DNA from: Polaribacter sp. Hel1_33_78
Lineage (GTDB): Bacteria; Bacteroidota; Bacteroidia; Flavobacteriales; Flavobacteriaceae
Assembly (NCBI RefSeq): GCF_900106075.1
Contig: NZ_LT629794.1
Coordinates: 2,811,501 to 2,875,500 of the forward strand
Length of the DNA stretch: 64,000 bases
Direction: 5' to 3'
Shown: positions 1 through 64,000 of the stretch, piece after piece
How the letters are laid out: each line of letters starts with the position of its first letter
Numbering within the stretch: the stretch's first letter is position 1
Program-made: the position numbers and the translations under genes
Notes under the pieces: model-generated
Database searches by the model: none
Told to the model about the DNA's origin: nothing
Seen by the model: the letters and a program-made list of their open reading frames with translations, nothing else

Positions 1-1301
1 TCTAAAGTTCTACTTAAATTTTCTGGTGCTAACCCCTTATCTGCATATACTTTGGCGTACATTTTACCAGGCACCAAAATGGCCAAATATTGATCTGATG
101 CTGTAAAGTTTAATCCGATACAAGTAAAAACTGTACTTGCAAACAACCCAAAAATAGAATCAAATAGCGTTAACATAAATGCACTAATTCTTGCCAAGGC
201 ACCAATTGCATCCATAATACCACCAAAAACCATAGCACATAAAATAAGCCAGATTGTTCCTAGCATTTTAGCCATTCCGCCCGCAGTAAATAAATCTGCT
301 AAAGCTGCATTTTCTGTAGCAACTGATGTTTTAACAGTTATGGCTTGCATAATTCCTTTATACGCAGTCGTAAAAGTTAGTTCTTCAGCACCCGTAATTT
401 GTGCAACAACTTCTGGTTGAAAAATTAAGGCAAAAATACCTCCTAAAATAGTTCCGGCTAATAATGCTGCTAATGGCGGAGTTTTCTTAATGATTAATAA
501 AACGACAATTATTGGCACTAAAAACAACCAAGGTGTAATATTGAACGCCTTATTAATATCTGCTAATAAAACAGCCGTATCTGCCTCTCCAGTGGAATTC
601 TGTGTAAATCCTAAAATGATAAAAATAATTAAAGTAATTACTATGGTTGGCACTGTGGTATATGCCATGTATTTTATGTGCGTAAAAAGATCTGTACCTG
701 CCATCGCTGGGGCTAAATTTGTAGTATCTGACATTGGTGACATTTTATCCCCGAAATAAGCACCCGATAAAACGGCACCTGCAGTCATTCCTAGAGAAAT
801 TCCGAGGGCCTCTCCAATACCTATTAATGCAATACCAACTGTTGCTGAAGTTGTCCAAGAACTACCCGTTGCAATAGAAATGATTGCACAAATTATTAAA
901 CAAGCTGCTAAAAAGATAGTTGGATTTAAGACCTGTAATCCGTAGTATATCATAGATGGAATAATACCACTTATTAACCAAGTTCCTGCCAAAGCACCTA
1001 CCATTAAAAGAATTAAGATTGCTCCCGCTGTAGATTTTATATTTTCTGCAACTTCCTCAATCATAAATTTATAAGAAATTTTATTTCTAAAACCTACAAA
1101 TGCTGCAACTGCGCCACCCAGAAGTAAAACAAACTGATTACTGCCACTCAAAGCATCATCACCAAACACAAAAACGTTGTAAGCCAACATTGCAACTAAA
1201 GCTAAAACAGGAAATAGAGCTTCCCAAATATTTAACTCTTTGTTGACAATAATTTTTTCATCTTTAATTGTGGTTTTTGACCCATTTTTATTGTGTTGCA
1301 T
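1..1301 (-). CDS. nhaC: NhaC-family Na+/H+ antiporter (3' end outside window)
   Basis: Reading the minus strand from an ATG at 1301 gives an uninterrupted, very hydrophobic protein of more than 430 residues that runs off the left edge. It shows the NhaC hallmarks: repeated long membrane segments, the stretch ATGSSWTTSATVGIALIG and, just after it, the motif GAYFGDKMSPMSDTTNLAP. NhaC proteins exchange cytoplasmic Na+ for external protons at the inner membrane, which fits a marine lifestyle. The N-terminal ~25 residues are hydrophilic (lysine-rich) before the first membrane span. The gene diverges from the DUF457 gene at 1381. The family call is confident; the exact substrate is inferred, and the C-terminus cannot be judged. 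Confidence 0.9.
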   Translation of the reverse strand, partial: MQHNKNGSKTTIKDEKIIVNKELNIWEALFPVLALVAMLAYNVFVFGDDALSGSNQFVLLLGGAVAAFVGFRNKISYKFMIEEVAENIKSTAGAILILLMVGALAGTWLISGIIPSMIYYGLQVLNPTIFLAACLIICAIISIATGSSWTTSATVGIALIGIGEALGISLGMTAGAVLSGAYFGDKMSPMSDTTNLAPAMAGTDLFTHIKYMAYTTVPTIVITLIIFIILGFTQNSTGEADTAVLLADINKAFNITPWLFLVPIIVVLLIIKKTPPLAALLAGTILGGIFALIFQPEVVAQITGAEELTFTTAYKGIMQAITVKTSVATENAALADLFTAGGMAKMLGTIWLILCAMVFGGIMDAIGALARISAFMLTLFDSIFGLFASTVFTCIGLNFTASDQYLAILVPGKMYAKVYADKGLAPENLSRTL

Positions 1302-1380
1302 TCTCTATTTTTTTGTTCTGTAATGTTACGATTTTACATAATGTTATGCAAATCAAATTGGTTGGCTTATTTTTGTGATT

Positions 1381-2403
1381 ATGGATTCATTAACTCAGAT
1401 TGTTTTAGGTGCTGCTTGTGGAGAAGCTATTCTAGGAAAAAAGATTGGAAACAAAGCACTTTTATTCGGCGCAATTGGAGGTACAATTCCAGATTTAGAT
1501 GTTTTTGTTGGGCGGCTGTTATACAGCAATGAGATTCAAGCAATGGCGTTTCATAGAGGTTTTATGCACTCCATATTGTTTGCAGTTTTAGCTTGTTTTA
1601 CTTTTGGATGGCTTACTTATAAACTTTATAATTCAAATAAAAGAAAAGGCACAACAACTCAGAAAGATTGGATTTTGCTATTCTTTTGGTCCATTTTTAC
1701 GCATCCAATCTTAGATTGCTTTACACCATATGGCACGCAATTATTTGCACCATTTTCCAATTATAGAATTGCCTTTAATAATATTTCTGTTGCTGATCCT
1801 TTTTATACCATTCCGTTTTTACTGTGCATGATAATATTGATGTTTTTCAATAGAAACAGAGCAAGAAGAACTTGGTGGTTAAAAGCAGGAATTTACATCA
1901 GCTCTGCCTATATGATATTTACAATCTTCAATAAGTTTTATATCGATGACGTATTTAAAAAATCTTTTAAAAAAGGAGGAATTGCCTATAATCGATTTTC
2001 TGCACAACCTACGATTCTGAATAATATTTTGTGGTATGCAGTGGCTGAAACTGATAAAAATTATCATTTTACTTTTTATTCTCTTTTAGATACGAGCTCA
2101 ATCTCTGAAAAAATTATAACTATTAAAAAGCAGCATGATTTAATTGATATGGATACTGGTAATCTAAAAACATTAACTTGGTTTAGCAATAATTATTTCA
2201 ATATCTCTAAAAAGGAAAAAGTTGGCACCTATAAATATGTAGATTTACGGTATCCAATGTTAAATCCTGAAGATGCCAATACTTCCGTTTTTAATTTTAC
2301 AATTTATAATGAAGGTGTAAATTGGGATATTTTACCCTTTGACGGAGTTAGGCCAAACAAAGAAGATTTTAGCAAATTTATGGATAGGTTAACAGGAATA
2401 TAA
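1381..2403 (+). CDS. DUF457/YdjM-like membrane-bound metal-dependent hydrolase
   Basis: This 340-residue protein starts MDSLTQIVLG, the usual beginning of the family; a GTG six bases upstream would add two residues but is less typical. Visible motifs are PDLD (about residues 37-40) and HRGxxHS (58-64), followed by several membrane spans and a second HP...D motif, all characteristic of the DUF457/YdjM group of membrane-embedded putative metal-dependent hydrolases. The C-terminal third (from about residue 190) is soluble and probably extracytoplasmic. The physiological substrate is unknown. It ends 5 bases before the convergent PLP-enzyme gene. Confidence 0.8.
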   Translation: MDSLTQIVLGAACGEAILGKKIGNKALLFGAIGGTIPDLDVFVGRLLYSNEIQAMAFHRGFMHSILFAVLACFTFGWLTYKLYNSNKRKGTTTQKDWILLFFWSIFTHPILDCFTPYGTQLFAPFSNYRIAFNNISVADPFYTIPFLLCMIILMFFNRNRARRTWWLKAGIYISSAYMIFTIFNKFYIDDVFKKSFKKGGIAYNRFSAQPTILNNILWYAVAETDKNYHFTFYSLLDTSSISEKIITIKKQHDLIDMDTGNLKTLTWFSNNYFNISKKEKVGTYKYVDLRYPMLNPEDANTSVFNFTIYNEGVNWDILPFDGVRPNKEDFSKFMDRLTGI

Positions 2404-2408
2404 TGTTG

Positions 2409-3608
2409 TTATAAAACACCCACTTCTTTCATACAGGATTTCATCATTTCATACGTTCTTTCAATATCATTATCTAAACCTATTGAAAATCTGATTAATC
2501 CATCTGAAAGACCCATTTCTTTTTGTTCTTCTTCTGATATTTCTGAAGATGTAGAGGATCCAGGAGCAGAAAACAATGTTTTATAAAACCCTAAACTTAC
2601 TGCTAAGTAACCCAAGTTTTTCTGCTGCATTAATTCCATTAATTCATTTGCTTTTTCTAAAGAACCTGCATCAATCGTTAACATGCCACCAAAACCAAAT
2701 TCAACATTCATCATACTTTTAAAAAGTTGGTGAGAAGGATGAGATGTTAAACCCGGATATACCGTTTTCAATCCATCAGTTTCAAATTTATCCGCTAAAA
2801 AAGCAGCATTCAAACTATGTTGTTTCATTCTAATATGCAAAGTTCTCATGTTTTTTAAGACGGATGAAGCTCTTAAACTATCCATTGTAGATCCTAATAA
2901 CATGCTTGCACCATCATTTACATTTCGCAAATCGTTGATAAATTCTTGTGTTCCACAAACCACTCCTCCAACGGTATCTGAAGAACCATTTATAAACTTT
3001 GTTAAACTATGGCAAACTACATCTGCACCTAACTTTGCTGGTGAAATTGACAAAGGAGAAAACGTATTATCCACTACTAATTTTAAATTATATTTTTTAG
3101 CTAAGGCAGACAAAGCTTTAATGTCTGCAACTTCTAACAAAGGATTACTCACAGATTCACAATACAAAACTTTCGTTTTCTCAGTAATAGCAGCTTCTAC
3201 AATATCTAATTTTGTGATGTCTACAAAAGTAGTTTCAATTCCTAGTCTTGGTGTGAAGTTTTTTAAGAATGCATACGTTCCGCCATAAATAGTTCGGCTA
3301 GAAACAATATGTTCTCCTGCAGCAACTAACTGCAATAAAACAGGTGTAATTGCGCCCATTCCGGAAGCAGCAACATTTGCCGTTTCTGTACCCTCCATAG
3401 CAGCTAAAGCTTCTCCTAAATATAAATTACTGGGAGTAGAATGACGTGAATACAAATAACAACCATCAGTATTTCCTTCAAAAGTATCTACCATTGTTTT
3501 TGCCGATAAGAAAGTATAGGTAGATGAATCTGAAATAGATGGATTTACACCACCGAATTCGCCAAAATACTGTAAATCTTGAATGTTATCTGCTGGATTG
3601 AATTTCAT
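2409..3608 (-). CDS. Cys/Met metabolism PLP enzyme, methionine gamma-lyase-like
   Basis: A 400-residue fold-type I PLP enzyme of the Cys/Met metabolism family. The PLP lysine is in HSLTKF (about K204), with the substrate/cofactor loop SRHSTPS near residue 55 and YGGTY near 109. Family members cleave or exchange the gamma-substituent of methionine, cystathionine or homoserine esters. The start at 3608 (MKFNPADN) is preferred; an upstream start adding 11 residues exists. It is divergent from an Lrp-type regulator, which suggests amino-acid-responsive catabolism (methionine gamma-lyase or cystathionine gamma-lyase) rather than biosynthesis; the biosynthetic paralogues are at 44-50 kb. Precise specificity is inference. 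Confidence 0.8.
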   Translation of the reverse strand: MKFNPADNIQDLQYFGEFGGVNPSISDSSTYTFLSAKTMVDTFEGNTDGCYLYSRHSTPSNLYLGEALAAMEGTETANVAASGMGAITPVLLQLVAAGEHIVSSRTIYGGTYAFLKNFTPRLGIETTFVDITKLDIVEAAITEKTKVLYCESVSNPLLEVADIKALSALAKKYNLKLVVDNTFSPLSISPAKLGADVVCHSLTKFINGSSDTVGGVVCGTQEFINDLRNVNDGASMLLGSTMDSLRASSVLKNMRTLHIRMKQHSLNAAFLADKFETDGLKTVYPGLTSHPSHQLFKSMMNVEFGFGGMLTIDAGSLEKANELMELMQQKNLGYLAVSLGFYKTLFSAPGSSTSSEISEEEQKEMGLSDGLIRFSIGLDNDIERTYEMMKSCMKEVGVL

Positions 3609-3698
3609 AATTGATCGTTTTATTTTACAACAAAATAACAACTAAATAGAAATAAAGTCAACTTAAAGAATTATATATAAATTATTTATCTAAATTTG

Positions 3699-3713
3699 AA
3701 CTAGTAATTAGTT
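3699..3713. promoter_or_regulatory. Candidate Lrp operator between divergent genes
   Basis: A short perfect inverted repeat, AACTA-GTAAT-TAGTT, lies 53 bases before the Lrp start and 91 bases before the divergent PLP enzyme. Lrp/AsnC proteins bind AT-rich inverted repeats of about this length, often next to their own gene. The assignment is by position and shape only. Confidence 0.3.
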
Positions 3714-3765
3714 TTAAAAACTATATATACACAAGTGAATATCTTTTTTTAGAAAATTTTTAATT

Positions 3766-4224
3766 ATGCATTTAGATTTTATAGATAAAAAACTTATCAA
3801 TTTGCTGCAAAATGATAGTAAGCAAACCACCAAAAAACTCTCTTTACAATTAAACCTATCGGTTACTGCTGTTTATGAACGTATTAAAAAACTTGAAAAA
3901 GGAGAAGTCATTCAAAAGTATGTCGCCATTATTAATAAACATAAAATTGATAAATCTTTTTTAGTGTTTTGTCACATTAAACTGATTCAACATTCTAAAG
4001 AATTTGTTACTACTTTCGAAAGGGAAATCTTGAAGTTAGAGGAAGTTTCTGAGTGTTTTCATGTGAGTGGTGAGTATGATTATATCTTAAAAGTGTATGT
4101 AAAAGATATGGACGAATACCGGGAATTTATGGTTACAAAACTAACTGCTATTAAACATATTGGCAGTACACATAGTACTTTTGCCATTGAAGAAGTAAAA
4201 AACACTACACTGATTAATCTATAA
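3766..4224 (+). CDS. Lrp/AsnC family transcriptional regulator
   Basis: The 152-residue protein has an N-terminal winged helix-turn-helix (about residues 5-50; LDFIDKKLINLLQNDSKQ then LSLQLNLSVTAVYERIKKLE) and a C-terminal RAM/AsnC ligand domain (about 65-145, with the typical VSGEYDYILKVYVKDM strand). Such proteins form octamers or dimers that sense amino acids and repress or activate adjacent genes. It is transcribed away from the methionine-gamma-lyase-like gene, its most likely target. The length is normal for the family. Confidence 0.92.
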   Translation: MHLDFIDKKLINLLQNDSKQTTKKLSLQLNLSVTAVYERIKKLEKGEVIQKYVAIINKHKIDKSFLVFCHIKLIQHSKEFVTTFEREILKLEEVSECFHVSGEYDYILKVYVKDMDEYREFMVTKLTAIKHIGSTHSTFAIEEVKNTTLINL

Positions 4225-4256
4225 AAAAAAACCCAAAACTTTCGTTCTGGGTCTTT
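4225..4256 (-). terminator. Rho-independent terminator (best on minus strand)
   Basis: Arms 4232-4239 (cccaaaac) and 4244-4251 (gttctggg) form an 8-bp stem with one mismatch on the plus strand, which becomes a G-U pair on the minus strand. On the minus strand the stem is followed by a run of nine T. It lies between the Lrp gene and the convergent mini-CDGSH gene. Confidence 0.7.
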
Positions 4257-4285
4257 AAATCATTCTTCTTCAAATAAACTATCTA

Positions 4286-4375
4286 CTATTTACTTGAATG
4301 TGATCCGTCACAATATCCATTTGGGTCTTGAGTGTTTCCACATCCACAAGGTCTGTCTGCTTTATTAAGTTTCAT
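4286..4375 (-). CDS. 29-residue CDGSH-type mini-protein
   Basis: A short open frame starting ATG at 4375 and ending TAG at 4286 encodes 29 residues that begin MKLNKADRPCGCGNT and end GYCDGSHSSK. The spacing C-x-C-x2-T-x6-C-D-G-S-H closely follows the CDGSH iron-sulfur motif (C-x-C-x2-S/T-x3-P-x-C-D-G-S-H), with one extra residue between T and the third Cys and with the proline displaced. Normal CDGSH domains are about 40-80 residues and dimerise to hold two 2Fe-2S clusters; this protein is only the ligand loop. It sits 63 bases downstream of the YceI gene on the same strand and just before a terminator. That it is translated is inference, but the intact motif argues for selection. Confidence 0.6.
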   Translation of the reverse strand: MKLNKADRPCGCGNTQDPNGYCDGSHSSK

Positions 4376-4438
4376 ATTTTTAGTAATTTTTAAAGTTAAA
4401 CTATTTGGGTTGATACTTAGTTCGTATAAATATATTGA

Positions 4439-5077
4439 TTATGCTTTTGTTTTTACTTCAAAAGACATCTCCATTAAATCATTTATAAATTTATCTTTTA
4501 ATCCTTCTATCCATCTTTTAGAACCATATTTTACATTAAAATCTGCTCTATCTACATTAAAAACATCACTTTTAAAAGTAGTTACTCCACCTTCTGTAGA
4601 AATCATTGCAGGAATTGTAATACTCTTTGTAACATCTTTAATTTGTAAGTTACCTGTTACAGCTAACTTTCCTTCAACGTCTTCTACCTTGGTAATTACA
4701 AATTTAGAAGTAGGATATACAGCGATATCAAAAAAGTCTGGTGCTTTTAAATGACCTTCTATTTTTCCTGCACCATCACTTCCAGCCATGTCTACATTTG
4801 TAATCGTATTCATATCTATTACAAACTCACCTCCTTTTAAAGTCCCTTCTTCAACTAATAAACCTCCGCTCTTTATTGCTACTGTTCCGTTATGAGAACC
4901 AGTTGGTTTAGTTCCTATCCAAGTTAAAACAGAAGCTGTAGTATCTACATTATCTAACGCTGCAATACTTACCTCTACTTTTACAGCCTCCTTTACTTCC
5001 ACTTTTTCTTTTTTCTCACCTTTACATGCCGTTAAAAGTGATGCTACTACTACTAATGATAAAACTATTTTTCTCAT
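4439..5077 (-). CDS. YceI-family lipoprotein
   Basis: The protein starts MRKIVLSLVVVASLLTACKG, a lipoprotein signal with lipobox LTAC and acylated Cys at residue 18. A charged linker (residues 19-38) precedes a YceI domain (about 48-210), recognisable by SVLTWIGTKPTGSHNGTV and the repeated beta-strand pattern ending ISTEGGVTTFKSDVFNVDRADFNV (split here across two strands). YceI proteins are lipocalin-like barrels that bind isoprenoid-type lipids; the role in vivo is unclear. A start ten codons upstream is possible, but 5077 gives a normal signal peptide. It is probably cotranscribed with the small CDGSH-like gene downstream. Confidence 0.85.
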   Translation of the reverse strand: MRKIVLSLVVVASLLTACKGEKKEKVEVKEAVKVEVSIAALDNVDTTASVLTWIGTKPTGSHNGTVAIKSGGLLVEEGTLKGGEFVIDMNTITNVDMAGSDGAGKIEGHLKAPDFFDIAVYPTSKFVITKVEDVEGKLAVTGNLQIKDVTKSITIPAMISTEGGVTTFKSDVFNVDRADFNVKYGSKRWIEGLKDKFINDLMEMSFEVKTKA

Positions 5078-5191
5078 TTTTTTATTGATTTTAAATTTAT
5101 TTTCCATGGCAAATATATGTTATTTATTTTCCTTGGAATATAGTAATGATTTTTTTTTGATAAAATTAACAGTTGGGGTAATTCAGAAAAT

Positions 5192-5644
5192 TTATGCCTT
5201 TACTTTAGAATCTATAATAATGGTTACTGGTCCATCATTTAACAACTCAACTTTCATATCTGCACCAAATTCTCCTGTTTGCACTTTCTTATTTAATTCT
5301 TTTTCTAAGGATGCCACAAATTGCTGATATAAGGGAATTGCCAATGCTGGTTTTGCCGCTTTCATATAACTTGGTCTGCTTCCTTTTTTGGTAGATGCAT
5401 GTAATGTAAATTGACTCACTACAATTACATTTCCATCAATATCAATTAGAGATTTATTCATAACATCGTTCTCATCATTAAAAACACGAAGACTCGACAC
5501 TTTTCTTACCAACCAATTAATATCTGCTTCAGTATCTTCTTCCACAATTCCCAAAAGAATAAGCAATCCTTCTTGTATGTCTGCAACTTTATGTTGGTTA
5601 ATCGTTACACTCGCTTTTGATACTCTTTGAACAACAATTTTCAT
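5192..5644 (-). CDS. dtd: D-aminoacyl-tRNA deacylase
   Basis: The 150-residue protein matches Dtd over its whole length: N-terminal MKIVVQRVSKASVTI, SQFTLHAS at residues 77-84 and the Gly-cisPro proofreading motif in NDGPVT (136-141). Dtd hydrolyses D-amino acids (and glycine on tRNA-Ala) from mischarged tRNAs in the cytoplasm. It starts 3 bases after the stop of rsgA on the same strand, so the two are an operon; the pairing of rsgA and dtd is common in this phylum. Confidence 0.95.
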   Translation of the reverse strand: MKIVVQRVSKASVTINQHKVADIQEGLLILLGIVEEDTEADINWLVRKVSSLRVFNDENDVMNKSLIDIDGNVIVVSQFTLHASTKKGSRPSYMKAAKPALAIPLYQQFVASLEKELNKKVQTGEFGADMKVELLNDGPVTIIIDSKVKA

Positions 5645-5647
5645 ACT

Positions 5648-6613
5648 TTACTCATTATCCTCTTCGTTCCAAATATCTGTTCTAAAATGCTCTTTTTCTT
5701 CTTCGCCATCTAAAATTTGAAGATAGCTTTTATAACGAGACCAAGAAATTTTTTCTTCTTCTAAAGCTTGTTTTACAGCACAGTTAGGTTCTTTTGTATG
5801 AATACAATTATTAAATTTACAATCTTGTTTTAAGGCAAAGAACTCTGGAAAATAATCTCCTAATTCGTATTTATCAATATCTACAATTCCAAAACCTTTA
5901 ATTCCTGGTGTATCTATAATTCTTGCATCAAAACTTAAATCGAACATTTCTGCAAAAGTTGTTGTGTGTTTTCCTTGGTTGTGTTGATCTGAAATTTCTT
6001 TGGTTTTCAAATTTAAAGAGGGCTCTATTGCATTGACTAAGGTAGATTTACCAACTCCTGAATGACCTACAAACATGGATGTTTTACCTGTCATTATTTC
6101 CTTAATTTGATCTATATTTATATTTTGAGTAGAAGAAACTTCTATACATCTGTAACCAATTGCTTCGTATATATCTTTCAGGTATAAAATTTCTGCACGC
6201 TCTTCAATTTCATAAGAATCAATTTTATTAAAAACCAAAATAGTATCTATCCTGTATGCTCTTGTTGAGACTAAAAAACGATCTATAAATGCCGCAAATG
6301 TTGGCGGATTGTTAATCGTTATCAGCAAAAAAACTTGATCAATATTTGCTGCAATAATATGTATTTGTTTAGAAAGGTTTACAGATTTTCTGACGATGAA
6401 ATTATCTCTATCCAAAATCTTTTGAATGACACCGGTTTCTTCATCTCCTTTTTTTTCTAAATTGAAAACAACCTTATCACCAACCGCGATTGGATTGGTG
6501 CTTTTTATATCTTTAATTCTAAATTTTCCTTTAATTCTACATTGATGAAACTCACCATCTTCAGATTTTACTTGATACCAGCTTCCTGTAGATTTATATA
6601 CGATTCCTGTCAT
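5648..6613 (-). CDS. rsgA: Ribosome small-subunit-dependent GTPase A
   Basis: A 321-residue circularly permuted GTPase. An N-terminal OB-fold (about 1-70) is followed by G4 (FNKID, about 128), then G1 (GHSGVGKST, about 183), then G3 (DTPG, about 234), the permuted order diagnostic of RsgA/YjeQ. The C-terminal zinc finger is visible as C-x4-C-x-H-x5-C. RsgA assists late maturation of the 30S subunit. It is the first gene of an rsgA-dtd operon. Length and motifs are complete. Confidence 0.95.
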   Translation of the reverse strand: MTGIVYKSTGSWYQVKSEDGEFHQCRIKGKFRIKDIKSTNPIAVGDKVVFNLEKKGDEETGVIQKILDRDNFIVRKSVNLSKQIHIIAANIDQVFLLITINNPPTFAAFIDRFLVSTRAYRIDTILVFNKIDSYEIEERAEILYLKDIYEAIGYRCIEVSSTQNINIDQIKEIMTGKTSMFVGHSGVGKSTLVNAIEPSLNLKTKEISDQHNQGKHTTTFAEMFDLSFDARIIDTPGIKGFGIVDIDKYELGDYFPEFFALKQDCKFNNCIHTKEPNCAVKQALEEEKISWSRYKSYLQILDGEEEKEHFRTDIWNEEDNE

Positions 6614-6706
6614 TGGTACAAAGATGCAGAATTTTAAATAAAAAGGAGAATGTCAGTTCGAGTGATTTTCAATTTTATGAGAAAATTATAGCATCATAAA
6701 AAGTAT

Positions 6707-6742
6707 AAAAAAAATCCTTCAGGCTTTAAAAACCTAAAGGAT
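6707..6742 (-). terminator. Terminator of the pheA-aroF operon
   Basis: A 10-bp stem is formed by 6714-6723 (atccttcagg) and 6733-6742 (cctaaaggat); the single plus-strand mismatch is a G-U pair in the minus transcript. On the minus strand it runs directly into eight or more T. It lies about 170 bases after the last gene of the operon, beyond the dispersed repeat. Confidence 0.75.
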
Positions 6743-6793
6743 CTATAAATTCTATTGATAATTTTAAAGCACTTACTTTTAAGGTTTCCCTTT

Positions 6794-6903
6794 GCGTTAA
6801 GGATTAAGTGGTTTGTTTGAGCTCTTTTTGTTTTTTTTTAAAACAAAAAAGCGAGTAACGAAAGCCTGACTTGGTCCTGAACGCCTTCAGGATAAAGCAA
6901 CGC
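6794..6903 (+). repeat. Dispersed structured intergenic repeat, copy 1
   Basis: The element begins GCGTTAAGGATT and ends GCAACGC, so its tips are inverted. Inside are a T-rich/A-rich hairpin around 6823-6850, the block AAAAAAGCGAGTAACGAAAG, and a 7-bp hairpin (tcctgaa 6875-6881 / ttcagga 6886-6892). The same order of blocks recurs at 28736-28823 (minus) and 59703-59780. This copy is the most diverged of the three. Confidence 0.55.
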
Positions 6904-6910
6904 TCAAAAA

Positions 6911-7993
6911 TTATCCGTTAATAATCTTTTCTTGATGATTGATCGATTCCTGGTGAATTGCTTTAAACATTTTTAAAACAAACTCTTCACTTAGACCTCT
7001 ACTATCCCCTTCTAAAACCATGTTACCTAAAATTTCGTTCCAACGTCTAGACTGTAAAACAGCCACGTTTTGATCTTTCTTTAAAGCTCCAATTTTATCG
7101 GCAACTTGCATTCTTTTGCCTAACATCTCAATTAACTGATCATCTACAACGTTAATTTGTGCTCTCAAATTCTCTAAAGGCTCTCTGTAACTAGAAGCCG
7201 TTTCAGTAGTTTTTTTGATTTTTAATTCATCCATAATAGACTTTAGCTTTGTTGGCGTAACTTGCTGAGCAGCATCACTCCAAGCATTTTCAGGATCGTA
7301 ATGTGTTTCAATCATTAAACCATCAAAATTTAAATCTAAAGCAACCTGAGAAATATCTTGAATCATTTCTCTATTCCCAGTAATGTGAGAGGGATCGTTG
7401 ATTAAAGGTAAATCTGGAAATTTATTTTGAAACTCAATAGCCAATTGCCAGTTAGGATTATTTCTGTACTTCGTTTTTTCATAAGTAGAAAAACCTCTAT
7501 GAATTGCTCCTAAATTTTTAATACCTGCTGTATATAATCTTTCAATACCCCCTAGCCATAAAGCTAAATCTGGATTTACTGGATTTTTAACCAACACAAT
7601 TTTGTCTGTTCCTGCCAAAGCATCTGCAATTTCTTGCATAATAAAAGGTGAAACTGTAGAACGAGCACCAATCCATAATAAATCTACATCATTTTCGATC
7701 GCTAGTTTTACATGCGCTGCATTGGCAACTTCTGTACAGGTTTTCATCCCTGTTTCTTCTTTTACTTTCTTTAACCATCTTAGACCAATTTCACCAACAC
7801 CTTCAAACATTCCTGGTCTTGTTCTTGGTTTCCAAATTCCCGCTCTAAAATAGTTTACATCAGAATCTTTTAATTCGTGTGCGATTTTTAAAACCTGTTC
7901 TTCGGTTTCTGCACTACAAGGCCCTGCTATTACTAGTGGATGCGCTAAATTCATATCATCCAACCATGTTCTTAATTCTTTTGTATTCTTCAT
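6911..7993 (-). CDS. Bifunctional DAHP synthase / chorismate mutase
   Basis: This 360-residue protein fuses two aromatic-pathway enzymes. Residues about 1-260 are a KDO8P-synthase-like (type I-beta) DAHP synthase, shown by GPCSAETEEQ near residue 24, the GIWKPRTRPG loop and NDPSHITGNRE. Residues about 268-355 are an AroQ-type chorismate mutase (REPLENLRAQINVVDDQLIE, with KIGALKK). It would supply both the first step of the shikimate pathway and the chorismate-to-prephenate step. It is the last gene of the attenuated operon, 20 bases after tyrA. In homologues the mutase domain mediates allosteric feedback on the synthase; this is inferred here. Confidence 0.93.
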   Translation of the reverse strand: MKNTKELRTWLDDMNLAHPLVIAGPCSAETEEQVLKIAHELKDSDVNYFRAGIWKPRTRPGMFEGVGEIGLRWLKKVKEETGMKTCTEVANAAHVKLAIENDVDLLWIGARSTVSPFIMQEIADALAGTDKIVLVKNPVNPDLALWLGGIERLYTAGIKNLGAIHRGFSTYEKTKYRNNPNWQLAIEFQNKFPDLPLINDPSHITGNREMIQDISQVALDLNFDGLMIETHYDPENAWSDAAQQVTPTKLKSIMDELKIKKTTETASSYREPLENLRAQINVVDDQLIEMLGKRMQVADKIGALKKDQNVAVLQSRRWNEILGNMVLEGDSRGLSEEFVLKMFKAIHQESINHQEKIING

Positions 7994-8013
7994 TTTTCTA
8001 CTTGTTTTGGCTC

Positions 8014-8865
8014 TTAGTTTATGCCGTTTAAAATTTGTTTTATATAATTTGTGTTCTCCATTTCTTTAAAAATTTCAGAGAAATTATCTTGTTCCATCAA
8101 CTCTTTAAATTGTTGCAAATTATGGATGTATTCTTCTAACGTTTCTATTACGTTTTCTTTATTTTGTTTAAAAATTGGCGTCCACATTGCTGGCGAACTT
8201 TTTGCCAAACGCACAGTTGATTCAAAACCTGAACCTGCCATATCAAAAATATCGCGTTCATTTTTTTCTTTATCAATTACTGTTTTACCTAACATAAATG
8301 CACTAATGTGTGATAAGTGCGAAACATACGCAATATGTTTATCATGAGAAACAGGATCCATATAACGAATACGCATTCCAATTGCTGTAAATAACTGCAA
8401 TGCTTTTTCTTGAAGCTTAAAAGTTGTTTTTTCTACTTCACAAATAATATTGGTTTTTCCAATGTATAAGCCAGAAATTGCCGCTGTGGGCCCAGACTTT
8501 TCTGTCCCTGCAATTGGGTGACATGCTAAAAAATTTCTTCTTTTTGGATGATGTTCAACTGCTTTACAGATTGCCTCTTTTGTTGATCCTGCATCTACTA
8601 CCAAACCTGTCTCAGAAATTTTATCTAAAATCGTTGGTAATAATTTTACCGTGGCATCTACCGGAATTGAAACAATTACTAAATCTGCATTCTTTATATC
8701 ATCTAAAGTTGCTTTCTTATCTATTAAATTTAATGTTAAAGCCTTATTTAAGGTTTCATCTTTTCTGCTAATTCCGTGAATAATAGCATTTGGATTGTTT
8801 TTTTTAATATCAATAGCAAAACTACCACCAATTAAACCAATACCAATCATGTATATATTTTTCAT
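8014..8865 (-). CDS. tyrA: Prephenate dehydrogenase
   Basis: A 283-residue NAD(P)-dependent TyrA. The Rossmann motif GIGLIGGSFA lies at residues 7-16, and the catalytic-domain motifs HPIAGTEKSGP (about 116) and HDKHIAYVSHLSH (about 178) are present. It oxidatively decarboxylates prephenate to 4-hydroxyphenylpyruvate for tyrosine synthesis. No ACT domain is present, so feedback control must come from elsewhere, for example the attenuator. Its ATG overlaps the stop of the aminotransferase gene by four bases (ATGA), indicating translational coupling. Confidence 0.94.
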   Translation of the reverse strand: MKNIYMIGIGLIGGSFAIDIKKNNPNAIIHGISRKDETLNKALTLNLIDKKATLDDIKNADLVIVSIPVDATVKLLPTILDKISETGLVVDAGSTKEAICKAVEHHPKRRNFLACHPIAGTEKSGPTAAISGLYIGKTNIICEVEKTTFKLQEKALQLFTAIGMRIRYMDPVSHDKHIAYVSHLSHISAFMLGKTVIDKEKNERDIFDMAGSGFESTVRLAKSSPAMWTPIFKQNKENVIETLEEYIHNLQQFKELMEQDNFSEIFKEMENTNYIKQILNGIN

Positions 8866-10004
8866 ATTCTTGCTATTGCTTCTTTAATTATTTCTGAAGT
8901 TACACATAACGAAAAACGTATATACCCTTCTCCTTGGCTGCCAAAAACAGTTCCTGGAGTTATAAAAATATCTTTATCGTATAAAATTGCATCTGTAACT
9001 ACTGTAGATTTTTGCCCTTCTGGGATTTTTGCCCAAACAAATAACCCTGTTGAATTTGTATCGTAAGTAGCGTTTAATTTATCTGCTAATTGCCAAACTA
9101 AATTTCTACGTTCTTCATATATTCTATTTTGAGCTAAAAACCAATCATCAGATAATTGAAGGGCTTCTATGGCTCCTTTTTGAATTCCGTAAAACATCCC
9201 AGAATCCATATTACTTTTTACTTTTAAAATCTCATTAATGAAAGTTACATTTCCTAAAACCATACCAACTCTCCAGCCAGCCATATTAAAAGTTTTGCTT
9301 AACGAATTTAATTCTAAAGCAATATCTTTTGCGCCTTCAACTTCTAAAATACTAATAGGATTGTCATTTAAAATAAAACTATAGGGATTATCATTTATAA
9401 TTAAAATCTGATGTTTTTTACCAAAAGCGACTAACTTTTCAAAGGTCTCTATCGTTGCATTTGTTCCTGTTGGCATATGGGGATAATTCACCCACATAAT
9501 TTTCACCTCTGTTAAATCTTGACTTTCTAATTCCTCAAAATTTGGCTGCCAATTATTTTCGTCACATAAATTATAAAAAAGAGGCTCTGCACCTACTAAT
9601 TTTGTAACAGAAGTGTAGGTAGGGTATCCAGGATTGGGAATTAACACTTTATCTCCTTCATTTAAAAAAGCCATAGAAATATGCATGATTCCTTCTTTGC
9701 TTCCCATTAAAGGCAACACCTCATTTTCTGGATTAACAGCTACACTAAACTTATTTTTATAAAACTCAGCAATTGCATTTCTTAATTCTGGTAAACCCTG
9801 ATATGATTGATATTTATGCGCACTCACATCATTCAAGCTTCCTTGAATAGCCTCTAAAACTTGCACCGGTGGTTGTAAATCGGGTGAACCAATTCCCATA
9901 TTTATAATTGGTTTTCCAGCAGCGACTAACCCCCTAACTTCTCTCAATTTTTTAGAGAAATAGTATTCTTGCACTGTTTCTAATCTTTTAGCTGGTTTAA
10001 TCAT
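8862..10004 (-). CDS. PLP-dependent aminotransferase of the aromatic operon
   Basis: A 380-residue class I/II (fold-type I) aminotransferase. MGIGSPDLQPP near residue 37, NPGYPTY near 123 and the PLP-lysine motif LNSLSKTFNMAGWRVGM (Lys about 239) are clear. Sitting between pheA and tyrA it most likely transaminates phenylpyruvate and 4-hydroxyphenylpyruvate, or prephenate; the exact substrate is inference. It overlaps both neighbours by four bases, so the three genes are translationally coupled. Confidence 0.9.
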   Translation of the reverse strand: MIKPAKRLETVQEYYFSKKLREVRGLVAAGKPIINMGIGSPDLQPPVQVLEAIQGSLNDVSAHKYQSYQGLPELRNAIAEFYKNKFSVAVNPENEVLPLMGSKEGIMHISMAFLNEGDKVLIPNPGYPTYTSVTKLVGAEPLFYNLCDENNWQPNFEELESQDLTEVKIMWVNYPHMPTGTNATIETFEKLVAFGKKHQILIINDNPYSFILNDNPISILEVEGAKDIALELNSLSKTFNMAGWRVGMVLGNVTFINEILKVKSNMDSGMFYGIQKGAIEALQLSDDWFLAQNRIYEERRNLVWQLADKLNATYDTNSTGLFVWAKIPEGQKSTVVTDAILYDKDIFITPGTVFGSQGEGYIRFSLCVTSEIIKEAIARI

Positions 10005-10828
10005 TTTCTACCATTTTTATAGGCTCCTAAAATTTTGAATTCTTCTGCCATTATTTCAATAATTTTTACTGCTTTTTGATATTCTTCGTATTCATCAAAA
10101 GTTACATCTACAAAAAATGAATATTTCCAAGGCTTCTCTATCACCGGCAGTGACTGTATTTTCGTTAAGTTCATTTTACAATCGCTCAAAACGTTTAAAA
10201 TTGCTGCTAAACCTCCTCTTTTATGGTTTAATTGAAATTTTAATGAAGATTTATTAATTTGATCAATTCCATTACTTGGCTCATGTGTTTGCACGATGAC
10301 GAATCTTGTAGCATTATCTTTTATGGTTTGAATTTCATCCTCTATTATTTCTAAGTCAAAAATTTCTGCGGCAATTTTTGGCGCAATTGCTGCAATACCC
10401 TCTAAAGTTCCTTTTGCAATTCTTTTCGCAACTTCTGCCGTATCTACATCTTCTACTAGCTTAATATGAGGATGTTTTTTAAAAAACTCCTTACATTGTA
10501 ACAATGCCATTGGATGCGACCAAACTTCTTTAATATCTTTTATCTGCTGACCTGGTAATGCCATTAAATGATGGTGAATATTTAAATACTCTTCACCTAC
10601 AATATGCAAATTATTACTATCTATTAGCGCATAATTTGGTATAATCGAACCTGCAATTGTATTCTCTAAAGCCATTACTCCATACGTTGCAGAACCATCT
10701 AATAAACTATCTACCAATACATCAAAAGACATGCATTCTTTTAATTGAACTGCTGTTCCGTAAAAGTCGCGTGCAACTTTATGGTGATTTGAGCCTTCTG
10801 CTCCTTGTATTGCAATAATTTTGTTCAT
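10001..10828 (-). CDS. pheA: Prephenate dehydratase
   Basis: The 275-residue protein has a prephenate dehydratase domain (about 1-180) with the catalytic TRF motif in DNATRFVIV, and a C-terminal ACT domain (about 190-272). It converts prephenate to phenylpyruvate. The ACT domain usually carries an ESRP motif that binds phenylalanine; here the corresponding sequence is KIQSLPV, so binding may differ. It is the first structural gene of the operon and follows the attenuator terminator by about 10 bases, which places the terminator directly in front of its start. Confidence 0.94.
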   Translation of the reverse strand: MNKIIAIQGAEGSNHHKVARDFYGTAVQLKECMSFDVLVDSLLDGSATYGVMALENTIAGSIIPNYALIDSNNLHIVGEEYLNIHHHLMALPGQQIKDIKEVWSHPMALLQCKEFFKKHPHIKLVEDVDTAEVAKRIAKGTLEGIAAIAPKIAAEIFDLEIIEDEIQTIKDNATRFVIVQTHEPSNGIDQINKSSLKFQLNHKRGGLAAILNVLSDCKMNLTKIQSLPVIEKPWKYSFFVDVTFDEYEEYQKAVKIIEIMAEEFKILGAYKNGRK

Positions 10829-10835
10829 TTATATC

Positions 10836-10910
10836 AAAAAAAAAGTCTCGAATTAAATTCGAGACTTTATATTATGTGAATGTTTCTTAACAACATGATA
10901 CAAAGTCTCT
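10836..10910 (-). promoter_or_regulatory. Phe/Tyr attenuator: terminator and antiterminator
   Basis: On the minus strand, segment B (10856-10868, AAAGTCTCGAATT) and segment C (10842-10854, AATTCGAGACTTT) form a perfect 13-bp hairpin followed by a T run ending at 10836, a strong intrinsic terminator. Upstream segment A (within 10901-10910, GAGACTTT) is complementary to the first eight bases of B, so A:B pairing would prevent B:C. Segment A lies inside the last codons of the Phe/Tyr leader peptide. Ribosome stalling in the aromatic codons would leave A free (read-through); completion of translation would cover A (termination). Confidence 0.85.
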
Positions 10911-10967
10911 TCTTTTATTGTAAAAATAAAAGTATACATAGAAACGAGTAAAATTGTTGTTTAACAT
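10887..10967 (-). CDS. Phe/Tyr-rich leader peptide of the aromatic operon
   Basis: A 26-codon frame from ATG 10967 to TAA 10887. Its middle reads F-T-R-F-Y-V-Y-F-Y-F-Y, so 9 of the 11 residues from Phe6 to Tyr16 are bracketed by and mostly composed of Phe and Tyr. It is followed by a basic stretch (NKRRD) and ends SCC. The start is preceded by AGAGAA in the transcript and lies about 20 bases after the predicted transcription start. The aromatic run, the stop codon placement and the downstream attenuator match the architecture of classical pheL/trpL leaders. It was too short for normal gene calling. Confidence 0.85.
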   Translation of the reverse strand: MLNNNFTRFYVYFYFYNKRRDFVSCC

Positions 10968-10991
10968 TTTGTTCTCTAATGATTGAAAGAA

Positions 10992-11022
10992 CAAATCTAG
11001 AGATTATATTGGGATATACAAA
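10992..11022 (-). promoter_or_regulatory. Bacteroidota-type promoter of the aromatic operon
   Basis: On the minus strand the sequence is TTTG (11019-11022), a 19-base spacer, then TAGATTTG (10992-10999). This is an exact match to the phylum's housekeeping promoter pattern TTTG-N19-TAnnTTTG. Transcription should start about 5-7 bases downstream, just before the leader peptide. Confidence 0.85.
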
Positions 11023-11312
11023 TATTATTAAAAAAGTTTACAAATTTTTATGAAATTTTCAAAATGAGTTCATTATTTTTATCAAAATTCAACTTATATT
11101 GGTTTATATTTAAATAAATGTAATACTATTTAAAGAAAAAAAAGTATCAAATAACGGTAACTTTAAAGTAGATATAAGTTGCATTGCATCTTTCTTAGCA
11201 GCTGAATACTCTTGAAACTACTTTACAATCTATAAAGAATGAGTGTGGATCGAAAGAATCTTAGAAAATTAGTTTTTGTATCTTTATCTACTTAAATTTT
11301 AAAGCGACTGAA

Positions 11313-11678
11313 TTGGAATTAAACGTATTTAATAAACCTTTAGAGAGCTGTTGCCAAAAACCAGCAACGGGTTATTTTAGAGATGGCTTTTGCAGAACAG
11401 TTTCTCATGATGTGGGCACACACACGGTTTGCGCAATTGTTACTCAAGAGTTTTTAGACTATTCTGCATCTAAAGGAAATGATTTAATGACGCCAATTCC
11501 GTATTGGAATTTTCCTGGTTTACAACCTGGTGATCAATGGTGTTTATGTATTTCTAGATGGTTACAAGCAGAAAAAGTTGGAAAAGCACCTTTGATAAAG
11601 TTAGCTGCTACACATATAAAATCGTTACAATACACAAGTTTAGAAGTTCTTGAAAAATATGCTTTCATTAAACAGTAA
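11313..11678 (+). CDS. DUF2237 family protein
   Basis: A 121-residue cytoplasmic protein with the DUF2237 signature: NVFNKPLESCC near the start, GFCRTVSHDVGTHTVCA (about 29-45), and GLQPGDQWCLCISRWLQA (about 69-86). Its function is unknown; the conserved Cys and His residues suggest metal or redox chemistry, which is speculation. The start is a TTG, chosen because homologues begin a few residues before NVFNKPLE; no ATG fits. It is directly followed by a membrane-protein gene with no gap. Confidence 0.85.
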   Translation: MELNVFNKPLESCCQKPATGYFRDGFCRTVSHDVGTHTVCAIVTQEFLDYSASKGNDLMTPIPYWNFPGLQPGDQWCLCISRWLQAEKVGKAPLIKLAATHIKSLQYTSLEVLEKYAFIKQ

Positions 11679-12113
11679 TTGACATTGGACTATTCGAAAA
11701 CTATATTACAGATTTCTCTTTTAATTGATGCCGGATTAGTTGTTCTTATTTGGATGGTACAACTTATTATTTATCCAAGTTTTACATATTACAAAATTGA
11801 AAATCTAATAAAATGGCATCAAAAATATACAACAGGAATTGCAGTCATTGTTATTCCGTTAATGCTTAGTCAGTTAATAATAGCCGTTATAGATGTTTTT
11901 CTGAATTTTAGTTGGCTATCCGCAGCTACACTATCGATTGTACTATTTCTGTGGGTTTTTACTTTTTTAAACTTTGCTCCTCTTCATTTAAAAATCACTA
12001 CTGGTGAAGTTACTAGAGAATTACTACTCCGTTTAATTCGCTTGAATTGGATTCGAACTTTTTTTTGGTCATTACTTTTCATTTTTCATATCATGATATA
12101 CATCTCTTTTTAA
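11679..12113 (+). CDS. Conserved membrane protein with four predicted spans
   Basis: About 144 residues with four hydrophobic segments (roughly 10-30, 53-75, 81-100 and 122-142). The motif YPSF after span 1 and WHQKYT before span 2 recall small integral-membrane proteins of unknown function common in Bacteroidota. The start is TTG at 11679 or 11685; both are non-ATG. It begins immediately after the DUF2237 stop, so the two genes are probably cotranscribed. No function is assigned. Confidence 0.7.
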   Translation: MTLDYSKTILQISLLIDAGLVVLIWMVQLIIYPSFTYYKIENLIKWHQKYTTGIAVIVIPLMLSQLIIAVIDVFLNFSWLSAATLSIVLFLWVFTFLNFAPLHLKITTGEVTRELLLRLIRLNWIRTFFWSLLFIFHIMIYISF

Positions 12114-12176
12114 ATCAAAAAGATACTTGGCGTTCGAAAGGAAAAATAAAGTGTACGACCTAGTATGTTAGATAAA

Positions 12177-13376
12177 TTACAAAACGAAGTTTTCAGTAAC
12201 AATTTTTTTTATTTTTTTTGTAAGTGATTTCGTAGCGTTATAACTGGTGTGTTCTAGCACAATTACAACCAAGTCATCTTCCAAATATTTTGTAAGCCCT
12301 GTGCTAAAACCGTTCCATTTACCATGATGATAAATGCTTTTTTCTCGTTTAGTATCAATTCTAAAACCGAAGCCATAGGGTACTTCTCTTCCGTAAATTG
12401 TTTCTCCTTTTGAATACATAAGCGCTAACGACTCTTTAGTTAGAAGTCTTCCTGTATTTAATCCATGAGTCCATTTAAACAAATCCTCTGCAGTAGTATA
12501 CACATTTTTGTCACCAACAATCGCGTCATTTACGGTACCTTTTATTTTTAAATGTCTCCATCCTCTATGCAGTCGGTAGCCATCTAATTGATCTTCTTTG
12601 ATACTATCATTTTCAAAACTGTATACATATGAATGTTTCATTTGTAACGGTTCAAAAATATTGCTTTTTAAAAAAGAACTAAAGGAAGTACCAGAAACTT
12701 TTTCAACAATAGAAGCTAGCACAAAATAGCCTGTATTCGAATAATCAAAATTACGGCCTGATTTAAAATATCGTTGCACATCGCTTGACTCTAAAAACGT
12801 CATCATTTCACTATTTGTAGGAGCCTTTTCTTTCAACCATTTATGCTCTGCTACCCAAAAATATTTAGGCAATCCTGCAGTATGATTTAAAAGGTTTTTA
12901 ATCGTCACATTCTTAAAAGGAAAATCTGGAAAATACCTATTGACAGTATCGGTCAGTCTCACTTTTTTACGCTCATTTAAAAGCATAATGGCGGCTGCAG
13001 TAAATTGCTTACTTACAGAAGCTAATTGAAATACGGATTCTTTTTTTAAGGGAGCTTTCTTTTTAAAATCTGCAATACCTATTTGATTGCTGTACAATAT
13101 TTTTTCATTCTTTGCCACTAATACTGCTCCATTAAAATCGTGCCTTTTATTGATGCGTTTTAATAATAAATCTAATTTATGGCGTACATTTTTTGTAAGA
13201 TTTTCAGAATAGTGTTCTATGGAAAGAGGGGGTTCCTCTTTTATTAGCGATGATAAAGGCGGTTTAGCTACTGTCAATACATTCTTCGGTGCTGTATTCT
13301 TGGCTAAGAGGAAAAACACACATGTCAAAAGCAGGAGTAATAGGGCTATTTCTTTACTATATTTTTTTAGATACAA
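12177..13376 (-). CDS. Beta-lactamase-family serine hydrolase
   Basis: The 399-residue protein has an N-terminal membrane anchor (about residues 10-26, LLLLLTCVFFLLA) and a class-C beta-lactamase/D-Ala peptidase fold. The nucleophile motif S-x-x-K is in LASVSKQF, the YxN motif is YSN (in FDYSNTGYF), and HHGKWNGF replaces the KTG triad. Such proteins act as peptidases or esterases in the periplasm; substrate is unknown and true beta-lactamase activity is unlikely to be inferable. It is monocistronic and convergent with the small membrane-protein gene. Confidence 0.85.
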   Translation of the reverse strand: MYLKKYSKEIALLLLLLTCVFFLLAKNTAPKNVLTVAKPPLSSLIKEEPPLSIEHYSENLTKNVRHKLDLLLKRINKRHDFNGAVLVAKNEKILYSNQIGIADFKKKAPLKKESVFQLASVSKQFTAAAIMLLNERKKVRLTDTVNRYFPDFPFKNVTIKNLLNHTAGLPKYFWVAEHKWLKEKAPTNSEMMTFLESSDVQRYFKSGRNFDYSNTGYFVLASIVEKVSGTSFSSFLKSNIFEPLQMKHSYVYSFENDSIKEDQLDGYRLHRGWRHLKIKGTVNDAIVGDKNVYTTAEDLFKWTHGLNTGRLLTKESLALMYSKGETIYGREVPYGFGFRIDTKREKSIYHHGKWNGFSTGLTKYLEDDLVVIVLEHTSYNATKSLTKKIKKIVTENFVL

Positions 13377-13589
13377 TTGGAGGAATTAATATTTTAACAG
13401 CAAGTTAGCAATCATTTTTGTATTTCTGAGATGCTTGCCTTAAATTTTCACCTAAAAAGTAAATTTTATGATTTTATTTAACTTTTCATAGATAAAAAAT
13501 ACTGGTATTTATGTTTGTTAAGATGTACACTTATTCATAAACTCTTTCAGTTTTTTGATTTGATCCTTGAGACTTTAAACATTCTTTGA

Positions 13590-13868
13590 AATATTTTAAA
13601 TTGTAAAAACATTGCAAATAATGATTTTATTTTAGAAAACGAATCCATAACACTTTATCCAAATCCAACTTCTAGAAACTTCTCTCTCTCTAATGAAGTT
13701 TTAGAGGTAAGTATTTATAATATTACAGGGAAACAAGTAAAAAAATACACTAAGAAAGTAGTGCAAAGCAACTCCTATTTGGTGTCCGATTTAACTACAG
13801 GTATTTATTTTGTGCGTATTAGAAAAACGAATAACCAACTATTTACAAAAAAGTTAAGTATCAATTAG
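13590..13868 (+). pseudogene. Orphan T9SS type A sorting domain (gene remnant)
   Basis: The frame is open from after a TGA at 13587 to TAG at 13866-13868 and lacks a plausible start. The translation contains SITLYPNPTSRNFSLS, then VSIYNITGKQVKKY and LTTGIYFVRI, ending KKLSIN: a textbook Por/T9SS C-terminal sorting domain. No passenger protein precedes it; the bases upstream carry stops. It is therefore the tail of a secreted or surface protein whose body was deleted. Confidence 0.8.
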
Positions 13869-14634
13869 TCTAAATTTAAACACCTAAAAAACAAAGATGA
13901 TAAACAGAGGCTGGTTAGACCTTGGAGTTTATCAATTTTTAAAAATGTTAGCCCTATGCGGATTGAATGACACCATAACAAAAAAAATCTCTTTTTATAG
14001 AAATTAAGCATTTTGCTTATTCCTATAATTCAATTATGACCGTACATTTATACTTTCTTTTTCATAGCAATTTCCCACCTCTCAACGATGTGGGTTTTTT
14101 TTGTTACATACCGAAATGAAACAAACAAAAATCTGAGATAAGGAGTTTACGAACTTAGTGATGGCTTTGTGCAGCTTAAATGAATACAGGAGTAAAAGAA
14201 TAATTAAAGTAAGTAGTGGGCCTGGCAGCAGCGAGCATAAGAACAAAGACTTTTTATTTTTATTATCTTATTTTTTAGGTTTCCATAGTACATCTCAAAA
14301 AGTAAATTGCAAGTACCTTCATACTACTTTCACAACACACTTCACTCTTGAAAGATAGTTTGCTTCTGAATTATTATCTTGTAGTACACTGCAAGTTAAA
14401 ATGTAGATTATCGCAAAACTAATATGCACCTATGCTTTGTAAATTTTTAAAAGTTGGATGACATAAATCATATTTTACAGCTATAATTCCTATTATTTTT
14501 GGTTCGAAATAAATTGCACCAATTACGAATTTTTATAAATGATAAAACTTCCACTTATCCAAATAATAAATAACGATAAGCGGAAAAAATTTTGGCATAC
14601 AATCAAGTTGTATACAATTTAAAAATCAAATCAA
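13869..14634. other. Gene-poor stretch before repeat copy A
   Basis: No convincing coding region was recognised; a 66-codon frame at 14158-14358 has no recognisable motif. The stretch holds a terminator-like hairpin (14074-14103). Bases 14401-14452 resemble 21189-21240 upstream of the second repeat copy, and the closely matching direct repeat itself begins at 14455. Confidence 0.5.
14074..14103 (+). terminator. Intrinsic terminator
   Basis: A stem of cccac (14074-14078) and gtggg (14090-14094) is followed by eight or more T. It may be the surviving terminator of the deleted T9SS gene upstream. Confidence 0.6.
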
Positions 14635-15144
14635 ATGACAGAAATAAAATACCCTAAATCATTTTCACACATAGGAATAACTGTTCCCGATATACACAAA
14701 GCTGTAGCGTTTTATCAGGATATAATGGGATGGTATGTGATAATGCCACCCTCTGCGGTAAAAAAAGAAAATGATACAGCCATTGGACAAATGTGTATTG
14801 ATGTTTTTGGAGAGAATTGGGAAGAATTCGAAATCGCGCATATGTCAACGTCTGAGGGAATTGGCATTGAGCTTTTTTCGTTCCCACATGGCAAAAAAGA
14901 AGCCCCAGAATTCAACCCTTTCAACACAGGGCTTTTCCACTTCTGTGTGCAAGACCCAGACATCGAAAATTTGACTAAAAGAATAGTAGCAGCAGGCGGC
15001 AAACAGAGAATGCCCATACGGGAATATTATCCTAATGAAAAGCCCTATAAAATGGTTTATGTGGAAGATCCATTTGGTATCGTATTTGAAATTTATACAC
15101 ATAGCTACGAATTGACATATTCATCAGGTGCATACCAGAAATAA
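14635..15144 (+). CDS. VOC (glyoxalase-fold) family protein, copy A
   Basis: A 169-residue vicinal-oxygen-chelate protein. The first half begins FSHIGITVPDIHKAVAFYQDIMGW, with a metal-ligand-type His (about 13). The second half has GLFHFCVQDPDIENL with His about 101, and ends KMVYVEDPFGIVFEIYTHSYE, with Glu about 153. The paired beta-alpha-beta-beta-beta modules and the H/H/E pattern suggest a metal-dependent lyase, isomerase or dioxygenase; the substrate cannot be read. It is followed 13 bases later by a small gene that is duplicated with it. The protein is identical to the copy at 21557. Confidence 0.88.
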   Translation: MTEIKYPKSFSHIGITVPDIHKAVAFYQDIMGWYVIMPPSAVKKENDTAIGQMCIDVFGENWEEFEIAHMSTSEGIGIELFSFPHGKKEAPEFNPFNTGLFHFCVQDPDIENLTKRIVAAGGKQRMPIREYYPNEKPYKMVYVEDPFGIVFEIYTHSYELTYSSGAYQK

Positions 15145-15157
15145 AAAACTAAAGATT

Positions 15158-15445
15158 ATGACAAAGGTTAAAGTAGATAATTACACGAAAGCAGTTCTTA
15201 CAATCATCGCTATATGTTTGACTGTTTTAACACTTAAGCAGTTTGATATAATTCCAAAAGCATATGCTAATGAGACAAAAAATAATGCAATGCCATTCAA
15301 CACAAATTATGGGTTGGTACCTATAAATGAAGATGGATCAATAACTGTTAAACTATCATCTTCAAGCGTTATAGATGTTAATATAAAAAAAGTTGACCAA
15401 TTTGCATTTAGATTTTGCACAGTTCCTGTAGAAATTGAAGACTAA
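15158..15445 (+). CDS. Small exported or membrane-anchored protein, copy A
   Basis: A 95-residue protein starting MTKVKVDNYTK, with one hydrophobic segment (about residues 10-28, AVLTIIAICLTVLTL) and then an extracytoplasmic part of about 65 residues ending PVEIED. It resembles no family I recognise. The start at 15158 is preferred over an upstream in-frame ATG that overlaps the VOC gene. It co-occurs with the VOC gene in both repeat copies and differs from copy B by two or so residues (for example YANET here against YANEA). Confidence 0.6.
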   Translation: MTKVKVDNYTKAVLTIIAICLTVLTLKQFDIIPKAYANETKNNAMPFNTNYGLVPINEDGSITVKLSSSSVIDVNIKKVDQFAFRFCTVPVEIED

Positions 15446-15547
15446 ATACTGCAACCAACAAAGAACTAAACTAAAAAACACTTTTTTTTTATTAAAGTCG
15501 TATTTAGTAACACCAAAAAAAAATGGCCTCAGCACACTAAAAAAATC

Positions 15548-15786
15548 TTACATTTCTATAAAAGCTTTCATCTTAACAACGGCCTCCTGCATTTTAAAAT
15601 GACTGGACGGTGACGCATCCACACCTCCCTGAAATATATCTTGGGTTAATTCCCTTGATTAAAAATGGCTTGTAATTGCGGTGAAATAGCATCTTTTAAA
15701 TTAGAGTGATGCTTGCAGAGGTATAAAGCCTTTGCACATTGCAGATCTCTAATGAAAGTTGATTTTGATAAAATAGCCTTTGCCAT
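15548..15786 (-). pseudogene. DUF2779 N-terminal remnant 1 (frameshifted)
   Basis: From ATG 15786 the minus strand reads MAKAILSKSTFIRDLQCAKALYL and continues to ISPQLQAIFNQGN, then TAA at 15646. In another frame just after come GGVDASPSSHFKMQEAV and a stop at 15548. Both pieces match the order expected for the start of a DUF2779 protein (the GGVDASP block normally follows QAIFxxG by about 15 residues), so this is a decayed, internally deleted fragment. DUF2779 proteins are thought to carry a Cas4/RecB-like nuclease fold; that is family knowledge, not visible here. Confidence 0.7.
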
Positions 15787-15847
15787 AACCAACCTAATTT
15801 AAGTTACCTATGTATAAATAACATTTGTTAAAAATATTTCCTAATGT

Positions 15848-16165
15848 TTATTCAAATATCATTATCATCTTGGCACTCGACAATTTGTACTTTTGCTTTA
15901 CTGCATCAATTGCATCTTGGTAGCCTTTTGGTCCAGGACCATAACCTTCTGTTGCGCCACTTAAATATGATACAATATGTTTGTAGCCCATTTTTATTGA
16001 ACTAGCAGTTGTAGGATTATTATCCTCACTCATATTCTTATTTACATGGTCAGCTGCTTCTTGACAAATACTATTCCAGTCTCTGTATTTGTAATGTTTG
16101 ATCGCATATTCGATACAGAATAATTGTTCTTGGTAATTCCATTTGTGATCTGTTTTTTTTGTCAT
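15848..16165 (-). CDS. Hypothetical protein beside mcrC
   Basis: A 105-residue soluble, basic protein starting MTKKTDHKWNYQEQLFCIEYAIKH. It is rich in aromatic residues and ends in a short hydrophobic tail (SSAKMIMIFE). Alpha-helical character is likely, but no domain is recognised. It lies between two decayed DUF2779 starts and downstream of mcrBC on the same strand. A regulatory or accessory role in the restriction locus is possible from position alone. Confidence 0.55.
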   Translation of the reverse strand: MTKKTDHKWNYQEQLFCIEYAIKHYKYRDWNSICQEAADHVNKNMSEDNNPTTASSIKMGYKHIVSYLSGATEGYGPGPKGYQDAIDAVKQKYKLSSAKMIMIFE

Positions 16166-16174
16166 AAAAATATT

Positions 16175-16243
16175 GTTTTATTAGGTATAAGGACTTTTCG
16201 CATTGCAGACCTCTGATGAAGGTTGATTTTGAAAGGATTGGTT
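16175..16243 (-). pseudogene. DUF2779 N-terminal remnant 2
   Basis: The minus strand reads LSKSTFIRGLQCEKSLYL followed by a stop-rich sequence. It matches the same segment of remnant 1 (ILSKSTFIRDLQCAKALYL) and the N-terminus of the DUF2779 family. Only about 23 codons survive. It lies between mcrC and the 105-residue gene. Confidence 0.6.
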
Positions 16244-16256
16244 TTGTAAGTTCTAT

Positions 16257-17510
16257 TTAATTATTACTAAGCCCAATGAGTTCTAAAACTTTCTTGCCAA
16301 TAAATTTGTCCAGCTGCTCATTTTCATCCAACACAGAAACAAACCCCATTTTACATTGGTGGTCTATTTTAGTGTGGTTAGAATCATCATCTTTTGTATA
16401 ATCATCTGTTTCATAGGATTTAAATTTATTTTCACTTTGATCACCAGGATATAACAACAAAGCTTTCTCTGCATCCCAAAAACGACAATAGGCATACATC
16501 TGTCTTAAGTCATTAACAGAAGCTGAGCTTCTATTAGGGCGCTTCCATTTAGTATCAATAATAAACGTCTGTGTGCCTTTTCTTAAAACCACATCTGGTT
16601 TTAAACTATTACTGCCCCAAAAGGACATAGATTCTTGTCCTGAGACTGCTATATCGCTTCCATAACATGCTTTTTGCAATTGTTTTAGAATGTATTCCTC
16701 CCATAGTACATTCATATCAAATAGAAGTGATAACATTTTTTCTTTGCCACTAGAAATATCTGGTGAATAATTAAGAATGATTAAACGTGCTAATTCTAGT
16801 GCGTCACTATAGCTGCTCGTTTTTCTATTTAATGTAATACTGTTTAATTGTTGTGCCGTAATCGTTTTACTATCGACTTTCGGGAAATTTAATAACACTC
16901 TATTACTCAAATCATTTAAGCGCGTGCCCATGGTAAACTGATCTACAATGGTTAATGCTTTATACAAAACCTGATGTAATAAATGATTACTATCATAGAC
17001 TTGATGGGTCGTATAAAAACGCTCTTTATGTACTGCATTATGTCTTATATGACCAGCAAATTCTAACTTGCCTTTTAACGCTTTTGTATTATGAGTTTGC
17101 TTTCTATACTTTTTAATGACCCCTTTCCGAACTAAAGCCTCTACTTCTGCCAAATACAGTTCAAAATAGACTTCTAATAAATTAAGATGCTGTCGTTTTA
17201 CATGAGCCGTTCCAGAAGATTCTGCTTTTAGTCTACCACAAGCTTTCAACATTTTAATTAAAACGCCTTTCCACTTATTATCGTCATCATCTTTATCTGC
17301 TTTGGGATGTATTTCTATAGTTAATCCATCTACCTGTATAACACCAACATATTGATTGAATTTAATCCCTTTTGCAATAGGCTCAAAGTAATTACCATCA
17401 TGGTATTCGTTGAGCTTTAAAAGCGCATCTAAATGTGCTTGTTTAAAAATTTTCCCATCCACTAGTAATCGTTGATGTTCAAAAACAGATATGGATTTAT
17501 GCGCTTTCAA
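16257..17510 (-). CDS. mcrC: McrC-like nuclease subunit of a McrBC restriction system
   Basis: The 417-residue protein has the McrC/LlaJI architecture: an N-terminal beta-rich domain with YVGVIQVDGLTIEIHPKA (about 53-70) and a C-terminal PD-(D/E)xK nuclease with PDVVLRK and FIIDTKWKRP (about 310-330). McrC provides the endonuclease and stimulates the GTPase of McrB; the complex cuts DNA carrying modified cytosines. It starts 3 bases after the mcrB stop, so the two are cotranscribed. All catalytic residues appear present. Confidence 0.9.
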   Translation of the reverse strand: MKAHKSISVFEHQRLLVDGKIFKQAHLDALLKLNEYHDGNYFEPIAKGIKFNQYVGVIQVDGLTIEIHPKADKDDDDNKWKGVLIKMLKACGRLKAESSGTAHVKRQHLNLLEVYFELYLAEVEALVRKGVIKKYRKQTHNTKALKGKLEFAGHIRHNAVHKERFYTTHQVYDSNHLLHQVLYKALTIVDQFTMGTRLNDLSNRVLLNFPKVDSKTITAQQLNSITLNRKTSSYSDALELARLIILNYSPDISSGKEKMLSLLFDMNVLWEEYILKQLQKACYGSDIAVSGQESMSFWGSNSLKPDVVLRKGTQTFIIDTKWKRPNRSSASVNDLRQMYAYCRFWDAEKALLLYPGDQSENKFKSYETDDYTKDDDSNHTKIDHQCKMGFVSVLDENEQLDKFIGKKVLELIGLSNN

Positions 17511-17513
17511 GAC

Positions 17514-19883
17514 TTACTTTTCTTTGGTTTCAAGTAATTGTTTTAAAGCTTCGATAATATTTGACTCATCAATTGTTTTCATTAAAAAAGTTGGTGTTAC
17601 AAATTCGTCTTTTCCTTCGTACTTAAAACTTGAAAATTTTAATCCTTCATTCTTTCTTCTTTTAACAAAACCTTTGCCTAAGACCAAACCTATTTTACCA
17701 TAATCTCCATAGAAATACTCTTGCAATAATGGTGCAATCTTATTCTTAAATGCGCTTACAAGTTTTTGCTGCGTATTTACATTTACAAAATATGAATGCC
17801 CAATCGTATGATCTCTATCTATTAGTAATTCTATCCTTTGATTTATTGTTTCTAACACATCCGAAAGATTATAATCTCCTACTTTTTCGTTTTTAATGAC
17901 AGTATAATCTGGCATCATCTCCTTAAACTCAAAACGACGACGTAAAGCAGTATCTAGAGCTTCTACACTTCTATCTGCTGTATTCATAGTTCCAACAATA
18001 TATAAGTTAGAAGGAACAGAAAACTGACCTTTAGAATAAGGCAAGGTTATTACTAATTCATTTGCTTCTCCTAATCGTTTATCTTCTTCCAATAATGTTA
18101 TTAATTCACCAAAAATTGCGGAAACGTTTCCTCTGTTAATTTCATCAACTACTAGAACAACTCTAGAAGATTCAGATCCGAATTTTCTTGACATCTCAGT
18201 AAAAACACCAGAGTCAAATTGTAATAATATCTCTTCATCAGTAAGATCTATTTCCTTTAGTTCTTCATTCTCATTATTTGATTCAAAATCATTTTTTTCA
18301 AAATTTAGAAGTGCTTTAAAAACGGCATAAAACTCTGTTGTTCTTGGCGTAACACCAACCACATCTCTGACTTCTTGAAGATGATTGATCTCATTTACGG
18401 ACTTATAAGTATCATATAATTTTTGTATGTTTTCTTTTGTTAATGGTGCCACATGTGTCACAAGAGAACCTTCTGCTCTGGCATGTATAGAATCGTTTTT
18501 ATTTACTCTAAATATTTCCACAAAACTACCTGTTTTCGTCTCGCATGTAAAAAAGGCTTCTTTAGCTATTTTTTCTCTAGCCATTTCTATGAAAGCCTCA
18601 TACAATTGACTATAGGTATAACCCGAATTACTTTCAATATGGAATTCTTTATAAGAATAATAGGCTGCTCTTGCTGCTGCCTGCTTAAAAATACCACCTT
18701 GAATTTCATAAGAAATGTCTTGATTATCTTTTTCAGTATCATCTACAATTACTGGTTTTATACCTTCTACAAAATCCTCATAACTCATCGATTGATGAAA
18801 TGTAGTAAACATGACTTGTTTACGCTTTGATAAAGTATCAAAGTCTTTTTTTACAATTTGCCTATCAACTGCTTTTACTTCATCAAAAGTTTTATTCTGA
18901 ATAATTGCAACTGCTTCTGTAACCGTGTTGTAAGTTTTACCTGTACCTGGTGGACCGTAAAAGATTTGATTCTTAGATTGATTGCTAAAATTATTTACAG
19001 ACTTAGTCTTAGCTTTTATACCATGTCCTTCTTTTAAAAACTCTATAAAAGCTTTTACCGAAGCAGAATAAAAACCATTGTTACCATATGATGGCGCAGA
19101 AGCATAAAAATATTTGCCCTTTTTATCTCTTTGGTTTTCTATTAAATCTTGATATAATAATGTCAGTATCGCAATATTTTTCTCTAAATAAATATCTTTC
19201 CCTAAGGTTTCATTCAGAATATCTATGGCACATAAATAAGAATTAATTTTATTACTATTTTCAATTCCTCTTAACCAATTTGAGAATTTTTCTCTTATTG
19301 TTTCTGATTTTATATTATCGGAAGACTTAACCTCTTTAGATGCTTCCTTTAATTTGTTCTTTAAATTTAATTGTAATTCATCGAACTTATCATCACTAGG
19401 AATTAAATCATCAATGCCAGACTCTAAAACTGTTTGTTGAATTATTGGATAGTTAATATTTAACCAATTATAAATTAACTCTGGATTATCTATTTTGAAC
19501 TCTCCAATATTTTTATAAGCTCGAATACCTTTAGGATCCCACTTTACATCATTAAATTTACTTGCCAAATTCTTATAAAAACGAATCAACTCTTGATTAG
19601 TTTCACCAGGGAAAACAATCTCTAAAAGCACTCTAAATTTGTTTTCTGTAGGTTTAAAAACCAAACCAACACTTCTAGTAGCGTTAGCACCACCACTCCT
19701 GTTAACTATACCTACAAAACAATAATTATTGTTACCTTGAAATACTAAACCATGTGCAAATTTACCACCAAGGAAATTCTTATCTTTTTTAGATGCACGT
19801 TGTCGCACCATAAAATTAAAACTTGGATCAATAGTATTTCTATAATTAAGTAAATACTCATGTATTTTTTGATGAAAGTGCAT
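17514..19883 (-). CDS. mcrB: McrB-like AAA+ GTPase subunit
   Basis: A 789-residue protein. Residues about 1-120 form an N-terminal DUF3578/MrcB-type domain (presumed to recognise DNA). The AAA+ module starts with Walker A GPPGTGKT at about 310-317, Walker B VVLVVDEINRGNVS, and GTMNTADRSVEALDTALRRRF with the sensor and arginine-finger region, the McrB signature. A long insertion lies between Walker A and B (about 400-540). McrB uses GTP to translocate DNA and drive cutting by McrC. The N-terminal domain type means target specificity cannot be transferred from E. coli McrBC. Confidence 0.9.
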   Translation of the reverse strand: MHFHQKIHEYLLNYRNTIDPSFNFMVRQRASKKDKNFLGGKFAHGLVFQGNNNYCFVGIVNRSGGANATRSVGLVFKPTENKFRVLLEIVFPGETNQELIRFYKNLASKFNDVKWDPKGIRAYKNIGEFKIDNPELIYNWLNINYPIIQQTVLESGIDDLIPSDDKFDELQLNLKNKLKEASKEVKSSDNIKSETIREKFSNWLRGIENSNKINSYLCAIDILNETLGKDIYLEKNIAILTLLYQDLIENQRDKKGKYFYASAPSYGNNGFYSASVKAFIEFLKEGHGIKAKTKSVNNFSNQSKNQIFYGPPGTGKTYNTVTEAVAIIQNKTFDEVKAVDRQIVKKDFDTLSKRKQVMFTTFHQSMSYEDFVEGIKPVIVDDTEKDNQDISYEIQGGIFKQAAARAAYYSYKEFHIESNSGYTYSQLYEAFIEMAREKIAKEAFFTCETKTGSFVEIFRVNKNDSIHARAEGSLVTHVAPLTKENIQKLYDTYKSVNEINHLQEVRDVVGVTPRTTEFYAVFKALLNFEKNDFESNNENEELKEIDLTDEEILLQFDSGVFTEMSRKFGSESSRVVLVVDEINRGNVSAIFGELITLLEEDKRLGEANELVITLPYSKGQFSVPSNLYIVGTMNTADRSVEALDTALRRRFEFKEMMPDYTVIKNEKVGDYNLSDVLETINQRIELLIDRDHTIGHSYFVNVNTQQKLVSAFKNKIAPLLQEYFYGDYGKIGLVLGKGFVKRRKNEGLKFSSFKYEGKDEFVTPTFLMKTIDESNIIEALKQLLETKEK

Positions 19884-20378
19884 ATCTCTTTATTTTATAA
19901 CATTGTGTGTTTTACCTTCATCAAAATTTTCTATGAAAGTTATTCTTTTTTTTTTCAACTCGTCTAGATTATTTGAACACGATTTTTTATTTGTTATGAG
20001 GCAATGCCCTACAAATTCGGTTTAAGAATTATATGGTAAAACTTTTTTGTTTGCTTTTTTAGTTTTCAAATAAGGTAAAAACTAAAGGTATGCAATCTGC
20101 TTAAATACTGCAATAGGAAACAAATTAAATGACATTTTCAAATAATTGCGTGCCACTTGTAAATGAAGTTATAAAAGTAATCACCATCCTGCACCTATTT
20201 TATGATATCGGTCATAGTCGTAATTCTTTAGGTGTTTCAGTTACAACTATTTATATCATTTGTGGTTTTATCTAGTGTATTTGTATATACAAAATTGGAT
20301 TGTATAAGTAATTAGGTTTGTATTTGCTATTAATTGCATATAGTGTTGCAAACAGTAATTTTTAAACTCAAAATTTTA
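19884..20378. other. Non-coding stretch upstream of mcrB
   Basis: About 495 bases with no gene recognised. It must contain the mcrBC promoter on the minus strand, but I could not find an exact TTTG/TAnnTTTG pair. It contains a 14-bp perfect palindrome, TTTGTATATACAAA at 20280-20293. Confidence 0.5.
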
Positions 20379-21089
20379 TTATTTTTTCCCTCTAATTATT
20401 GGTCCAAATTTCTTTTTTAAATTTTCAAATTCTTCTTTTGTAATCATATCAATTTCCAGTAACTCTTTAGCTTCTTTTAATTTGGAAATAGCTTCTTCTC
20501 TCGTCATTTTTCTGTTTTTGAGTAAAACCTCACCAGACTCAATAGCCAATTCAGTGTCCATTACACTCAAATATTTGTTTATACCAAATGCTCTTCCATT
20601 CATTTCTCCAAGCACCATAATTAGGTATAAAGGTTTGTTTTTACTACCTCTATGGTATGCTTTTATTTCCTTTACTATAGCTTTGGAGTTTTTGATACTA
20701 TTACTAGCCATTGCTTGGGCATCTCCATTCATAGATGCCATAATACTTCCAAAACCAGCAGGCCTTCCCATTTTCACGAATTCGTAAGTTTTTTTTATTG
20801 TACTTCTAGATTTAGAAATTCCTCCTCGAGCTTTATTACCATAGCTCCCTGTGTATGTTTTTGAACTAAATTCTTGAGATGTCGGATTTCCTAGAATAAC
20901 AGTATCCCCAACTTTAATAATATTTTTGTTCACTGTTTGATATCTGGTAATAGATGTTCTGTTTTTAATTTTTTTAAAAAAATTTATATCTTGAGTGTTC
21001 TCATAAGACAAAGAATCTAATTCTCTTTGTGCACTGATACTCGTAATTGTTACTAAAGTTACTGCAAATAATGTTATGATTTTTTTCAT
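20379..21089 (-). CDS. Secreted SHOCT-domain protein
   Basis: A 236-residue protein with a signal peptide (MKKIITLFAVTLVTITSISAQ, cleavage after about residue 20). The C-terminus has a SHOCT-like helical hairpin (about 198-230): ISKLKEAKELLEIDMITKEEFENLKKKFG. The middle contains a Gly/Ser-rich basic region (about 75-95). SHOCT domains often occur in envelope proteins and may mediate oligomerisation. It lies between mcrB and repeat copy B with no evident operon partner. Function unknown. Confidence 0.7.
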   Translation of the reverse strand: MKKIITLFAVTLVTITSISAQRELDSLSYENTQDINFFKKIKNRTSITRYQTVNKNIIKVGDTVILGNPTSQEFSSKTYTGSYGNKARGGISKSRSTIKKTYEFVKMGRPAGFGSIMASMNGDAQAMASNSIKNSKAIVKEIKAYHRGSKNKPLYLIMVLGEMNGRAFGINKYLSVMDTELAIESGEVLLKNRKMTREEAISKLKEAKELLEIDMITKEEFENLKKKFGPIIRGKK

Positions 21090-21376
21090 GGTTTTTGTTA
21101 TTAAAGTTTAATTTGGTTTATTTTTTAAAATATGCGGTAAAGGTAGTTTGCCAAAGCAGCTCTCTGTTGCGGTAAACCGCAATTAGAAATGTGGATTTCC
21201 GCAAAACTAGTATGTGTCTATGCTTTGTGAATTTTTAAAAATCGATGCTAAGTCCTTGAGATAATTATACCTGCACTGCTTTATAAAAAGTAAATTGCAT
21301 TTTCAACTGATTAAAGTTTACTGGTTATTTGAAGCTATCTTATTGGAGGCTTAGAATTCTCTAACCATCTGCAAGC
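21090..21376. other. Spacer between SHOCT gene and repeat copy B
   Basis: It contains a small hairpin (ttgcgg 21167-21172 / ccgcaa 21177-21182). Bases 21189-21240 resemble 14401-14452 upstream of copy A. About 135 bases (roughly 21241-21376) are present here but absent from copy A, so one copy has gained or lost this segment. Confidence 0.6.
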
Positions 21377-21556
21377 TGGATGACATAAATCATATTTTAT
21401 AGCTATAATTCCTATTATTTTTGGTTCGAAATAAATTGCACCAATTACGAATTTTTATAAATGATAAAACTTCCACTTATCCAAATAATAAATAACGATA
21501 AGCGGAAAAAATTTTGGCATACAATCAAGTTGTGTACAATTTAAAAATCAAATCAA

Positions 21557-22066
21557 ATGACAGAAATAAAATACCCTAAATCATTTTCACACATAGGAAT
21601 CACTGTTCCCGATATACACAAAGCTGTAGCGTTTTATCAGGATATAATGGGATGGTATGTGATAATGCCACCCTCTGCGGTAAAAAAAGAAAATGATACA
21701 GCCATTGGACAAATGTGTATTGATGTTTTTGGAGAGAATTGGGAAGAATTCGAAATCGCGCATATGTCAACGTCTGAGGGAATTGGCATTGAGCTTTTTT
21801 CGTTCCCACATGGCAAAAAAGAAGCCCCAGAATTCAACCCTTTCAACACAGGGCTTTTCCACTTCTGTGTGCAAGACCCAGACATCGAAAATTTGACTAA
21901 AAGAATAGTAGCAGCAGGTGGCAAACAGAGAATGCCCATACGGGAATATTATCCTAATGAAAAGCCCTATAAAATGGTTTATGTGGAAGATCCATTTGGT
22001 ATCGTATTTGAAATTTATACACATAGCTACGAATTGACATATTCATCAGGTGCCTACCAGAAATAA
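21557..22066 (+). CDS. VOC family protein, copy B
   Basis: The 169-residue translation is identical to that of copy A at 14635, although several silent or flanking bases differ (for example gcaggtggc here against gcaggcggc). The vicinal-oxygen-chelate fold, two modules and H/H/E metal-ligand pattern are the same. Having two intact identical proteins suggests recent duplication rather than divergence of function. It is followed by copy B of the small gene. Confidence 0.88.
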   Translation: MTEIKYPKSFSHIGITVPDIHKAVAFYQDIMGWYVIMPPSAVKKENDTAIGQMCIDVFGENWEEFEIAHMSTSEGIGIELFSFPHGKKEAPEFNPFNTGLFHFCVQDPDIENLTKRIVAAGGKQRMPIREYYPNEKPYKMVYVEDPFGIVFEIYTHSYELTYSSGAYQK

Positions 22067-22079
22067 AAAACTAAAGATT

Positions 22080-22367
22080 ATGACAAAGGTTAAAGTAGAT
22101 AATTACACGAAGGCAGTTCTTACAATCATCGCTATATGTTTGACTGTTTTAACACTTAAGCAGTTTGATATAATTCCAAAAGCATATGCTAATGAGGCAA
22201 AAAATAATGCAATGCCATTCAACACAAATTATGGGTTGGTACCTATAAATGAAGATGGATCAATAACTGTTAAACTATCATCTTCAAGCGTTATAGATGT
22301 TAATATAAAAAAAGTTGACCAATTTGCATTTAGATTTTGTAAAGTTCCTGTAGAAATTGAAGACTAA
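22080..22367 (+). CDS. Small exported or membrane-anchored protein, copy B
   Basis: A 95-residue paralogue of the protein at 15158, with the same single hydrophobic segment and extracytoplasmic tail. It differs at YANEA (YANET in A) and FCKVPV (FCTVPV in A). The start at 22080 follows the VOC stop by 13 bases. No family is recognised; linkage to the VOC gene in both copies suggests a joint role. Confidence 0.6.
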   Translation: MTKVKVDNYTKAVLTIIAICLTVLTLKQFDIIPKAYANEAKNNAMPFNTNYGLVPINEDGSITVKLSSSSVIDVNIKKVDQFAFRFCKVPVEIED

Positions 22368-22522
22368 AAACTGCAACCAACAAAGAACTAAACTAAAAAA
22401 CACTTTTTTTTATTAAAGTCGTATTTAGTAACACCAAAAAAAAATGGCCTCAGCACACAAAAAAAGTCATATGTTACTTTATTTTAATAATGGCTTGAGT
22501 AGGTGATAAAGCAGCTCTATAG

Positions 22523-22560
22523 TGGTTATAAAGCTACAAGTAAATTTAGCTTTATAACCA
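22523..22560. terminator. Perfect 14-bp inverted repeat between convergent genes
   Basis: Arms tggttataaagcta (22523-22536) and tagctttataacca (22547-22560) pair perfectly around a 10-base loop. It lies between the small gene of repeat B and the convergent T9SS gene, the position of a bidirectional terminator. Neither side has a clear T run, so a different role is possible. Confidence 0.5.
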
Positions 22561-22608
22561 GTGTTTCATATTGAAGCAGAGCATCTCGAACCCATCAAAA
22601 TAACTGAT

Positions 22609-23970
22609 TTAGTTTTTAATAAACTTCTTTCTTACTTCCTGTAAACCATCTTTAATACGAATTACATAAACTCCATTTGGTAATGATTTTACATCTATTT
22701 TATTAGATGTACTTGCAGACAATATTTCTTTCCCTAACACATTATAGATAGCAATATTTACTGGGTTTTGGTTACTATTTATAGATAAAAAATCTTTTGT
22801 TGGGTTTGGATAGATACTAAATTCAGAAAGGCTAAAACTATTTGAAGATAAAACAGCACTTAAATCATAAACTTTTACATATCCTGAATAGAGTCCGTTT
22901 GTTGTATTAGCAGCGCCAGCACCAACAGCGATTATACTGCCATCACCAGATATACTAACAGATTTCCCTAGTTGATCATCCACCGTTCCATTAAGATCTT
23001 GTCCAATACGTTCCCAATTTTCATTGATATTCTGATAAACTCGAACTTGACCAGAATCCGATCCATTCTCTGCACTACTAATAGCTCCAATAACTACAAT
23101 ACCACCATCATTAGAAATACTTAATGAATATCCTGAACCATCTCCAGCTGATTCTCCATCAATATCTTGTCCAATCTGTTCCCAATTCCCGTTAACATTC
23201 TTAAAAAGTCTAACATGACCTGAAGAACTTCCATTTCCTGAGTTACCAACAGCGCCAATAGCAATAATACTGCCATCACTTGATAGCCCTATTGAAAACC
23301 CTGAATTATCAAATTCAGCTTCCCCATTAATATCTTCCCCAATCTGTTCCCAATTTCCATTCGTATTCTTGTAAATTCTTGTATATCCTGAATGAAATCC
23401 ATTTCCACCACTACTATTATCTGTAGTTCCGATAGCAACGATACTACCATCACCTGAAAGGCTTACAGATTTACCAGAACTATCAATACCTTGTCCAACT
23501 TGAACCCAATTCCCATTCGTATTCTTATAAATTCTTCCACCAACAGCAACGATACTGCCATCACTCGAAAGACTTACTGATTTCCCAGAACCATCAATAT
23601 CTTGCCCAATTTGATCCCAATTTCCATTCGTATTCTTATAAACTCTTCCACCAACAGCAACTATATTTCCATCACCCGAAAGACTTACAGATGCTCCTGA
23701 AGAATCTCCAGATGCTTTTCCATTAATATCCTGTCCTATCTGAACCCAATTTCCATTCGTATTCATATAAATTCTTACATGACCTGAATTACTTCCATTT
23801 CCGTCATTACCAGGTGCACCAATAGCAACGATATTACCATCATTAGAGATACTTATTGATCTACCTGATTGATCAAGAAATGATTCTCCATTAATATCAG
23901 AACCTATTTGGGTTTGTGAAAAAGAAAATGTTGCAGTGATAATAAATACGAAGCGTAATAATTGTTTCAT
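22609..23970 (-). CDS. Secreted T9SS repeat protein
   Basis: The 453-residue protein has a signal peptide (MKQLLRFVFIITATFSFSQ), then about seven imperfect repeats of 40-60 residues built on GxxVSLSxDGSIVAVG and NGNWxQIGQDIxG, which resemble beta-propeller/integrin-alpha-like surface repeats. A type A T9SS sorting domain (about 380-453, with YPNPTKDFLSI and LPNGVYVIRIKDG) ends it. It should be exported through type IX secretion and anchored to, or released from, the cell surface. The repeats are similar enough at DNA level to recombine. The role may be adhesion or binding; unknown. Confidence 0.88.
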   Translation of the reverse strand: MKQLLRFVFIITATFSFSQTQIGSDINGESFLDQSGRSISISNDGNIVAIGAPGNDGNGSNSGHVRIYMNTNGNWVQIGQDINGKASGDSSGASVSLSGDGNIVAVGGRVYKNTNGNWDQIGQDIDGSGKSVSLSSDGSIVAVGGRIYKNTNGNWVQVGQGIDSSGKSVSLSGDGSIVAIGTTDNSSGGNGFHSGYTRIYKNTNGNWEQIGEDINGEAEFDNSGFSIGLSSDGSIIAIGAVGNSGNGSSSGHVRLFKNVNGNWEQIGQDIDGESAGDGSGYSLSISNDGGIVVIGAISSAENGSDSGQVRVYQNINENWERIGQDLNGTVDDQLGKSVSISGDGSIIAVGAGAANTTNGLYSGYVKVYDLSAVLSSNSFSLSEFSIYPNPTKDFLSINSNQNPVNIAIYNVLGKEILSASTSNKIDVKSLPNGVYVIRIKDGLQEVRKKFIKN

Positions 23971-24135
23971 AGTCCTAAAAATTAATTGAATTAATACGAG
24001 ATAAAAGTGTTTTTTTTTAGACGAATATACATCATAAACTAAACTAAAATTGGTTTCTTTTGAGTTTTAAGCATAAAAAGGAGTTTTAAGAAAAATATCA
24101 GCTTTCATAATTCCTGATACAATATTGCTACTTTT

Positions 24136-25116
24136 ACCCGTTGTGCATTATGATTTAAAGAATAAAAGTTGTCCATCTTACTGAAAATCAGTAAATTGTT
24201 TTAGCCATAAAACATTAATGATGAACAACTTAAATGCAAATTACGAAAGAATATTGGAAGTTTTAAGAAAAATATCAAAAGAACAACTTTTAACTTATCA
24301 AAGAAGGAAACCAGAGATGAGTGATTTAGAACTGATTAGCTTGAGTTTAACTGCTGAATTTATGAGTATTGATAGTGAAAATGATTTATTTAGAAATCTT
24401 CCAAAACTGCTTTTATCAAAAATTGAAAGATTCGTTTACAACAGAAGAAGGAGAAATCTATTTACTCATATCGATGTAATTCGTTTAAATTTGTCCTCAT
24501 TTTTTATTGATTTCGAAAACTATTTTGTAGTTGATAGTATGCCTTTGGAAGTTTGTAAATTATCAAGAAATGCAGCACGTTCTACCGTTTGTAAAGAAAA
24601 CATTAGTATGATTCCAAACAAAGGTTATTGTGCTTCATAAGGTTTAAGATATTATGGCTATAAATTGCATGTTATTTGTTCTGTTAGTGGTGTGTTTCAA
24701 AGTATAGATTTGAGTGCAGCCTTTGTTCACGACATTAATTATTTAAAAGATATTAAGCATCAAATTAGTGACTGTACTTTAATTGGAGATCGTGGTTATT
24801 TATCCGCAGAAATTCAACTTAACTTATTTGAAACCTGTAATATAAAATTGAATACTCCGATGAGAAATAATCAAAATAATTACAAAAAACAGCCCTATAT
24901 TTTTAGAAAAAAAAGAAAAAGGATTGAAACTTTATTCTCTCAACTTTGTGACCAATTTATGATTAGAAGAAATTACGCAAAATCTTTTGATGGATTTAAA
25001 ACTAGAATATTATCCAAAATAACAGCCTTAACAACAATACAATACATCAATAAGTTTATTTTTAATAAAAATATAAACAATATTAAAATTAGTATAATTT
25101 AAAATGCACAACGGGT
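24136..25116 (+). mobile_element. IS982-family insertion sequence
   Basis: The 981-bp element is bounded by terminal inverted repeats: left acccgttgtgcatt (24136 on) and right aatgcacaacgggt (ending 25116), extending imperfectly to about 20 bases. It contains one DDE transposase reading frame interrupted by a stop. No target-site duplication is obvious, which suggests age or a rearrangement at one end. Confidence 0.9.
24218..25102 (+). pseudogene. IS982 transposase with in-frame stop
   Basis: The frame from ATG 24218 to 25102 encodes about 294 codons of an IS982 DDE transposase: VVDSMPLEVCKLSRNAAR (first Asp), GYKLHVICSVSGV, LIGDRGYLSAE (second Asp) and RKRIETLFSQLCDQF (Glu). It is broken by TAA at 24638-24640, in the motif GYCAS-stop-G where family members usually have Gln; a single CAA-to-TAA change explains it. 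The rest is intact and in the same frame, so inactivation looks recent. Activity in cis is unlikely without read-through. Confidence 0.88.
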
Positions 25117-25333
25117 TTGTCTTCAAATATTTTAGGCATTTTAATAGGTATTTGATAGTATCATATCACTTTTTATAGATAGTGGCTTGACGGCGCTCTA
25201 CGCAGCTGTGTGGCACAGTGAAAGCTCCAAACTAAGAAGTATTAACTATATTAAAAACAGACTACTATACTCGGTAAATTCTTTATTTTTAATTCAATAA
25301 TAATTTTTATAATTTTCTAAAAAAAAACGAGGG
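25117..25333. other. Spacer between IS982 and the ISL3-type remnant
   Basis: About 217 bases. No coding potential, repeat or RNA was recognised. Confidence 0.4.
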
Positions 25334-25956
25334 ATCAGGGTCTATGCTTCGATATACCGTCCCTAAGTTGAAAAGGAAAGTCCTTTTTATATTAGACATT
25401 AGGTTTAGTCTTTTCATTTTTAGATGCAAAAAAGGCAAACTCTAAGCGGAAAACCTAATCTCTTTAGATTATAACTGCTAATTCTTGATCCTAATATATA
25501 TACTAAAGTCATTTATGCCTGACAATTAATTCAAGGAAAATTAAATTGAAGCTATACAAGCACCAATTCTGTTGATGTGTTAATCTTTATTATGCTTGAC
25601 AGTTTATTAAATGTAAGAAACTAAAAGAATGATAAATTATTTTCATTAATTCCTTTTGTCAAATTGTCTTGCCAATAATATTATTTGAAAAAGTAAGACA
25701 AGCAGAATTTAAAAGTTTTAACACTATTGCTAGAACAATGTCAATACACTATCAAAATATTCTCAATTATTTTGATAATAAAAGTACAAATGCTTCAGCA
25801 GAATCTTTTAATGCGAAAATCAAAGCATTTAGAATGCAGTTTAGAGGGGTTAGAAATATAGAATTCTTCCTGTTTAGACTAACTAATATTTTTGCCTAAA
25901 ACTAAAATCCCACAACTTTTAAACTTGATCCATTTAAACTTGATCCACTTGATCCC
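25334..25956 (+). mobile_element. Decayed ISL3-type insertion sequence remnant
   Basis: The left edge is tentatively placed at gggatcagggtc (25334), which partly mirrors the right edge cttgatccc (25948-25956). The right end contains tttaaacttgatcca twice in tandem (25918-25932 and 25933-25947). Only the transposase C-terminus is readable. The boundaries are uncertain; the presence of an ISL3-like remnant is not. Confidence 0.5.
25669..25899 (+). pseudogene. ISL3-family transposase C-terminal fragment
   Basis: About 76 codons ending NASAESFNAKIKAFR, then FRGVRNIEFFLFRLTNIFA, match the C-terminal end of ISL3-type DDE transposases, including the SAESFNAKIK segment that carries the last acidic residue. 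Full-length proteins have several hundred residues; the upstream part is missing or unrecognisable. The TTG at 25671 is only the first possible start in the surviving frame. Confidence 0.75.
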
Positions 25957-25992
25957 AGAACAATCGTACAGATACCGTACAATATTGAAAAC

Positions 25993-26032
25993 AAAAAATC
26001 CTTAACTCTCTATTAAATAGATTGTTAAGGAC
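25993..26032 (-). terminator. Terminator of tRNA-Asp
   Basis: An 8-bp stem of tccttaac (25999-26006) and gttaagga (26024-26031) is followed on the minus strand by TTTTTTG. It lies 10 bases beyond the 3' end of the tRNA. Confidence 0.75.
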
Positions 26033-26040
26033 TCTTTAAG

Positions 26041-26115
26041 CGGTCTGGACGGGACTCGAACCCGCGACCTCCTGCGTGACAGGCAGGCATTCTAACCAAC
26101 TGAACTACCAAACCG
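26041..26115 (-). tRNA. tRNA-Asp (GTC)
   Basis: The minus strand folds as a tRNA: acceptor CGGTTTG/CAGACCG (one G-U pair), anticodon loop CTGTCAC with anticodon GTC, and the T loop GGTTCGAGTCC. No CCA is encoded. It forms the right border of the accessory region, whose DNA abuts the 3' end of the tRNA, the side usually used by integrating elements. Confidence 0.95.
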
Positions 26116-26131
26116 TTGCTTATAGCGGGTG

Positions 26132-26162
26132 CAAATATACATCTGTTTTTTAATCTTCCAAA
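26132..26162 (-). promoter_or_regulatory. Bacteroidota promoter of tRNA-Asp
   Basis: On the minus strand TTTG (26159-26162), a 19-base spacer and TATATTTG (26132-26139) match the phylum consensus exactly. The tRNA starts 16 bases downstream. Confidence 0.85.
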
Positions 26163-26167
26163 GAAAA

Positions 26168-27091
26168 TTATAAGAAAATTTTTCTTTTTATTAAATAATT
26201 TGTGAGCACCTGATTAAAGCCTAAATGTATATCTACAGGAACGTAATCTATTTTGTATTGTAAGCATTTATTTTTCAATTCTTTAAAGTAATTTTCTACA
26301 GAATTTCTATACTTTTCTTGCACATTTTCGATGTAAATATTTATTTCTTCTCCTGTCTCAACATCCACAAATTTTTTGGGAGAATTATCAAAATTGAAGT
26401 TTAATTCCGTTTTTCCGTCATACGTATGAAACAAAACAACTTCATGCTTATTATATTTCAAGTGCCTTAAAGCTTCAAACAATGCCTCATCATCTTTTGA
26501 AGTTTGAAACATGTCTGTAAAAAGAAAAATTAAAGAACGCCTGTGCATCTTTTCTGCAATCTCATGCAAATATTGATAGGTTTCTGTGGTTGCTTTTGAA
26601 TTAGAAGACAACAATTGCTCCAATTGATGCAGTAACATTTTTCTGTGGCGCTCACTTCCTTTTTCTGGCGCATAATATTCATACGAATCTGAATATATAC
26701 TTAACCCAACTGCATCTCGCTGCCTTTTTAAGATTTCCATCAAAGATGCGGCTGCAACTGCAGAGAAACCAACTTTATTTAAACTGTCTAAATTTTGATT
26801 TTTTACACTAGGATAATGCATTGAAGCAGAATTATCTATAATAATATGACACCGTAAATTGGTTTCTTCTTCATATTTTTTAGTATATAATTTTTCTGTT
26901 TTTGCAAATAATTTCCAATCTATATGACGTGTACTTTCTCCGTTATTATATAGCTTGTGCTCAGAAAACTCAACCGAAAAACCATGGAATGGACTTTTAT
27001 GGATACCTGTTATAAACCCTTCTACCACTTGTTTTGCAAGTAGGTCTAAATTTTTTATTTCTGATGAATTTACTTCTGAAAGGTTTCTCAT
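26168..27091 (-). CDS. DUF58 domain protein (vWA-like)
   Basis: A 307-residue protein with the DUF58 block STRHIDWKLFAKTEKLYTK (about 53-71) and a von Willebrand A-like domain whose MIDAS begins IIDNSASM (about 88-95, DxSxS). DUF58 proteins usually lie next to a MoxR AAA ATPase and take part in chaperone-like or cell-envelope processes. No moxR is adjacent here: upstream is trxA with its own terminator. The function is therefore unclear. No transmembrane segment is seen. Confidence 0.88.
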   Translation of the reverse strand: MRNLSEVNSSEIKNLDLLAKQVVEGFITGIHKSPFHGFSVEFSEHKLYNNGESTRHIDWKLFAKTEKLYTKKYEEETNLRCHIIIDNSASMHYPSVKNQNLDSLNKVGFSAVAAASLMEILKRQRDAVGLSIYSDSYEYYAPEKGSERHRKMLLHQLEQLLSSNSKATTETYQYLHEIAEKMHRRSLIFLFTDMFQTSKDDEALFEALRHLKYNKHEVVLFHTYDGKTELNFNFDNSPKKFVDVETGEEINIYIENVQEKYRNSVENYFKELKNKCLQYKIDYVPVDIHLGFNQVLTNYLIKRKIFL

Positions 27092-27103
27092 GGAGTAACG
27101 AAA

Positions 27104-27135
27104 ATAAAAAAAGGTTTGACGTTAGCCAAACCTTT
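27104..27135 (-). terminator. Terminator of trxA
   Basis: A perfect 9-bp stem, aaaggtttg (27110-27118) and caaaccttt (27127-27135), is followed on the minus strand by a T-rich run. It separates trxA from the DUF58 gene. Confidence 0.85.
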
Positions 27136-27160
27136 ATCTTATTTAAAATATGAATACTCC

Positions 27161-27478
27161 TTATATAGCAGCATCAATTTTTCCTGTATATACATTTTTA
27201 GGCGCAACACCTACCTGCTTGTCAACAACTTCTCCGTTTTTAAAGATTAAGACAGTTGGTATATTACGTACTCCGTATTTGGCTGCAAATTCCTGATTCG
27301 CATCAACATCTACCTTACCAACAACCGCTTTACCATCATATTCTGTATGAATTTCATCTACAATTGGCCCTACCATTCTACAAGGTCCACACCAAGCTGC
27401 CCAAAAATCTACTAATACGGGTTTATCTGATTTTAATACTACTTCTTCAAAGTTTGCATCTGTAATTTCTAAAGCCAT
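27161..27478 (-). CDS. trxA: Thioredoxin
   Basis: A 105-residue classical thioredoxin with the redox motif WCGPC (Cys30, Cys33), DFWAAWCGPCRM and the cis-Pro in NIPTVLIF (about 75). It is a cytoplasmic disulfide reductase. In this window it is a plausible electron donor for the CysH reductase encoded at 41.6 kb. It is monocistronic, with its own terminator. Confidence 0.97.
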   Translation of the reverse strand: MALEITDANFEEVVLKSDKPVLVDFWAAWCGPCRMVGPIVDEIHTEYDGKAVVGKVDVDANQEFAAKYGVRNIPTVLIFKNGEVVDKQVGVAPKNVYTGKIDAAI

Positions 27479-27754
27479 TTTATATCTATTTTAAATTGTT
27501 ATTTCTTTTTTACACTACAAAAGTAATCATTTTATTTAGGTTGTACTTTTCAAAAAAATTACTTTTTCTTATCTCTGCATCAATACTGCTTATGCTGACC
27601 AATACAGAATTCACTAGAAAAACCGATTGTAGCGCTTCTAAAATTAAGAAATTCTTAATTTAACTCCCAATTTTAGAATAAAATTTAAATTAAAAATTTA
27701 ATACTACACCGTTCTTACAGAATATTAATTTTAAAAATTGACACTATTTTTAAC

Positions 27755-28708
27755 TTAAAATAAGGCTGAGGCTATCGTTTGAATATTATCGCTTTTACCC
27801 ATTGAGTAGTAATGTAAAACAGGCACTCCTGCGGCTAATAACTCTCTAGATTGTTGAATTGCCCATTCAATTCCAACATTACGTACATCTTTACTTGTTT
27901 TGCAACTTTCTACGGCAGCAATTAACGCTTCTGGCAAATCAATTCTAAAAACCTGCGGTAATAATTGCAAATGACGTTGCACTGCAATAGGCTTAATTCC
28001 TGGAATAATAGGTATATCTATGCCTGCATTTTTTGCAGCCGCTACAAACTCAAAATACTTCTTATTATCAAAAAACATTTGTGTAACCACATAATCTGCA
28101 CCGGCATCTACTTTTTCTTTTAGACGCTTTAGATCTGTTTGTAAAGAGGGTGACTCTAAATGTTTTTCAGGATAACCCGCCACTCCAATGCAAAAATCGG
28201 CTTTGTTAGAAACTTCAATAACTTCGTGTAAATAGTTGCCCGAATTTAAATTCTGAATTTGTGTAACCAATTCTTTAGCATATTTATGACCGCCTTTTGA
28301 AGCTTCAAAATACTTTTGATGACTCATCGCATCTCCTCTTAAAGCCATCACATTTTGGATTCCTAAATAATGACAATCTACCAGTAAGTATTCTGTTTCT
28401 TCCTTGGTAAAACCTCCACACAATACATGCGGCACCGTATCTACATCGTATTTATGCTTTATTGCTGCGCAAATCCCCACAGTTCCGGGCCTCATTCTTG
28501 TTACTTTCCGGTCTAACAAGCCTCCTTTTTCTACATAAACATATTCTTCTCTTGATGTTGTAACATCTATAAAAGGCGGTTTAAATTCCATTAAGGGCTC
28601 TATATTATCGTATAATTCCTGAATACTTTTTCCTTTTTTTGGCGGAATAATTTCAAATGAAAATAATGTTTTTCCGTTCGCTTTTTTAATGTGTTCTGTA
28701 ATTTTCAT
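27755..28708 (-). CDS. metF: Methylenetetrahydrofolate reductase
   Basis: The 317-residue protein is a full-length MetF: SFEIIPPKKGKS near residue 17, NVMALRGDA (about 120) and DYVVTQMFFDN (about 205) are the family's flavin and folate motifs. It reduces 5,10-methylene-THF to 5-methyl-THF, the methyl donor for MetH. It is the last gene of a metH1-metH2-metF unit whose first gene follows a SAM-I riboswitch. A 119-base gap containing a dispersed repeat separates it from metH2. Confidence 0.95.
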   Translation of the reverse strand: MKITEHIKKANGKTLFSFEIIPPKKGKSIQELYDNIEPLMEFKPPFIDVTTSREEYVYVEKGGLLDRKVTRMRPGTVGICAAIKHKYDVDTVPHVLCGGFTKEETEYLLVDCHYLGIQNVMALRGDAMSHQKYFEASKGGHKYAKELVTQIQNLNSGNYLHEVIEVSNKADFCIGVAGYPEKHLESPSLQTDLKRLKEKVDAGADYVVTQMFFDNKKYFEFVAAAKNAGIDIPIIPGIKPIAVQRHLQLLPQVFRIDLPEALIAAVESCKTSKDVRNVGIEWAIQQSRELLAAGVPVLHYYSMGKSDNIQTIASALF

Positions 28709-28735
28709 GTATGCTGAATTTATTTCAGTTTTTTT

Positions 28736-28823
28736 GCGTTTCCTTTCAGGTCGTGCTTTTTACTATATCTTTTTGTGCTGCTTTCCCTCAGCAGAAAAAG
28801 GATGCCGTTGCCATCACTAACGC
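28736..28823 (-). repeat. Dispersed structured intergenic repeat, copy 2
   Basis: On the minus strand it reads GCGTTAGTGATGGCAACGGC, ATCCTTTTT, a hairpin around CTGCTGAGGGAAAGCAG, AAAAAGATATAGTAAAAAGC, ACGACCT and AACGC. Nearly the same blocks occur at 59703-59780. It lies between metH2 and metF. Confidence 0.7.
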
Positions 28824-28827
28824 TTGC

Positions 28828-31503
28828 TTACTCTTCCGCTAAAGTTGGATGTAACCACTTTCTTGCTTTCTCTTTTGTAATCCCTTTTCTAACTGAATAG
28901 TCTGTAACTTGGTCATCTGTAATTTTTCCTAAACCAAAATATTTTGCTTCTTTATTTGCAAAATAATATCCTGATACAGCCGCAGCTGGCCACATAGCCA
29001 TACTTTCAGTCAGCTGAACTCCTATTTGATTCTCAACATCTAATAAACGCCAAATAGTTTCTTTTTCTAAATGATCTGGACACGCAGGATACCCAGGTGC
29101 AGGTCGAATTCCTTTATAACTTTCTTTAATTAATTCGTCATTGGTTAATGTTTCACCAGAAGCATACCCCCAATGTTTTGTTCTAATTTGTTTGTGTAAA
29201 TATTCTGCAAAGGCCTCCGCAAATCTGTCTGCAATTGCCTGCGCCATGATACCATTGTAATCATCTTCTTTTGCCCTATACTTATCTGCTAATTCTTGTG
29301 CACCAAAAATGGCAACACAAAAAACTCCTATATAATCTGTTTTCTGACTTTCTTTTGGCGCAATAAAATCGGCTAATGCAATATTCGGAACTCCTTCTCG
29401 TTTTTTTAATTGCTGACGTAAGGTTCTAAAAACAGCAATTTCCTCTCCTTTTTTTTGCACAGAAATATCATCTTCATGAATTGAATTTGCCTCGAATAAT
29501 CCAAAAATTGCTTTTGGCTTTAAAAGTTGTTTGGCAATGATTTCTTTTATCATCACCTGCGCTTCTTCATACATGATAGAAGCTTGCACTCCTACAACCT
29601 TATCTGTTAAAATTTCTGGAAATTTACCATGCAAATCCCAACTTCTAAAAAAAGGACTCCAATCGATAAACGGCAGTAATTCTTTTAAACTTAACTGTTC
29701 TAAAGTCTGAATTCCTACTTCTTTTGGTTTTATAATTTCTGAAGAATTCCAATCAATCTTATACTTTTTCTTACGGGCTTGTTCAATAGAAATGTATGCT
29801 TTTTCTTTTCCTCGTTTTAAAAACTTGTTTCGAAATTCGTCATAATCTTTCTTCAATTTAGCCACATACGCATTCGACGACTTTTTGTTTAATAAATCAC
29901 CTACGACTGTGACTGCCCTAGAAGCGTCATTGACATGAACCACCGCATTTTTATATTGAGGATCAATTTTTACCGCAGTATGCGCTTTCGAGGTAGTAGC
30001 GCCACCAATCAATAAAGGCACTTTAAACTCTTGACGCTCCATTTCCTTCGCCAAATAAACCATTTCATCCAAAGAAGGGGTGATCAATCCGCTTAGCCCA
30101 ATAATATCTACGTTCTCTTTTTTTGCAGCTTCAATGATTTTTTCTGGAGGAACCATAACCCCTAAATCTACAATTTCATAATTATTACATCCTAAAACGA
30201 CACTCACAATATTTTTTCCAATATCGTGCACATCGCCTTTTACTGTAGCCATTAAAACTTTACCCAAAGCTTGTTGCTTTTCTCCTTTTTCGGCTTCAAT
30301 AAAAGGGTTTAAATAAGTTACGGCTTTTTTCATTACACGAGCCGATTTCACTACTTGCGGTAAAAACATTTTTCCTGCGCCAAATAAATCTCCCACCACA
30401 TTCATACCAATCATTAAATGCCCTTCTATCACTTCAATTGGCTTATCAGCTAGTTGCCTTGCAACTTCTACATCGTCAATTATAAAGGCATCTATTCCTT
30501 TCACTAAAGCGTGCGTGATTCTTTCTTGTAACGTATTTTCTCTCCAAGACAAATCCAATCCTTTTTCAACTTTCGACCCTTTTACGGTTTCAGCAAAATC
30601 TAATAATCGTTCAGTAGCATCTTCTCTTCTGTCTAAAATAACATCTTCAACATGTTCTAATAAATCCTTAGGTATATCATCGTAAATTTCTAAAAGTGCC
30701 GGATTTACAATTCCGATATTCATACCAGCTTGAATCGCATGAAATAAAAATACGGAGTGCATGGCTTCGCGAACTCCATTATTTCCGCGAAACGAAAAAG
30801 AAACATTACTAACTCCTCCGCTTACAGAAACATTTTCAAGATTTTGCCGAACCCATCTTGTTGCCTCAATAAAATCGAGTGCATTTCTGCGATGTTCATC
30901 CATACCCGTAGCTACCGGAAATATGTTTAAATCGAAAATAATATCTTCTGACGGAAAGCCAACTTTATGAACTAACACATCATAAGAGCGTTGTGCAATT
31001 TCTATTCTTCTGGCATAGTTATCTGCTTGGCCTACCTCATCAAAAGCCATTACGATAACTGCTGCTCCGTACCGCTTTATTTGTTTTGCTTCCCAAATAA
31101 ATTTTTCTTCACCTTCTTTTAAGGAGATAGAGTTTACAATACATTTACCCTGAACTACTTGTAAACCAGCATTTATAATTTCCCATTTAGAACTATCAAT
31201 CATAATTGGAACTCTGCAAATATCTGGTTCAGCAGCAATCAAATTCAAAAAACGAATCATGGCTTCTTTTCCATCGATCAATCCATCATCAAAATTAATG
31301 TCTATAATTTGTGCACCTCCATCTACCTGATGACGAGCAATAGCTAATGCTTCATCAAATTTTTCTTCTTTAATTAATCGTAAAAACTTGCGAGACCCAG
31401 CTACATTCGTTCTTTCTCCTACATTTATAAAATTGCTGTTCTCATTTAAAACCAAAGGTTCTAAACCAGACAGTCTCATGTATTTTGTTTGCTTTATCTT
31501 CAT
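28828..31503 (-). CDS. metH: Methionine synthase, folate/cobalamin/activation domains
   Basis: The 891-residue protein corresponds to the C-terminal three quarters of MetH. Residues about 20-280 are the pterin-binding domain ([15 protein letters not shown]). Residues about 320-580 are the cap and B12 domain with the cobalamin-ligand motif GDVHDIGKN (His near 425), [11 protein letters not shown] and [11 protein letters not shown]. Residues about 600-885 are the AdoMet reactivation domain ([28 protein letters not shown]). It needs the separately encoded homocysteine-binding protein directly upstream, 10 bases away. The split form is usual in this phylum. Confidence 0.95.
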
Positions 31504-31513
31504 TTTCTTTTTC

Positions 31514-32530
31514 TTACTGGCGAGATTCTAAAACAATTCTTGCCTGAATTCTCGGTTTGTATTTTGCAGCTAAATTTGCAATAACACGGATATGTTCTGG
31601 ACCTGTGCCACAGCATCCACCAATAATATTTATTAAATCCTTTTTTAAATATTCTTCAATTTGTGCTCCCATTTCTTCCGGAGTTTCATCGTATTCACCA
31701 AACGCATTTGGCAAACCTGCATTTGGATGTGCAGAGATTGCAAAGTCGGTTTTTGATGCAATTGCTTCTAAATGTGGTTGCAATAAATTGGCTCCTAAAG
31801 CACAATTAAATCCAATAGATAATAACGGAATATGAGAAACAGAAATTAAAAATGCTTCCGCAGTTTGTCCTGATAATGTTCTTCCAGAAGCATCTGTAAT
31901 GGTGCCACTTAACATAATAGGAATCTCTATATCGCGTTCTTCTTTCACTTCTTCAATTGCAAATAAAGCTGCTTTTGCATTTAAAGTATCAAATACAGTT
32001 TCTACTAATAATAAATCAACGCCACCATCAATTAGAGCCTCTACTTGTTGTTTATATGCAATACGTAAATCATTAAAAGTTACAGCCCTATAACCCGGGT
32101 CATTGACATCTGGAGACATGCTAGCCGTTCTATTTGTAGGACCTATAGAACCTGCTACAAAACGAGGTTTATGAGGCTCTCTTGCCGAAAATTCTTCTGC
32201 GACTTCTTTGGCAATTTTTGCAGATTGATAATTTAGTTCATACACCAAATCTTCCATTTGGTAGTCGGCCATGGCGATTGTAGTTCCAGAAAAAGTATTG
32301 GTTTCTATAATATCGGCTCCAGCTTCAAAATACTTCGCATGAATTGTCTTAATAGCCTCTGGCTGCGTAATAGATAACAAGTCATTATTACCCTGCAATG
32401 GCGTTGGGTATTCTCTAAAACGATCTCCTCTAAAATCTTCTTCTGTAAATTTATAGGCTTGAAGCATCGTTCCCATCGCGCCATCTAGCACAAGGATTCT
32501 ATTTTTTATTTCTTCTGTAATTTTTGACAT
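31514..32530 (-). CDS. metH: Methionine synthase, homocysteine-binding subunit
   Basis: This 338-residue protein is the N-terminal homocysteine methyltransferase barrel of MetH. It starts ...[16 protein letters not shown] and has the zinc-ligand cysteines in GFNCALGA (about 240) and [11 protein letters not shown] (about 306-307). It delivers zinc-activated homocysteine to the cobalamin module encoded by the next gene. It is the first gene after the SAM-I riboswitch. Confidence 0.94.
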
Positions 32531-32562
32531 TCTTTGATATTTTTATCAATATATGTCATCAG

Positions 32563-32683
32563 GAAAGGTGTTTTTTTCGCTGTTATCTGTCAAGTAAAAA
32601 CTTGTAGAATGTAGCACCTTTCTCAAAAAATGAGAGGTTGCCAAGGCTTCATCGGGTCTAATCCCTCTGCCTTTCGTGATAAC
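32563..32683 (-). promoter_or_regulatory. SAM-I (S-box) riboswitch upstream of metH
   Basis: The minus strand contains the S-box core in order: TTATCACGAAAGGCAGAGGG, ATTAGACCCGATGAAGCC, TTGGCAACCTCTC and GGTGCTACATTCTAC. It is closed by P1 between gttatc (32582-32587) and gataac (32678-32683). Immediately downstream, CACCTTTC (32563-32570 on this strand) is perfectly complementary to GAAAGGTG (32615-32622) in the aptamer, which could serve as the alternative pairing. No strong T-tailed terminator is visible. Confidence 0.92.
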
Positions 32684-32763
32684 GTAATCAATAAGTTTAT
32701 GAACTAAGCTACAAATAAACACATTATTTTTTTATTTGTAAAATTATTAAGTTTAATAATCTA

Positions 32764-33654
32764 TTATTTTTCGAATAATGTTGAAGATAAATATCGATCT
32801 CCTCGATCGCAAACAATAGCAACAACAACACCTTTTTCTAATCTCTCTGCCACTTTTATGGCTGTTGCTACAGAACCTCCGCTACTCATTCCTGCAAAAA
32901 TGCCTTCTTCGGAAGCTAATCTTTGTGTCATCGCTTTTGATTCTTCTTCACTAACTTCTATAACCTCATCTATTTTAGAAGCGTTAAAAATCGCTGGCAA
33001 ATATTCTTGAGGCCATTTTCTAATTCCAGGTATTTTTGCACCTTCTTTTGGCTGTGCACCAATTATTCTAATCTCTTTATGCTGCTCTTTTAAAAAATCT
33101 GAAACTCCCATAATCGTTCCTGTAGTTCCCATGGCAGCAATAAAATGCGTTACTTCTCCTGCTGTATCTCGCCAAATTTCTGGTCCAGTAGTTTTATAGT
33201 GTGCTTTAAAATTGTCTGTATTATCAAACTGATTTAATCTATAATATCCTTTTTTATATTTCAGTTTTAAGGCATAATCTCTGGAGCCTTCCATACCTAA
33301 TGCTTGTGGTGTTAAAATTACTCTTGCACCATAAGCACGCATTGTTTTAATTCTTTCTACGGTTGAATTCTCTGGTAAAACTAGCACCATATTTACACCT
33401 AAAACCTTAGCCATCAAAGCCAATGCAATTCCGGTATTTCCACTAGTTGCTTCGACTAAAGTATCTCCTTTTTTAATATTATTTCTTCTTAATGCTTCAG
33501 AAATCATATTATAAGCAGCCCTATCTTTTACGCTTCCTCCAGGATTATTACCTTCTAATTTTAGTAATAACGTAACGCCTTCTTTTTTAAAGATATTTTG
33601 TACTTCGACCAAAGGTGTATTCCCCACAAAATCAATAATACTTTTTGTTTTCAT
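32764..33654 (-). CDS. cysM: Cysteine synthase
   Basis: A 296-residue PLP enzyme with the cysteine synthase core: GNTPLVEVQNIF, PLP-lysine in GGSVKDRAAY (about 44), the TSGNTGIALA loop (about 69) and GTTGTIMGVSDF (about 174). It condenses O-acetylserine with sulfide to give cysteine. It lies 4 bases after cysE and is the terminal gene of the sulfate-assimilation operon. The CysM-type rather than CysK-type call is tentative. Confidence 0.92.
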   Translation of the reverse strand: MKTKSIIDFVGNTPLVEVQNIFKKEGVTLLLKLEGNNPGGSVKDRAAYNMISEALRRNNIKKGDTLVEATSGNTGIALALMAKVLGVNMVLVLPENSTVERIKTMRAYGARVILTPQALGMEGSRDYALKLKYKKGYYRLNQFDNTDNFKAHYKTTGPEIWRDTAGEVTHFIAAMGTTGTIMGVSDFLKEQHKEIRIIGAQPKEGAKIPGIRKWPQEYLPAIFNASKIDEVIEVSEEESKAMTQRLASEEGIFAGMSSGGSVATAIKVAERLEKGVVVAIVCDRGDRYLSSTLFEK

Positions 33655-33658
33655 CTGA

Positions 33659-34414
33659 CTAATTTCTTTGAAAAATTTTATTTTTTGATTCTACTGTTAC
33701 CACTGAATTTTTAGAAATTGATTCTGTGATACAAACATTAGCGCCAATTACAGCATTCTCTCCAATTAAAACATGACCTCCTAAAATGGTTGCATTTGCA
33801 TAAATAATAACACCACTTTCTATCGTTGGGTGCCTTTTTGTAGCTGCTAAACGTTTATCTACCTGAATTCCTCCCAAAGTAACTCCTTGAAAAATTTGCA
33901 CATTATCTTTGATTATGGTCGTTTCTCCAATAACAATTCCGGTTGCGTGATCTATAAAAAATGAGTCTCCAATTTCTGCTCCTGGATGAATATCTGTACC
34001 CGTTGTGCTGTGTGCAAACTCACTCATCATTCTTGGTAAAATAGGGACTTTTAGTTTTAATAATTGATGACTTAAACGATGCACAGCAATTGCATAAAAA
34101 CCGGGATACGCTAAATAAACTTCCTCTAAACTTTTTGCGGCAGGATCGTTTTTTTCAGCAGCAGCAGCGTCTAAATCTAGCTTTTGTCTAATTGTAACAA
34201 AATAATTTTCAAAATTATCCCACAAATCTTCTCCATTTTCAATAGATAATCTCTCTAAAATATTTAAAAAACTGCGTCTAGTTCGCTCACCACTTTCCGA
34301 CAAATGATTCACATCAAACAAGTTATTAATCAATTGTTTCGTAAAATCACCGACAGCATCTCTTAGACACAAACGGTAGTTTGTAAACAAAACTTTTTCT
34401 TCTATTTCTTTCAT
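33659..34414 (-). CDS. cysE: Serine O-acetyltransferase
   Basis: The 251-residue protein has an N-terminal helical domain and a C-terminal left-handed beta-helix with GTDIHPGAEIGDSFFIDHATG (split by the active-site His), IGETTIIKDNVQIFQGVTLGG and IYANATILGGHVLIGENAVIGANV. It acetylates serine to O-acetylserine, the CysM substrate. It closely follows the ferredoxin gene (9 bases). Confidence 0.93.
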   Translation of the reverse strand: MKEIEEKVLFTNYRLCLRDAVGDFTKQLINNLFDVNHLSESGERTRRSFLNILERLSIENGEDLWDNFENYFVTIRQKLDLDAAAAEKNDPAAKSLEEVYLAYPGFYAIAVHRLSHQLLKLKVPILPRMMSEFAHSTTGTDIHPGAEIGDSFFIDHATGIVIGETTIIKDNVQIFQGVTLGGIQVDKRLAATKRHPTIESGVIIYANATILGGHVLIGENAVIGANVCITESISKNSVVTVESKNKIFQRN

Positions 34415-34423
34415 TTTTAGCCC

Positions 34424-34753
34424 TTAAGTTTCTGGCGCTAACTCTACTTCCAAACCATCCATAGCTGGGATCATTTGTATTTGACATCCTAATCTACTAT
34501 TGTCTTCAACATAGAAAGCTTCCGCTAGCATCGCATCTTCATCATCTGACATTTCTGGTAATGTATGATCAGATTTTATATAACATTGACAAGAAGCACA
34601 CATTGCCATACCACCACAAACTCCAATCGTTCCTTCTTCTGCTAACTCATAAGACCGAACAACCTCCATTAGGTTCATAGCCATATCTGTAGGTGCTACC
34701 ACATCATGAGTTACGCCTTTTCTATCTGTTATTTTAATATTGATGTCTTGCAT
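34424..34753 (-). CDS. [2Fe-2S] ferredoxin
   Basis: A 109-residue adrenodoxin-type ferredoxin. The cluster ligands are visible as C-x5-C-x2-C in GVCGGMAMCASC (about 42-51) and a fourth Cys in RLGCQIQM (about 89). It most likely carries electrons from the reductase encoded just upstream to the sulfite reductase of the same operon. Length and motif are normal. Confidence 0.93.
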   Translation of the reverse strand: MQDINIKITDRKGVTHDVVAPTDMAMNLMEVVRSYELAEEGTIGVCGGMAMCASCQCYIKSDHTLPEMSDDEDAMLAEAFYVEDNSRLGCQIQMIPAMDGLEVELAPET

Positions 34754-34810
34754 CTAATTTTCTTTGATTAATATTGGCTGCAAAGTTACGTAAACCTGAC
34801 AAAAAACTTA

Positions 34811-35866
34811 CTATTGTATCGCTTTTACGACTGCTTTTGGCGCTTCTTTTCTTGTTCCATCAAAGCCATCTACACCGCCCACTGTTGTATATTTCATTAC
34901 ATATTTTTTATCAGGAAAAATTCTTTTATATGCGCTTTGACACATTAAAGTCGCCTCGTGAAAACCACATAAAATTAATTTCAATTTTCCTGGATAGGTA
35001 TTTACATCGCCAATAGCATAGACCCCTGGAATGTTAGTTTGATAATCCAAAGCATTATTTACTTTGATGGCATTCTTTTCAATTTCTAATCCCCAATTAC
35101 CAATTGGACCTAATTTTGGTGACAATCCAAATAAAGGAATAAAATGATCTGTATCCACAATAAACGCATCTTCGCCTTTTTGCTCAACAGCGACACCAGT
35201 TACTTTATCGGTTCCTAAAATTCCTTTCACCTCTGCAGGTGTAATCAGTCTAATTTTACCTAAATTTTTTAATTCCTGCACTTTTTCTACAGAATCTAAA
35301 GCACCTCTAAATTCATTTCTTCTATGAATTAAGGTTACCTCTGAAGCTATATTTGATAAGAAAATAGCCCAATCTAATGCAGAATCTCCGCCACCAGAAA
35401 TGACTACTTTTTTATTGCGATACAATTCTGGTTCTTTAATAATGTACTCAACACCTTTATCTTCAAAATCTGCAAGATTAGGAATTAATGGTTTTCTTGG
35501 TTCAAAAGAACCTAAACCCCCTGCAATTGCCACTATCTTAGCATGGTGTTTTGTTCCTTTATTCGTAGTTACTATAAAAGTATTATCATCCTGTTTATCG
35601 ATTGTTTCTGCTCTTTCTCCCAAGGTAAATCCAGGTTCAAATTGTTTACTTTGCTCTATTAATTTATGTGTTAAATCGCCTGCTAAAATTTCTGGATATG
35701 CAGGAATATCATAAATTGGTTTCTTTGGGTAGATCTCTGAACATTGTCCACCAGGTTGCGCTAATGCATCAATCAAATGACATTTTAATTTTAGCAAACC
35801 TGCTTCAAAAACCGTGAATAAACCTGTTGGTCCTGCTCCAATAATAAGTATATCTGTAGTAATCAT
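34811..35866 (-). CDS. Ferredoxin-NADP reductase (thioredoxin-reductase-like)
   Basis: The protein, starting MITTDILIIGAGPTG, has two dinucleotide-binding motifs: FAD GAGPTG (about 9) and NADPH GGGDSALDW (about 160), ending GDVNTYPGKLKLILCGFHEA. It lacks the CxxC of thioredoxin reductase, as expected for the TrxR-like ferredoxin-NADP reductases (YumC type). The start at 35866 removes an overlap with the upstream gene and matches homologues. It probably reduces the adjacent ferredoxin for sulfite reduction. Confidence 0.9.
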   Translation of the reverse strand: MITTDILIIGAGPTGLFTVFEAGLLKLKCHLIDALAQPGGQCSEIYPKKPIYDIPAYPEILAGDLTHKLIEQSKQFEPGFTLGERAETIDKQDDNTFIVTTNKGTKHHAKIVAIAGGLGSFEPRKPLIPNLADFEDKGVEYIIKEPELYRNKKVVISGGGDSALDWAIFLSNIASEVTLIHRRNEFRGALDSVEKVQELKNLGKIRLITPAEVKGILGTDKVTGVAVEQKGEDAFIVDTDHFIPLFGLSPKLGPIGNWGLEIEKNAIKVNNALDYQTNIPGVYAIGDVNTYPGKLKLILCGFHEATLMCQSAYKRIFPDKKYVMKYTTVGGVDGFDGTRKEAPKAVVKAIQ

Positions 35867-35867
35867 T

Positions 35868-36452
35868 TTAAGACTCTTTTTTTTCAATTAATCCTTTGGT
35901 GAATTCGTTTAATGTTTCCACCTTTTCTTCGAAATCTCCTTTTATTGTCTTTCTATATTCGTTTAAATTCTTAACCAAATCATCAATGTTTTCTGGAAGT
36001 ACATCCTCAAAAAATTGACGCAATCTTTTGGCTGTTGTTGGCGATTTTCCGTTGGTAGAAATGGCAATTTTCACATTTCCTTTGGTTACAATCCCGCCCA
36101 TATAAAAATCGCAATACGGCGGATTATCAGCAACATTTACCAATTTTGCTTCTGCTCTACAATCTTTCCAAACTTGTACATTTACTTCTGGAATATCTGT
36201 AGTTGCAACCACAATATGTCTTCCTTGTAAATGTTTTTTCTTGTAGACATCTTCTACTAAAGTAACACACCCTTTTTTTGCCAATTCAATAGTTCCTTCT
36301 CTAAACAAAGGTGAAACCATTAAAACTTTAGCATCTGGACTTGATTTTAACAAGAAAGTTAATTTTTCTTCAGCAACAAAACCTCCTCCAACTATTAAAA
36401 CATTTAGATTTTTGGTTTTTAAAAAAATAGGATATAAATTATTTCTTTCCAT
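35868..36452 (-). CDS. Precorrin-2 dehydrogenase / sirohydrochlorin ferrochelatase
   Basis: About 194 residues from MERNNLYPIFLKTKN. The NAD motif is VGGGFVAEEKL near residue 21; NPPYCDFYMGGIV and STNGKSPTTAKRLR are the Met8/CysG-N signature. It oxidises precorrin-2 and inserts iron to make siroheme, the cofactor of sulfite reductase. The start at 36452, rather than 27 bases upstream, leaves 4 bases after cobA. It sits between cobA and the reductase gene. Confidence 0.9.
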   Translation of the reverse strand: MERNNLYPIFLKTKNLNVLIVGGGFVAEEKLTFLLKSSPDAKVLMVSPLFREGTIELAKKGCVTLVEDVYKKKHLQGRHIVVATTDIPEVNVQVWKDCRAEAKLVNVADNPPYCDFYMGGIVTKGNVKIAISTNGKSPTTAKRLRQFFEDVLPENIDDLVKNLNEYRKTIKGDFEEKVETLNEFTKGLIEKKES

Positions 36453-36456
36453 AAAA

Positions 36457-37227
36457 TTATCTTTTTGGCCCATTTTCATATTGCAGTTGAACCTCTAAAA
36501 TTGCTTGGCGATGTTTTACAACGTCTCCCAAAACTATAATTGCAGGGTTTCTTAATTCATTTTCAATAACAATTTTTTCAATGGTATCAACTGTACCAAT
36601 TCCAACTTTTTCGTTAACTCTTGTTCCATTTTGAATGATAGCAACTGGCAAATTACGTTTCCCTTCGGCTTGAAACAACTGCACTATTTGAGGTAATTTA
36701 CGCATCCCCATTAAAACAACAACTGTTGCATTAGACTTTGCTGCCAACTCTATATCTGAAGATATTTTATGTTCTTTTGTTGTTCCTGTAATTACCCAAA
36801 AACTTTCTGAACTTCCACGTTTGGTTAAAGGTATATTTTGAAATGCTGCGACTGCTAAAGAAGATGAAATACCAGGAACAACCGCCGTTTCTAGACCAAA
36901 ACTTGCTGCATATTCCATCTCTTCTGCACCTCTGCCAAAAACAAAAGGATCTCCTCCTTTTAAACGAACTACATGTCCGTGTGTTTTTGCTCTCGCTACA
37001 ATCAATTCATTAATTTGTTCTTGCTGATAAATATAACAACCCCTGCGTTTTCCAACAAAAATTAATTCTGCTTTTAGATTTACAAAGCCTAACAATTCTT
37101 CATTTACCAGAGCATCATACAAAACAACATCTGCTGTTTTTAAAACTTTAATCGCTTTTACAGTAATTAAATCTATATCGCCAGGACCCGCACCAACCAC
37201 TGTTAATTTTGGAGTTTTGAATTTCAT
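36457..37227 (-). CDS. cobA: Uroporphyrinogen-III C-methyltransferase
   Basis: A 256-residue SUMT with VGAGPGDIDLITVKA (about 11-25), VRLKGGDPFVFGRGAEE (about 87-103) and VVPGISSSLAVAA. It methylates uroporphyrinogen III twice, using SAM, to make precorrin-2. With the next gene it forms a complete two-protein siroheme pathway for the sulfite reductase encoded 5 bases upstream. Confidence 0.94.
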   Translation of the reverse strand: MKFKTPKLTVVGAGPGDIDLITVKAIKVLKTADVVLYDALVNEELLGFVNLKAELIFVGKRRGCYIYQQEQINELIVARAKTHGHVVRLKGGDPFVFGRGAEEMEYAASFGLETAVVPGISSSLAVAAFQNIPLTKRGSSESFWVITGTTKEHKISSDIELAAKSNATVVVLMGMRKLPQIVQLFQAEGKRNLPVAIIQNGTRVNEKVGIGTVDTIEKIVIENELRNPAIIVLGDVVKHRQAILEVQLQYENGPKR

Positions 37228-37232
37228 GATTT

Positions 37233-39335
37233 TTAGATTACACTTTTAACAAAAGTATTAGATAGCGCTCTAAATCTTTGCGCTTTTTGCAATAAATTTT
37301 CAGAATCGTTGATATATTGTGAACAAAACTCTTTGTTAGGTGTGTTTTTATTAATCTGATAAATTAACTCACTAAAAGTTGTGTTTAACTCAATTTTGCC
37401 TGAAGCAACAAAAAACTCATCAAATTGAGCAATGATACTTGCGTGTGTATTGGTCTTTTTATTTTCTGCTAAAAGCATCGCTTTAGATGTATTTACCAAA
37501 GATTGATAGGCATAATATATGGCTCCTGAATACACCTCGTTTTCAAAAGCTTCTCTTGCATTCTCAATTTTCTCTTCGCTTTCTAAAAATAAAGTTGCAA
37601 TTAAATCGATCACAACGCCCGCACACTCGCCAATTCCTATTTCTTTTACATACTTACCTTCTTCTCCCCAATCAATGAAATCTACTTGCGTTAAATTAGA
37701 AACGTCTTGCAAATCATTTAAGAAATTATAAAAATACTTTTCTCCTTTTTCTTTGTAGTATGCAACAAACGGTTTTCCATTAGCATTTGCTTCAAAATCA
37801 TTTAAAACTCTCCGTAAAGCTTCAGGACCTCTTTTACTGGGTACTTTTACAACTTTATCTGCAAATGCACCATTTCCATTTCCTAAATTACCACCACCTA
37901 ATAAAACTTGTAATGCCGGTGCTACTAATTTTTCTGGTGTTCTTACCGTCATTCCCTGAAAACCAATATTTGCCATATTGTGTTGGCCGCAGGCATTCAT
38001 ACAACCACTGATTTTAATAACTAAATCTGAGTTTTCTAGATACTGAGGATATTCTGCAGCAATCACTCTTTCCAACTCTGCTGCTATCCCTGTACTACTT
38101 GCAATTCCTAAATTACAGGTATCAGTTCCTGGACATGCTGTGATATCTACTGCCTTATTATAACCTGGCTCTACAAAGCCTAACTTATCTAATTCAGTAT
38201 AAAAAAATGGCACAATATCTTCTTTTACAAAAGGAATTACGATATTCTGACGCAATGTTAAACGAATTTCTCCAGCAGCGTATGTTTCTACTAAATCTGC
38301 TAATAATCGCGCTTTATCTGTATAAAAATCGCCTAATAAAACTTTAATTCCGATTGCGACAAACCCTTTTTGTTTTTGAGGAATTAAGTTTGTGGATTTC
38401 CACAAATCAAAGGCTGCTACTTCTTTTATTTCAACTTTTGGTGCTTTTACGATAACCGGTTCTGAGGGCACATAAGATGCTGCATCAATAGTAACCGTTT
38501 TAAATTCAATTGCTTTTTGCTCTTCTTCAATTAAATTTCTAAAAGCTTCTAAACCGATCTCTTTTAATAAGAATTTCATTCTTGCTTTCGCCCTACTTTT
38601 ACGTTCACCAAAACGATCAAAAACTCTTAAAACGCCTTCCATTACTGGAATAATTTTATCTGCTGGCAAGAAATCATATAATACTTCTGCATGTCTTGGC
38701 TGAGAACCCAATCCTCCCGCAACCATCACTTTAAAACCGCTAACTCCGTTCCGAATTTTAGCAATATATCCTAAATCATGCAAATAAGACAAGCCTGTAT
38801 CTTCATCGGTCGCGGAAAAAGAGACTTTAAATTTACGTCCCATTTCTTGACAAATTGGGTTTCGTAAAAAAAATTTAAATAACGCATCTGCATAAGGAGA
38901 AACATCAAAAGGCTCATTTATATCGATACCAGCAGTTTCTGATGCCGTTACATTTCTTACAACATTTCCACAAGCTTCTCTTAAAGTAACGTCATCGCGT
39001 TCTAATTCTGCCCATAATTCTGGTGTTCTTTGTAAATCTACATAATGAATTTGAATATCTTGACGTGTGGTAATGTGCAATTTTCCTCTTGAATATTCAT
39101 CTGAAACTTCAGAAATTCTGCGTAATTGATTGCTCATTACTTTACCATAAGGTAATTTAATTCGAATCATCTGTACGCCTGACTGGCGCTGCCCATAAAC
39201 ACCTCTTGCTAAACGTAGGCTTCTAAATTTTTCTTCGTCTATTTGTAGATTATTGAATGCTGCAATTTTATCTGCTAATTCAATAATATCTTTTTCTACA
39301 ACTGGATTTTCTATTTCGGTTCTAAAACTTTGCAT
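37233..39335 (-). CDS. Siroheme sulfite/nitrite reductase with C-terminal HEPN domain
   Basis: A 700-residue protein. Residues about 1-530 form a ferredoxin-dependent sulfite/nitrite reductase with duplicated halves. The 4Fe-4S/siroheme ligands are C401-x5-C407 and C445-x3-C449 (ACPGTDTC and GCMNACG). An extra domain of about 140 residues follows (about 560-700); its ENEVYSGAIYYAYQSLVNTSKAML helix and later THASIIAQFDEFF resemble HEPN helical domains. No R-x4-6-H RNase motif is visible. Its place among cys genes points to sulfite rather than nitrite. Confidence 0.9.
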   Translation of the reverse strand: MQSFRTEIENPVVEKDIIELADKIAAFNNLQIDEEKFRSLRLARGVYGQRQSGVQMIRIKLPYGKVMSNQLRRISEVSDEYSRGKLHITTRQDIQIHYVDLQRTPELWAELERDDVTLREACGNVVRNVTASETAGIDINEPFDVSPYADALFKFFLRNPICQEMGRKFKVSFSATDEDTGLSYLHDLGYIAKIRNGVSGFKVMVAGGLGSQPRHAEVLYDFLPADKIIPVMEGVLRVFDRFGERKSRAKARMKFLLKEIGLEAFRNLIEEEQKAIEFKTVTIDAASYVPSEPVIVKAPKVEIKEVAAFDLWKSTNLIPQKQKGFVAIGIKVLLGDFYTDKARLLADLVETYAAGEIRLTLRQNIVIPFVKEDIVPFFYTELDKLGFVEPGYNKAVDITACPGTDTCNLGIASSTGIAAELERVIAAEYPQYLENSDLVIKISGCMNACGQHNMANIGFQGMTVRTPEKLVAPALQVLLGGGNLGNGNGAFADKVVKVPSKRGPEALRRVLNDFEANANGKPFVAYYKEKGEKYFYNFLNDLQDVSNLTQVDFIDWGEEGKYVKEIGIGECAGVVIDLIATLFLESEEKIENAREAFENEVYSGAIYYAYQSLVNTSKAMLLAENKKTNTHASIIAQFDEFFVASGKIELNTTFSELIYQINKNTPNKEFCSQYINDSENLLQKAQRFRALSNTFVKSVI

Positions 39336-39363
39336 TTTATAATTTTATTTGAATTAAGTAGAA

Positions 39364-40611
39364 TTATTTTATAAAACCTACACCCACTGTATTGTTTGTT
39401 TTCGGGTTAATTAAAATAAAAGATCCATTAGATTTATTATCTGCATACACATCAAATAACAATGACTTACTTAATTTTAAGCACACATCACCAATTTGAT
39501 TTAAAGTTAATTTAGTGGGATTTACTTCAATACCAGAAAAATCTGTTTTAATGATACTCTTTAACTGTGTAACTTTTGCTTGCGCGTCATTTACACCGTG
39601 TTTTATATAATATTTTTGTGACGCCTCTAAAGGCACATTGTCCATCCAACAGATTGTTGCCTCTACTTGTTTCGAAATTATTGGCTCTTCGCTTACTTTT
39701 ACCAACATATCACCTCTACTCACATTCACATTATCTTCTAAAGTAATGGTCACAGAACTTCCTTTTTTTGCAAGCACATACTCTTTATCGAAGAAATTAA
39801 TGCTTTTAATTTTAGATGTTGTTTGAGACGGTAATACTGCAACTTCATCTCCAACTGCTAAATCTCCACCATAAATTTTACCTGCATACCCTCTAAAATC
39901 GTGATATGCTGACGTTTTTGGTCTAATTACTGTTTGCACTGGAAAACGAACTTGTGACGCATCACTAATATCATCAGAATCTAAACGCTCTAAATGATGC
40001 ATTAACGTTACCCCTTTATACCAAGGCATATTTTCTGATGGAGAAACCACATTATCACCTTGCAAAGCAGATAAAGGAATAAAGGTTAAATTTTGACTCT
40101 TATAAGCACTTTTACTTGCTAAATATTCAATTTCTCCTTTAATGACATTGTATTTTTCCTCAGAGAAATCAACTAAATCCATTTTATTTATCGCGATTAC
40201 AACATCTTTAATTCGTAATAAATTATTGATAAAAAAGTGACGATACGTTTGTTCTACAACGCCATTTCTAGCATCAATTAAAACTATGGAAGCTTGTGCT
40301 GTTGATGCACCTGTGACCATGTTTCTAGTGTATTCGATATGACCTGGAGTATCTGCAATAATGAAACTTTTAGAGGGTGTAGAAAAATAAATATGTGCTA
40401 CATCAATCGTAATTCCTTGCTCCCGCTCTGCAACTAAACCATCAGTCGCTAAAGAAAAATCTAAATAATCGAATCCTCTTTGCTTACTTTTTTCTTCAAT
40501 CGCTTCTAATTTATCCGCTGTCAACGATTTTGTATCGTATAAAATACGACCAATTAAGGTACTCTTGCCATCATCTACGCTTCCTGCTGTTGCTATTTTT
40601 AATACTTTCAT
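39364..40611 (-). CDS. cysN: Sulfate adenylyltransferase subunit 1 (GTPase)
   Basis: The 415-residue protein is an EF-Tu-like GTPase with G1 GSVDDGKST (10-18), G2/G3 DVAHIYF and DTPGHIEYTRNM, and G4 NKMD (about 145). It couples GTP hydrolysis to ATP sulfurylase. It has no C-terminal APS-kinase (CysC) domain, which is fused to CysN in some bacteria. It lies 87 bases after cysD. Confidence 0.94.
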   Translation of the reverse strand: MKVLKIATAGSVDDGKSTLIGRILYDTKSLTADKLEAIEEKSKQRGFDYLDFSLATDGLVAEREQGITIDVAHIYFSTPSKSFIIADTPGHIEYTRNMVTGASTAQASIVLIDARNGVVEQTYRHFFINNLLRIKDVVIAINKMDLVDFSEEKYNVIKGEIEYLASKSAYKSQNLTFIPLSALQGDNVVSPSENMPWYKGVTLMHHLERLDSDDISDASQVRFPVQTVIRPKTSAYHDFRGYAGKIYGGDLAVGDEVAVLPSQTTSKIKSINFFDKEYVLAKKGSSVTITLEDNVNVSRGDMLVKVSEEPIISKQVEATICWMDNVPLEASQKYYIKHGVNDAQAKVTQLKSIIKTDFSGIEVNPTKLTLNQIGDVCLKLSKSLLFDVYADNKSNGSFILINPKTNNTVGVGFIK

Positions 40612-40698
40612 TCTTTATGCTATTGGCTTTTGCTACTCAACTTCTGACTAATTTTTACTGCTAATTATGGATAACTACAAAAACATTCTTTGCAATTT

Positions 40699-41604
40699 TT
40701 AAAAATATCCTTGTTGTTTTCTTTTCTCCATAGCAGCCTCAGATCTTTTATCATCAATCCTTGCTCCTCTTTCTGAAATAGAAGAGTCTCTAATTTCTTC
40801 AACTACTTTTGCAATATCTACTGCATCAGATAAAACTGCTGCTGTACAACTCATATCTCCGACCGTTCTAAAACGAACCATTCTTTCTACAACTTGTTCT
40901 TCTTCATCTCTGTAAACCACGGCATCATCTGCCGACCAAATGAATCCATCTCTAAAAAATGTTTTTCTTTTATGTGCAAAATAAATAGAAGGAATTTCAA
41001 TATTTTCATTTTTGATATAGGACCAAACGTCTAATTCTGTCCAATTTGAAATCGGAAAAACACGCACATTTTGTCCTAAATCAATTCTACCGTTTAACAT
41101 ATCAAATACTTCTGGACGTTGATTTTTTTCATCCCATTGACCAAAATCATCTCTTACAGAAAAAATTCTTTCTTTTGCTCTTGCTTTTTCTTCATCTCTT
41201 CTGGCTCCTCCAATACATGCATCAAAACTGAATTCTTCAATGGCATCTAATAACGTTTCCGTCTGTAACATATTTCTACTCGCATACCTGCCTGTCTCCT
41301 CTTTTACACGACCACTATCGATATTGTCTTGTACATCTCTGACAATCAATTCAACACCTAACTCTTCAACTAATTTATCTCTAAATTCAATCGTTTCAGG
41401 AAAATTATGCCCCGTATCTATATGCATTAAGGGGAAAGGGATTTTTGCAGGAAAAAAGGCTTTTTGAGCCAAACGAACTAACGTTATACTATCTTTTCCA
41501 CCCGAGAATAACAACACAGGCTTTTCAAACTGCGCAACTACTTCTCTAAATATATATATGGCCTCACTCTCTAAAGCATCTACTTGTATTGTTCTTTGAT
41601 TCAT
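40699..41604 (-). CDS. cysD: Sulfate adenylyltransferase subunit 2
   Basis: About 301 residues starting MNQRTIQVDALESEAI. The PP-loop SGGKDSITL (about 34-42) and the signature RDEEKARAKERIFS (about 150) mark CysD of the ATP sulfurylase CysDN. It makes adenylylsulfate (APS) from ATP and sulfate. The start at 41604 is chosen over one 30 bases upstream because it fits homologues and avoids overlap with cysH. Confidence 0.94.
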   Translation of the reverse strand: MNQRTIQVDALESEAIYIFREVVAQFEKPVLLFSGGKDSITLVRLAQKAFFPAKIPFPLMHIDTGHNFPETIEFRDKLVEELGVELIVRDVQDNIDSGRVKEETGRYASRNMLQTETLLDAIEEFSFDACIGGARRDEEKARAKERIFSVRDDFGQWDEKNQRPEVFDMLNGRIDLGQNVRVFPISNWTELDVWSYIKNENIEIPSIYFAHKRKTFFRDGFIWSADDAVVYRDEEEQVVERMVRFRTVGDMSCTAAVLSDAVDIAKVVEEIRDSSISERGARIDDKRSEAAMEKRKQQGYF

Positions 41605-41615
41605 AATCATGTCTT

Positions 41616-42230
41616 TCAAATATGCAAACCACATTCTCTGTTACTTTCTACTTTTGTTGGATCGAAATACACAAACTCATTTGGTAAATTTTTCTCCCCT
41701 AAATAAGTGTCTAATGCTTCGTCTGACCAATTGTAAAATGGACTTACCTTTATAATTCCATCTTTGCTCTGAGAAACAATATCGATACTATTTCTAAAGG
41801 CCGTCTGACCTTTTCTTAAATTCGTAAACCAAATATCTGGCTGATGCGCTTGCATCGCTCTTGAAAACGGTTCTAATTTTACTTGTTGTGTAAAAATTGC
41901 ATGTTTAGGGTCTTCAATAGATGGAACTCCCAACACAACATTTCTATGCGCTACAGTTTGTTTTGGTGTGTATAAATGAATATTTAAACGCAACTTTTTA
42001 ATAATTTCTTCCGCATGCTTATAAGTCTCTATCGTATTATAACCAGTATCACACCAAATTACTTTAATATCTTTTTGCACATCAGTAACTGCTTTTAATA
42101 TTGCCACTTCATAAGGTCTGAAGTTAGTTGTAATGACTGCGTTTTTACTTAAAGAAATAGCCCAAGTAATAATTTCTACTGGACTTTTATCTTTTAATTC
42201 CTCGTTGATCTGCTCTAAGTTCAAATTCAT
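41616..42230 (-). CDS. cysH: Phosphoadenylyl/adenylyl-sulfate reductase
   Basis: About 204 residues from MNLNLEQINEELK. TTNFRPYEVAILKAV and IWCDTGYNT form the PP-loop-derived nucleotide site; LRKGQTAFR is the sulfonucleotide motif, and the C-terminus ends ECGLHI with the catalytic Cys. It lacks the CC...CxxC ligands of 4Fe-4S APS reductases, so it is of the PAPS-reductase type by motif. Its start overlaps the DUF2061 stop (TAATG). Confidence 0.9.
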   Translation of the reverse strand: MNLNLEQINEELKDKSPVEIITWAISLSKNAVITTNFRPYEVAILKAVTDVQKDIKVIWCDTGYNTIETYKHAEEIIKKLRLNIHLYTPKQTVAHRNVVLGVPSIEDPKHAIFTQQVKLEPFSRAMQAHQPDIWFTNLRKGQTAFRNSIDIVSQSKDGIIKVSPFYNWSDEALDTYLGEKNLPNEFVYFDPTKVESNRECGLHI

Positions 42231-42493
42231 TATTTTCCCCATTTTATTTTATTCCAAGCTCTTTCATGAAAGAAATACAGCCCTAACTTTGTTAAAAAAT
42301 CTACGGAAGCAATTGACGCCGCTAATGTTATTTCACCAGATAAAAGGTATGAAACTACTAACGTATCAATCGTTCCAACAACTCTCCAGCTTAATGCTTT
42401 GGCCATACTTCTTATCGGTTTCTCAGAATTTTTGTCTTCCTCAAAACGTTGACCTGCTATTTTTTTACTAAAAATAATTTGATCTGTAATCAT
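42230..42493 (-). CDS. DUF2061 membrane protein
   Basis: An 87-residue protein with the DUF2061 core SMAKALSWRVVGTIDTLVVSYLLSG (shown here in part) and ASVDFLTKLGLYFFHERAW. Two hydrophobic helices are predicted (about 37-52 and 56-73). The family is often linked to sulfate assimilation genes in flavobacteria, and its function is unknown. It is the first gene of the cys operon and is translationally coupled to cysH. The promoter and a candidate operator lie just upstream. Confidence 0.85.
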   Translation of the reverse strand: MITDQIIFSKKIAGQRFEEDKNSEKPIRSMAKALSWRVVGTIDTLVVSYLLSGEITLAASIASVDFLTKLGLYFFHERAWNKIKWGK

Positions 42494-42514
42494 AATAATT
42501 AAGCATTTTTTAAA

Positions 42515-42537
42515 TACCCTATTTAATCAATAGGGTA
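42515..42537. promoter_or_regulatory. Candidate Rrf2-type operator of the cys operon
   Basis: A perfect inverted repeat: taccctatt (42515-42523), 5-base spacer, aatagggta (42529-42537). It overlaps the expected transcription start just after the -7 element at 42540-42547, so a bound repressor would block the promoter. An Rrf2 regulator is encoded at 43926 on the same strand. Confidence 0.6.
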
Positions 42538-42539
42538 TG

Positions 42540-42547
42540 CAAACATA
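42540..42547 (-). promoter_or_regulatory. -7 element of the cys operon promoter
   Basis: The minus strand reads TATGTTTG, matching TAnnTTTG. An upstream TTTTTG is nearby but the spacing (13) is not the canonical 19-21, so only the -7 element is assigned. Confidence 0.5.
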
Positions 42548-42668
42548 AAGGTTTTATATACAAAAAGACATCTTGAAACCTGGAAAAAAGAATAAACCCT
42601 ATCGATTTAGTAGATTAATAAAATAACAACATAAAAATTATTGATATTTCAATATTTTAGGAGGAAAA

Positions 42669-43889
42669 TTAGAAGGTTTTGCCTAAAGTTATTTGAAGAG
42701 GAACTGCAACGCCATCATTGCCCGTGAAAATATTTCCATTTGAGTAATGCATGATTCGTAATTCGAAATTATATTTTCTATCTTTTCCGAAGAACACACC
42801 AAAACCCATAGTATCTTGATATGTTATTTTTGGTCCACTTTCGAAACCATCAATATTACTTTTTGTAATGTATGTTGGACCTATTAAAGAGTAATTAGCA
42901 TAGAAGTCAAACTCTTTTTTTCTTAAGAGATAAAAACGTAAAACAGGAAATATTGAGAAAGCCATTACATTTTCACTTGTTAGTTCTGATTGAAAAGCGG
43001 TTACGCTTGCCCCCCAATCTAAAGAGAAAACTTTTTCTGACCTGTATATTAATCTTTGGTAAGTAATTGAAAAAGCATGTTTTGCCTTTACTTGACCAAC
43101 CCAAAAAACCGGAATTCCAAAACTCTCAAAATTACCTACTTTTAAACTCATTCCAAAAAAACGGTTTACACCAAAACCTAATGCGCTTGTGCCGTAACTA
43201 AATTGCAAAATATTGTTTGGAAAAAAATAATCATTCCCTGTATATTCTTCAGCTATTGCATCATCAACTTGCTGCAAATGGTACTCAAAACCTAACGATA
43301 CTTGTGAAATCGCAGGTTGATTATGCTTTGTAGATTTTGGTAAAAATGTTCCATTTAAGGACAATCTCCATTTATCATTTAAACGGTGTTGCACTCCAAA
43401 ACCATAAAGTAAACTTGCGTAATGGGCATCTTCATAAATTTCTTTATCTTCTATGAAAAAACCAAATCTGGTTAAATTTGCTACTCCTGCTTCAGCATAA
43501 AAAGAGGTGTTTTTATGAAGCTTAAAATCTTTTTTTAATGATAAAGACCAAGCATTTATCCAAACACTTCTGTCATAACCAATGTTGTTCACATTATCGT
43601 ATTTAAACCAAGAAGCTGGCCTCATTGTTCCAAACTGAACTGCTAAATCTTCCGTTAATTTATGGCCTAATAACAATCTTCCTGAAAACCAGTTTCTACT
43701 AAAAGTTGCTGTTTTGTAGCCATCAATTAAATTATCATTTGAAAACGGATAAAAAATACCTCCTAGATTTATACTGTAATAAGATTTGGATAGAAAATTA
43801 GTAAATTTTGTCTTTAGTTTTTTTTCTTGTTGACTAAAGATACCTAAAGAAAAGAACAACATTAAAAATAGAAGTACAGTATTTTTCAT
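42669..43889 (-). CDS. Outer-membrane beta-barrel, PagL/acyloxyacyl hydrolase-like
   Basis: A 406-residue protein with a signal peptide (MKNTVLLFLMLFFSLGIFSQ) and many alternating amphipathic strands with aromatic girdles. Near the C-terminus is LRIMHYSNGNIFTGNDG, resembling the His-x-Ser-Asn catalytic motif of PagL lipid A deacylases, and it ends in Phe as outer-membrane proteins do. At over twice the length of PagL, it may be two barrels or a different family; enzyme function is inference. It starts 37 bases after the rrf2 gene, so it may be cotranscribed. Confidence 0.6.
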   Translation of the reverse strand: MKNTVLLFLMLFFSLGIFSQQEKKLKTKFTNFLSKSYYSINLGGIFYPFSNDNLIDGYKTATFSRNWFSGRLLLGHKLTEDLAVQFGTMRPASWFKYDNVNNIGYDRSVWINAWSLSLKKDFKLHKNTSFYAEAGVANLTRFGFFIEDKEIYEDAHYASLLYGFGVQHRLNDKWRLSLNGTFLPKSTKHNQPAISQVSLGFEYHLQQVDDAIAEEYTGNDYFFPNNILQFSYGTSALGFGVNRFFGMSLKVGNFESFGIPVFWVGQVKAKHAFSITYQRLIYRSEKVFSLDWGASVTAFQSELTSENVMAFSIFPVLRFYLLRKKEFDFYANYSLIGPTYITKSNIDGFESGPKITYQDTMGFGVFFGKDRKYNFELRIMHYSNGNIFTGNDGVAVPLQITLGKTF

Positions 43890-43925
43890 ATTAGGTAACG
43901 CAAGTTTTTTTTTATTATAAATATT

Positions 43926-44345
43926 CTATGATTTCTTCCTGGTTAAATCTGCCAAGGTTGTATTTCTAAAAATTTGAAGCGCACTATCTCTAACCTGAAG
44001 CATTAAATTATGAACAGCACAAGTATCTTCATGTGGGCAATCAGCACACTTTTCATAAAATTTTAAGCTTACACACGGCAACATTGCAATTGGTCCTTCT
44101 AGAATCCTCATTACAGAAGTCATTTGAATATCCTCGGGCTCTTTTAATAAATAATAACCACCACCTTTTCCTTTTTTGGAACCTAAGAATCCGTTTTTAC
44201 GAAGCGTTAATAAAATGCTTTCTAAAAACTTTAAAGAAATATTTTCACTTTTAGAAATTGTAGCAATTGATACAGGAGCGCTATCTTCCCGTTTTGCCAA
44301 ATATGTAAGTGCTTTAATTCCGTACTTTGTTTTCTTTGAGAGCAT
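43926..44345 (-). CDS. Rrf2-family regulator with cysteine cluster
   Basis: The 139-residue protein has an Rrf2 winged helix at 1-80 (MLSKKTKYGIKALTYLA, ISLKFLESILLTLRKNG, KKGKGGGYYL). Four Cys follow at about 91, 100, 103 and 109 (PCVSLKFYEKCADCPHEDTC), similar in region to the Fe-S ligands of IscR/NsrR-type members, although the spacing differs. It probably represses the cys operon through the inverted repeat at 42515. It lies 18 bases after the sulfhydrylase gene, inside the SAM-controlled transcript. Confidence 0.88.
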   Translation of the reverse strand: MLSKKTKYGIKALTYLAKREDSAPVSIATISKSENISLKFLESILLTLRKNGFLGSKKGKGGGYYLLKEPEDIQMTSVMRILEGPIAMLPCVSLKFYEKCADCPHEDTCAVHNLMLQVRDSALQIFRNTTLADLTRKKS

Positions 44346-44363
44346 AAAACAAAACTACATAAT

Positions 44364-45542
44364 TTAATGTGATTTTTTAGCATTCAATGCGTGCTCAATA
44401 TCTGTAATAATATCCTTTACATTTTCTAAACCAACAGAAACACGAACCAAGCCGTCTGTAATACCTACTTCTAATCTATCTTCTTCAGATAAACGCCCAT
44501 GAGTTGTTGATGATGGATGGGTAACAATCGTTCTGGTATCGCCTAAATTTGCAGACAATGAACACATTTTTATGTTATCTAAAAAGTTTCTTCCTGCATT
44601 AATTCCGCCTTTAATTTCGAAAGCAACAATATTACCTCCAAGTTTCATTTGATTTTTTGCCACTTTATACTGTGGATGCGATTTTAAAAATGGATATTTT
44701 ACCAATTCAACATTCGTATTTCCTTCCAAAAATTCGGCTACTTTTAATGCATTTTCGCAATGCTTTTCGACTCTTATTGACAGTGTTTCTAAACTTTTAG
44801 ACAATACCCAAGCATTAAAAGGTGACATTGCTGGCCCAGTATTTCTTGCAAATAAATAAATCTCTCTCATTAACTCTTCGTTTCCAACGGTAACACCCCC
44901 TAAAACTCTTCCTTGCCCATCGATTAATTTAGTCGCTGAATGAATGACCAAATCTGCTCCGAATTTAATTGGTTGTTGAATGTAAGGGGTTGCAAAACAA
45001 TTATCTACAATAAAAATAAGGTTGTGTTTTTTGGCAATCTTACCAATCAATGCTAAGTCTAAAATATCTACCGCAGGGTTTGTTGGTGTTTCTATATAAA
45101 GAATCTTTGTATTCTCTTTTATTAAGTTTTCTACTAAATCTACTTCATTTACCTTAAAATAAGAAGTTTCGATATTCCATTTTGGTAAATATTTGGTAAA
45201 CATACTATGCGTAGAGCCAAATACAGATCTGCAAGAAACAACATGGTCTCCTGCATTTAACAAAGCAGCAAATGTTGAAAAAATAGCGGACATTCCTGTT
45301 GCAAAAGCATAACCCGCTTCTGCACCTTCCATAGCTACAATTTTATCTACAAATTCAGTTGTATTTGGGTTTGAAAACCGACTATATAAATTACGTTCTT
45401 TTTCTTCAGCAAAAGAAGCTCTCATTTCTTCTGCGTCTTCAAAAACAAAACTAGACGTTAAATATAACGGCGTAGAATGTTCAGAAAACTGAGACCTTTC
45501 AGTCTGACTTCTAATCGCTTGTGTTTCGAAATGTTTGCTCAT
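44364..45542 (-). CDS. metZ: O-succinyl/O-acetylhomoserine sulfhydrylase-type PLP enzyme
   Basis: A 392-residue Cys/Met metabolism PLP enzyme. LYSRFSNPNTTEF (about 52), YAFATGMSAIFS, IFIVDNCFATPYIQQP and PLP-lysine motif IHSATKLIDGQGRVLGG (Lys about 204) are present. Such enzymes add sulfide (or cysteine) to activated homoserine. With metY nearby, it is a second route to homocysteine or a cystathionine gamma-synthase; substrate cannot be fixed by sequence. It follows the trifunctional fusion gene by 51 bases. Confidence 0.85.
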   Translation of the reverse strand: MSKHFETQAIRSQTERSQFSEHSTPLYLTSSFVFEDAEEMRASFAEEKERNLYSRFSNPNTTEFVDKIVAMEGAEAGYAFATGMSAIFSTFAALLNAGDHVVSCRSVFGSTHSMFTKYLPKWNIETSYFKVNEVDLVENLIKENTKILYIETPTNPAVDILDLALIGKIAKKHNLIFIVDNCFATPYIQQPIKFGADLVIHSATKLIDGQGRVLGGVTVGNEELMREIYLFARNTGPAMSPFNAWVLSKSLETLSIRVEKHCENALKVAEFLEGNTNVELVKYPFLKSHPQYKVAKNQMKLGGNIVAFEIKGGINAGRNFLDNIKMCSLSANLGDTRTIVTHPSSTTHGRLSEEDRLEVGITDGLVRVSVGLENVKDIITDIEHALNAKKSH

Positions 45543-45593
45543 TGTTTTTTTATAAGATCCTGAAACAAGTTCAGAATGACGCAGAAAAATCTG

Positions 45594-48500
45594 CTAATTA
45601 TTGTGTTTTGCTAATCTTAAGATATCTCCAAAAACGCCTCTTGCGGTTACACTTGCTCCTGCCCCTGCCCCCTGAATTACGATGGGTTGTGCTCCGTAAG
45701 ATTCCGTATAAATTTCAAAAATAGCATCAGAACCTTTTAACGAACCCAAAGGAGTACTTTCTGGGGTAGAAACTAATTTTACTTCTAAATTGCCTTTATT
45801 TTGAGATAAATCTCCACTTAATTCACCAATATATCTTAGAACGTGATTTGGTTTTTGGTCCTCTTTTAAAGTTTGATATTCGTCGTCTAATAACTCTAAA
45901 TTATCTAAAAAAGCACTAACAGAATTGCCTCTTAGTTTTCCCGGAATTAGATTTTTAATTTCCACTTCTGGTAATTCATTTTCAAGATCTAGCTCTCTTG
46001 CTAAAATTAATAATTTTCTAGCAACATCATTTCCTCCTAAATCTTCACGAGGATCTGGCTCTGTAAAGCCTTTATCAATAGCTTCCTGTAATATGCTTGA
46101 AAAGGGAACATTTTTTGTAGAAAAATTGTTAAATAAATAACTTAAAGACCCCGAAAAAACACCTCTAATTTTGGTAATATTCTCTCCTGACTCATGTAAT
46201 AAACGAATGGTATCAATCAAAGGTAACCCTGCACCAACATTTGTCTCATACAAATATTGTTTTTTGAATTCTTTTAACTTCGCTCTTACTTCTTTGTAAA
46301 AATCAAAAGATAATGTATTTGCAATTTTGTTACAAGAAACCAAATCAAAACCAGCTTCAATAAAAGGAATATAATTCTTAACAAAATTTATGTTCGAGGT
46401 ATTATCAACTGCAATTAAATTTTCAAAATGATGTGCTTTTGCGAATGCAATAATATCTTCAACTTTTAGATTCTCTTCTCCATTGGCTAGAAGATTCTCT
46501 TTCCAATTTTTAGAAACTCCGTTTTTACTCAGTAATACTTTTTTAGAGTTTGCTATCGCAAAAACATTCAACTGAATTTTTCTTCTTTCTAAAACTGATG
46601 GTGTATTATCAATGATTTGGTCTATTAAAGTTCCACCAACTAACCCCTTCCCAAAAACTGCAATGTTTATTTTTTTGGTTACTCCAAAAACTTGACCGTG
46701 AATTACATTAACCGCTTTATGCAATTCCTCCTTTCTCACCACCAAACTCACATTTTTACCAGACACTGTGTTATTAAATAAAACAGGTACAATTTGATTT
46801 TTAATTAAGGCATTATAAGGATGATGAAACTCACTTAAATCTTGACCAATAATTGAGATTACGGCAACATCATCTACAATTGAAATTTGATTGACATCTT
46901 GCGAATAAAAATCATTTTCAAACTCTTTTTCCAAAGAAAAAACTGCTTCGTGTGCTCTTTCAGCTTCAATAATTAAACCAATTCCTCTTTCTGAAGAACC
47001 TTGAGAAATTATACTAACATTAATATTCTTATCACTCAAAGCTTTAAAAATTCGAGCGTCCACTCCTACTTTCCCTAATAAACCTCTACCTTCAAAATTT
47101 AACAAGGCAACATTATTAATTGTAGAAATAGATTTAATTCCTTTTGTAGTTGACTCTGAAGTAATTAAGGTTCCTTTATCTTCTTTGTTAAACGTATTTA
47201 AAATACGGAGATTTATATTCTTTTCTAACAAAGGAATAATCGACTTTGCATGTAAAATAGTTGCTCCAAAATTTGCTAATTCATTGGCTTCGGAAAAAGA
47301 TAATTCTTCAATTTTTTTTGCATCAGCCACCAAATCTGGATTAGCAGTATAAATACCACTAACATGTGTGTAATTTTGCAACTCGTCAGCATCTAAAAAA
47401 TTTGCCAATAAAGCTGCCGTATAATTACTTCCATTTCTACCTAAAGTTGTCGTTTCTCCTTTTTTATTTGAAGAAATAAAACCTGTTACAATATTTATTG
47501 TCTCCTTATTTTGTTTGTAATATGCAATGACATTTTCTTTAGAAAGAGATGAAATTGGTTGTGCGTTGCCAAAGTTTTCATCGGTAATAATTAAAGTTCT
47601 AGCATCTGTTGCATTTGCGGAAATATTTTCTTTTTCTAATAAACTAGCCAAAAGTTTAACAGATAATAATTCACCTTGAGCCAATACCTCGTCTTTTATT
47701 TTTTGACTGTAATCACCTAAGAGAGAAACCCCTTCAAAAATGGTTTCTAGTCTTGAAAATTCTTTCGAAAAATCTACAGAACTATTCGGGATTTGTTGAT
47801 ATTCTTTAAACGCTTCAAATTTTTTCTTATAGGCTGTTTTTTCTGCAGCTTTCATTAAAATCGATTCTAAATCGTTTGTAGAATTTCCTCTTGCAGAAGC
47901 AACTACTGTAATTTTTTCGTTATTTTTATATTTCTTTCGAATGATTTCTAGTACATTCTCTATCCCTTTCCCATTGGCTAAAGATTTTCCTCCAAACTTA
48001 ACTACCTTCATTTTTTTCTTTCTATAATCTTTATTGAAGATTGGTTCGATAATTGTCTGTAATTGCTCATATTCGATTAAAAATGCGTCATGGCCATGTA
48101 CAGAATTTATTTCATTATAGGTAACATTCTCTTTTGTTAATGCTAACTTTTTATGAGTTTCTCTATTTTCTTCCGCTGTAAAAAATAGATCTGAATCAAC
48201 ACCGATAATATGGATATCAGCTGCAATTGAATCTAAAATTTCGATTTTTTTCTCACCATTATTTGTTACATCAATTGTTTTTAATAATTGATTCATTAAT
48301 TTATAGGATGACAATTGATATCTTTCTTGCAATTTATTTCCATGATGTAACAACCAACTTTCTACATTAAATATTTTTAATGCGTCATTTTTCGTTCGCT
48401 GAAAACGCTCTTTAAAAGATGCCGGAGTTCTGTAACAAAGCATGGCATGCATACGGGCATCATGTACTGGATTTTTTGAATTTACCAAAAATTGCTCTTG

Positions 48501-48995
48501 AATTTGACAATTAGCAATTAACCAATCTGTAGATTTCCAATCTGTTGCGACAGGGATAAAGTGTTTTGTCAATTTTGTGCTTAAAACCAACATTTCCCAG
48601 CCTATTCCTCCTCCTAAAGAACCTCCTATTAAAGCAAAAAGAGACTCAATTTTTAATTTTTGTAATCCTTTTAAAAAGAGGCGTGCAACATCTCTTGCAA
48701 TAAAACTTTTATAAGCATCGATTACAAAACTATCAAAACCATTTCCAGGAATGTTAAATGCTAAAATTGTGTAAAAATTAGTATCGATTGTTTTTTCAAA
48801 TCCTACAACATCTTTCCACCAACCGTTTTCACCTGCAACATCACTATTACCTGTTAATGCATGATTTACCAAAACAATGGGTGCAGTGCCTAATTTTTTA
48901 CCAAACAATTGATAACTTAATTGAAGGTTATTAAATCGCGTTCCGCTTTCTGTGCTAAAATCACTAATCTTGATATGTTGCAATCGGTGTTTCAA
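45594..48995 (-). CDS. Trifunctional MetX-aspartokinase-homoserine dehydrogenase fusion
   Basis: One uninterrupted frame of 1133 codons. Residues 1-325 are a MetX-like alpha/beta hydrolase: VNHALTGNSDVAGE (about 43), nucleophile GGSLGG (Ser126), Asp in GVDSDLFF (about 266), His in SVHGHDAF (about 301). From residue 329, MKVVKFGGKSLAN begins a ThrA-like protein: aspartokinase, ACT region (about 600-750), then homoserine dehydrogenase with FGKGLVGG (about 780) and ETNVGAGLPLIDTI. The fusion links homoserine synthesis to its acetylation. An internal ATG at 48011 could also start a separate ThrA. MetX is short (normally 350 or more). Confidence 0.9.
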   Translation of the reverse strand: MKHRLQHIKISDFSTESGTRFNNLQLSYQLFGKKLGTAPIVLVNHALTGNSDVAGENGWWKDVVGFEKTIDTNFYTILAFNIPGNGFDSFVIDAYKSFIARDVARLFLKGLQKLKIESLFALIGGSLGGGIGWEMLVLSTKLTKHFIPVATDWKSTDWLIANCQIQEQFLVNSKNPVHDARMHAMLCYRTPASFKERFQRTKNDALKIFNVESWLLHHGNKLQERYQLSSYKLMNQLLKTIDVTNNGEKKIEILDSIAADIHIIGVDSDLFFTAEENRETHKKLALTKENVTYNEINSVHGHDAFLIEYEQLQTIIEPIFNKDYRKKKMKVVKFGGKSLANGKGIENVLEIIRKKYKNNEKITVVASARGNSTNDLESILMKAAEKTAYKKKFEAFKEYQQIPNSSVDFSKEFSRLETIFEGVSLLGDYSQKIKDEVLAQGELLSVKLLASLLEKENISANATDARTLIITDENFGNAQPISSLSKENVIAYYKQNKETINIVTGFISSNKKGETTTLGRNGSNYTAALLANFLDADELQNYTHVSGIYTANPDLVADAKKIEELSFSEANELANFGATILHAKSIIPLLEKNINLRILNTFNKEDKGTLITSESTTKGIKSISTINNVALLNFEGRGLLGKVGVDARIFKALSDKNINVSIISQGSSERGIGLIIEAERAHEAVFSLEKEFENDFYSQDVNQISIVDDVAVISIIGQDLSEFHHPYNALIKNQIVPVLFNNTVSGKNVSLVVRKEELHKAVNVIHGQVFGVTKKINIAVFGKGLVGGTLIDQIIDNTPSVLERRKIQLNVFAIANSKKVLLSKNGVSKNWKENLLANGEENLKVEDIIAFAKAHHFENLIAVDNTSNINFVKNYIPFIEAGFDLVSCNKIANTLSFDFYKEVRAKLKEFKKQYLYETNVGAGLPLIDTIRLLHESGENITKIRGVFSGSLSYLFNNFSTKNVPFSSILQEAIDKGFTEPDPREDLGGNDVARKLLILARELDLENELPEVEIKNLIPGKLRGNSVSAFLDNLELLDDEYQTLKEDQKPNHVLRYIGELSGDLSQNKGNLEVKLVSTPESTPLGSLKGSDAIFEIYTESYGAQPIVIQGAGAGASVTARGVFGDILRLAKHNN

Positions 48996-49069
48996 ATACT
49001 TTTTTTGTTTATTAGATTGAGCTTATTAAAATCTATTTAACTCTAATAAGCCCAATTTGATATATTATT

Positions 49070-50344
49070 TTATATTTCTGAAAATGCAGCTTTCAAATCC
49101 GCTTTTAAATCTTCTAAATCTTCAATACCAACAGACAATCTAATTAGGTCTTGAGAAACTCCTGCACTTTGTTGAGCTTCTGTATCTAATTGTTGATGTG
49201 TTGTGCTAGCAGGATGAATAATTAGCGATTTTGTATCACCAATATTTGCTAATAAAGAGAATACTTTTGTTTTATCTGCAATTGCCTTTGCTGCTTCAAA
49301 ACCTTTTTTAGGTCCAAAAGTTACAATTCCACTTTGTCCTTTTGGTAAATATTTGTTTGCTAAAGATTTATATTTGCTACTTTCTAACCCAGGATAATTT
49401 ACCCAAGCGACAGCATCTTGCTCTTCTAACCATTTTGCCAATGCCAATGCATTTGTAGAGTGTTGTTTTATTCTAACAGGTAAAGTTTCTAAACCTTGAA
49501 TAATATTAAAAGCATTTGTTGGACTCAAAGCTCCTCCAAAATCACGTAATCCTTCTAAAATTAATTTAAAAGTATATGACGCAGCACCTAAAACTTCGTA
49601 GTATTTTAAACCATGGTAACCTGCAGAAGGTTCTGTAAATTCAGGAAATTTTCCATTTGCCCAATTAAAAGTTCCTGCATCTACAATGGCACCTCCTAGA
49701 GACGTTCCTTGTCCACCAATATATTTTGTAAGCGAATGAATTACAATATCAGCTCCGTGTTTTATCGGATTTAATAAAACAGGAGTTGCAACGGTATTAT
49801 CAACGATAAAAGGAACTTCTGCTTTTTTTGCATGCAAAGAAATTGCATCTAAATCTAACACATCTAACTTCGGGTTCCCTAAAGATTCCACAAAAAATGC
49901 TCTTGTATTATCCTGGACTGCCGCTTCAAAATTATCAGGATTTGAGGCATCTACAAACGTAGTAGTAATACCGAATCTTGGTAATGTTACGCTCAATAAA
50001 TTATAGGTCCCTCCATACAAACTACTTGAAGCAACAATATGATCTCCAGCTTTTAAAAGCGTTAATAGACCTGTAGCAATTGCAGCCGTTCCAGAAGCAA
50101 AAACAACAGCTCCAATTCCGCCTTCTAATGTCGCCAAACGCTCTTGTAAAATTTGATTTGTTGGGTTGTTTAAACGAGTATAAATAAATCCTAATTCTTT
50201 TAAAGAAAAAAGATTTGCTGCATGTTCTGAATTGTTAAAAACATACGATGTCGTTTGATAAATAGGCACTGCTCTTGTACCTCCGTTTGCAGTCACGTCA
50301 TGTCCTGCGTGCAACGCGTTAGTTGCTAATTTTAATGTACTCAT
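49070..50344 (-). CDS. metY: O-acetylhomoserine aminocarboxypropyltransferase (sulfhydrylase)
   Basis: The 424-residue protein has the longer MetY form. Key motifs: [18 protein letters not shown] (about 54), [25 protein letters not shown] and PLP-lysine [16 protein letters not shown] (Lys about 208). It converts O-acetylhomoserine and sulfide to homocysteine plus acetate. It is the first gene after the second SAM-I riboswitch, followed by the MetX-ThrA fusion that makes its substrate. Confidence 0.94.
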
Positions 50345-50440
50345 TTTTCTATTTTTTTGAGTTAATAAATAAACAAAAAAGTCAAATGCACCAATTTTTA
50401 ATTGATGTACTTACTAGAAAAATGTTATTAAGAAAATAGG

Positions 50441-50575
50441 ATTTTCCAGAACAGGAAAATTCTTTTTTGTTATCTATCCAATTATAAAATAATTGAGTAG
50501 AATTTAGCACCTTCTTTATTTCTAAAGGGTTGCTAAGGCTTCATTGGGTCTAATCCCTACACCTTTCTTGATAAC
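50441..50575 (-). promoter_or_regulatory. SAM-I (S-box) riboswitch upstream of metY
   Basis: Minus strand core: GTTATCAAGAAAGGTGTAGG, GATTAGACCCAATGAAGCC, TTAGCAACCCTTT and AGAAGGTGCTAAATTCTAC. P1 pairs gttatc (50469-50474) with gataac (50570-50575). Downstream, attttcc (50441-50447) and ggaaaat (50454-50460) form a hairpin followed on this strand by CCTATTTTCTT, a plausible but weak terminator. Confidence 0.93.
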
Positions 50576-50605
50576 ATTTCAATAAGTTATTGAACTTTGT
50601 GAGTG

Positions 50606-50638
50606 CAAATATAATGGCAGAAAAATTTAATATCCAAA
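50606..50638 (-). promoter_or_regulatory. Promoter of the metY transcript
   Basis: On the minus strand TTTG (50635-50638), 21-base spacer and TATATTTG (50606-50613), close to the phylum consensus. Transcription would start about 25-30 bases before the SAM-I aptamer. Confidence 0.7.
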
Positions 50639-50803
50639 TAAAAACTAGTTTCTTTTTATTAAAATATTGATTTCTCAGTTTAAGCATGTTTGTTTTATTT
50701 ATTCTTTAAAAACATCAATTTTAAAACCTTTAAATTGATTTATTGATGATGCTATCACAAATAATTATCATAAAAAAAGGATCCATTTTAATTTTATAGT
50801 GTA

Positions 50804-50893
50804 CTTTTGTAATCCAATTGAGAGGAAAAATTTGAACTGATTGCAACCTCATAAAAAAAATGCTAAAGCAGTAATTATATACTTCTTTTAGCA
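50804..50893 (+). promoter_or_regulatory. SAM-II-type riboswitch candidate upstream of metK
   Basis: A -7-like element TACTTTTG (about 50804-50811) precedes GAGG (50822-50825), ATTTGAACTG, ATTGCAA, CCTC (50847-50850), ATAAAAAAAATGCTAAAGCA. P1 pairs GAGG/CCTC, and loop ACTG (50836-50839) can pair with CAGT (50869-50872) as an H-type pseudoknot; TTGCA, ATAAA and GCTAAA match conserved SAM-II blocks. A downstream TTTAGCA (50887-50893) is complementary to TGCTAAA (50861-50867) and could compete. Class assignment is from memory of the consensus. Confidence 0.7.
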
Positions 50894-51007
50894 ACGACGC
50901 AATCAATTTTTATTTTTCACAGTTTTCTGTTTTTACAGAGATAGCAGTTTAAAGAAACCTCTATGTTTTGCATCTAGGAATCATTTTTTAATAAAAAAAA
51001 GAATATT

Positions 51008-52264
51008 ATGTCATATTTATTTACCTCAGAAAGTGTTTCTGAAGGACATCCAGATAAAGTTGCAGACCAAATTTCTGATGCTTTAATTGATAACTTTTTA
51101 GCATTCGACAAAAATAGTAAAGTTGCTTGTGAGACTTTAGTTACAACGGGTCAGGTGATTTTAGCAGGTGAAGTAAAATCTAAGACGTATTTAGACGTTC
51201 AGCAAATTGCAAGAGACGTAATTAATAAAATTGGTTATACTAAAAGTGCCTACATGTTCGATGGTAATTCTTGTGGCGTTTTATCTGCAATTCACGAACA
51301 ATCACCAGATATTAATCAAGGTGTAGATAAGATGAACCCAGAAGAACAAGGCGCTGGAGATCAAGGAATGATGTTTGGTTATGCTACTGATGAGACTGAA
51401 AACTATATGCCTTTGGCCTTAGAATTATCTCATCGTTTATTAAAAGAACTAGCTGAATTACGGAGAGAAAATAAAGATATTACCTATTTACGACCAGATG
51501 CAAAATCTCAAGTAACAATAGAGTATTCTGATGATAACATTCCGCAAAGAATTGATGCAATTGTAATCTCTACGCAGCATGATGATTTTGACAAATCTGA
51601 AGAAGTAATGCTAACTAAAATCAAAAAAGAAATTGTTGAAATTTTGATTCCTAGAGTTGTTGCAAAGTTGCCTACTCATATTCAAAAATTATTTACGGAT
51701 CATATTACGTATCACATAAACCCGACTGGTGTTTTTGTCATCGGAGGACCTCATGGAGATACTGGTTTAACTGGAAGAAAAATTATTGTTGATACATACG
51801 GTGGAAAAGGAGCTCATGGTGGTGGTGCTTTTTCTGGAAAAGATCCAAGTAAAGTAGATCGCTCCGGAGCTTATGCAACAAGACATATTGCTAAAAACTT
51901 AGTAGCTGCAGGACTTTGTAAAGAAGTTTTAGTGCAAGTTTCTTATGCCATTGGCGTTGCAGAACCAACAAGTATAAATGTAGATACGTATCAAACATCT
52001 ACCATAGATTTAACGGATGGAGAAATTAGTAAAATTGTAGAAACTATTTTTGATATGCGCCCCTATTTTATTGAACAACGTTTAAAATTAAGAACACCTA
52101 TTTACTCTGATACTGCTGCTTATGGACACATGGGAAGAACTTCAGAAATAAAAATAGTTACTTTTTCTAACCCAATGGGAGAGACTGTTTCTGAAGAAGT
52201 AGAAACCTTTACTTGGGAAAAATTAGATTATGTTGACAAAGTGAAAGAAGCCTTTAAATTATAA
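51008..52264 (+). CDS. metK: S-adenosylmethionine synthetase
   Basis: A 418-residue protein with [15 protein letters not shown] (about 10-24), [12 protein letters not shown] (about 117) and [16 protein letters not shown] (about 273), the MetK signature motifs. It makes SAM from methionine and ATP. It diverges from metY and carries a different SAM-sensing leader. It is slightly longer than the usual ~385 residues, as is normal for Bacteroidota MetK. Confidence 0.97.
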
Positions 52265-52478
52265 AAACTGACTGGGAAACAATCAAGGAAAATAAAGTCT
52301 TCTGAAAATGCAGTTTTTCATTGAGTTTTATTTCGTTTTTACCAATACCGTTCATCGACACTTAATGGTTATTGAATTCTCAAAAAGCCTCAACAGTCCA
52401 ATGGCATAAGCAAAAGAAAAATTCTGTTCATACCTTGCGTAACTAGGATAAGAAATAACTCCTTAACCAAGATGCTGT

Positions 52479-54239
52479 ATGAAAAAATTTAATATTTACT
52501 TTTTAATTTCTTTTTTAATAATTTTTAGTTCTTGTATACCAAATGATGTTGATATGCAAGAACCTGAAACAGTAGAGGTTTCAGAAAATGCAATACAAGT
52601 CTTAGAAAACTTAGACATTCCAAATGGATTTAATTTTGAAACTGAAAGAGATGTAATATTAACTATTATTGATGCAACACCTTTTGTAAAATATGAAGTT
52701 TTTGCCTATTCAAGCGATTATGACTCTGAAGCTGAAAATATTTCTGAAGCACTCAAAAGTTTGTTATATGCTGGTAAACCATATAATGGCATCGTTAATC
52801 ATGTGCTTAGTTTGTCTAGTGTTTATGATAAAGTATATATTTCTAGAAAAGATGGACTGGAGTATTCTTACGAAATTATAGACGTTTTAAATAATAAAAT
52901 TGATTTTACGATAACGGCCAGTAAGACTGCGAATAAAACTGCTAGAGCTTATAAAGTAAGCAGCACGGGTTGTGTAGAATGTACCGAAAACGTTTTTATA
53001 AATGGTGATTTTGAAGATGGGCCTGCGCTTCCTAGAAGTTATATCCAACCCCAGGAAAGTTTTGTTGATGGCTGGTCTACGACAGCAACTGATAATAGGA
53101 TTGAGTTGTGGAAATCTGGATTTCTTGGAGTACCTGCTCTAAATGGAAGATATTTTGCAGAACTAAATGCAACACAAAACTCAGCACTGTATCAACGTAT
53201 TTGTACTAGCCCTGGAGCAGAAATAAGCTGGTCGGTATGGCATCGCGGTCGGGCAGGAACCGATACCGCCGTGGTAAGAATTGGAGAAAATTTAGCTACG
53301 GCGACTATTGAAACTACAATGACCACCGGTAATACTGCCTGGGTAAAGTATTCTGGAACCTACACCGTACCCTTTGGACAAGATGACACTTATTTTATTT
53401 TTGAAGCTGTAAATACAGCTGGCAGTATAAGTGTTGGTAATTTTATTGACAATGTTGTTATTACAGAAACGCTTGCTGGTGATTGTGCAGAAGTCACTAA
53501 TAAAATGTTTTATCCAAATGAATTTACAAATGCAACCATAGCGTTCGAAGACTTATGGCCATACTCCGGCGATTATGATTTTAATGATTTAGTTATTAGT
53601 TACAACATAAAAACCATTTTAAATGCAGAAAATAATGTAACGCAAGTAGATTATAATTATATCGTTGAATCTATTGGAGCAGGTTATAAGAACGGCTTTG
53701 GTTTAGAATTAGAAGGTGTTTCGCCTTCAGCAATCTCAAGTGTTACCGGATCAAATTTAACGGAAGGCATTATAACGAATAATGCGAATGGAACAGAGCA
53801 AGCACAACCAAATGCGGTGATTATATTCTTTGATAACGCCCACCTGAATGTAGGGTTACCCAATACCATATCTATTGTATTCGAGAACCCTATAACTACT
53901 GCTGCTCTAGGTAATGCTCCTTTTAATCCTTTTCTAATCGCAAACATGAATAGACTTAAAGAAGTACACTTACCTAATAAACCAACAACTTATTATCCAA
54001 CAACGGTATCTATTGAAGAGGGACCAACAGTTCGAGATAGTGATGGTAATTTTAAAACACCTGAAGGTTTCCCTTGGGCTATGAATATAAATGGAAAATA
54101 CAAAGCGCCAAAAGAAAAAGTTATTATTACGGAGGCTTATAACTTCTTTGCTAATTGGGCAACCTCTGGAGGTACATCCTATCCAGATTGGTATCAAAAT
54201 AAACGTGGATATAGGAACAATGCTAACTTAAAAAATTAA
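52479..54239 (+). CDS. LruC-domain lipoprotein
   Basis: The 586-residue protein starts with a lipoprotein signal (IIFSSC, Cys about 19). Residues about 165-330 form a jelly-roll-like domain (NVFINGDFEDG ... NFIDNVVI) of the kind found in carbohydrate-binding or DUF642-type modules. A C-terminal LruC domain follows (about 345-560), marked by LWPYSGDYDFNDLVISY. LruC proteins are exported, outer-membrane-associated and of unknown function. It is monocistronic. Confidence 0.82.
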   Translation: MKKFNIYFLISFLIIFSSCIPNDVDMQEPETVEVSENAIQVLENLDIPNGFNFETERDVILTIIDATPFVKYEVFAYSSDYDSEAENISEALKSLLYAGKPYNGIVNHVLSLSSVYDKVYISRKDGLEYSYEIIDVLNNKIDFTITASKTANKTARAYKVSSTGCVECTENVFINGDFEDGPALPRSYIQPQESFVDGWSTTATDNRIELWKSGFLGVPALNGRYFAELNATQNSALYQRICTSPGAEISWSVWHRGRAGTDTAVVRIGENLATATIETTMTTGNTAWVKYSGTYTVPFGQDDTYFIFEAVNTAGSISVGNFIDNVVITETLAGDCAEVTNKMFYPNEFTNATIAFEDLWPYSGDYDFNDLVISYNIKTILNAENNVTQVDYNYIVESIGAGYKNGFGLELEGVSPSAISSVTGSNLTEGIITNNANGTEQAQPNAVIIFFDNAHLNVGLPNTISIVFENPITTAALGNAPFNPFLIANMNRLKEVHLPNKPTTYYPTTVSIEEGPTVRDSDGNFKTPEGFPWAMNINGKYKAPKEKVIITEAYNFFANWATSGGTSYPDWYQNKRGYRNNANLKN

Positions 54240-54665
54240 AATTCCACTTCCATAAGTTTAAAAATCTTAGATTATAATTTAATCTCAGGTTTTGTTTTAA
54301 CTAATTTTTAGCATAAGGACTATTTATAACCAGAAATATTTTATCCTACTTTTCTTGATATTTATATATAAGAATAAATGTAAAAAAAATACAACTGACT
54401 ATTAATCCGTATTTTCAGGAACTTACTCTAAATACATAACAGATATCTTTCCAGAATATACTCTAAATTTGACTTTAGATAAATCGATGCTATTGAATCG
54501 CCTTGTAAACTTTTAGAGAGTGATTTTTTATTTACTTTGCAACTGGATAGAAACACACAAAAAGAAATTAATAATTATAACTGAAAAAACTGCTCTTTAA
54601 ACATATTAACCTATTTCTAATTATAAAACACTAAATTCGTTTAACGCTACCTTAAAAATAAACAT
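54240..54665. other. AT-rich gap between LruC and amidohydrolase genes
   Basis: About 426 bases with no gene, strong hairpin or repeat recognised; it presumably holds the amidohydrolase promoter. Confidence 0.4.
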
Positions 54666-56375
54666 ATGAAACAGCTTTTAACATTTTTACTTCTAGCAAT
54701 ACTATTTTCCAGTTGTACTAATCATTCTAATAAATTGCTTGAAAGTCAATTTTTATATTTTGGAGGAGATATTATCACTATGAGCGGAGACGAACCCACT
54801 TACGCTGAAGCCATAGTTACGAGCGGAGATTCTATCGCATTTGTTGGTCCTCTTTCTGAAGCAAAAAAACGCTTTCCTTCTTCAAAAAAAAATAATCTGA
54901 ACGGAAAAACATTACTCCCTGGCTTTATAGATGCGCATGCACATTTTGCAGGATTTCCGAGTCAATCTATTGGAGCGCAAATACTTCCACCACCGGATGC
55001 TGGGGCAAACAATATCGAATCATTAATTCAGATCTTAAAAGATTGGTCAACTCCAGAAAACATTAAATTAACAGGTTGGATTTTCGGAATGGGTTTTGAC
55101 GACTCCGTATTAGAGGATAAAAGGTTTCCAACAAAAAGTGATTTAGATAAAGTTTCAACCGAATACCCTATTATGATTGTTCATATTTCCGGACATTTTT
55201 GTGTGGTAAATAGCAAAGGACTAGAATTACTAAATATCAACTCAGAGACACCCAATCCAGAAGGCGGAATTATCAGACGCATTGGGGATACCCAAGAACC
55301 CAATGGCGTATTAGAAGAATTAGCTGCAATTCCATATATGCCGGCTGTTCTCGGACCTAAAAGTGAAGAAGCATTAAAAGTATTTCTAACGGCGGGACAA
55401 AACATGGCGTTGTCTTATGGCTATACAACTGTTCAAGAAGGACGCGCAATGAAGAATTCGCATCTTTTTTTAGAGCATGCTGCCAATACTGATTTCTTGA
55501 AGCTCGACGTTGTAAGTTATATCGATTACTCAATTTCAGACTCCTTATTAACATCTGATTGGTATAGCTCTTCCTATAAAAATCATTACAGAATTGCTGG
55601 GGTTAAGCTCACTTTAGATGGATCTCCGCAAGGAAGAACAGCTTGGAGAACTAAACCTTACTTGGTGCCTCCAAAGGGTGCAAAAAAAGGATATTTAGGA
55701 TATCCTGCTATTCCCTCTGACGAAGAAGTTGAAAAAATTTATGAAAAAGCTTTTCAAAATAATTGGCAAATACATACGCATGCAAATGGAGATGCTGCGA
55801 TGGATCAAATGATTAGAAGCTTAAAAAAAGTGACCGATACTTACGGAAATAAAGGTAGACGAGATGTTCTTATTCATGGCCAGTATGTTCGAGAGGATCA
55901 GCTAGATGATTTTAAAGATTTAAATATCATAGCATCCCTTTTTCCATTGCATACTTTTTATTGGGGAGATTGGCATAAAGAAATTATTGGTGATAGTTTA
56001 GGTAATAAAATTAGTCCCACCAGAACAGCATTAAATAAAGGGCTCAAAATAACAATACATACGGATGCTCCTGTGGCTTTACCAAACTTGATGCGCGTTA
56101 TATGGACAGCTACAAATCGCGTTTCAAGATCAGGGAAAATTATAGGTGAAAAAGAAAGATTAACACCTTATGAAGCTCTGAAATGCATCACTGAATGGTC
56201 AGCTTACCAACATTTTGAAGAAGACCGAAAAGGTACGATCGAAGTTGGTAAACTTGCTGATTTAGTAATTCTAAATGAAAATCCTTTGAAATCTGAGCTC
56301 GATGACATCAAAGACATTTTAGTTATGGAAACCATTAAAGAAGGTGTAACCGTTTACAAAAAAGAAGAGTTCTAA
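54666..56375 (+). CDS. YtcJ-like amidohydrolase lipoprotein
   Basis: The 569-residue protein has a lipoprotein signal (LLAILFSSCTN, Cys about 17) and an amidohydrolase-3 fold. Metal ligands include DAHAHFAG (about 88), HTHANGDAAMDQ (about 368) and HTDAPVALPN near the C-terminus (about 464). It would hydrolyse an unknown amide or formyl compound in the periplasm. Length is usual for YtcJ. A terminator follows at 56511. Confidence 0.88.
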   Translation: MKQLLTFLLLAILFSSCTNHSNKLLESQFLYFGGDIITMSGDEPTYAEAIVTSGDSIAFVGPLSEAKKRFPSSKKNNLNGKTLLPGFIDAHAHFAGFPSQSIGAQILPPPDAGANNIESLIQILKDWSTPENIKLTGWIFGMGFDDSVLEDKRFPTKSDLDKVSTEYPIMIVHISGHFCVVNSKGLELLNINSETPNPEGGIIRRIGDTQEPNGVLEELAAIPYMPAVLGPKSEEALKVFLTAGQNMALSYGYTTVQEGRAMKNSHLFLEHAANTDFLKLDVVSYIDYSISDSLLTSDWYSSSYKNHYRIAGVKLTLDGSPQGRTAWRTKPYLVPPKGAKKGYLGYPAIPSDEEVEKIYEKAFQNNWQIHTHANGDAAMDQMIRSLKKVTDTYGNKGRRDVLIHGQYVREDQLDDFKDLNIIASLFPLHTFYWGDWHKEIIGDSLGNKISPTRTALNKGLKITIHTDAPVALPNLMRVIWTATNRVSRSGKIIGEKERLTPYEALKCITEWSAYQHFEEDRKGTIEVGKLADLVILNENPLKSELDDIKDILVMETIKEGVTVYKKEEF

Positions 56376-56510
56376 TTAAAAGCTTTTTTTGTTTGTAAAA
56401 ACTAAAAATCAAAAAGGATTATTATTGGCAAAATATAGGTTGTGGAACTAGCACAAAAACATTGAATGTATTTCAACTTAAACTCCAAATAACAGTATTG
56501 AATACATATA

Positions 56511-56536
56511 AAACCTCTCACATTTGGGAGGTTTTT
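56511..56536 (+). terminator. Intrinsic terminator after the amidohydrolase
   Basis: Stem aaacctc (56511-56517) and gaggttt (56528-56534), followed by TTTTC on the plus strand. The aaa-rich 5' side makes it usable in both directions. Confidence 0.7.
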
Positions 56537-56665
56537 CATTTTAAACAATTCATCTTTAAAAAATAAATTACTTCAACGTAAACTGCATAGAAACAAGGAA
56601 GTGGTTCAACTATTTTTTAGATTTATTTAGAGCAATTTGTTTATCAAATGCTTTGGAAAGTGTGT

Positions 56666-56673
56666 TATATTTG
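56666..56673 (+). promoter_or_regulatory. -7 promoter element of the dus gene
   Basis: TATATTTG, an exact TAnnTTTG. The expected TTTG at 19-21 bases upstream is imperfect. Transcription would start about 85 bases before the gene. Confidence 0.45.
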
Positions 56674-56764
56674 CACATCGAATATGATTTTTAATATAAA
56701 ATATTGCATCTCAAATTGATCTTTTTAAGATTTCATTTTATACTTGAATTGATATAAATTTTTC

Positions 56765-57718
56765 ATGAATCAAACACTTCTATCTTCTCCGCTTCAAGGA
56801 TTTACAGATTATAAATTTAGAAATGCCTTCAATCATTTTTTTGGTGGAATAGACACATTTTATTCCCCGTATATTAGACTAAATGGAAAATTAATTATTA
56901 AGAACTCTTATAAAAATGATATTCTTCCGGAAAATAATACGGAATTAGAAGTAATTCCTCAAATTATTACGAATGATGTTGATGAATTTTTATTCGTTTC
57001 TAAATATGTTCAAGAATTAGGCTACAAAGAATTGAATTGGAATTTAGGTTGCCCATACCCTATGGTTACAAAACGAGGAATGGGATCTGGTTTAATTGCT
57101 GATACTAAAAAGATAAATACCATTCTTCATAAAATTCATAACGAATCTGACATCCTGGTCTCCATGAAAATGAGAATGGGTTATGATACTCCCGAAGAAA
57201 TTTTAGATGTTTTACCAATTTTAGATACTTATCCTTTAAAAAATATTGCAATTCACGCAAGAATTGGCAAGCAATTGTATAAAGGAGGCACTAATTTAGA
57301 AGCGTTTCAAAAATGTTTAGACAATAGTAAACATAAAATGTACTATAATGGGGATATTACTTCTGTTACTGCTTTTAAAAAACTAAAAGAACGCTTTAAT
57401 TCTATAGATCACTGGATGATTGGAAGAGGTTTAATTGCAGATCCATTTTTGCCGAACATGATTAAGAATGATACAACTGAATATCCAAGAAATAGATTTG
57501 AAATATTTCATGAATTTCACGATCGTATTTTTGAAGAATATGATGCTGCGCTTTCTGGACCGACACCCATTAAAATGAAAATGCTTGGTTTTTGGGAATA
57601 CTTTTCTAGAAGTTTTTCAAATCCGCAGAAAACTTATAAAAAGATTAAAAAAGCAAGTAATGCCAAAGCATACTCAATCGCTGTAAAAGAAATTATTAAA
57701 GAAGCTAAAAATAATTAA
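56765..57718 (+). CDS. tRNA-dihydrouridine synthase
   Basis: A 317-residue flavoenzyme of the Dus family. It starts with LLSSPLQGFTDYKFRNAF, has the catalytic-Cys segment LGCPYPMVTKRGMGSGL (Cys about 97), the FMN-phosphate region MKMRMGYDTPEE, HARIGKQLYKG and YNGDITS...MIGRGLIADPF. It reduces uridine in tRNA to dihydrouridine. It resembles DusC-type members; exact target base unknown. It ends 1 base from the convergent EEP gene. Confidence 0.9.
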   Translation: MNQTLLSSPLQGFTDYKFRNAFNHFFGGIDTFYSPYIRLNGKLIIKNSYKNDILPENNTELEVIPQIITNDVDEFLFVSKYVQELGYKELNWNLGCPYPMVTKRGMGSGLIADTKKINTILHKIHNESDILVSMKMRMGYDTPEEILDVLPILDTYPLKNIAIHARIGKQLYKGGTNLEAFQKCLDNSKHKMYYNGDITSVTAFKKLKERFNSIDHWMIGRGLIADPFLPNMIKNDTTEYPRNRFEIFHEFHDRIFEEYDAALSGPTPIKMKMLGFWEYFSRSFSNPQKTYKKIKKASNAKAYSIAVKEIIKEAKNN

Positions 57719-57719
57719 T

Positions 57720-58697
57720 TTACTTCAATTTAAATTGCATTTCTACCGGTAAATGATCTGATGCTTGTTCAAACTGATTTAGTACTTTTCCTGAAATATA
57801 TTCAATAGAATTTTTTGTGTAGAAAATATAATCTATTCTTTCAAAAGGATTTTTTGTATCGAAAGTATTCCCGAGATTATTCATATCAAAAGCAGCATTT
57901 CCAATGCCTTTCATTGCAAACATTTTTTGAATAACAGCATCTTTATCTCTGGCTCTAGAATTAAAATCCCCTAATAAAATTGTTGGGTAATCATTTTTAT
58001 ATTTATTAAATATCGCCAAAACTTCTTCAAATTGGTTCACTCTAGTCGCTTTGTCAAAAGCCTCTAAATGAATGTTGATTAAAACCACTTCTTGGCCGTT
58101 TAAAACTACTTTTACAACTTGCGCTAAACGCTCTAGATAGAATGCATCTCTATAAAAAGGTTCACTTTCTACTCTTTGTAAAACAATTCTCTGATGTTCT
58201 TTTAAAGGATATTTACTGATAATCGATTGCCCAGAAACGACTTTGCCAAAATGCATCTTTATGGGCCAATAAGGAAAAGGTAAATAACGCTCATCCCAAT
58301 TAACAGCTTTTGCAGCATAATTAAATCCTAAAGCTGCTATTTCAGTTTCTTGGTTTACATTATAAGAACGACTAGCATTATAATCTATTTCTTGAAAAGC
58401 GATAATATCTGGATTTACGTTTTTAGTTTCTAGTAGAACCTTATTCATATTATTATCAAATAACTGCTTTGGTTTTTCGATAGCTCTGTTATTAGTCATT
58501 CCACTTAAATACCCAATATTGTATGTTACAATACTAAAAATAGTGTCGTTTTCTGGTTTTACTTTATTTTCTAATTCAGAAACCACTTTGTATTCTGTAC
58601 TATTTAAAGTGGAAGATGAAGCCCAAAAAAAGAACGCAATAAAGGCTATTATAATTATTACTAAAAAGCGGAGAAAATATTTTACAAATTGTTTCAT
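57720..58697 (-). CDS. Endonuclease/exonuclease/phosphatase (EEP) family protein
   Basis: The 325-residue protein has a membrane anchor (about 8-27, FLVIIIIAFIAFFFW) followed by an EEP fold: VTYNIGYLSG (about 58), FQEIDYNASRSY (about 99), LLGDFNSRARD (about 242) and ASDHLPVEMQ at the end, the metal and catalytic residues. Such exported proteins may act on nucleic acids, phosphoesters or lipids; the substrate is unknown. Confidence 0.88.
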   Translation of the reverse strand: MKQFVKYFLRFLVIIIIAFIAFFFWASSSTLNSTEYKVVSELENKVKPENDTIFSIVTYNIGYLSGMTNNRAIEKPKQLFDNNMNKVLLETKNVNPDIIAFQEIDYNASRSYNVNQETEIAALGFNYAAKAVNWDERYLPFPYWPIKMHFGKVVSGQSIISKYPLKEHQRIVLQRVESEPFYRDAFYLERLAQVVKVVLNGQEVVLINIHLEAFDKATRVNQFEEVLAIFNKYKNDYPTILLGDFNSRARDKDAVIQKMFAMKGIGNAAFDMNNLGNTFDTKNPFERIDYIFYTKNSIEYISGKVLNQFEQASDHLPVEMQFKLK

Positions 58698-59182
58698 AGG
58701 TTCATTTTTGGATTACTTTGAAGTTTCTCGTGCTCCTTTTCGCACTGCAGCCGCATTTTTGATCTACTTCATACTATGGTTTAAATTTAATCATTTTTTC
58801 TCAGAAAATACTCTATTTTAAAAGTTGTTGATGGAAATCTAAAATCCAGATATCCCTGTCAGGTAATTTAATAATTTATATGTGCAATCTATGTTTAAAG
58901 GATTGCACAATCACCCCAAACTGTACTTTTAAAATAAACGTTTACCAAACGTAAGTAAAACAAAATCTCCACAACCAATGATTACGGTATTATTAGCATC
59001 AGATAACATTTTAGCTAAACCTGATAAAAAGCTTTCATTAATTGCAGAGTTACATGCTATCAAGCCTTAAGATCAAAATTATAAAGTGTTAAATACTTCT
59101 TAATTTGGATTATAAGCTTAAACCTTTTAAAAATTTCAAGGTCAAAGAAATATACCTAAAAAGTTAATTAAACATTTATATC
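58698..59182. other. Gap between EEP and Spy-like genes
   Basis: About 485 bases. A 30-codon frame at about 58979-59071 (starting MITVLLASDN) has no recognised homologue and is not called. No repeat or RNA is seen. Confidence 0.4.
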
Positions 59183-59629
59183 ATGAGAAAAATAGCAAGC
59201 ATTTTAATTTTAGCAATCGCTTTTACTTTAACAGTAGAAGCGCAAAAAAAAAGAGGAAAGCACCAGCAAAAATTAACCATTGAGCAGCATACAGATTTAG
59301 CTCTTAAAAGAATGACATTGTCTTTGGATTTATCCGAAAAGCAACAAAACCAAATAAAACCTTTAATACATAAACAAGCGGAAAATAAAAAAGCGGAAAT
59401 GTTAAAAAGAAAGGAACTTAGAACTGCCAAAAAGAGACCTTCTTCAGATGAAGTTTACACTATGAAAAGTAAGCTATTAGACAATCAAATTGCCTTTAAA
59501 AACAAAATGAAAGACATCTTAAATAAAAACCAATTTGAGAAGTTTGAGGAAACGAAAAAAGAAAAAAAAATGAAAGGAATGAAAATGATGAAAAAAAGAA
59601 GGATGGCCAAAAAAGATTTTAATGACTAG
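59183..59629 (+). CDS. Spy/CpxP-like small basic exported protein
   Basis: A 148-residue protein with a signal peptide (MRKIASILILAIAFTLTVEAQ). The rest is helical and very rich in Lys, Arg, Glu and Met, with MTLSLDLSEKQQNQIKPLI typical of DUF4890/Spy-like proteins and a Met/Lys tail (KKMKGMKMMKKRRM). Spy-like proteins act as periplasmic chaperones or stress sensors; metal binding by the Met-rich tail is possible but inferred. A terminator follows. Confidence 0.72.
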   Translation: MRKIASILILAIAFTLTVEAQKKRGKHQQKLTIEQHTDLALKRMTLSLDLSEKQQNQIKPLIHKQAENKKAEMLKRKELRTAKKRPSSDEVYTMKSKLLDNQIAFKNKMKDILNKNQFEKFEETKKEKKMKGMKMMKKRRMAKKDFND

Positions 59630-59647
59630 TTTGGATTGATACGTTTT

Positions 59648-59687
59648 AACAAAAATCCGGTTTCTTAATTTGAAATCGGATTTTTAT
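59648..59687 (+). terminator. Terminator of the Spy-like gene
   Basis: A 13-14-bp stem, aaaaatccggtttc and gaaatcggattttt (one G-U pair), with a T-rich tail, begins about 20 bases after the stop codon. Confidence 0.85.
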
Positions 59688-59702
59688 TTTATGTTTAATT
59701 TT

Positions 59703-59780
59703 GCGTTAGCGATTGCAATGACATCCTTTTATGAAGGTTGAATAAAAGATATAATGAAAAGCGCGACCTTGTGTAACGCC
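59703..59780 (+). repeat. Dispersed structured intergenic repeat, copy 3
   Basis: It reads GCGTTAGCGATTGCAATGAC, ATCCTTTT, a variable loop, AAAAGATATAATGAAAAGCG, CGACCT and AACGC. This closely matches the minus strand of 28736-28823 and more loosely 6794-6903. It ends 7 bases before the stop of the carbonic anhydrase gene. Confidence 0.7.
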
Positions 59781-59786
59781 CAAATA

Positions 59787-60302
59787 TTATTCTTTAAACC
59801 AACCAGAGTATTTTACATAATTATTGGCAATTCTATCTATTTCACCAGAAATTAATTCTTGGGAAATATCTTTCACTTTTTTAGCAGGAACACCTGCATA
59901 AATACTACCACTCTCTACTCTTGTATTCTTGGTAACTACTGCTCCCGCCGCAATTATTGAGTTAGACTCTATGACACAATCGTCCATAATAATTGAACCC
60001 ATGCCTATTAGAACATTATCGTGAATTGTACAACCATGCACAATTGCATTGTGCCCGATTGAAACATTATTACCAATAGTTGTAGGCGATTTCTGATAAG
60101 TTGCATGGATTACTGCACCATCTTGAATGTTAACCTTATTTCCGATTTTTATATAGTGTACATCTCCTCTAAGAACTGCATTAAACCAAATGCTACACTC
60201 TTTTCCAAGAGAAACTTCACCCACAATAGTCGCATTTTCTGCAACATAACAATCTTCTGGTATTTGGGGATGTTTTCCGTTTACAGATTTAACAATAAGC
60301 AT
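59787..60302 (-). CDS. Gamma-carbonic anhydrase family protein
   Basis: A 171-residue left-handed beta-helix protein. The metal ligands His66, His84 and His89 are in place (VIHATYQ, IGHNAIVHG), with GDVHYIKIGNKVNIQDG before them. Members hydrate CO2 or act as acyl transferase relatives; in many bacteria activity is unproven. It is monocistronic. Confidence 0.92.
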   Translation of the reverse strand: MLIVKSVNGKHPQIPEDCYVAENATIVGEVSLGKECSIWFNAVLRGDVHYIKIGNKVNIQDGAVIHATYQKSPTTIGNNVSIGHNAIVHGCTIHDNVLIGMGSIIMDDCVIESNSIIAAGAVVTKNTRVESGSIYAGVPAKKVKDISQELISGEIDRIANNYVKYSGWFKE

Positions 60303-60454
60303 ATTTTTATAATTTAAAAATGATTTTTTTGAAAAAAATTTGAAAGCGCTACGTTAAGATATTCATAAAAAAATATCTCGACACAAATTTGATAAAAAAG
60401 TAAATAAAGCTTGCTACAAAAAAAATTTATTTAAAAGAATTCTCAAGTAATACT

Positions 60455-61285
60455 TTAGTTCGTCTTTAAAACCTGATTTATAGAAATTATATTAGTTTTT
60501 AAATTGTTAACCTGCTTTAGTTCAGAAACAGAAAGACTGAATTTTCTGGCAATAGAATATAAAGTGTCTCCTTTTTTTACCTTGTAGTATTTCGTAGCAG
60601 AAACTTTTGTTTCCTCTTTATTTCTTTTAGGCTCTTTATATTTAAAACCCTTTCTTTTCTGCTGATCAAACTCATGTAGTTTATAATCTTCGATAATTTT
60701 TATCAGTTTGTTTGGGTATTTTTTATCTGTAGCATAACCCGCTTTTTTTAATCCCTTTGCCCACTTCTTATAATCCTTAGCTCCATAATTAAATAAAAAA
60801 GCGTATCGTTTTCTTTTCGTTAAAAATGCAGAATGATCATCGTAAGAAGTCTCTACATATTGGTATTTCCTAAAACATTCTCCTTTTTCATCATCATCAT
60901 GATACACACGTTCTCCGTTCCATCCAGTATGACATTTAATTCCAAAATGATTGTTAGATTTTAATGCTAGTTCACTTCTTCCTCTACCAGATTCTAAAAT
61001 TCCTTGTGCTAAGGTTATGCTTGCCGGAATTTTATTTTTATGCATTTCCTTTACGGCGATTGGCGCATATTTTCCAATATAAGCTAGCGTATGTTTATTT
61101 AATTTTGGGTTTTTCTTAACTAACTTTTTAATCAATTCTTTTTGATTTACAGAAGGCGCCTTTTTAGGCTTGGATTCTTGTAAAACTACACCAGCATTCT
61201 TCTTTTTATGAGTCGTTTTTTTGCTAGCTCCGCAACTTGATAAAATCACTATACATACGCAGTAAAATAGAACCTTTAATCTCAT
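60455..61285 (-). CDS. Glucosaminidase-LysM lipoprotein
   Basis: The 276-residue protein has a lipoprotein signal (IVILSSCGASK, Cys about 18), a glucosaminidase (FlgJ/Auto-type) domain (about 60-205; ITLAQGILESGRGRSELA contains the catalytic Glu, and SNNHFGIKCH follows) and a C-terminal LysM repeat (about 231-274; YYKVKKGDTLYSIARKFSLS). It would cleave peptidoglycan glycan strands at the envelope. It overlaps the desulfhydrase gene by four bases. Confidence 0.92.
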   Translation of the reverse strand: MRLKVLFYCVCIVILSSCGASKKTTHKKKNAGVVLQESKPKKAPSVNQKELIKKLVKKNPKLNKHTLAYIGKYAPIAVKEMHKNKIPASITLAQGILESGRGRSELALKSNNHFGIKCHTGWNGERVYHDDDEKGECFRKYQYVETSYDDHSAFLTKRKRYAFLFNYGAKDYKKWAKGLKKAGYATDKKYPNKLIKIIEDYKLHEFDQQKRKGFKYKEPKRNKEETKVSATKYYKVKKGDTLYSIARKFSLSVSELKQVNNLKTNIISINQVLKTN

Positions 61286-62223
61286 AAAACGTTAATTAAT
61301 TCCTGATTTTTATTTTCTAATTGATGATTAATTCCCTGAATTCCTTGAATTCCTCCTGTATGAATTGCTAAAATTTTAGTCCCTTCGCTAAACGTATCTT
61401 TTTTAACTAAGTCTAAAATTCCAAATAACATTTTACCTGTATAAATAGGATCTAGTAAAATACCTGTTTCTGCTGTAAAGTTATTAATAAAAGTTATTAA
61501 TTCCTCATCATATTTTGCATACCCCCCAAAATGGTAGGCTTTCTGTAAACTCCAGTTTTTCTTTCTGCCTACATATTTTTTGATTTCTTCTGATAAAAAA
61601 TTACCTTTTAAAGCAGGGAATCCTATTATTTTTTGATTTTTTTTAGATGCATTTATCAAACCAGAAATCGTTCCTCCTGTTCCTACAGCTGAACAAATAT
61701 AATTAAATTCTGAATCTTCTTTATTTAAAATTTCTTCACAACCATCAACTGCCAAACAATTTGTTCCACCTTCAGGAATTACGTAAAAGTCGCCCCATTT
61801 ATTTTTCATCTTTTCAACAAAGCCAAATGATAATTTTTGTCTGTATTGTTCTCTAGAGACAAACTGAAATTTCATTCCATTCTTATGAGCTTCTCTTAAG
61901 GTAGCATTTTCTTCTAAAGTTTGTTCAAGTTTTTTCCCTAATTCATCACCTCTAATAATTCCAAAAGTTTTAAACCCTGCTATTTTACCTGCCACTGCTG
62001 TTGCTACGATATGATTAGAAAACGCACCACCATAAGTAAATAGTGCTTTCTTCTTAAGTTTCTTCGCTTCTTGTAAGTTGTATTTTAATTTTCTAAATTT
62101 ATTCCCTGAAACATAAGGGTGAATTAAATCTTCTCGTTTTATAAAGAGTTCTACCTTCTTTTCTTCCAAAACTGGGAGAAAAACTTGTTGATTTTTGGAT
62201 TCTACTGCTGAGTTGAAATTCAT
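61282..62223 (-). CDS. D-cysteine desulfhydrase / ACC deaminase family protein
   Basis: A 313-residue tryptophan-synthase-beta-type PLP enzyme. The PLP Lys is in YVSGNKFRKLKYN (about 41), with TYGGAFSNH (about 63) and AVGTGGTISGLINA (about 178). Family members release ammonia from D-cysteine or 1-aminocyclopropane-1-carboxylate. The true substrate is unknown. It is cotranscribed with the LysM gene. Confidence 0.88.
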   Translation of the reverse strand: MNFNSAVESKNQQVFLPVLEEKKVELFIKREDLIHPYVSGNKFRKLKYNLQEAKKLKKKALFTYGGAFSNHIVATAVAGKIAGFKTFGIIRGDELGKKLEQTLEENATLREAHKNGMKFQFVSREQYRQKLSFGFVEKMKNKWGDFYVIPEGGTNCLAVDGCEEILNKEDSEFNYICSAVGTGGTISGLINASKKNQKIIGFPALKGNFLSEEIKKYVGRKKNWSLQKAYHFGGYAKYDEELITFINNFTAETGILLDPIYTGKMLFGILDLVKKDTFSEGTKILAIHTGGIQGIQGINHQLENKNQELINVL

Positions 62224-62312
62224 TGTTTATCATTCCTGTTTAGACAGAAATTTATAATTTAATTATTTTAGTTGACTCCCCTAAAAATTCTGTAAAGAAG
62301 AATTTACGCAAG

Positions 62313-64000
62313 TTATGAGAAATTAGAAACTTCCGCTTCCACCTTTTCCCAATCTTTCATTAAAGAGTCTAATTTTGTTTTTTTTGCTTTGTATTTTTCA
62401 AAGAAGTTGGGTCTAGAGGAAACTTCATCATAATTCTGGGCTAATTCTAAATCTATCTTTTCAATTTCTCCTTCTAAATTTGCAATTTCCGTTTCTATTT
62501 TAGAGATTTTGTTTTTTAATTTTTTCAACTCTTTTTCTTGCTCTCTAGACATTTGATAATCTTCTTTTTTAGTTGAAGTTTTATCTACTTTTACGACCGT
62601 CCTTTTTTCTGCTTCTCTAAGATTTTCAATTTTATGTTGTTCTAAGAAATAATCAATATCTCCTAAATATTCTTTAATCACTTTATCCTTAAAACCATAA
62701 ACACTTGATGTTAATCCTTGTAAGAAATCTCTATCGTGAGAAACCAATATTAACGTTCCATTAAAACTTTTTAAAGCTTCTTTTAAAACAGTTTTTGAGG
62801 CTATATCTAAATGGTTTGTTGGCTCATCCATGATTAACACATTAAAAGGTGCTAATAATAGCTTACACAATGCTAACCTATTTCTCTCTCCTCCGGAAAG
62901 TACTTTTGCCTTTTTATCAACTGCATCACCTCCAAATAAGAAAGAACCTAGCATATCTCTAACGCGCATTCTGTTTCCATCCGTTGCAGCGTCTTCCATT
63001 ATTTCTAAAACTGTTTTTTCTGGTGGTAAATGTTCAGATTGATTTTGAGCAAAATAGCCAACTTCTACGTTATGGCCGAGTTTAAGAACCCCTCCAAACG
63101 GAATTTCACCAACCATCATTTTTGCTAATGTTGATTTTCCTTGTCCGTTTTGACCGACAAAAGCAATTTTACTATTTCGTTCTATTAATAAATCTACATC
63201 TTCTAAAACGTGTTTATCACCATAACTTTTGCTTAAATTTTCTGCTTCAACAATAATTTTTCCTGGCTCTTTAGAAATTGCAAAACGAACATTCATTGCC
63301 TGATTATCGTCTTGATCTACTTCAATTAATTCAACCTTATCTAGTTGCTTCATTAAAGATTGTGCCATTGAAGCTTTACTCGCTTTTGCTTTAAACTTAT
63401 TTATTAAGTGTTGTTTTTGCTTTATTTCTTTCTCTTGATTTTTTTGAGCTTGTAACTGCTTTTCTTTAATTTCTCCTCTTAATAATAAAAACTGAGAATA
63501 GGGTTTTTTATAATCGTAAATTTGACCTAGAGAGATTTCTATTGTTCTATTGGTTACATTATCTAAAAACATTTTATCATGAGAAACCAAAACAATAGCG
63601 CCTGAATATCCTTTTAAAAAGTTTTCTAACCAAATAATAGATTCAATATCTAAATGGTTTGTTGGCTCATCTAATAATAAAATATCATTATTCTGTAACA
63701 GTAGTTTTGCCAATTCAATACGCATTCTCCATCCACCTGAAAAAGTATCAGTCAACTTATCAAAATCTTCTCTTTGAAAACCTAAACCTTGTAGAATTTT
63801 TTCGGTATCTCCTTGATAATTATAACCTCCAAGAAGTTCATAACGCTCGGTTAAATCTGTTAAATCATGAATTAGCTGCGTATAACCTTCACTTTCGTAA
63901 TCTGTTCTAATCGCTAATTGTTCATTAATTTCATCAAGTTTTGATTCGATTTCTTTGATTTCTTCGAAGGCTTGGTATGCTTCTTCTAAAATTGTTCTTC
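62313..64000 (-). CDS. ABC-F family ATPase (5' end outside window)
   Basis: The frame is open from the right edge to TAA at 62313, giving more than 560 residues. It holds the first ABC signature and Walker B (TDTFSGGWRMRIELAKLL, DILLLDEPTNHLD), a linker, then a second ABC module (GQNGQGKSTLAKMM, LSGGERNRLALCKLLL, VLIMDEPTNHLD) and a C-terminal coiled coil (about the last 85 residues). ABC-F proteins act on the ribosome (translation factors or antibiotic protection). Its first Walker A lies beyond the window. An internal ATG at 63755 is not the start. Confidence 0.92.
   Translation of the reverse strand, partial: RTILEEAYQAFEEIKEIESKLDEINEQLAIRTDYESEGYTQLIHDLTDLTERYELLGGYNYQGDTEKILQGLGFQREDFDKLTDTFSGGWRMRIELAKLLLQNNDILLLDEPTNHLDIESIIWLENFLKGYSGAIVLVSHDKMFLDNVTNRTIEISLGQIYDYKKPYSQFLLLRGEIKEKQLQAQKNQEKEIKQKQHLINKFKAKASKASMAQSLMKQLDKVELIEVDQDDNQAMNVRFAISKEPGKIIVEAENLSKSYGDKHVLEDVDLLIERNSKIAFVGQNGQGKSTLAKMMVGEIPFGGVLKLGHNVEVGYFAQNQSEHLPPEKTVLEIMEDAATDGNRMRVRDMLGSFLFGGDAVDKKAKVLSGGERNRLALCKLLLAPFNVLIMDEPTNHLDIASKTVLKEALKSFNGTLILVSHDRDFLQGLTSSVYGFKDKVIKEYLGDIDYFLEQHKIENLREAEKRTVVKVDKTSTKKEDYQMSREQEKELKKLKNKISKIETEIANLEGEIEKIDLELAQNYDEVSSRPNFFEKYKAKKTKLDSLMKDWEKVEAEVSNFS

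Follow-up and report, generated by a model that had tools for sequence, protein, structure and literature searches.

The aromatic amino acid operon of Polaribacter sp. Hel1_33_78 is very probably headed by a ribosome-mediated transcription attenuator that senses charged tRNA-Phe and tRNA-Tyr. The putative attenuator lies upstream of pheA on the minus strand of the window, which is the whole 64,000-nucleotide stretch of DNA that was analysed and to which all coordinates refer. If this reading is correct, the main aromatic amino acid operon of the Flavobacteriaceae has a regulator in which one leader would sense two amino acids (often three) and command both branches of the pathway as well as its entry step. 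The parts of the element, their conservation and covariation, their spacing, and the correspondence of the codons to the pathway are all evident from the sequence and its comparison among relatives.

The pheA leader and its operon

The operon that would be controlled consists of four genes. Their order is as claimed in an earlier note on this DNA, and Pfam matches and gene junctions, with 4-nt overlaps at the first two and a 20-nt gap between tyrA and the DAHP synthase gene, agree with it.

10001..10828, minus strand: pheA, prephenate dehydratase, the first controlled gene (PF00800, E 3e-54; ATG at 10828)
8862..10004, minus strand: class I/II aminotransferase (PF00155), overlapping pheA by 4 nt
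8014..8865, minus strand: tyrA, prephenate dehydrogenase (PF02153 and PF20463; no ACT match)
6911..7993, minus strand: DAHP synthase fused to chorismate mutase (PF00793 and PF01817)

The aminotransferase, tyrA and DAHP synthase genes follow pheA in the same order at 76 of 80 named loci. TyrA consists of PDH_N and PDH_C domains, plus weak general NAD-binding matches, and the C-terminus of PheA is ACT-like at 22.8 bits, under the Pfam cut-off of 27. The absence of an ACT domain from TyrA had been suggested to be a consequence of the attenuator; this is not supported, as no comparison ties the two.

On the minus strand, the elements are arranged in the order promoter, leader peptide, A, B, C with U-tract, and pheA, and a divergent gene at 11313 bounds the leader region on the side away from pheA. 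The promoter, the 26-codon leader and the A, B and C hairpins were each located where the earlier note had placed them, and the aromatic run FYVYFYFY is indeed present in the leader.

11022-11019, minus strand: −33 promoter element TTTG, from sequence and conservation in relatives
10999-10992, minus strand: −7 promoter element TAGATTTG, 19 nt spacer from TTTG
10967-10887, minus strand: leader peptide ORF MLNNNFTRFYVYFYFYNKRRDFVSCC, 26 codons plus stop, kept in relatives
10920..10943, minus strand: aromatic sensing run FYVYFYFY, residues 9-16 of the leader
10940..10945, minus strand: outer part of segment 1, GUUUCU, pairing with AGAGAC of segment 2 in the window fold and the genus consensus
10926..10932, minus strand: 5' arm of the segment 1 inner stem, CUUUUAU, with a U-A or C-G closing pair in 94/94 Polaribacter-type leaders
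10912..10918, minus strand: 3' arm of the inner stem, AUAAAAG, partner of CUUUUAU
10905..10910, minus strand: outer 3' arm, AGAGAC, overlapping segment A (2)
10909-10898, minus strand: segment A (2), DNA GAGACTTTGTAT, RNA GAGACUUUGUAU, in codons 20-24, with 12 pairs to B
10872-10861, minus strand: segment B (3), DNA ATATAAAGTCTC, RNA AUAUAAAGUCUC, the antiterminator partner of A
10868-10842, minus strand: B:C (3:4) intrinsic terminator AAAGTCTCGAAT-TTA-ATTCGAGACTTT, a 12-pair hairpin
10836..10841, minus strand: U-tract of the terminator (T6), directly 3' of the hairpin

The A:B and B:C pairings are mutually exclusive. A terminator scan of 10600-11300 returned the B:C hairpin alone (listed on both strands), versus 0.1 expected in shuffles, and the leader RNA fold has a z of −3.5, with none of 200 shuffles equally stable. 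Computed energies are −17.2 kcal/mol for the full A-to-B hairpin, −13.9 kcal/mol for the terminator, and −6.3 kcal/mol for the 1:2 region. For an RNA that begins at A, the chosen fold is A:B. The 12 A:B pairs alone amount to −12.2 kcal/mol and lose to the terminator, and the preference for A:B therefore rests on a small hairpin in the A-B loop. Folded as a whole and without a ribosome, the leader adopts 1:2 plus the terminator. The three states expected of an attenuator are thus predicted by the computed folds and energies.

This small hairpin, AUGUU...AACAU, occupies 10897-10873 within the antiterminator loop and lies partly past the leader stop; it was recognised by eye in several Polaribacter-type leaders.

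A scan of the window region for sigma-70-type promoters returned 7 sites versus 5.3 expected, indicating that the promoter match by itself is weak evidence, and support for the putative promoter comes from conservation. The motif TnTG-N18-20-TAnnTTTG is found at 37 of the 53 same-genus loci with a leader and at 57 of the 80 named loci, and TAnnTTTG no more than 60 nt from the leader ATG at 41 and 70 of these, respectively, compared to 6.5% of shuffled 60-nt windows. The predicted promoter is of the Bacteroidota type. Of 178 leaders, 124 have an A at −3 of the start and 130 an A at −6, versus 31% A further upstream, and the window leader has an A at both positions. Bacteroidota mRNAs are described as lacking Shine-Dalgarno sequences, and initiation in Flavobacterium johnsoniae as favoured by A at −3 and −6, in a report that also names BioProject PRJNA564991 as the source of RNA-seq and ribo-seq data for this species (PMC6847099).

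Conservation and covariation among relatives

Relatives were drawn with the pheA protein, which has matches in 72 of 97 genomes and in 366 of 395 family genomes. The resulting 138 pheA upstream regions comprise 54 of the window genus, 28 from the family search (two also of the genus), 40 from additional members of the family, and 16 from elsewhere in the order, the latter fetched out of 18 matches. The 66 family loci outside the genus are the best-ranked of the 366 genomes with a match, and the sample consequently leans to pheA genes nearer the query. A locus was counted when an ATG-initiated ORF of 12-45 aa, containing 5 or more F/Y within 10 codons, was followed by a terminator hairpin with a T-tract. 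This arrangement was found upstream of pheA at 127 of the 138 loci (genus 53/54, family search 27/28, further family 40/40, other families 7/16), whereas dinucleotide shuffles yield 0.0-0.3 per 138, which rules out chance. At eight loci this rule finds no leader (L040, L082, L090-L092, L096-L098), and at three it finds a leader without a terminator (L087, L093, L094). Leader and terminator are present at all 80 of the named loci, which come from the GTDB species collection and are mainly from Polaribacter and Tenacibaculum, but also from Algibacter, Flavivirga, Flaviramulus and Wocania. Eleven further loci of the class gave 7 passes (4/4 in g136, a genus of the family, 3/6 in other families, 0/1 in family f5), with L250-L252 and L255 failing. 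An element common to all pheA genes was ruled out, as leader and terminator are missing from all 30 control pheA loci, of which 29 belong to other classes of the phylum and one, L245, to family f5 of the order, both with windows fixed to the domain start and with windows of 400 nt before the earliest ATG of the open frame.

A covariance model built on 76 leaders, R1, extends this distribution. At a match threshold of E ≤ 0.01, it matches 184 of 199 family genomes and 172 of 185 genera, where the 184 matches include at least one that is false (L306) and two that precede other genes (L303 and L305). Seven of the 15 family genomes missed by R1 are also without a pheA match (G120, G144, G145, G160, G161, G165, G179), and the other eight do have one. 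Among the 28 R1 family loci examined (L279-L306), pheA lies directly downstream in 24; at L299 the start of pheA is cut by the contig end, and L303 and L305 precede genes for a DAHP synthase and a phenylalanine hydroxylase, respectively. In its own genome, the pheA site is found at 6e-9 and the next best match at 0.08; further copies were rejected there, as the next two matches (L272 and L273) are without a leader. More than one R1 match occurs in 20 family genomes. None of the seven second matches examined (L307-L313) combines a terminator with a leader of at least 4 F/Y per 10 codons, and these second matches were therefore treated as chance. No plasmid-borne copy was found among 72,556 plasmid records.

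At least two F and at least two Y codons occur in 177 of the 178 leaders (mean 5.9 Phe and 3.4 Tyr), a set that had been selected for F/Y, although 127 of the 138 unselected upstream regions passed the rule. A Trp codon is present in 119 of the 178 leaders and absent from the window leader, and charged tRNA-Trp is probably also sensed by the leaders that hold one, which make up two thirds of those of the relatives.

The cores of A, B and C covary by clade. They read GAGAC/GTCTC/GAGAC in Polaribacter types, GGGAC/GTCCC/GGGAC in many other family members, and CGGAAC/GTTCCG/CGGAAC in L039, and the A/B cores are AGCGGGA/TCCCGCT in L088 (similar in L086) and AGAGCGGTC/GACCGCTTT in L095. The A:B score of leaders with their own B averages 16.53; reassigning B at random among the 177 distinct leaders lowers the mean to 13.76 (sd 0.19), and none of 2000 deals scored as high; the deals ignore relatedness among leaders, and the GAGAC-GGGAC switch of the A/B core occurred once on the tree built. 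An A:B score of at least 14, counted at positions picked for best pairing, is reached by 92.1% of 127 leaders versus 10.1% after shuffling of the 5' part. Alignment A2, which omits eight of the 127 leaders without a good A or very diverged (L078, L081, L089, L095, L104, L123, L131, L133) and thins the remaining 119 to 76, gives a column-wise A:B count of 62.5% paired, a low value taken to be an artefact, as the A columns of the genus and of the GGGAC clade are shifted by one against each other (A2, A3). For B:C, 95.8% of the cells on A2 are paired, with changes on both sides in 7 of 10 pairs. None of 500 shuffles reaches the B:C covariation score, and the count of further pair types, as high in 70 of 500 shuffles, is unremarkable. 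The co-changing cores, the scores and the folds bear out the mutually exclusive A:B and B:C hairpins claimed previously. The comparison that had been proposed as a test thus came out in favour of the attenuator, with the aromatic run kept in relatives and the pairings kept with compensatory changes.

There is a third pairing, 1:2, in which GUUUCU pairs with AGAGAC around an inner stem, CUUUUA[U/C]...[A/G]UAA[A/G]AG, within the aromatic codons. Among the 94 Polaribacter-type leaders, 53 close the inner stem with U-A and 41 with C-G, with no mismatches. As the two are never mixed, a synonymous change of a Tyr codon accompanies an Asn/Ser exchange three codons further along. The tree of 138 pheA genes requires at least 13 changes of this pair, and the changes were concordant in 7 of 7 independent pairs on well supported branches (sign test 0.016). 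The third pairing corresponds to the 1:2 (pause/protector) hairpin of the classical model, a correspondence supported in the genus; in the GGGAC clade the evidence for 1:2 is weak.

Of the 171 leaders that have a good A, 166 show a gap of 8-11 nt (median 10) between the last aromatic codon and A, as does the window (10 nt). The stop codon, in contrast, begins at positions that range from 29 nt downstream to 8 nt upstream of where A begins. In E. coli toeprints, the leading edge of a stalled ribosome lies ~12 nt past the first base of the codon in its A site. Taken together, this reach and the spacing indicate that A begins just where a stalled ribosome would end, and, with early and late stops alike, that a terminating ribosome would cover most of A. 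We infer ribosome positions from this ruler-like spacing, and they match what the model needs, consistent with the earlier proposal that A, just past the aromatic run, is freed by a stalled ribosome and covered by a terminating one.

Proposed mechanism and alternative explanations

Translation of the leader, stalling, termination, and the relative timing of ribosome and polymerase are steps that we infer from these features, as follows. RNA polymerase would start near 10985, and a ribosome would begin the leader peptide. When Phe or Tyr is short, the ribosome would stall in the aromatic run with its front edge just before A, leaving A free to pair with the emerging B, which would block the B:C terminator and allow the four-gene operon to be transcribed. 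When both Phe and Tyr are plentiful, the ribosome at the stop codon would cover A, B:C would form, and transcription would end at ~10836. In the absence of a ribosome, segment 1 could hold A in the 1:2 pairing, which would likewise allow the terminator to form. The putative attenuator stands as the earlier note had described it, including the logic resembling that of enterobacterial pheL/trpL, which the relatives support, with the amendment that the 1:2 hairpin was missing from that account. Its title, “translational attenuator”, needs correction to translation-mediated transcription attenuation.

The literal meaning of that title, that the hairpin acts on translation by hiding the pheA start, has the geometry of the window on its side, where the pheA ATG lies 8 nt past the last T of the U-tract. 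This proximity is not general, as in relatives such as L033-L035 a distance of 190-215 nt separates the leader start from pheA, with the terminator far upstream of the gene; the U-tract after the hairpin also argues against it, though the rule itself required one, and we consider an action on translation highly improbable. Terminators with alternative hairpins occur in several kinds of attenuator, and a riboswitch or a protein-bound attenuator, in which the RNA itself or a protein is the Phe/Tyr sensor and the small ORF has no role, would be compatible with the observation that in L014, L017 and L020 the sequence past an early stop codon remains alike. Such a sensor fits poorly with the F/Y codons of 177 of the 178 leaders, with the Tyr runs found before phenylalanine hydroxylase genes (see below), and with a run-to-A spacing that suits a ribosome, making it very unlikely.

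The peptide itself might be thought to be the functional product, that is, a small aromatic-rich (membrane) protein, with the hairpin merely the terminator of its gene, given that the ORF is short, conserved and hydrophobic and has a good start context. Against this, the leaders of the 94 Polaribacter types exist in 30 short (≤20 aa) and 64 long forms, with at least seven switches on the tree, and the C-terminal codons overlap A and co-change with B and C, so that a role for the peptide as a protein is scarcely credible. A ribosome-mediated transcription attenuator thus remains the preferred reading. Attenuation of this kind needs the leading ribosome and the polymerase to be in step, and a switch kept by most of the family genomes sampled would therefore make their coupling directly testable, in a phylum that initiates translation without Shine-Dalgarno pairing.

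Related leaders and known systems

Leaders for other amino acids are found in the same genome: a Trp leader, MKKQHNIWWWSSLRK, with a terminator before trpE (L260), a His leader, MNFIQLHHHHFYNCSQAI, with a terminator before hisG (L262), and an Ile/Val leader, MKKQIINIISIIIVIVISAT, before ilvD, with the terminator ~200 nt upstream of the gene (L263). The best A:B candidates in these own-genome leaders are weak for trp and ilv. In G126, a genome without a pheA match, the leader MTNNNTWWSNSKFYLKR, with Trp-Trp, and a terminator precede a DAHP synthase gene (L303), as if the sensor had changed upon loss of the Phe/Tyr branch. Phenylalanine hydroxylase converts Phe to Tyr. The seven best hydroxylase loci among the matches listed (299 family genomes) encode short forms of ~247 aa, and short forms with weaker scores may lie outside these matches. 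Before four of the seven, from two genera, there is a leader whose Tyr run (four or five residues) contains no Phe, followed by a terminator (L315, which needs a GTG start, L317, L318, and L320, which has one in-frame stop in the match). None of 16 long-form hydroxylase loci examined has a leader by the rule used. These comparisons support the notion that the codon content of the putative leaders follows the pathway, and the Tyr-run leaders before phenylalanine hydroxylase represent a natural experiment on codon specificity. We know of no earlier Tyr-specific ribosome-mediated attenuator, and the Tyr sensors of the hydroxylase genes would be the first.

Before the gene for a fused aspartokinase/homoserine dehydrogenase (L267), seven Thr codons in a row are followed by Leu-stop, as in a Thr leader; this run was read by eye, and no in-frame ATG was seen.

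Ribosome-mediated attenuation is long established from trpL and pheL, and ilvL and thrL sense several amino acids. Enterobacterial pheL has 1:2, 2:3 and 3:4 pairings and runs of Phe codons, and senses Phe alone. The T-boxes upstream of aromatic genes in Firmicutes sense the charging of tRNA-Tyr, tRNA-Phe or tRNA-Trp at transcription, but bind the uncharged tRNA directly and do not require a leader peptide. Like pheL (Phe_leader), the leader described here precedes pheA, shows the same three pairings, and contains Phe codons; unlike pheL, it alternates Phe and Tyr, often includes Trp in relatives, and heads a four-gene operon. Sensing of tRNA charging at transcription would be common to T-boxes and the pheA leader, but the latter would use a peptide ORF, and no T-box Rfam match was found in the window or the pheA leader. 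With trpL, hisL, ilvL and thrL of enterobacteria it would share the working principle, and with ilvL and thrL also the sensing of multiple amino acids, while the four differ in amino acids and lineage, Bacteroidota mRNAs being without Shine-Dalgarno sequences (PMC6847099).

The pheA leader was rejected as a member of a curated Rfam family, as every score falls under the respective cut-off: Phe_leader (RF01859) gives 22.6 bits versus a gathering cut-off of 55 (E 0.11), and Bacteroid-trp (RF01692) gives no match up to E = 10. The trpE leader of the same genome (L260) scores 48.6 bits with Bacteroid-trp, for which the gathering cut-off is 49. Bacteroid-trp is the nearest relative in kind. It is from the same phylum and likewise has a short ORF with codons for the regulated amino acid and then a terminator, but differs in amino acids, operon and sequence. 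Vitreschak and co-workers, in a comparative study of 2004 in FEMS Microbiol Lett, reportedly gave some candidate attenuators in Bacteroidetes/Chlorobi. Bacteroid-trp, which Rfam describes as “Bacteroidete tryptophan peptide leader RNA”, is among the RNAs in Table 1 of Weinberg 2010 (PMC2864571). Naville and Gautheret 2010 state that they knew of no leader-peptide system demonstrated beyond Proteobacteria and Actinobacteria prior to the one they describe in Firmicutes (PMC2965389), and a Bacteroides transcriptome paper notes that long 5' UTRs contain small ORFs “reminiscent of leader peptides” (PMC7366714). Based on sequence comparison, the view is well supported that the predicted pheA attenuator is a widespread new case of an old mechanism, new with respect to Rfam; we do not claim its absence from print.

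It is somewhat more likely than not that Bacteroidota possess a complete set of leader-peptide attenuators (Phe/Tyr/Trp, Tyr alone, Trp, His, Ile/Val, and perhaps Thr) that work without Shine-Dalgarno initiation, including the Tyr sensors before phenylalanine hydroxylase. If true, the persistence of this set would indicate that transcription and translation are closely timed in Bacteroidota.

Other structured RNAs are also present in the window. A SAM riboswitch at 50467-50577 (minus strand) and a SAM-II riboswitch at 50816-50876 (plus strand) lie 238 bases apart on opposite strands, and a further SAM riboswitch is located at 32580-32685 (minus strand). Two Flavo-1 RNAs are found at 28745-28828 (minus strand) and 59698-59772 (plus strand), and a third near trpE in L260.
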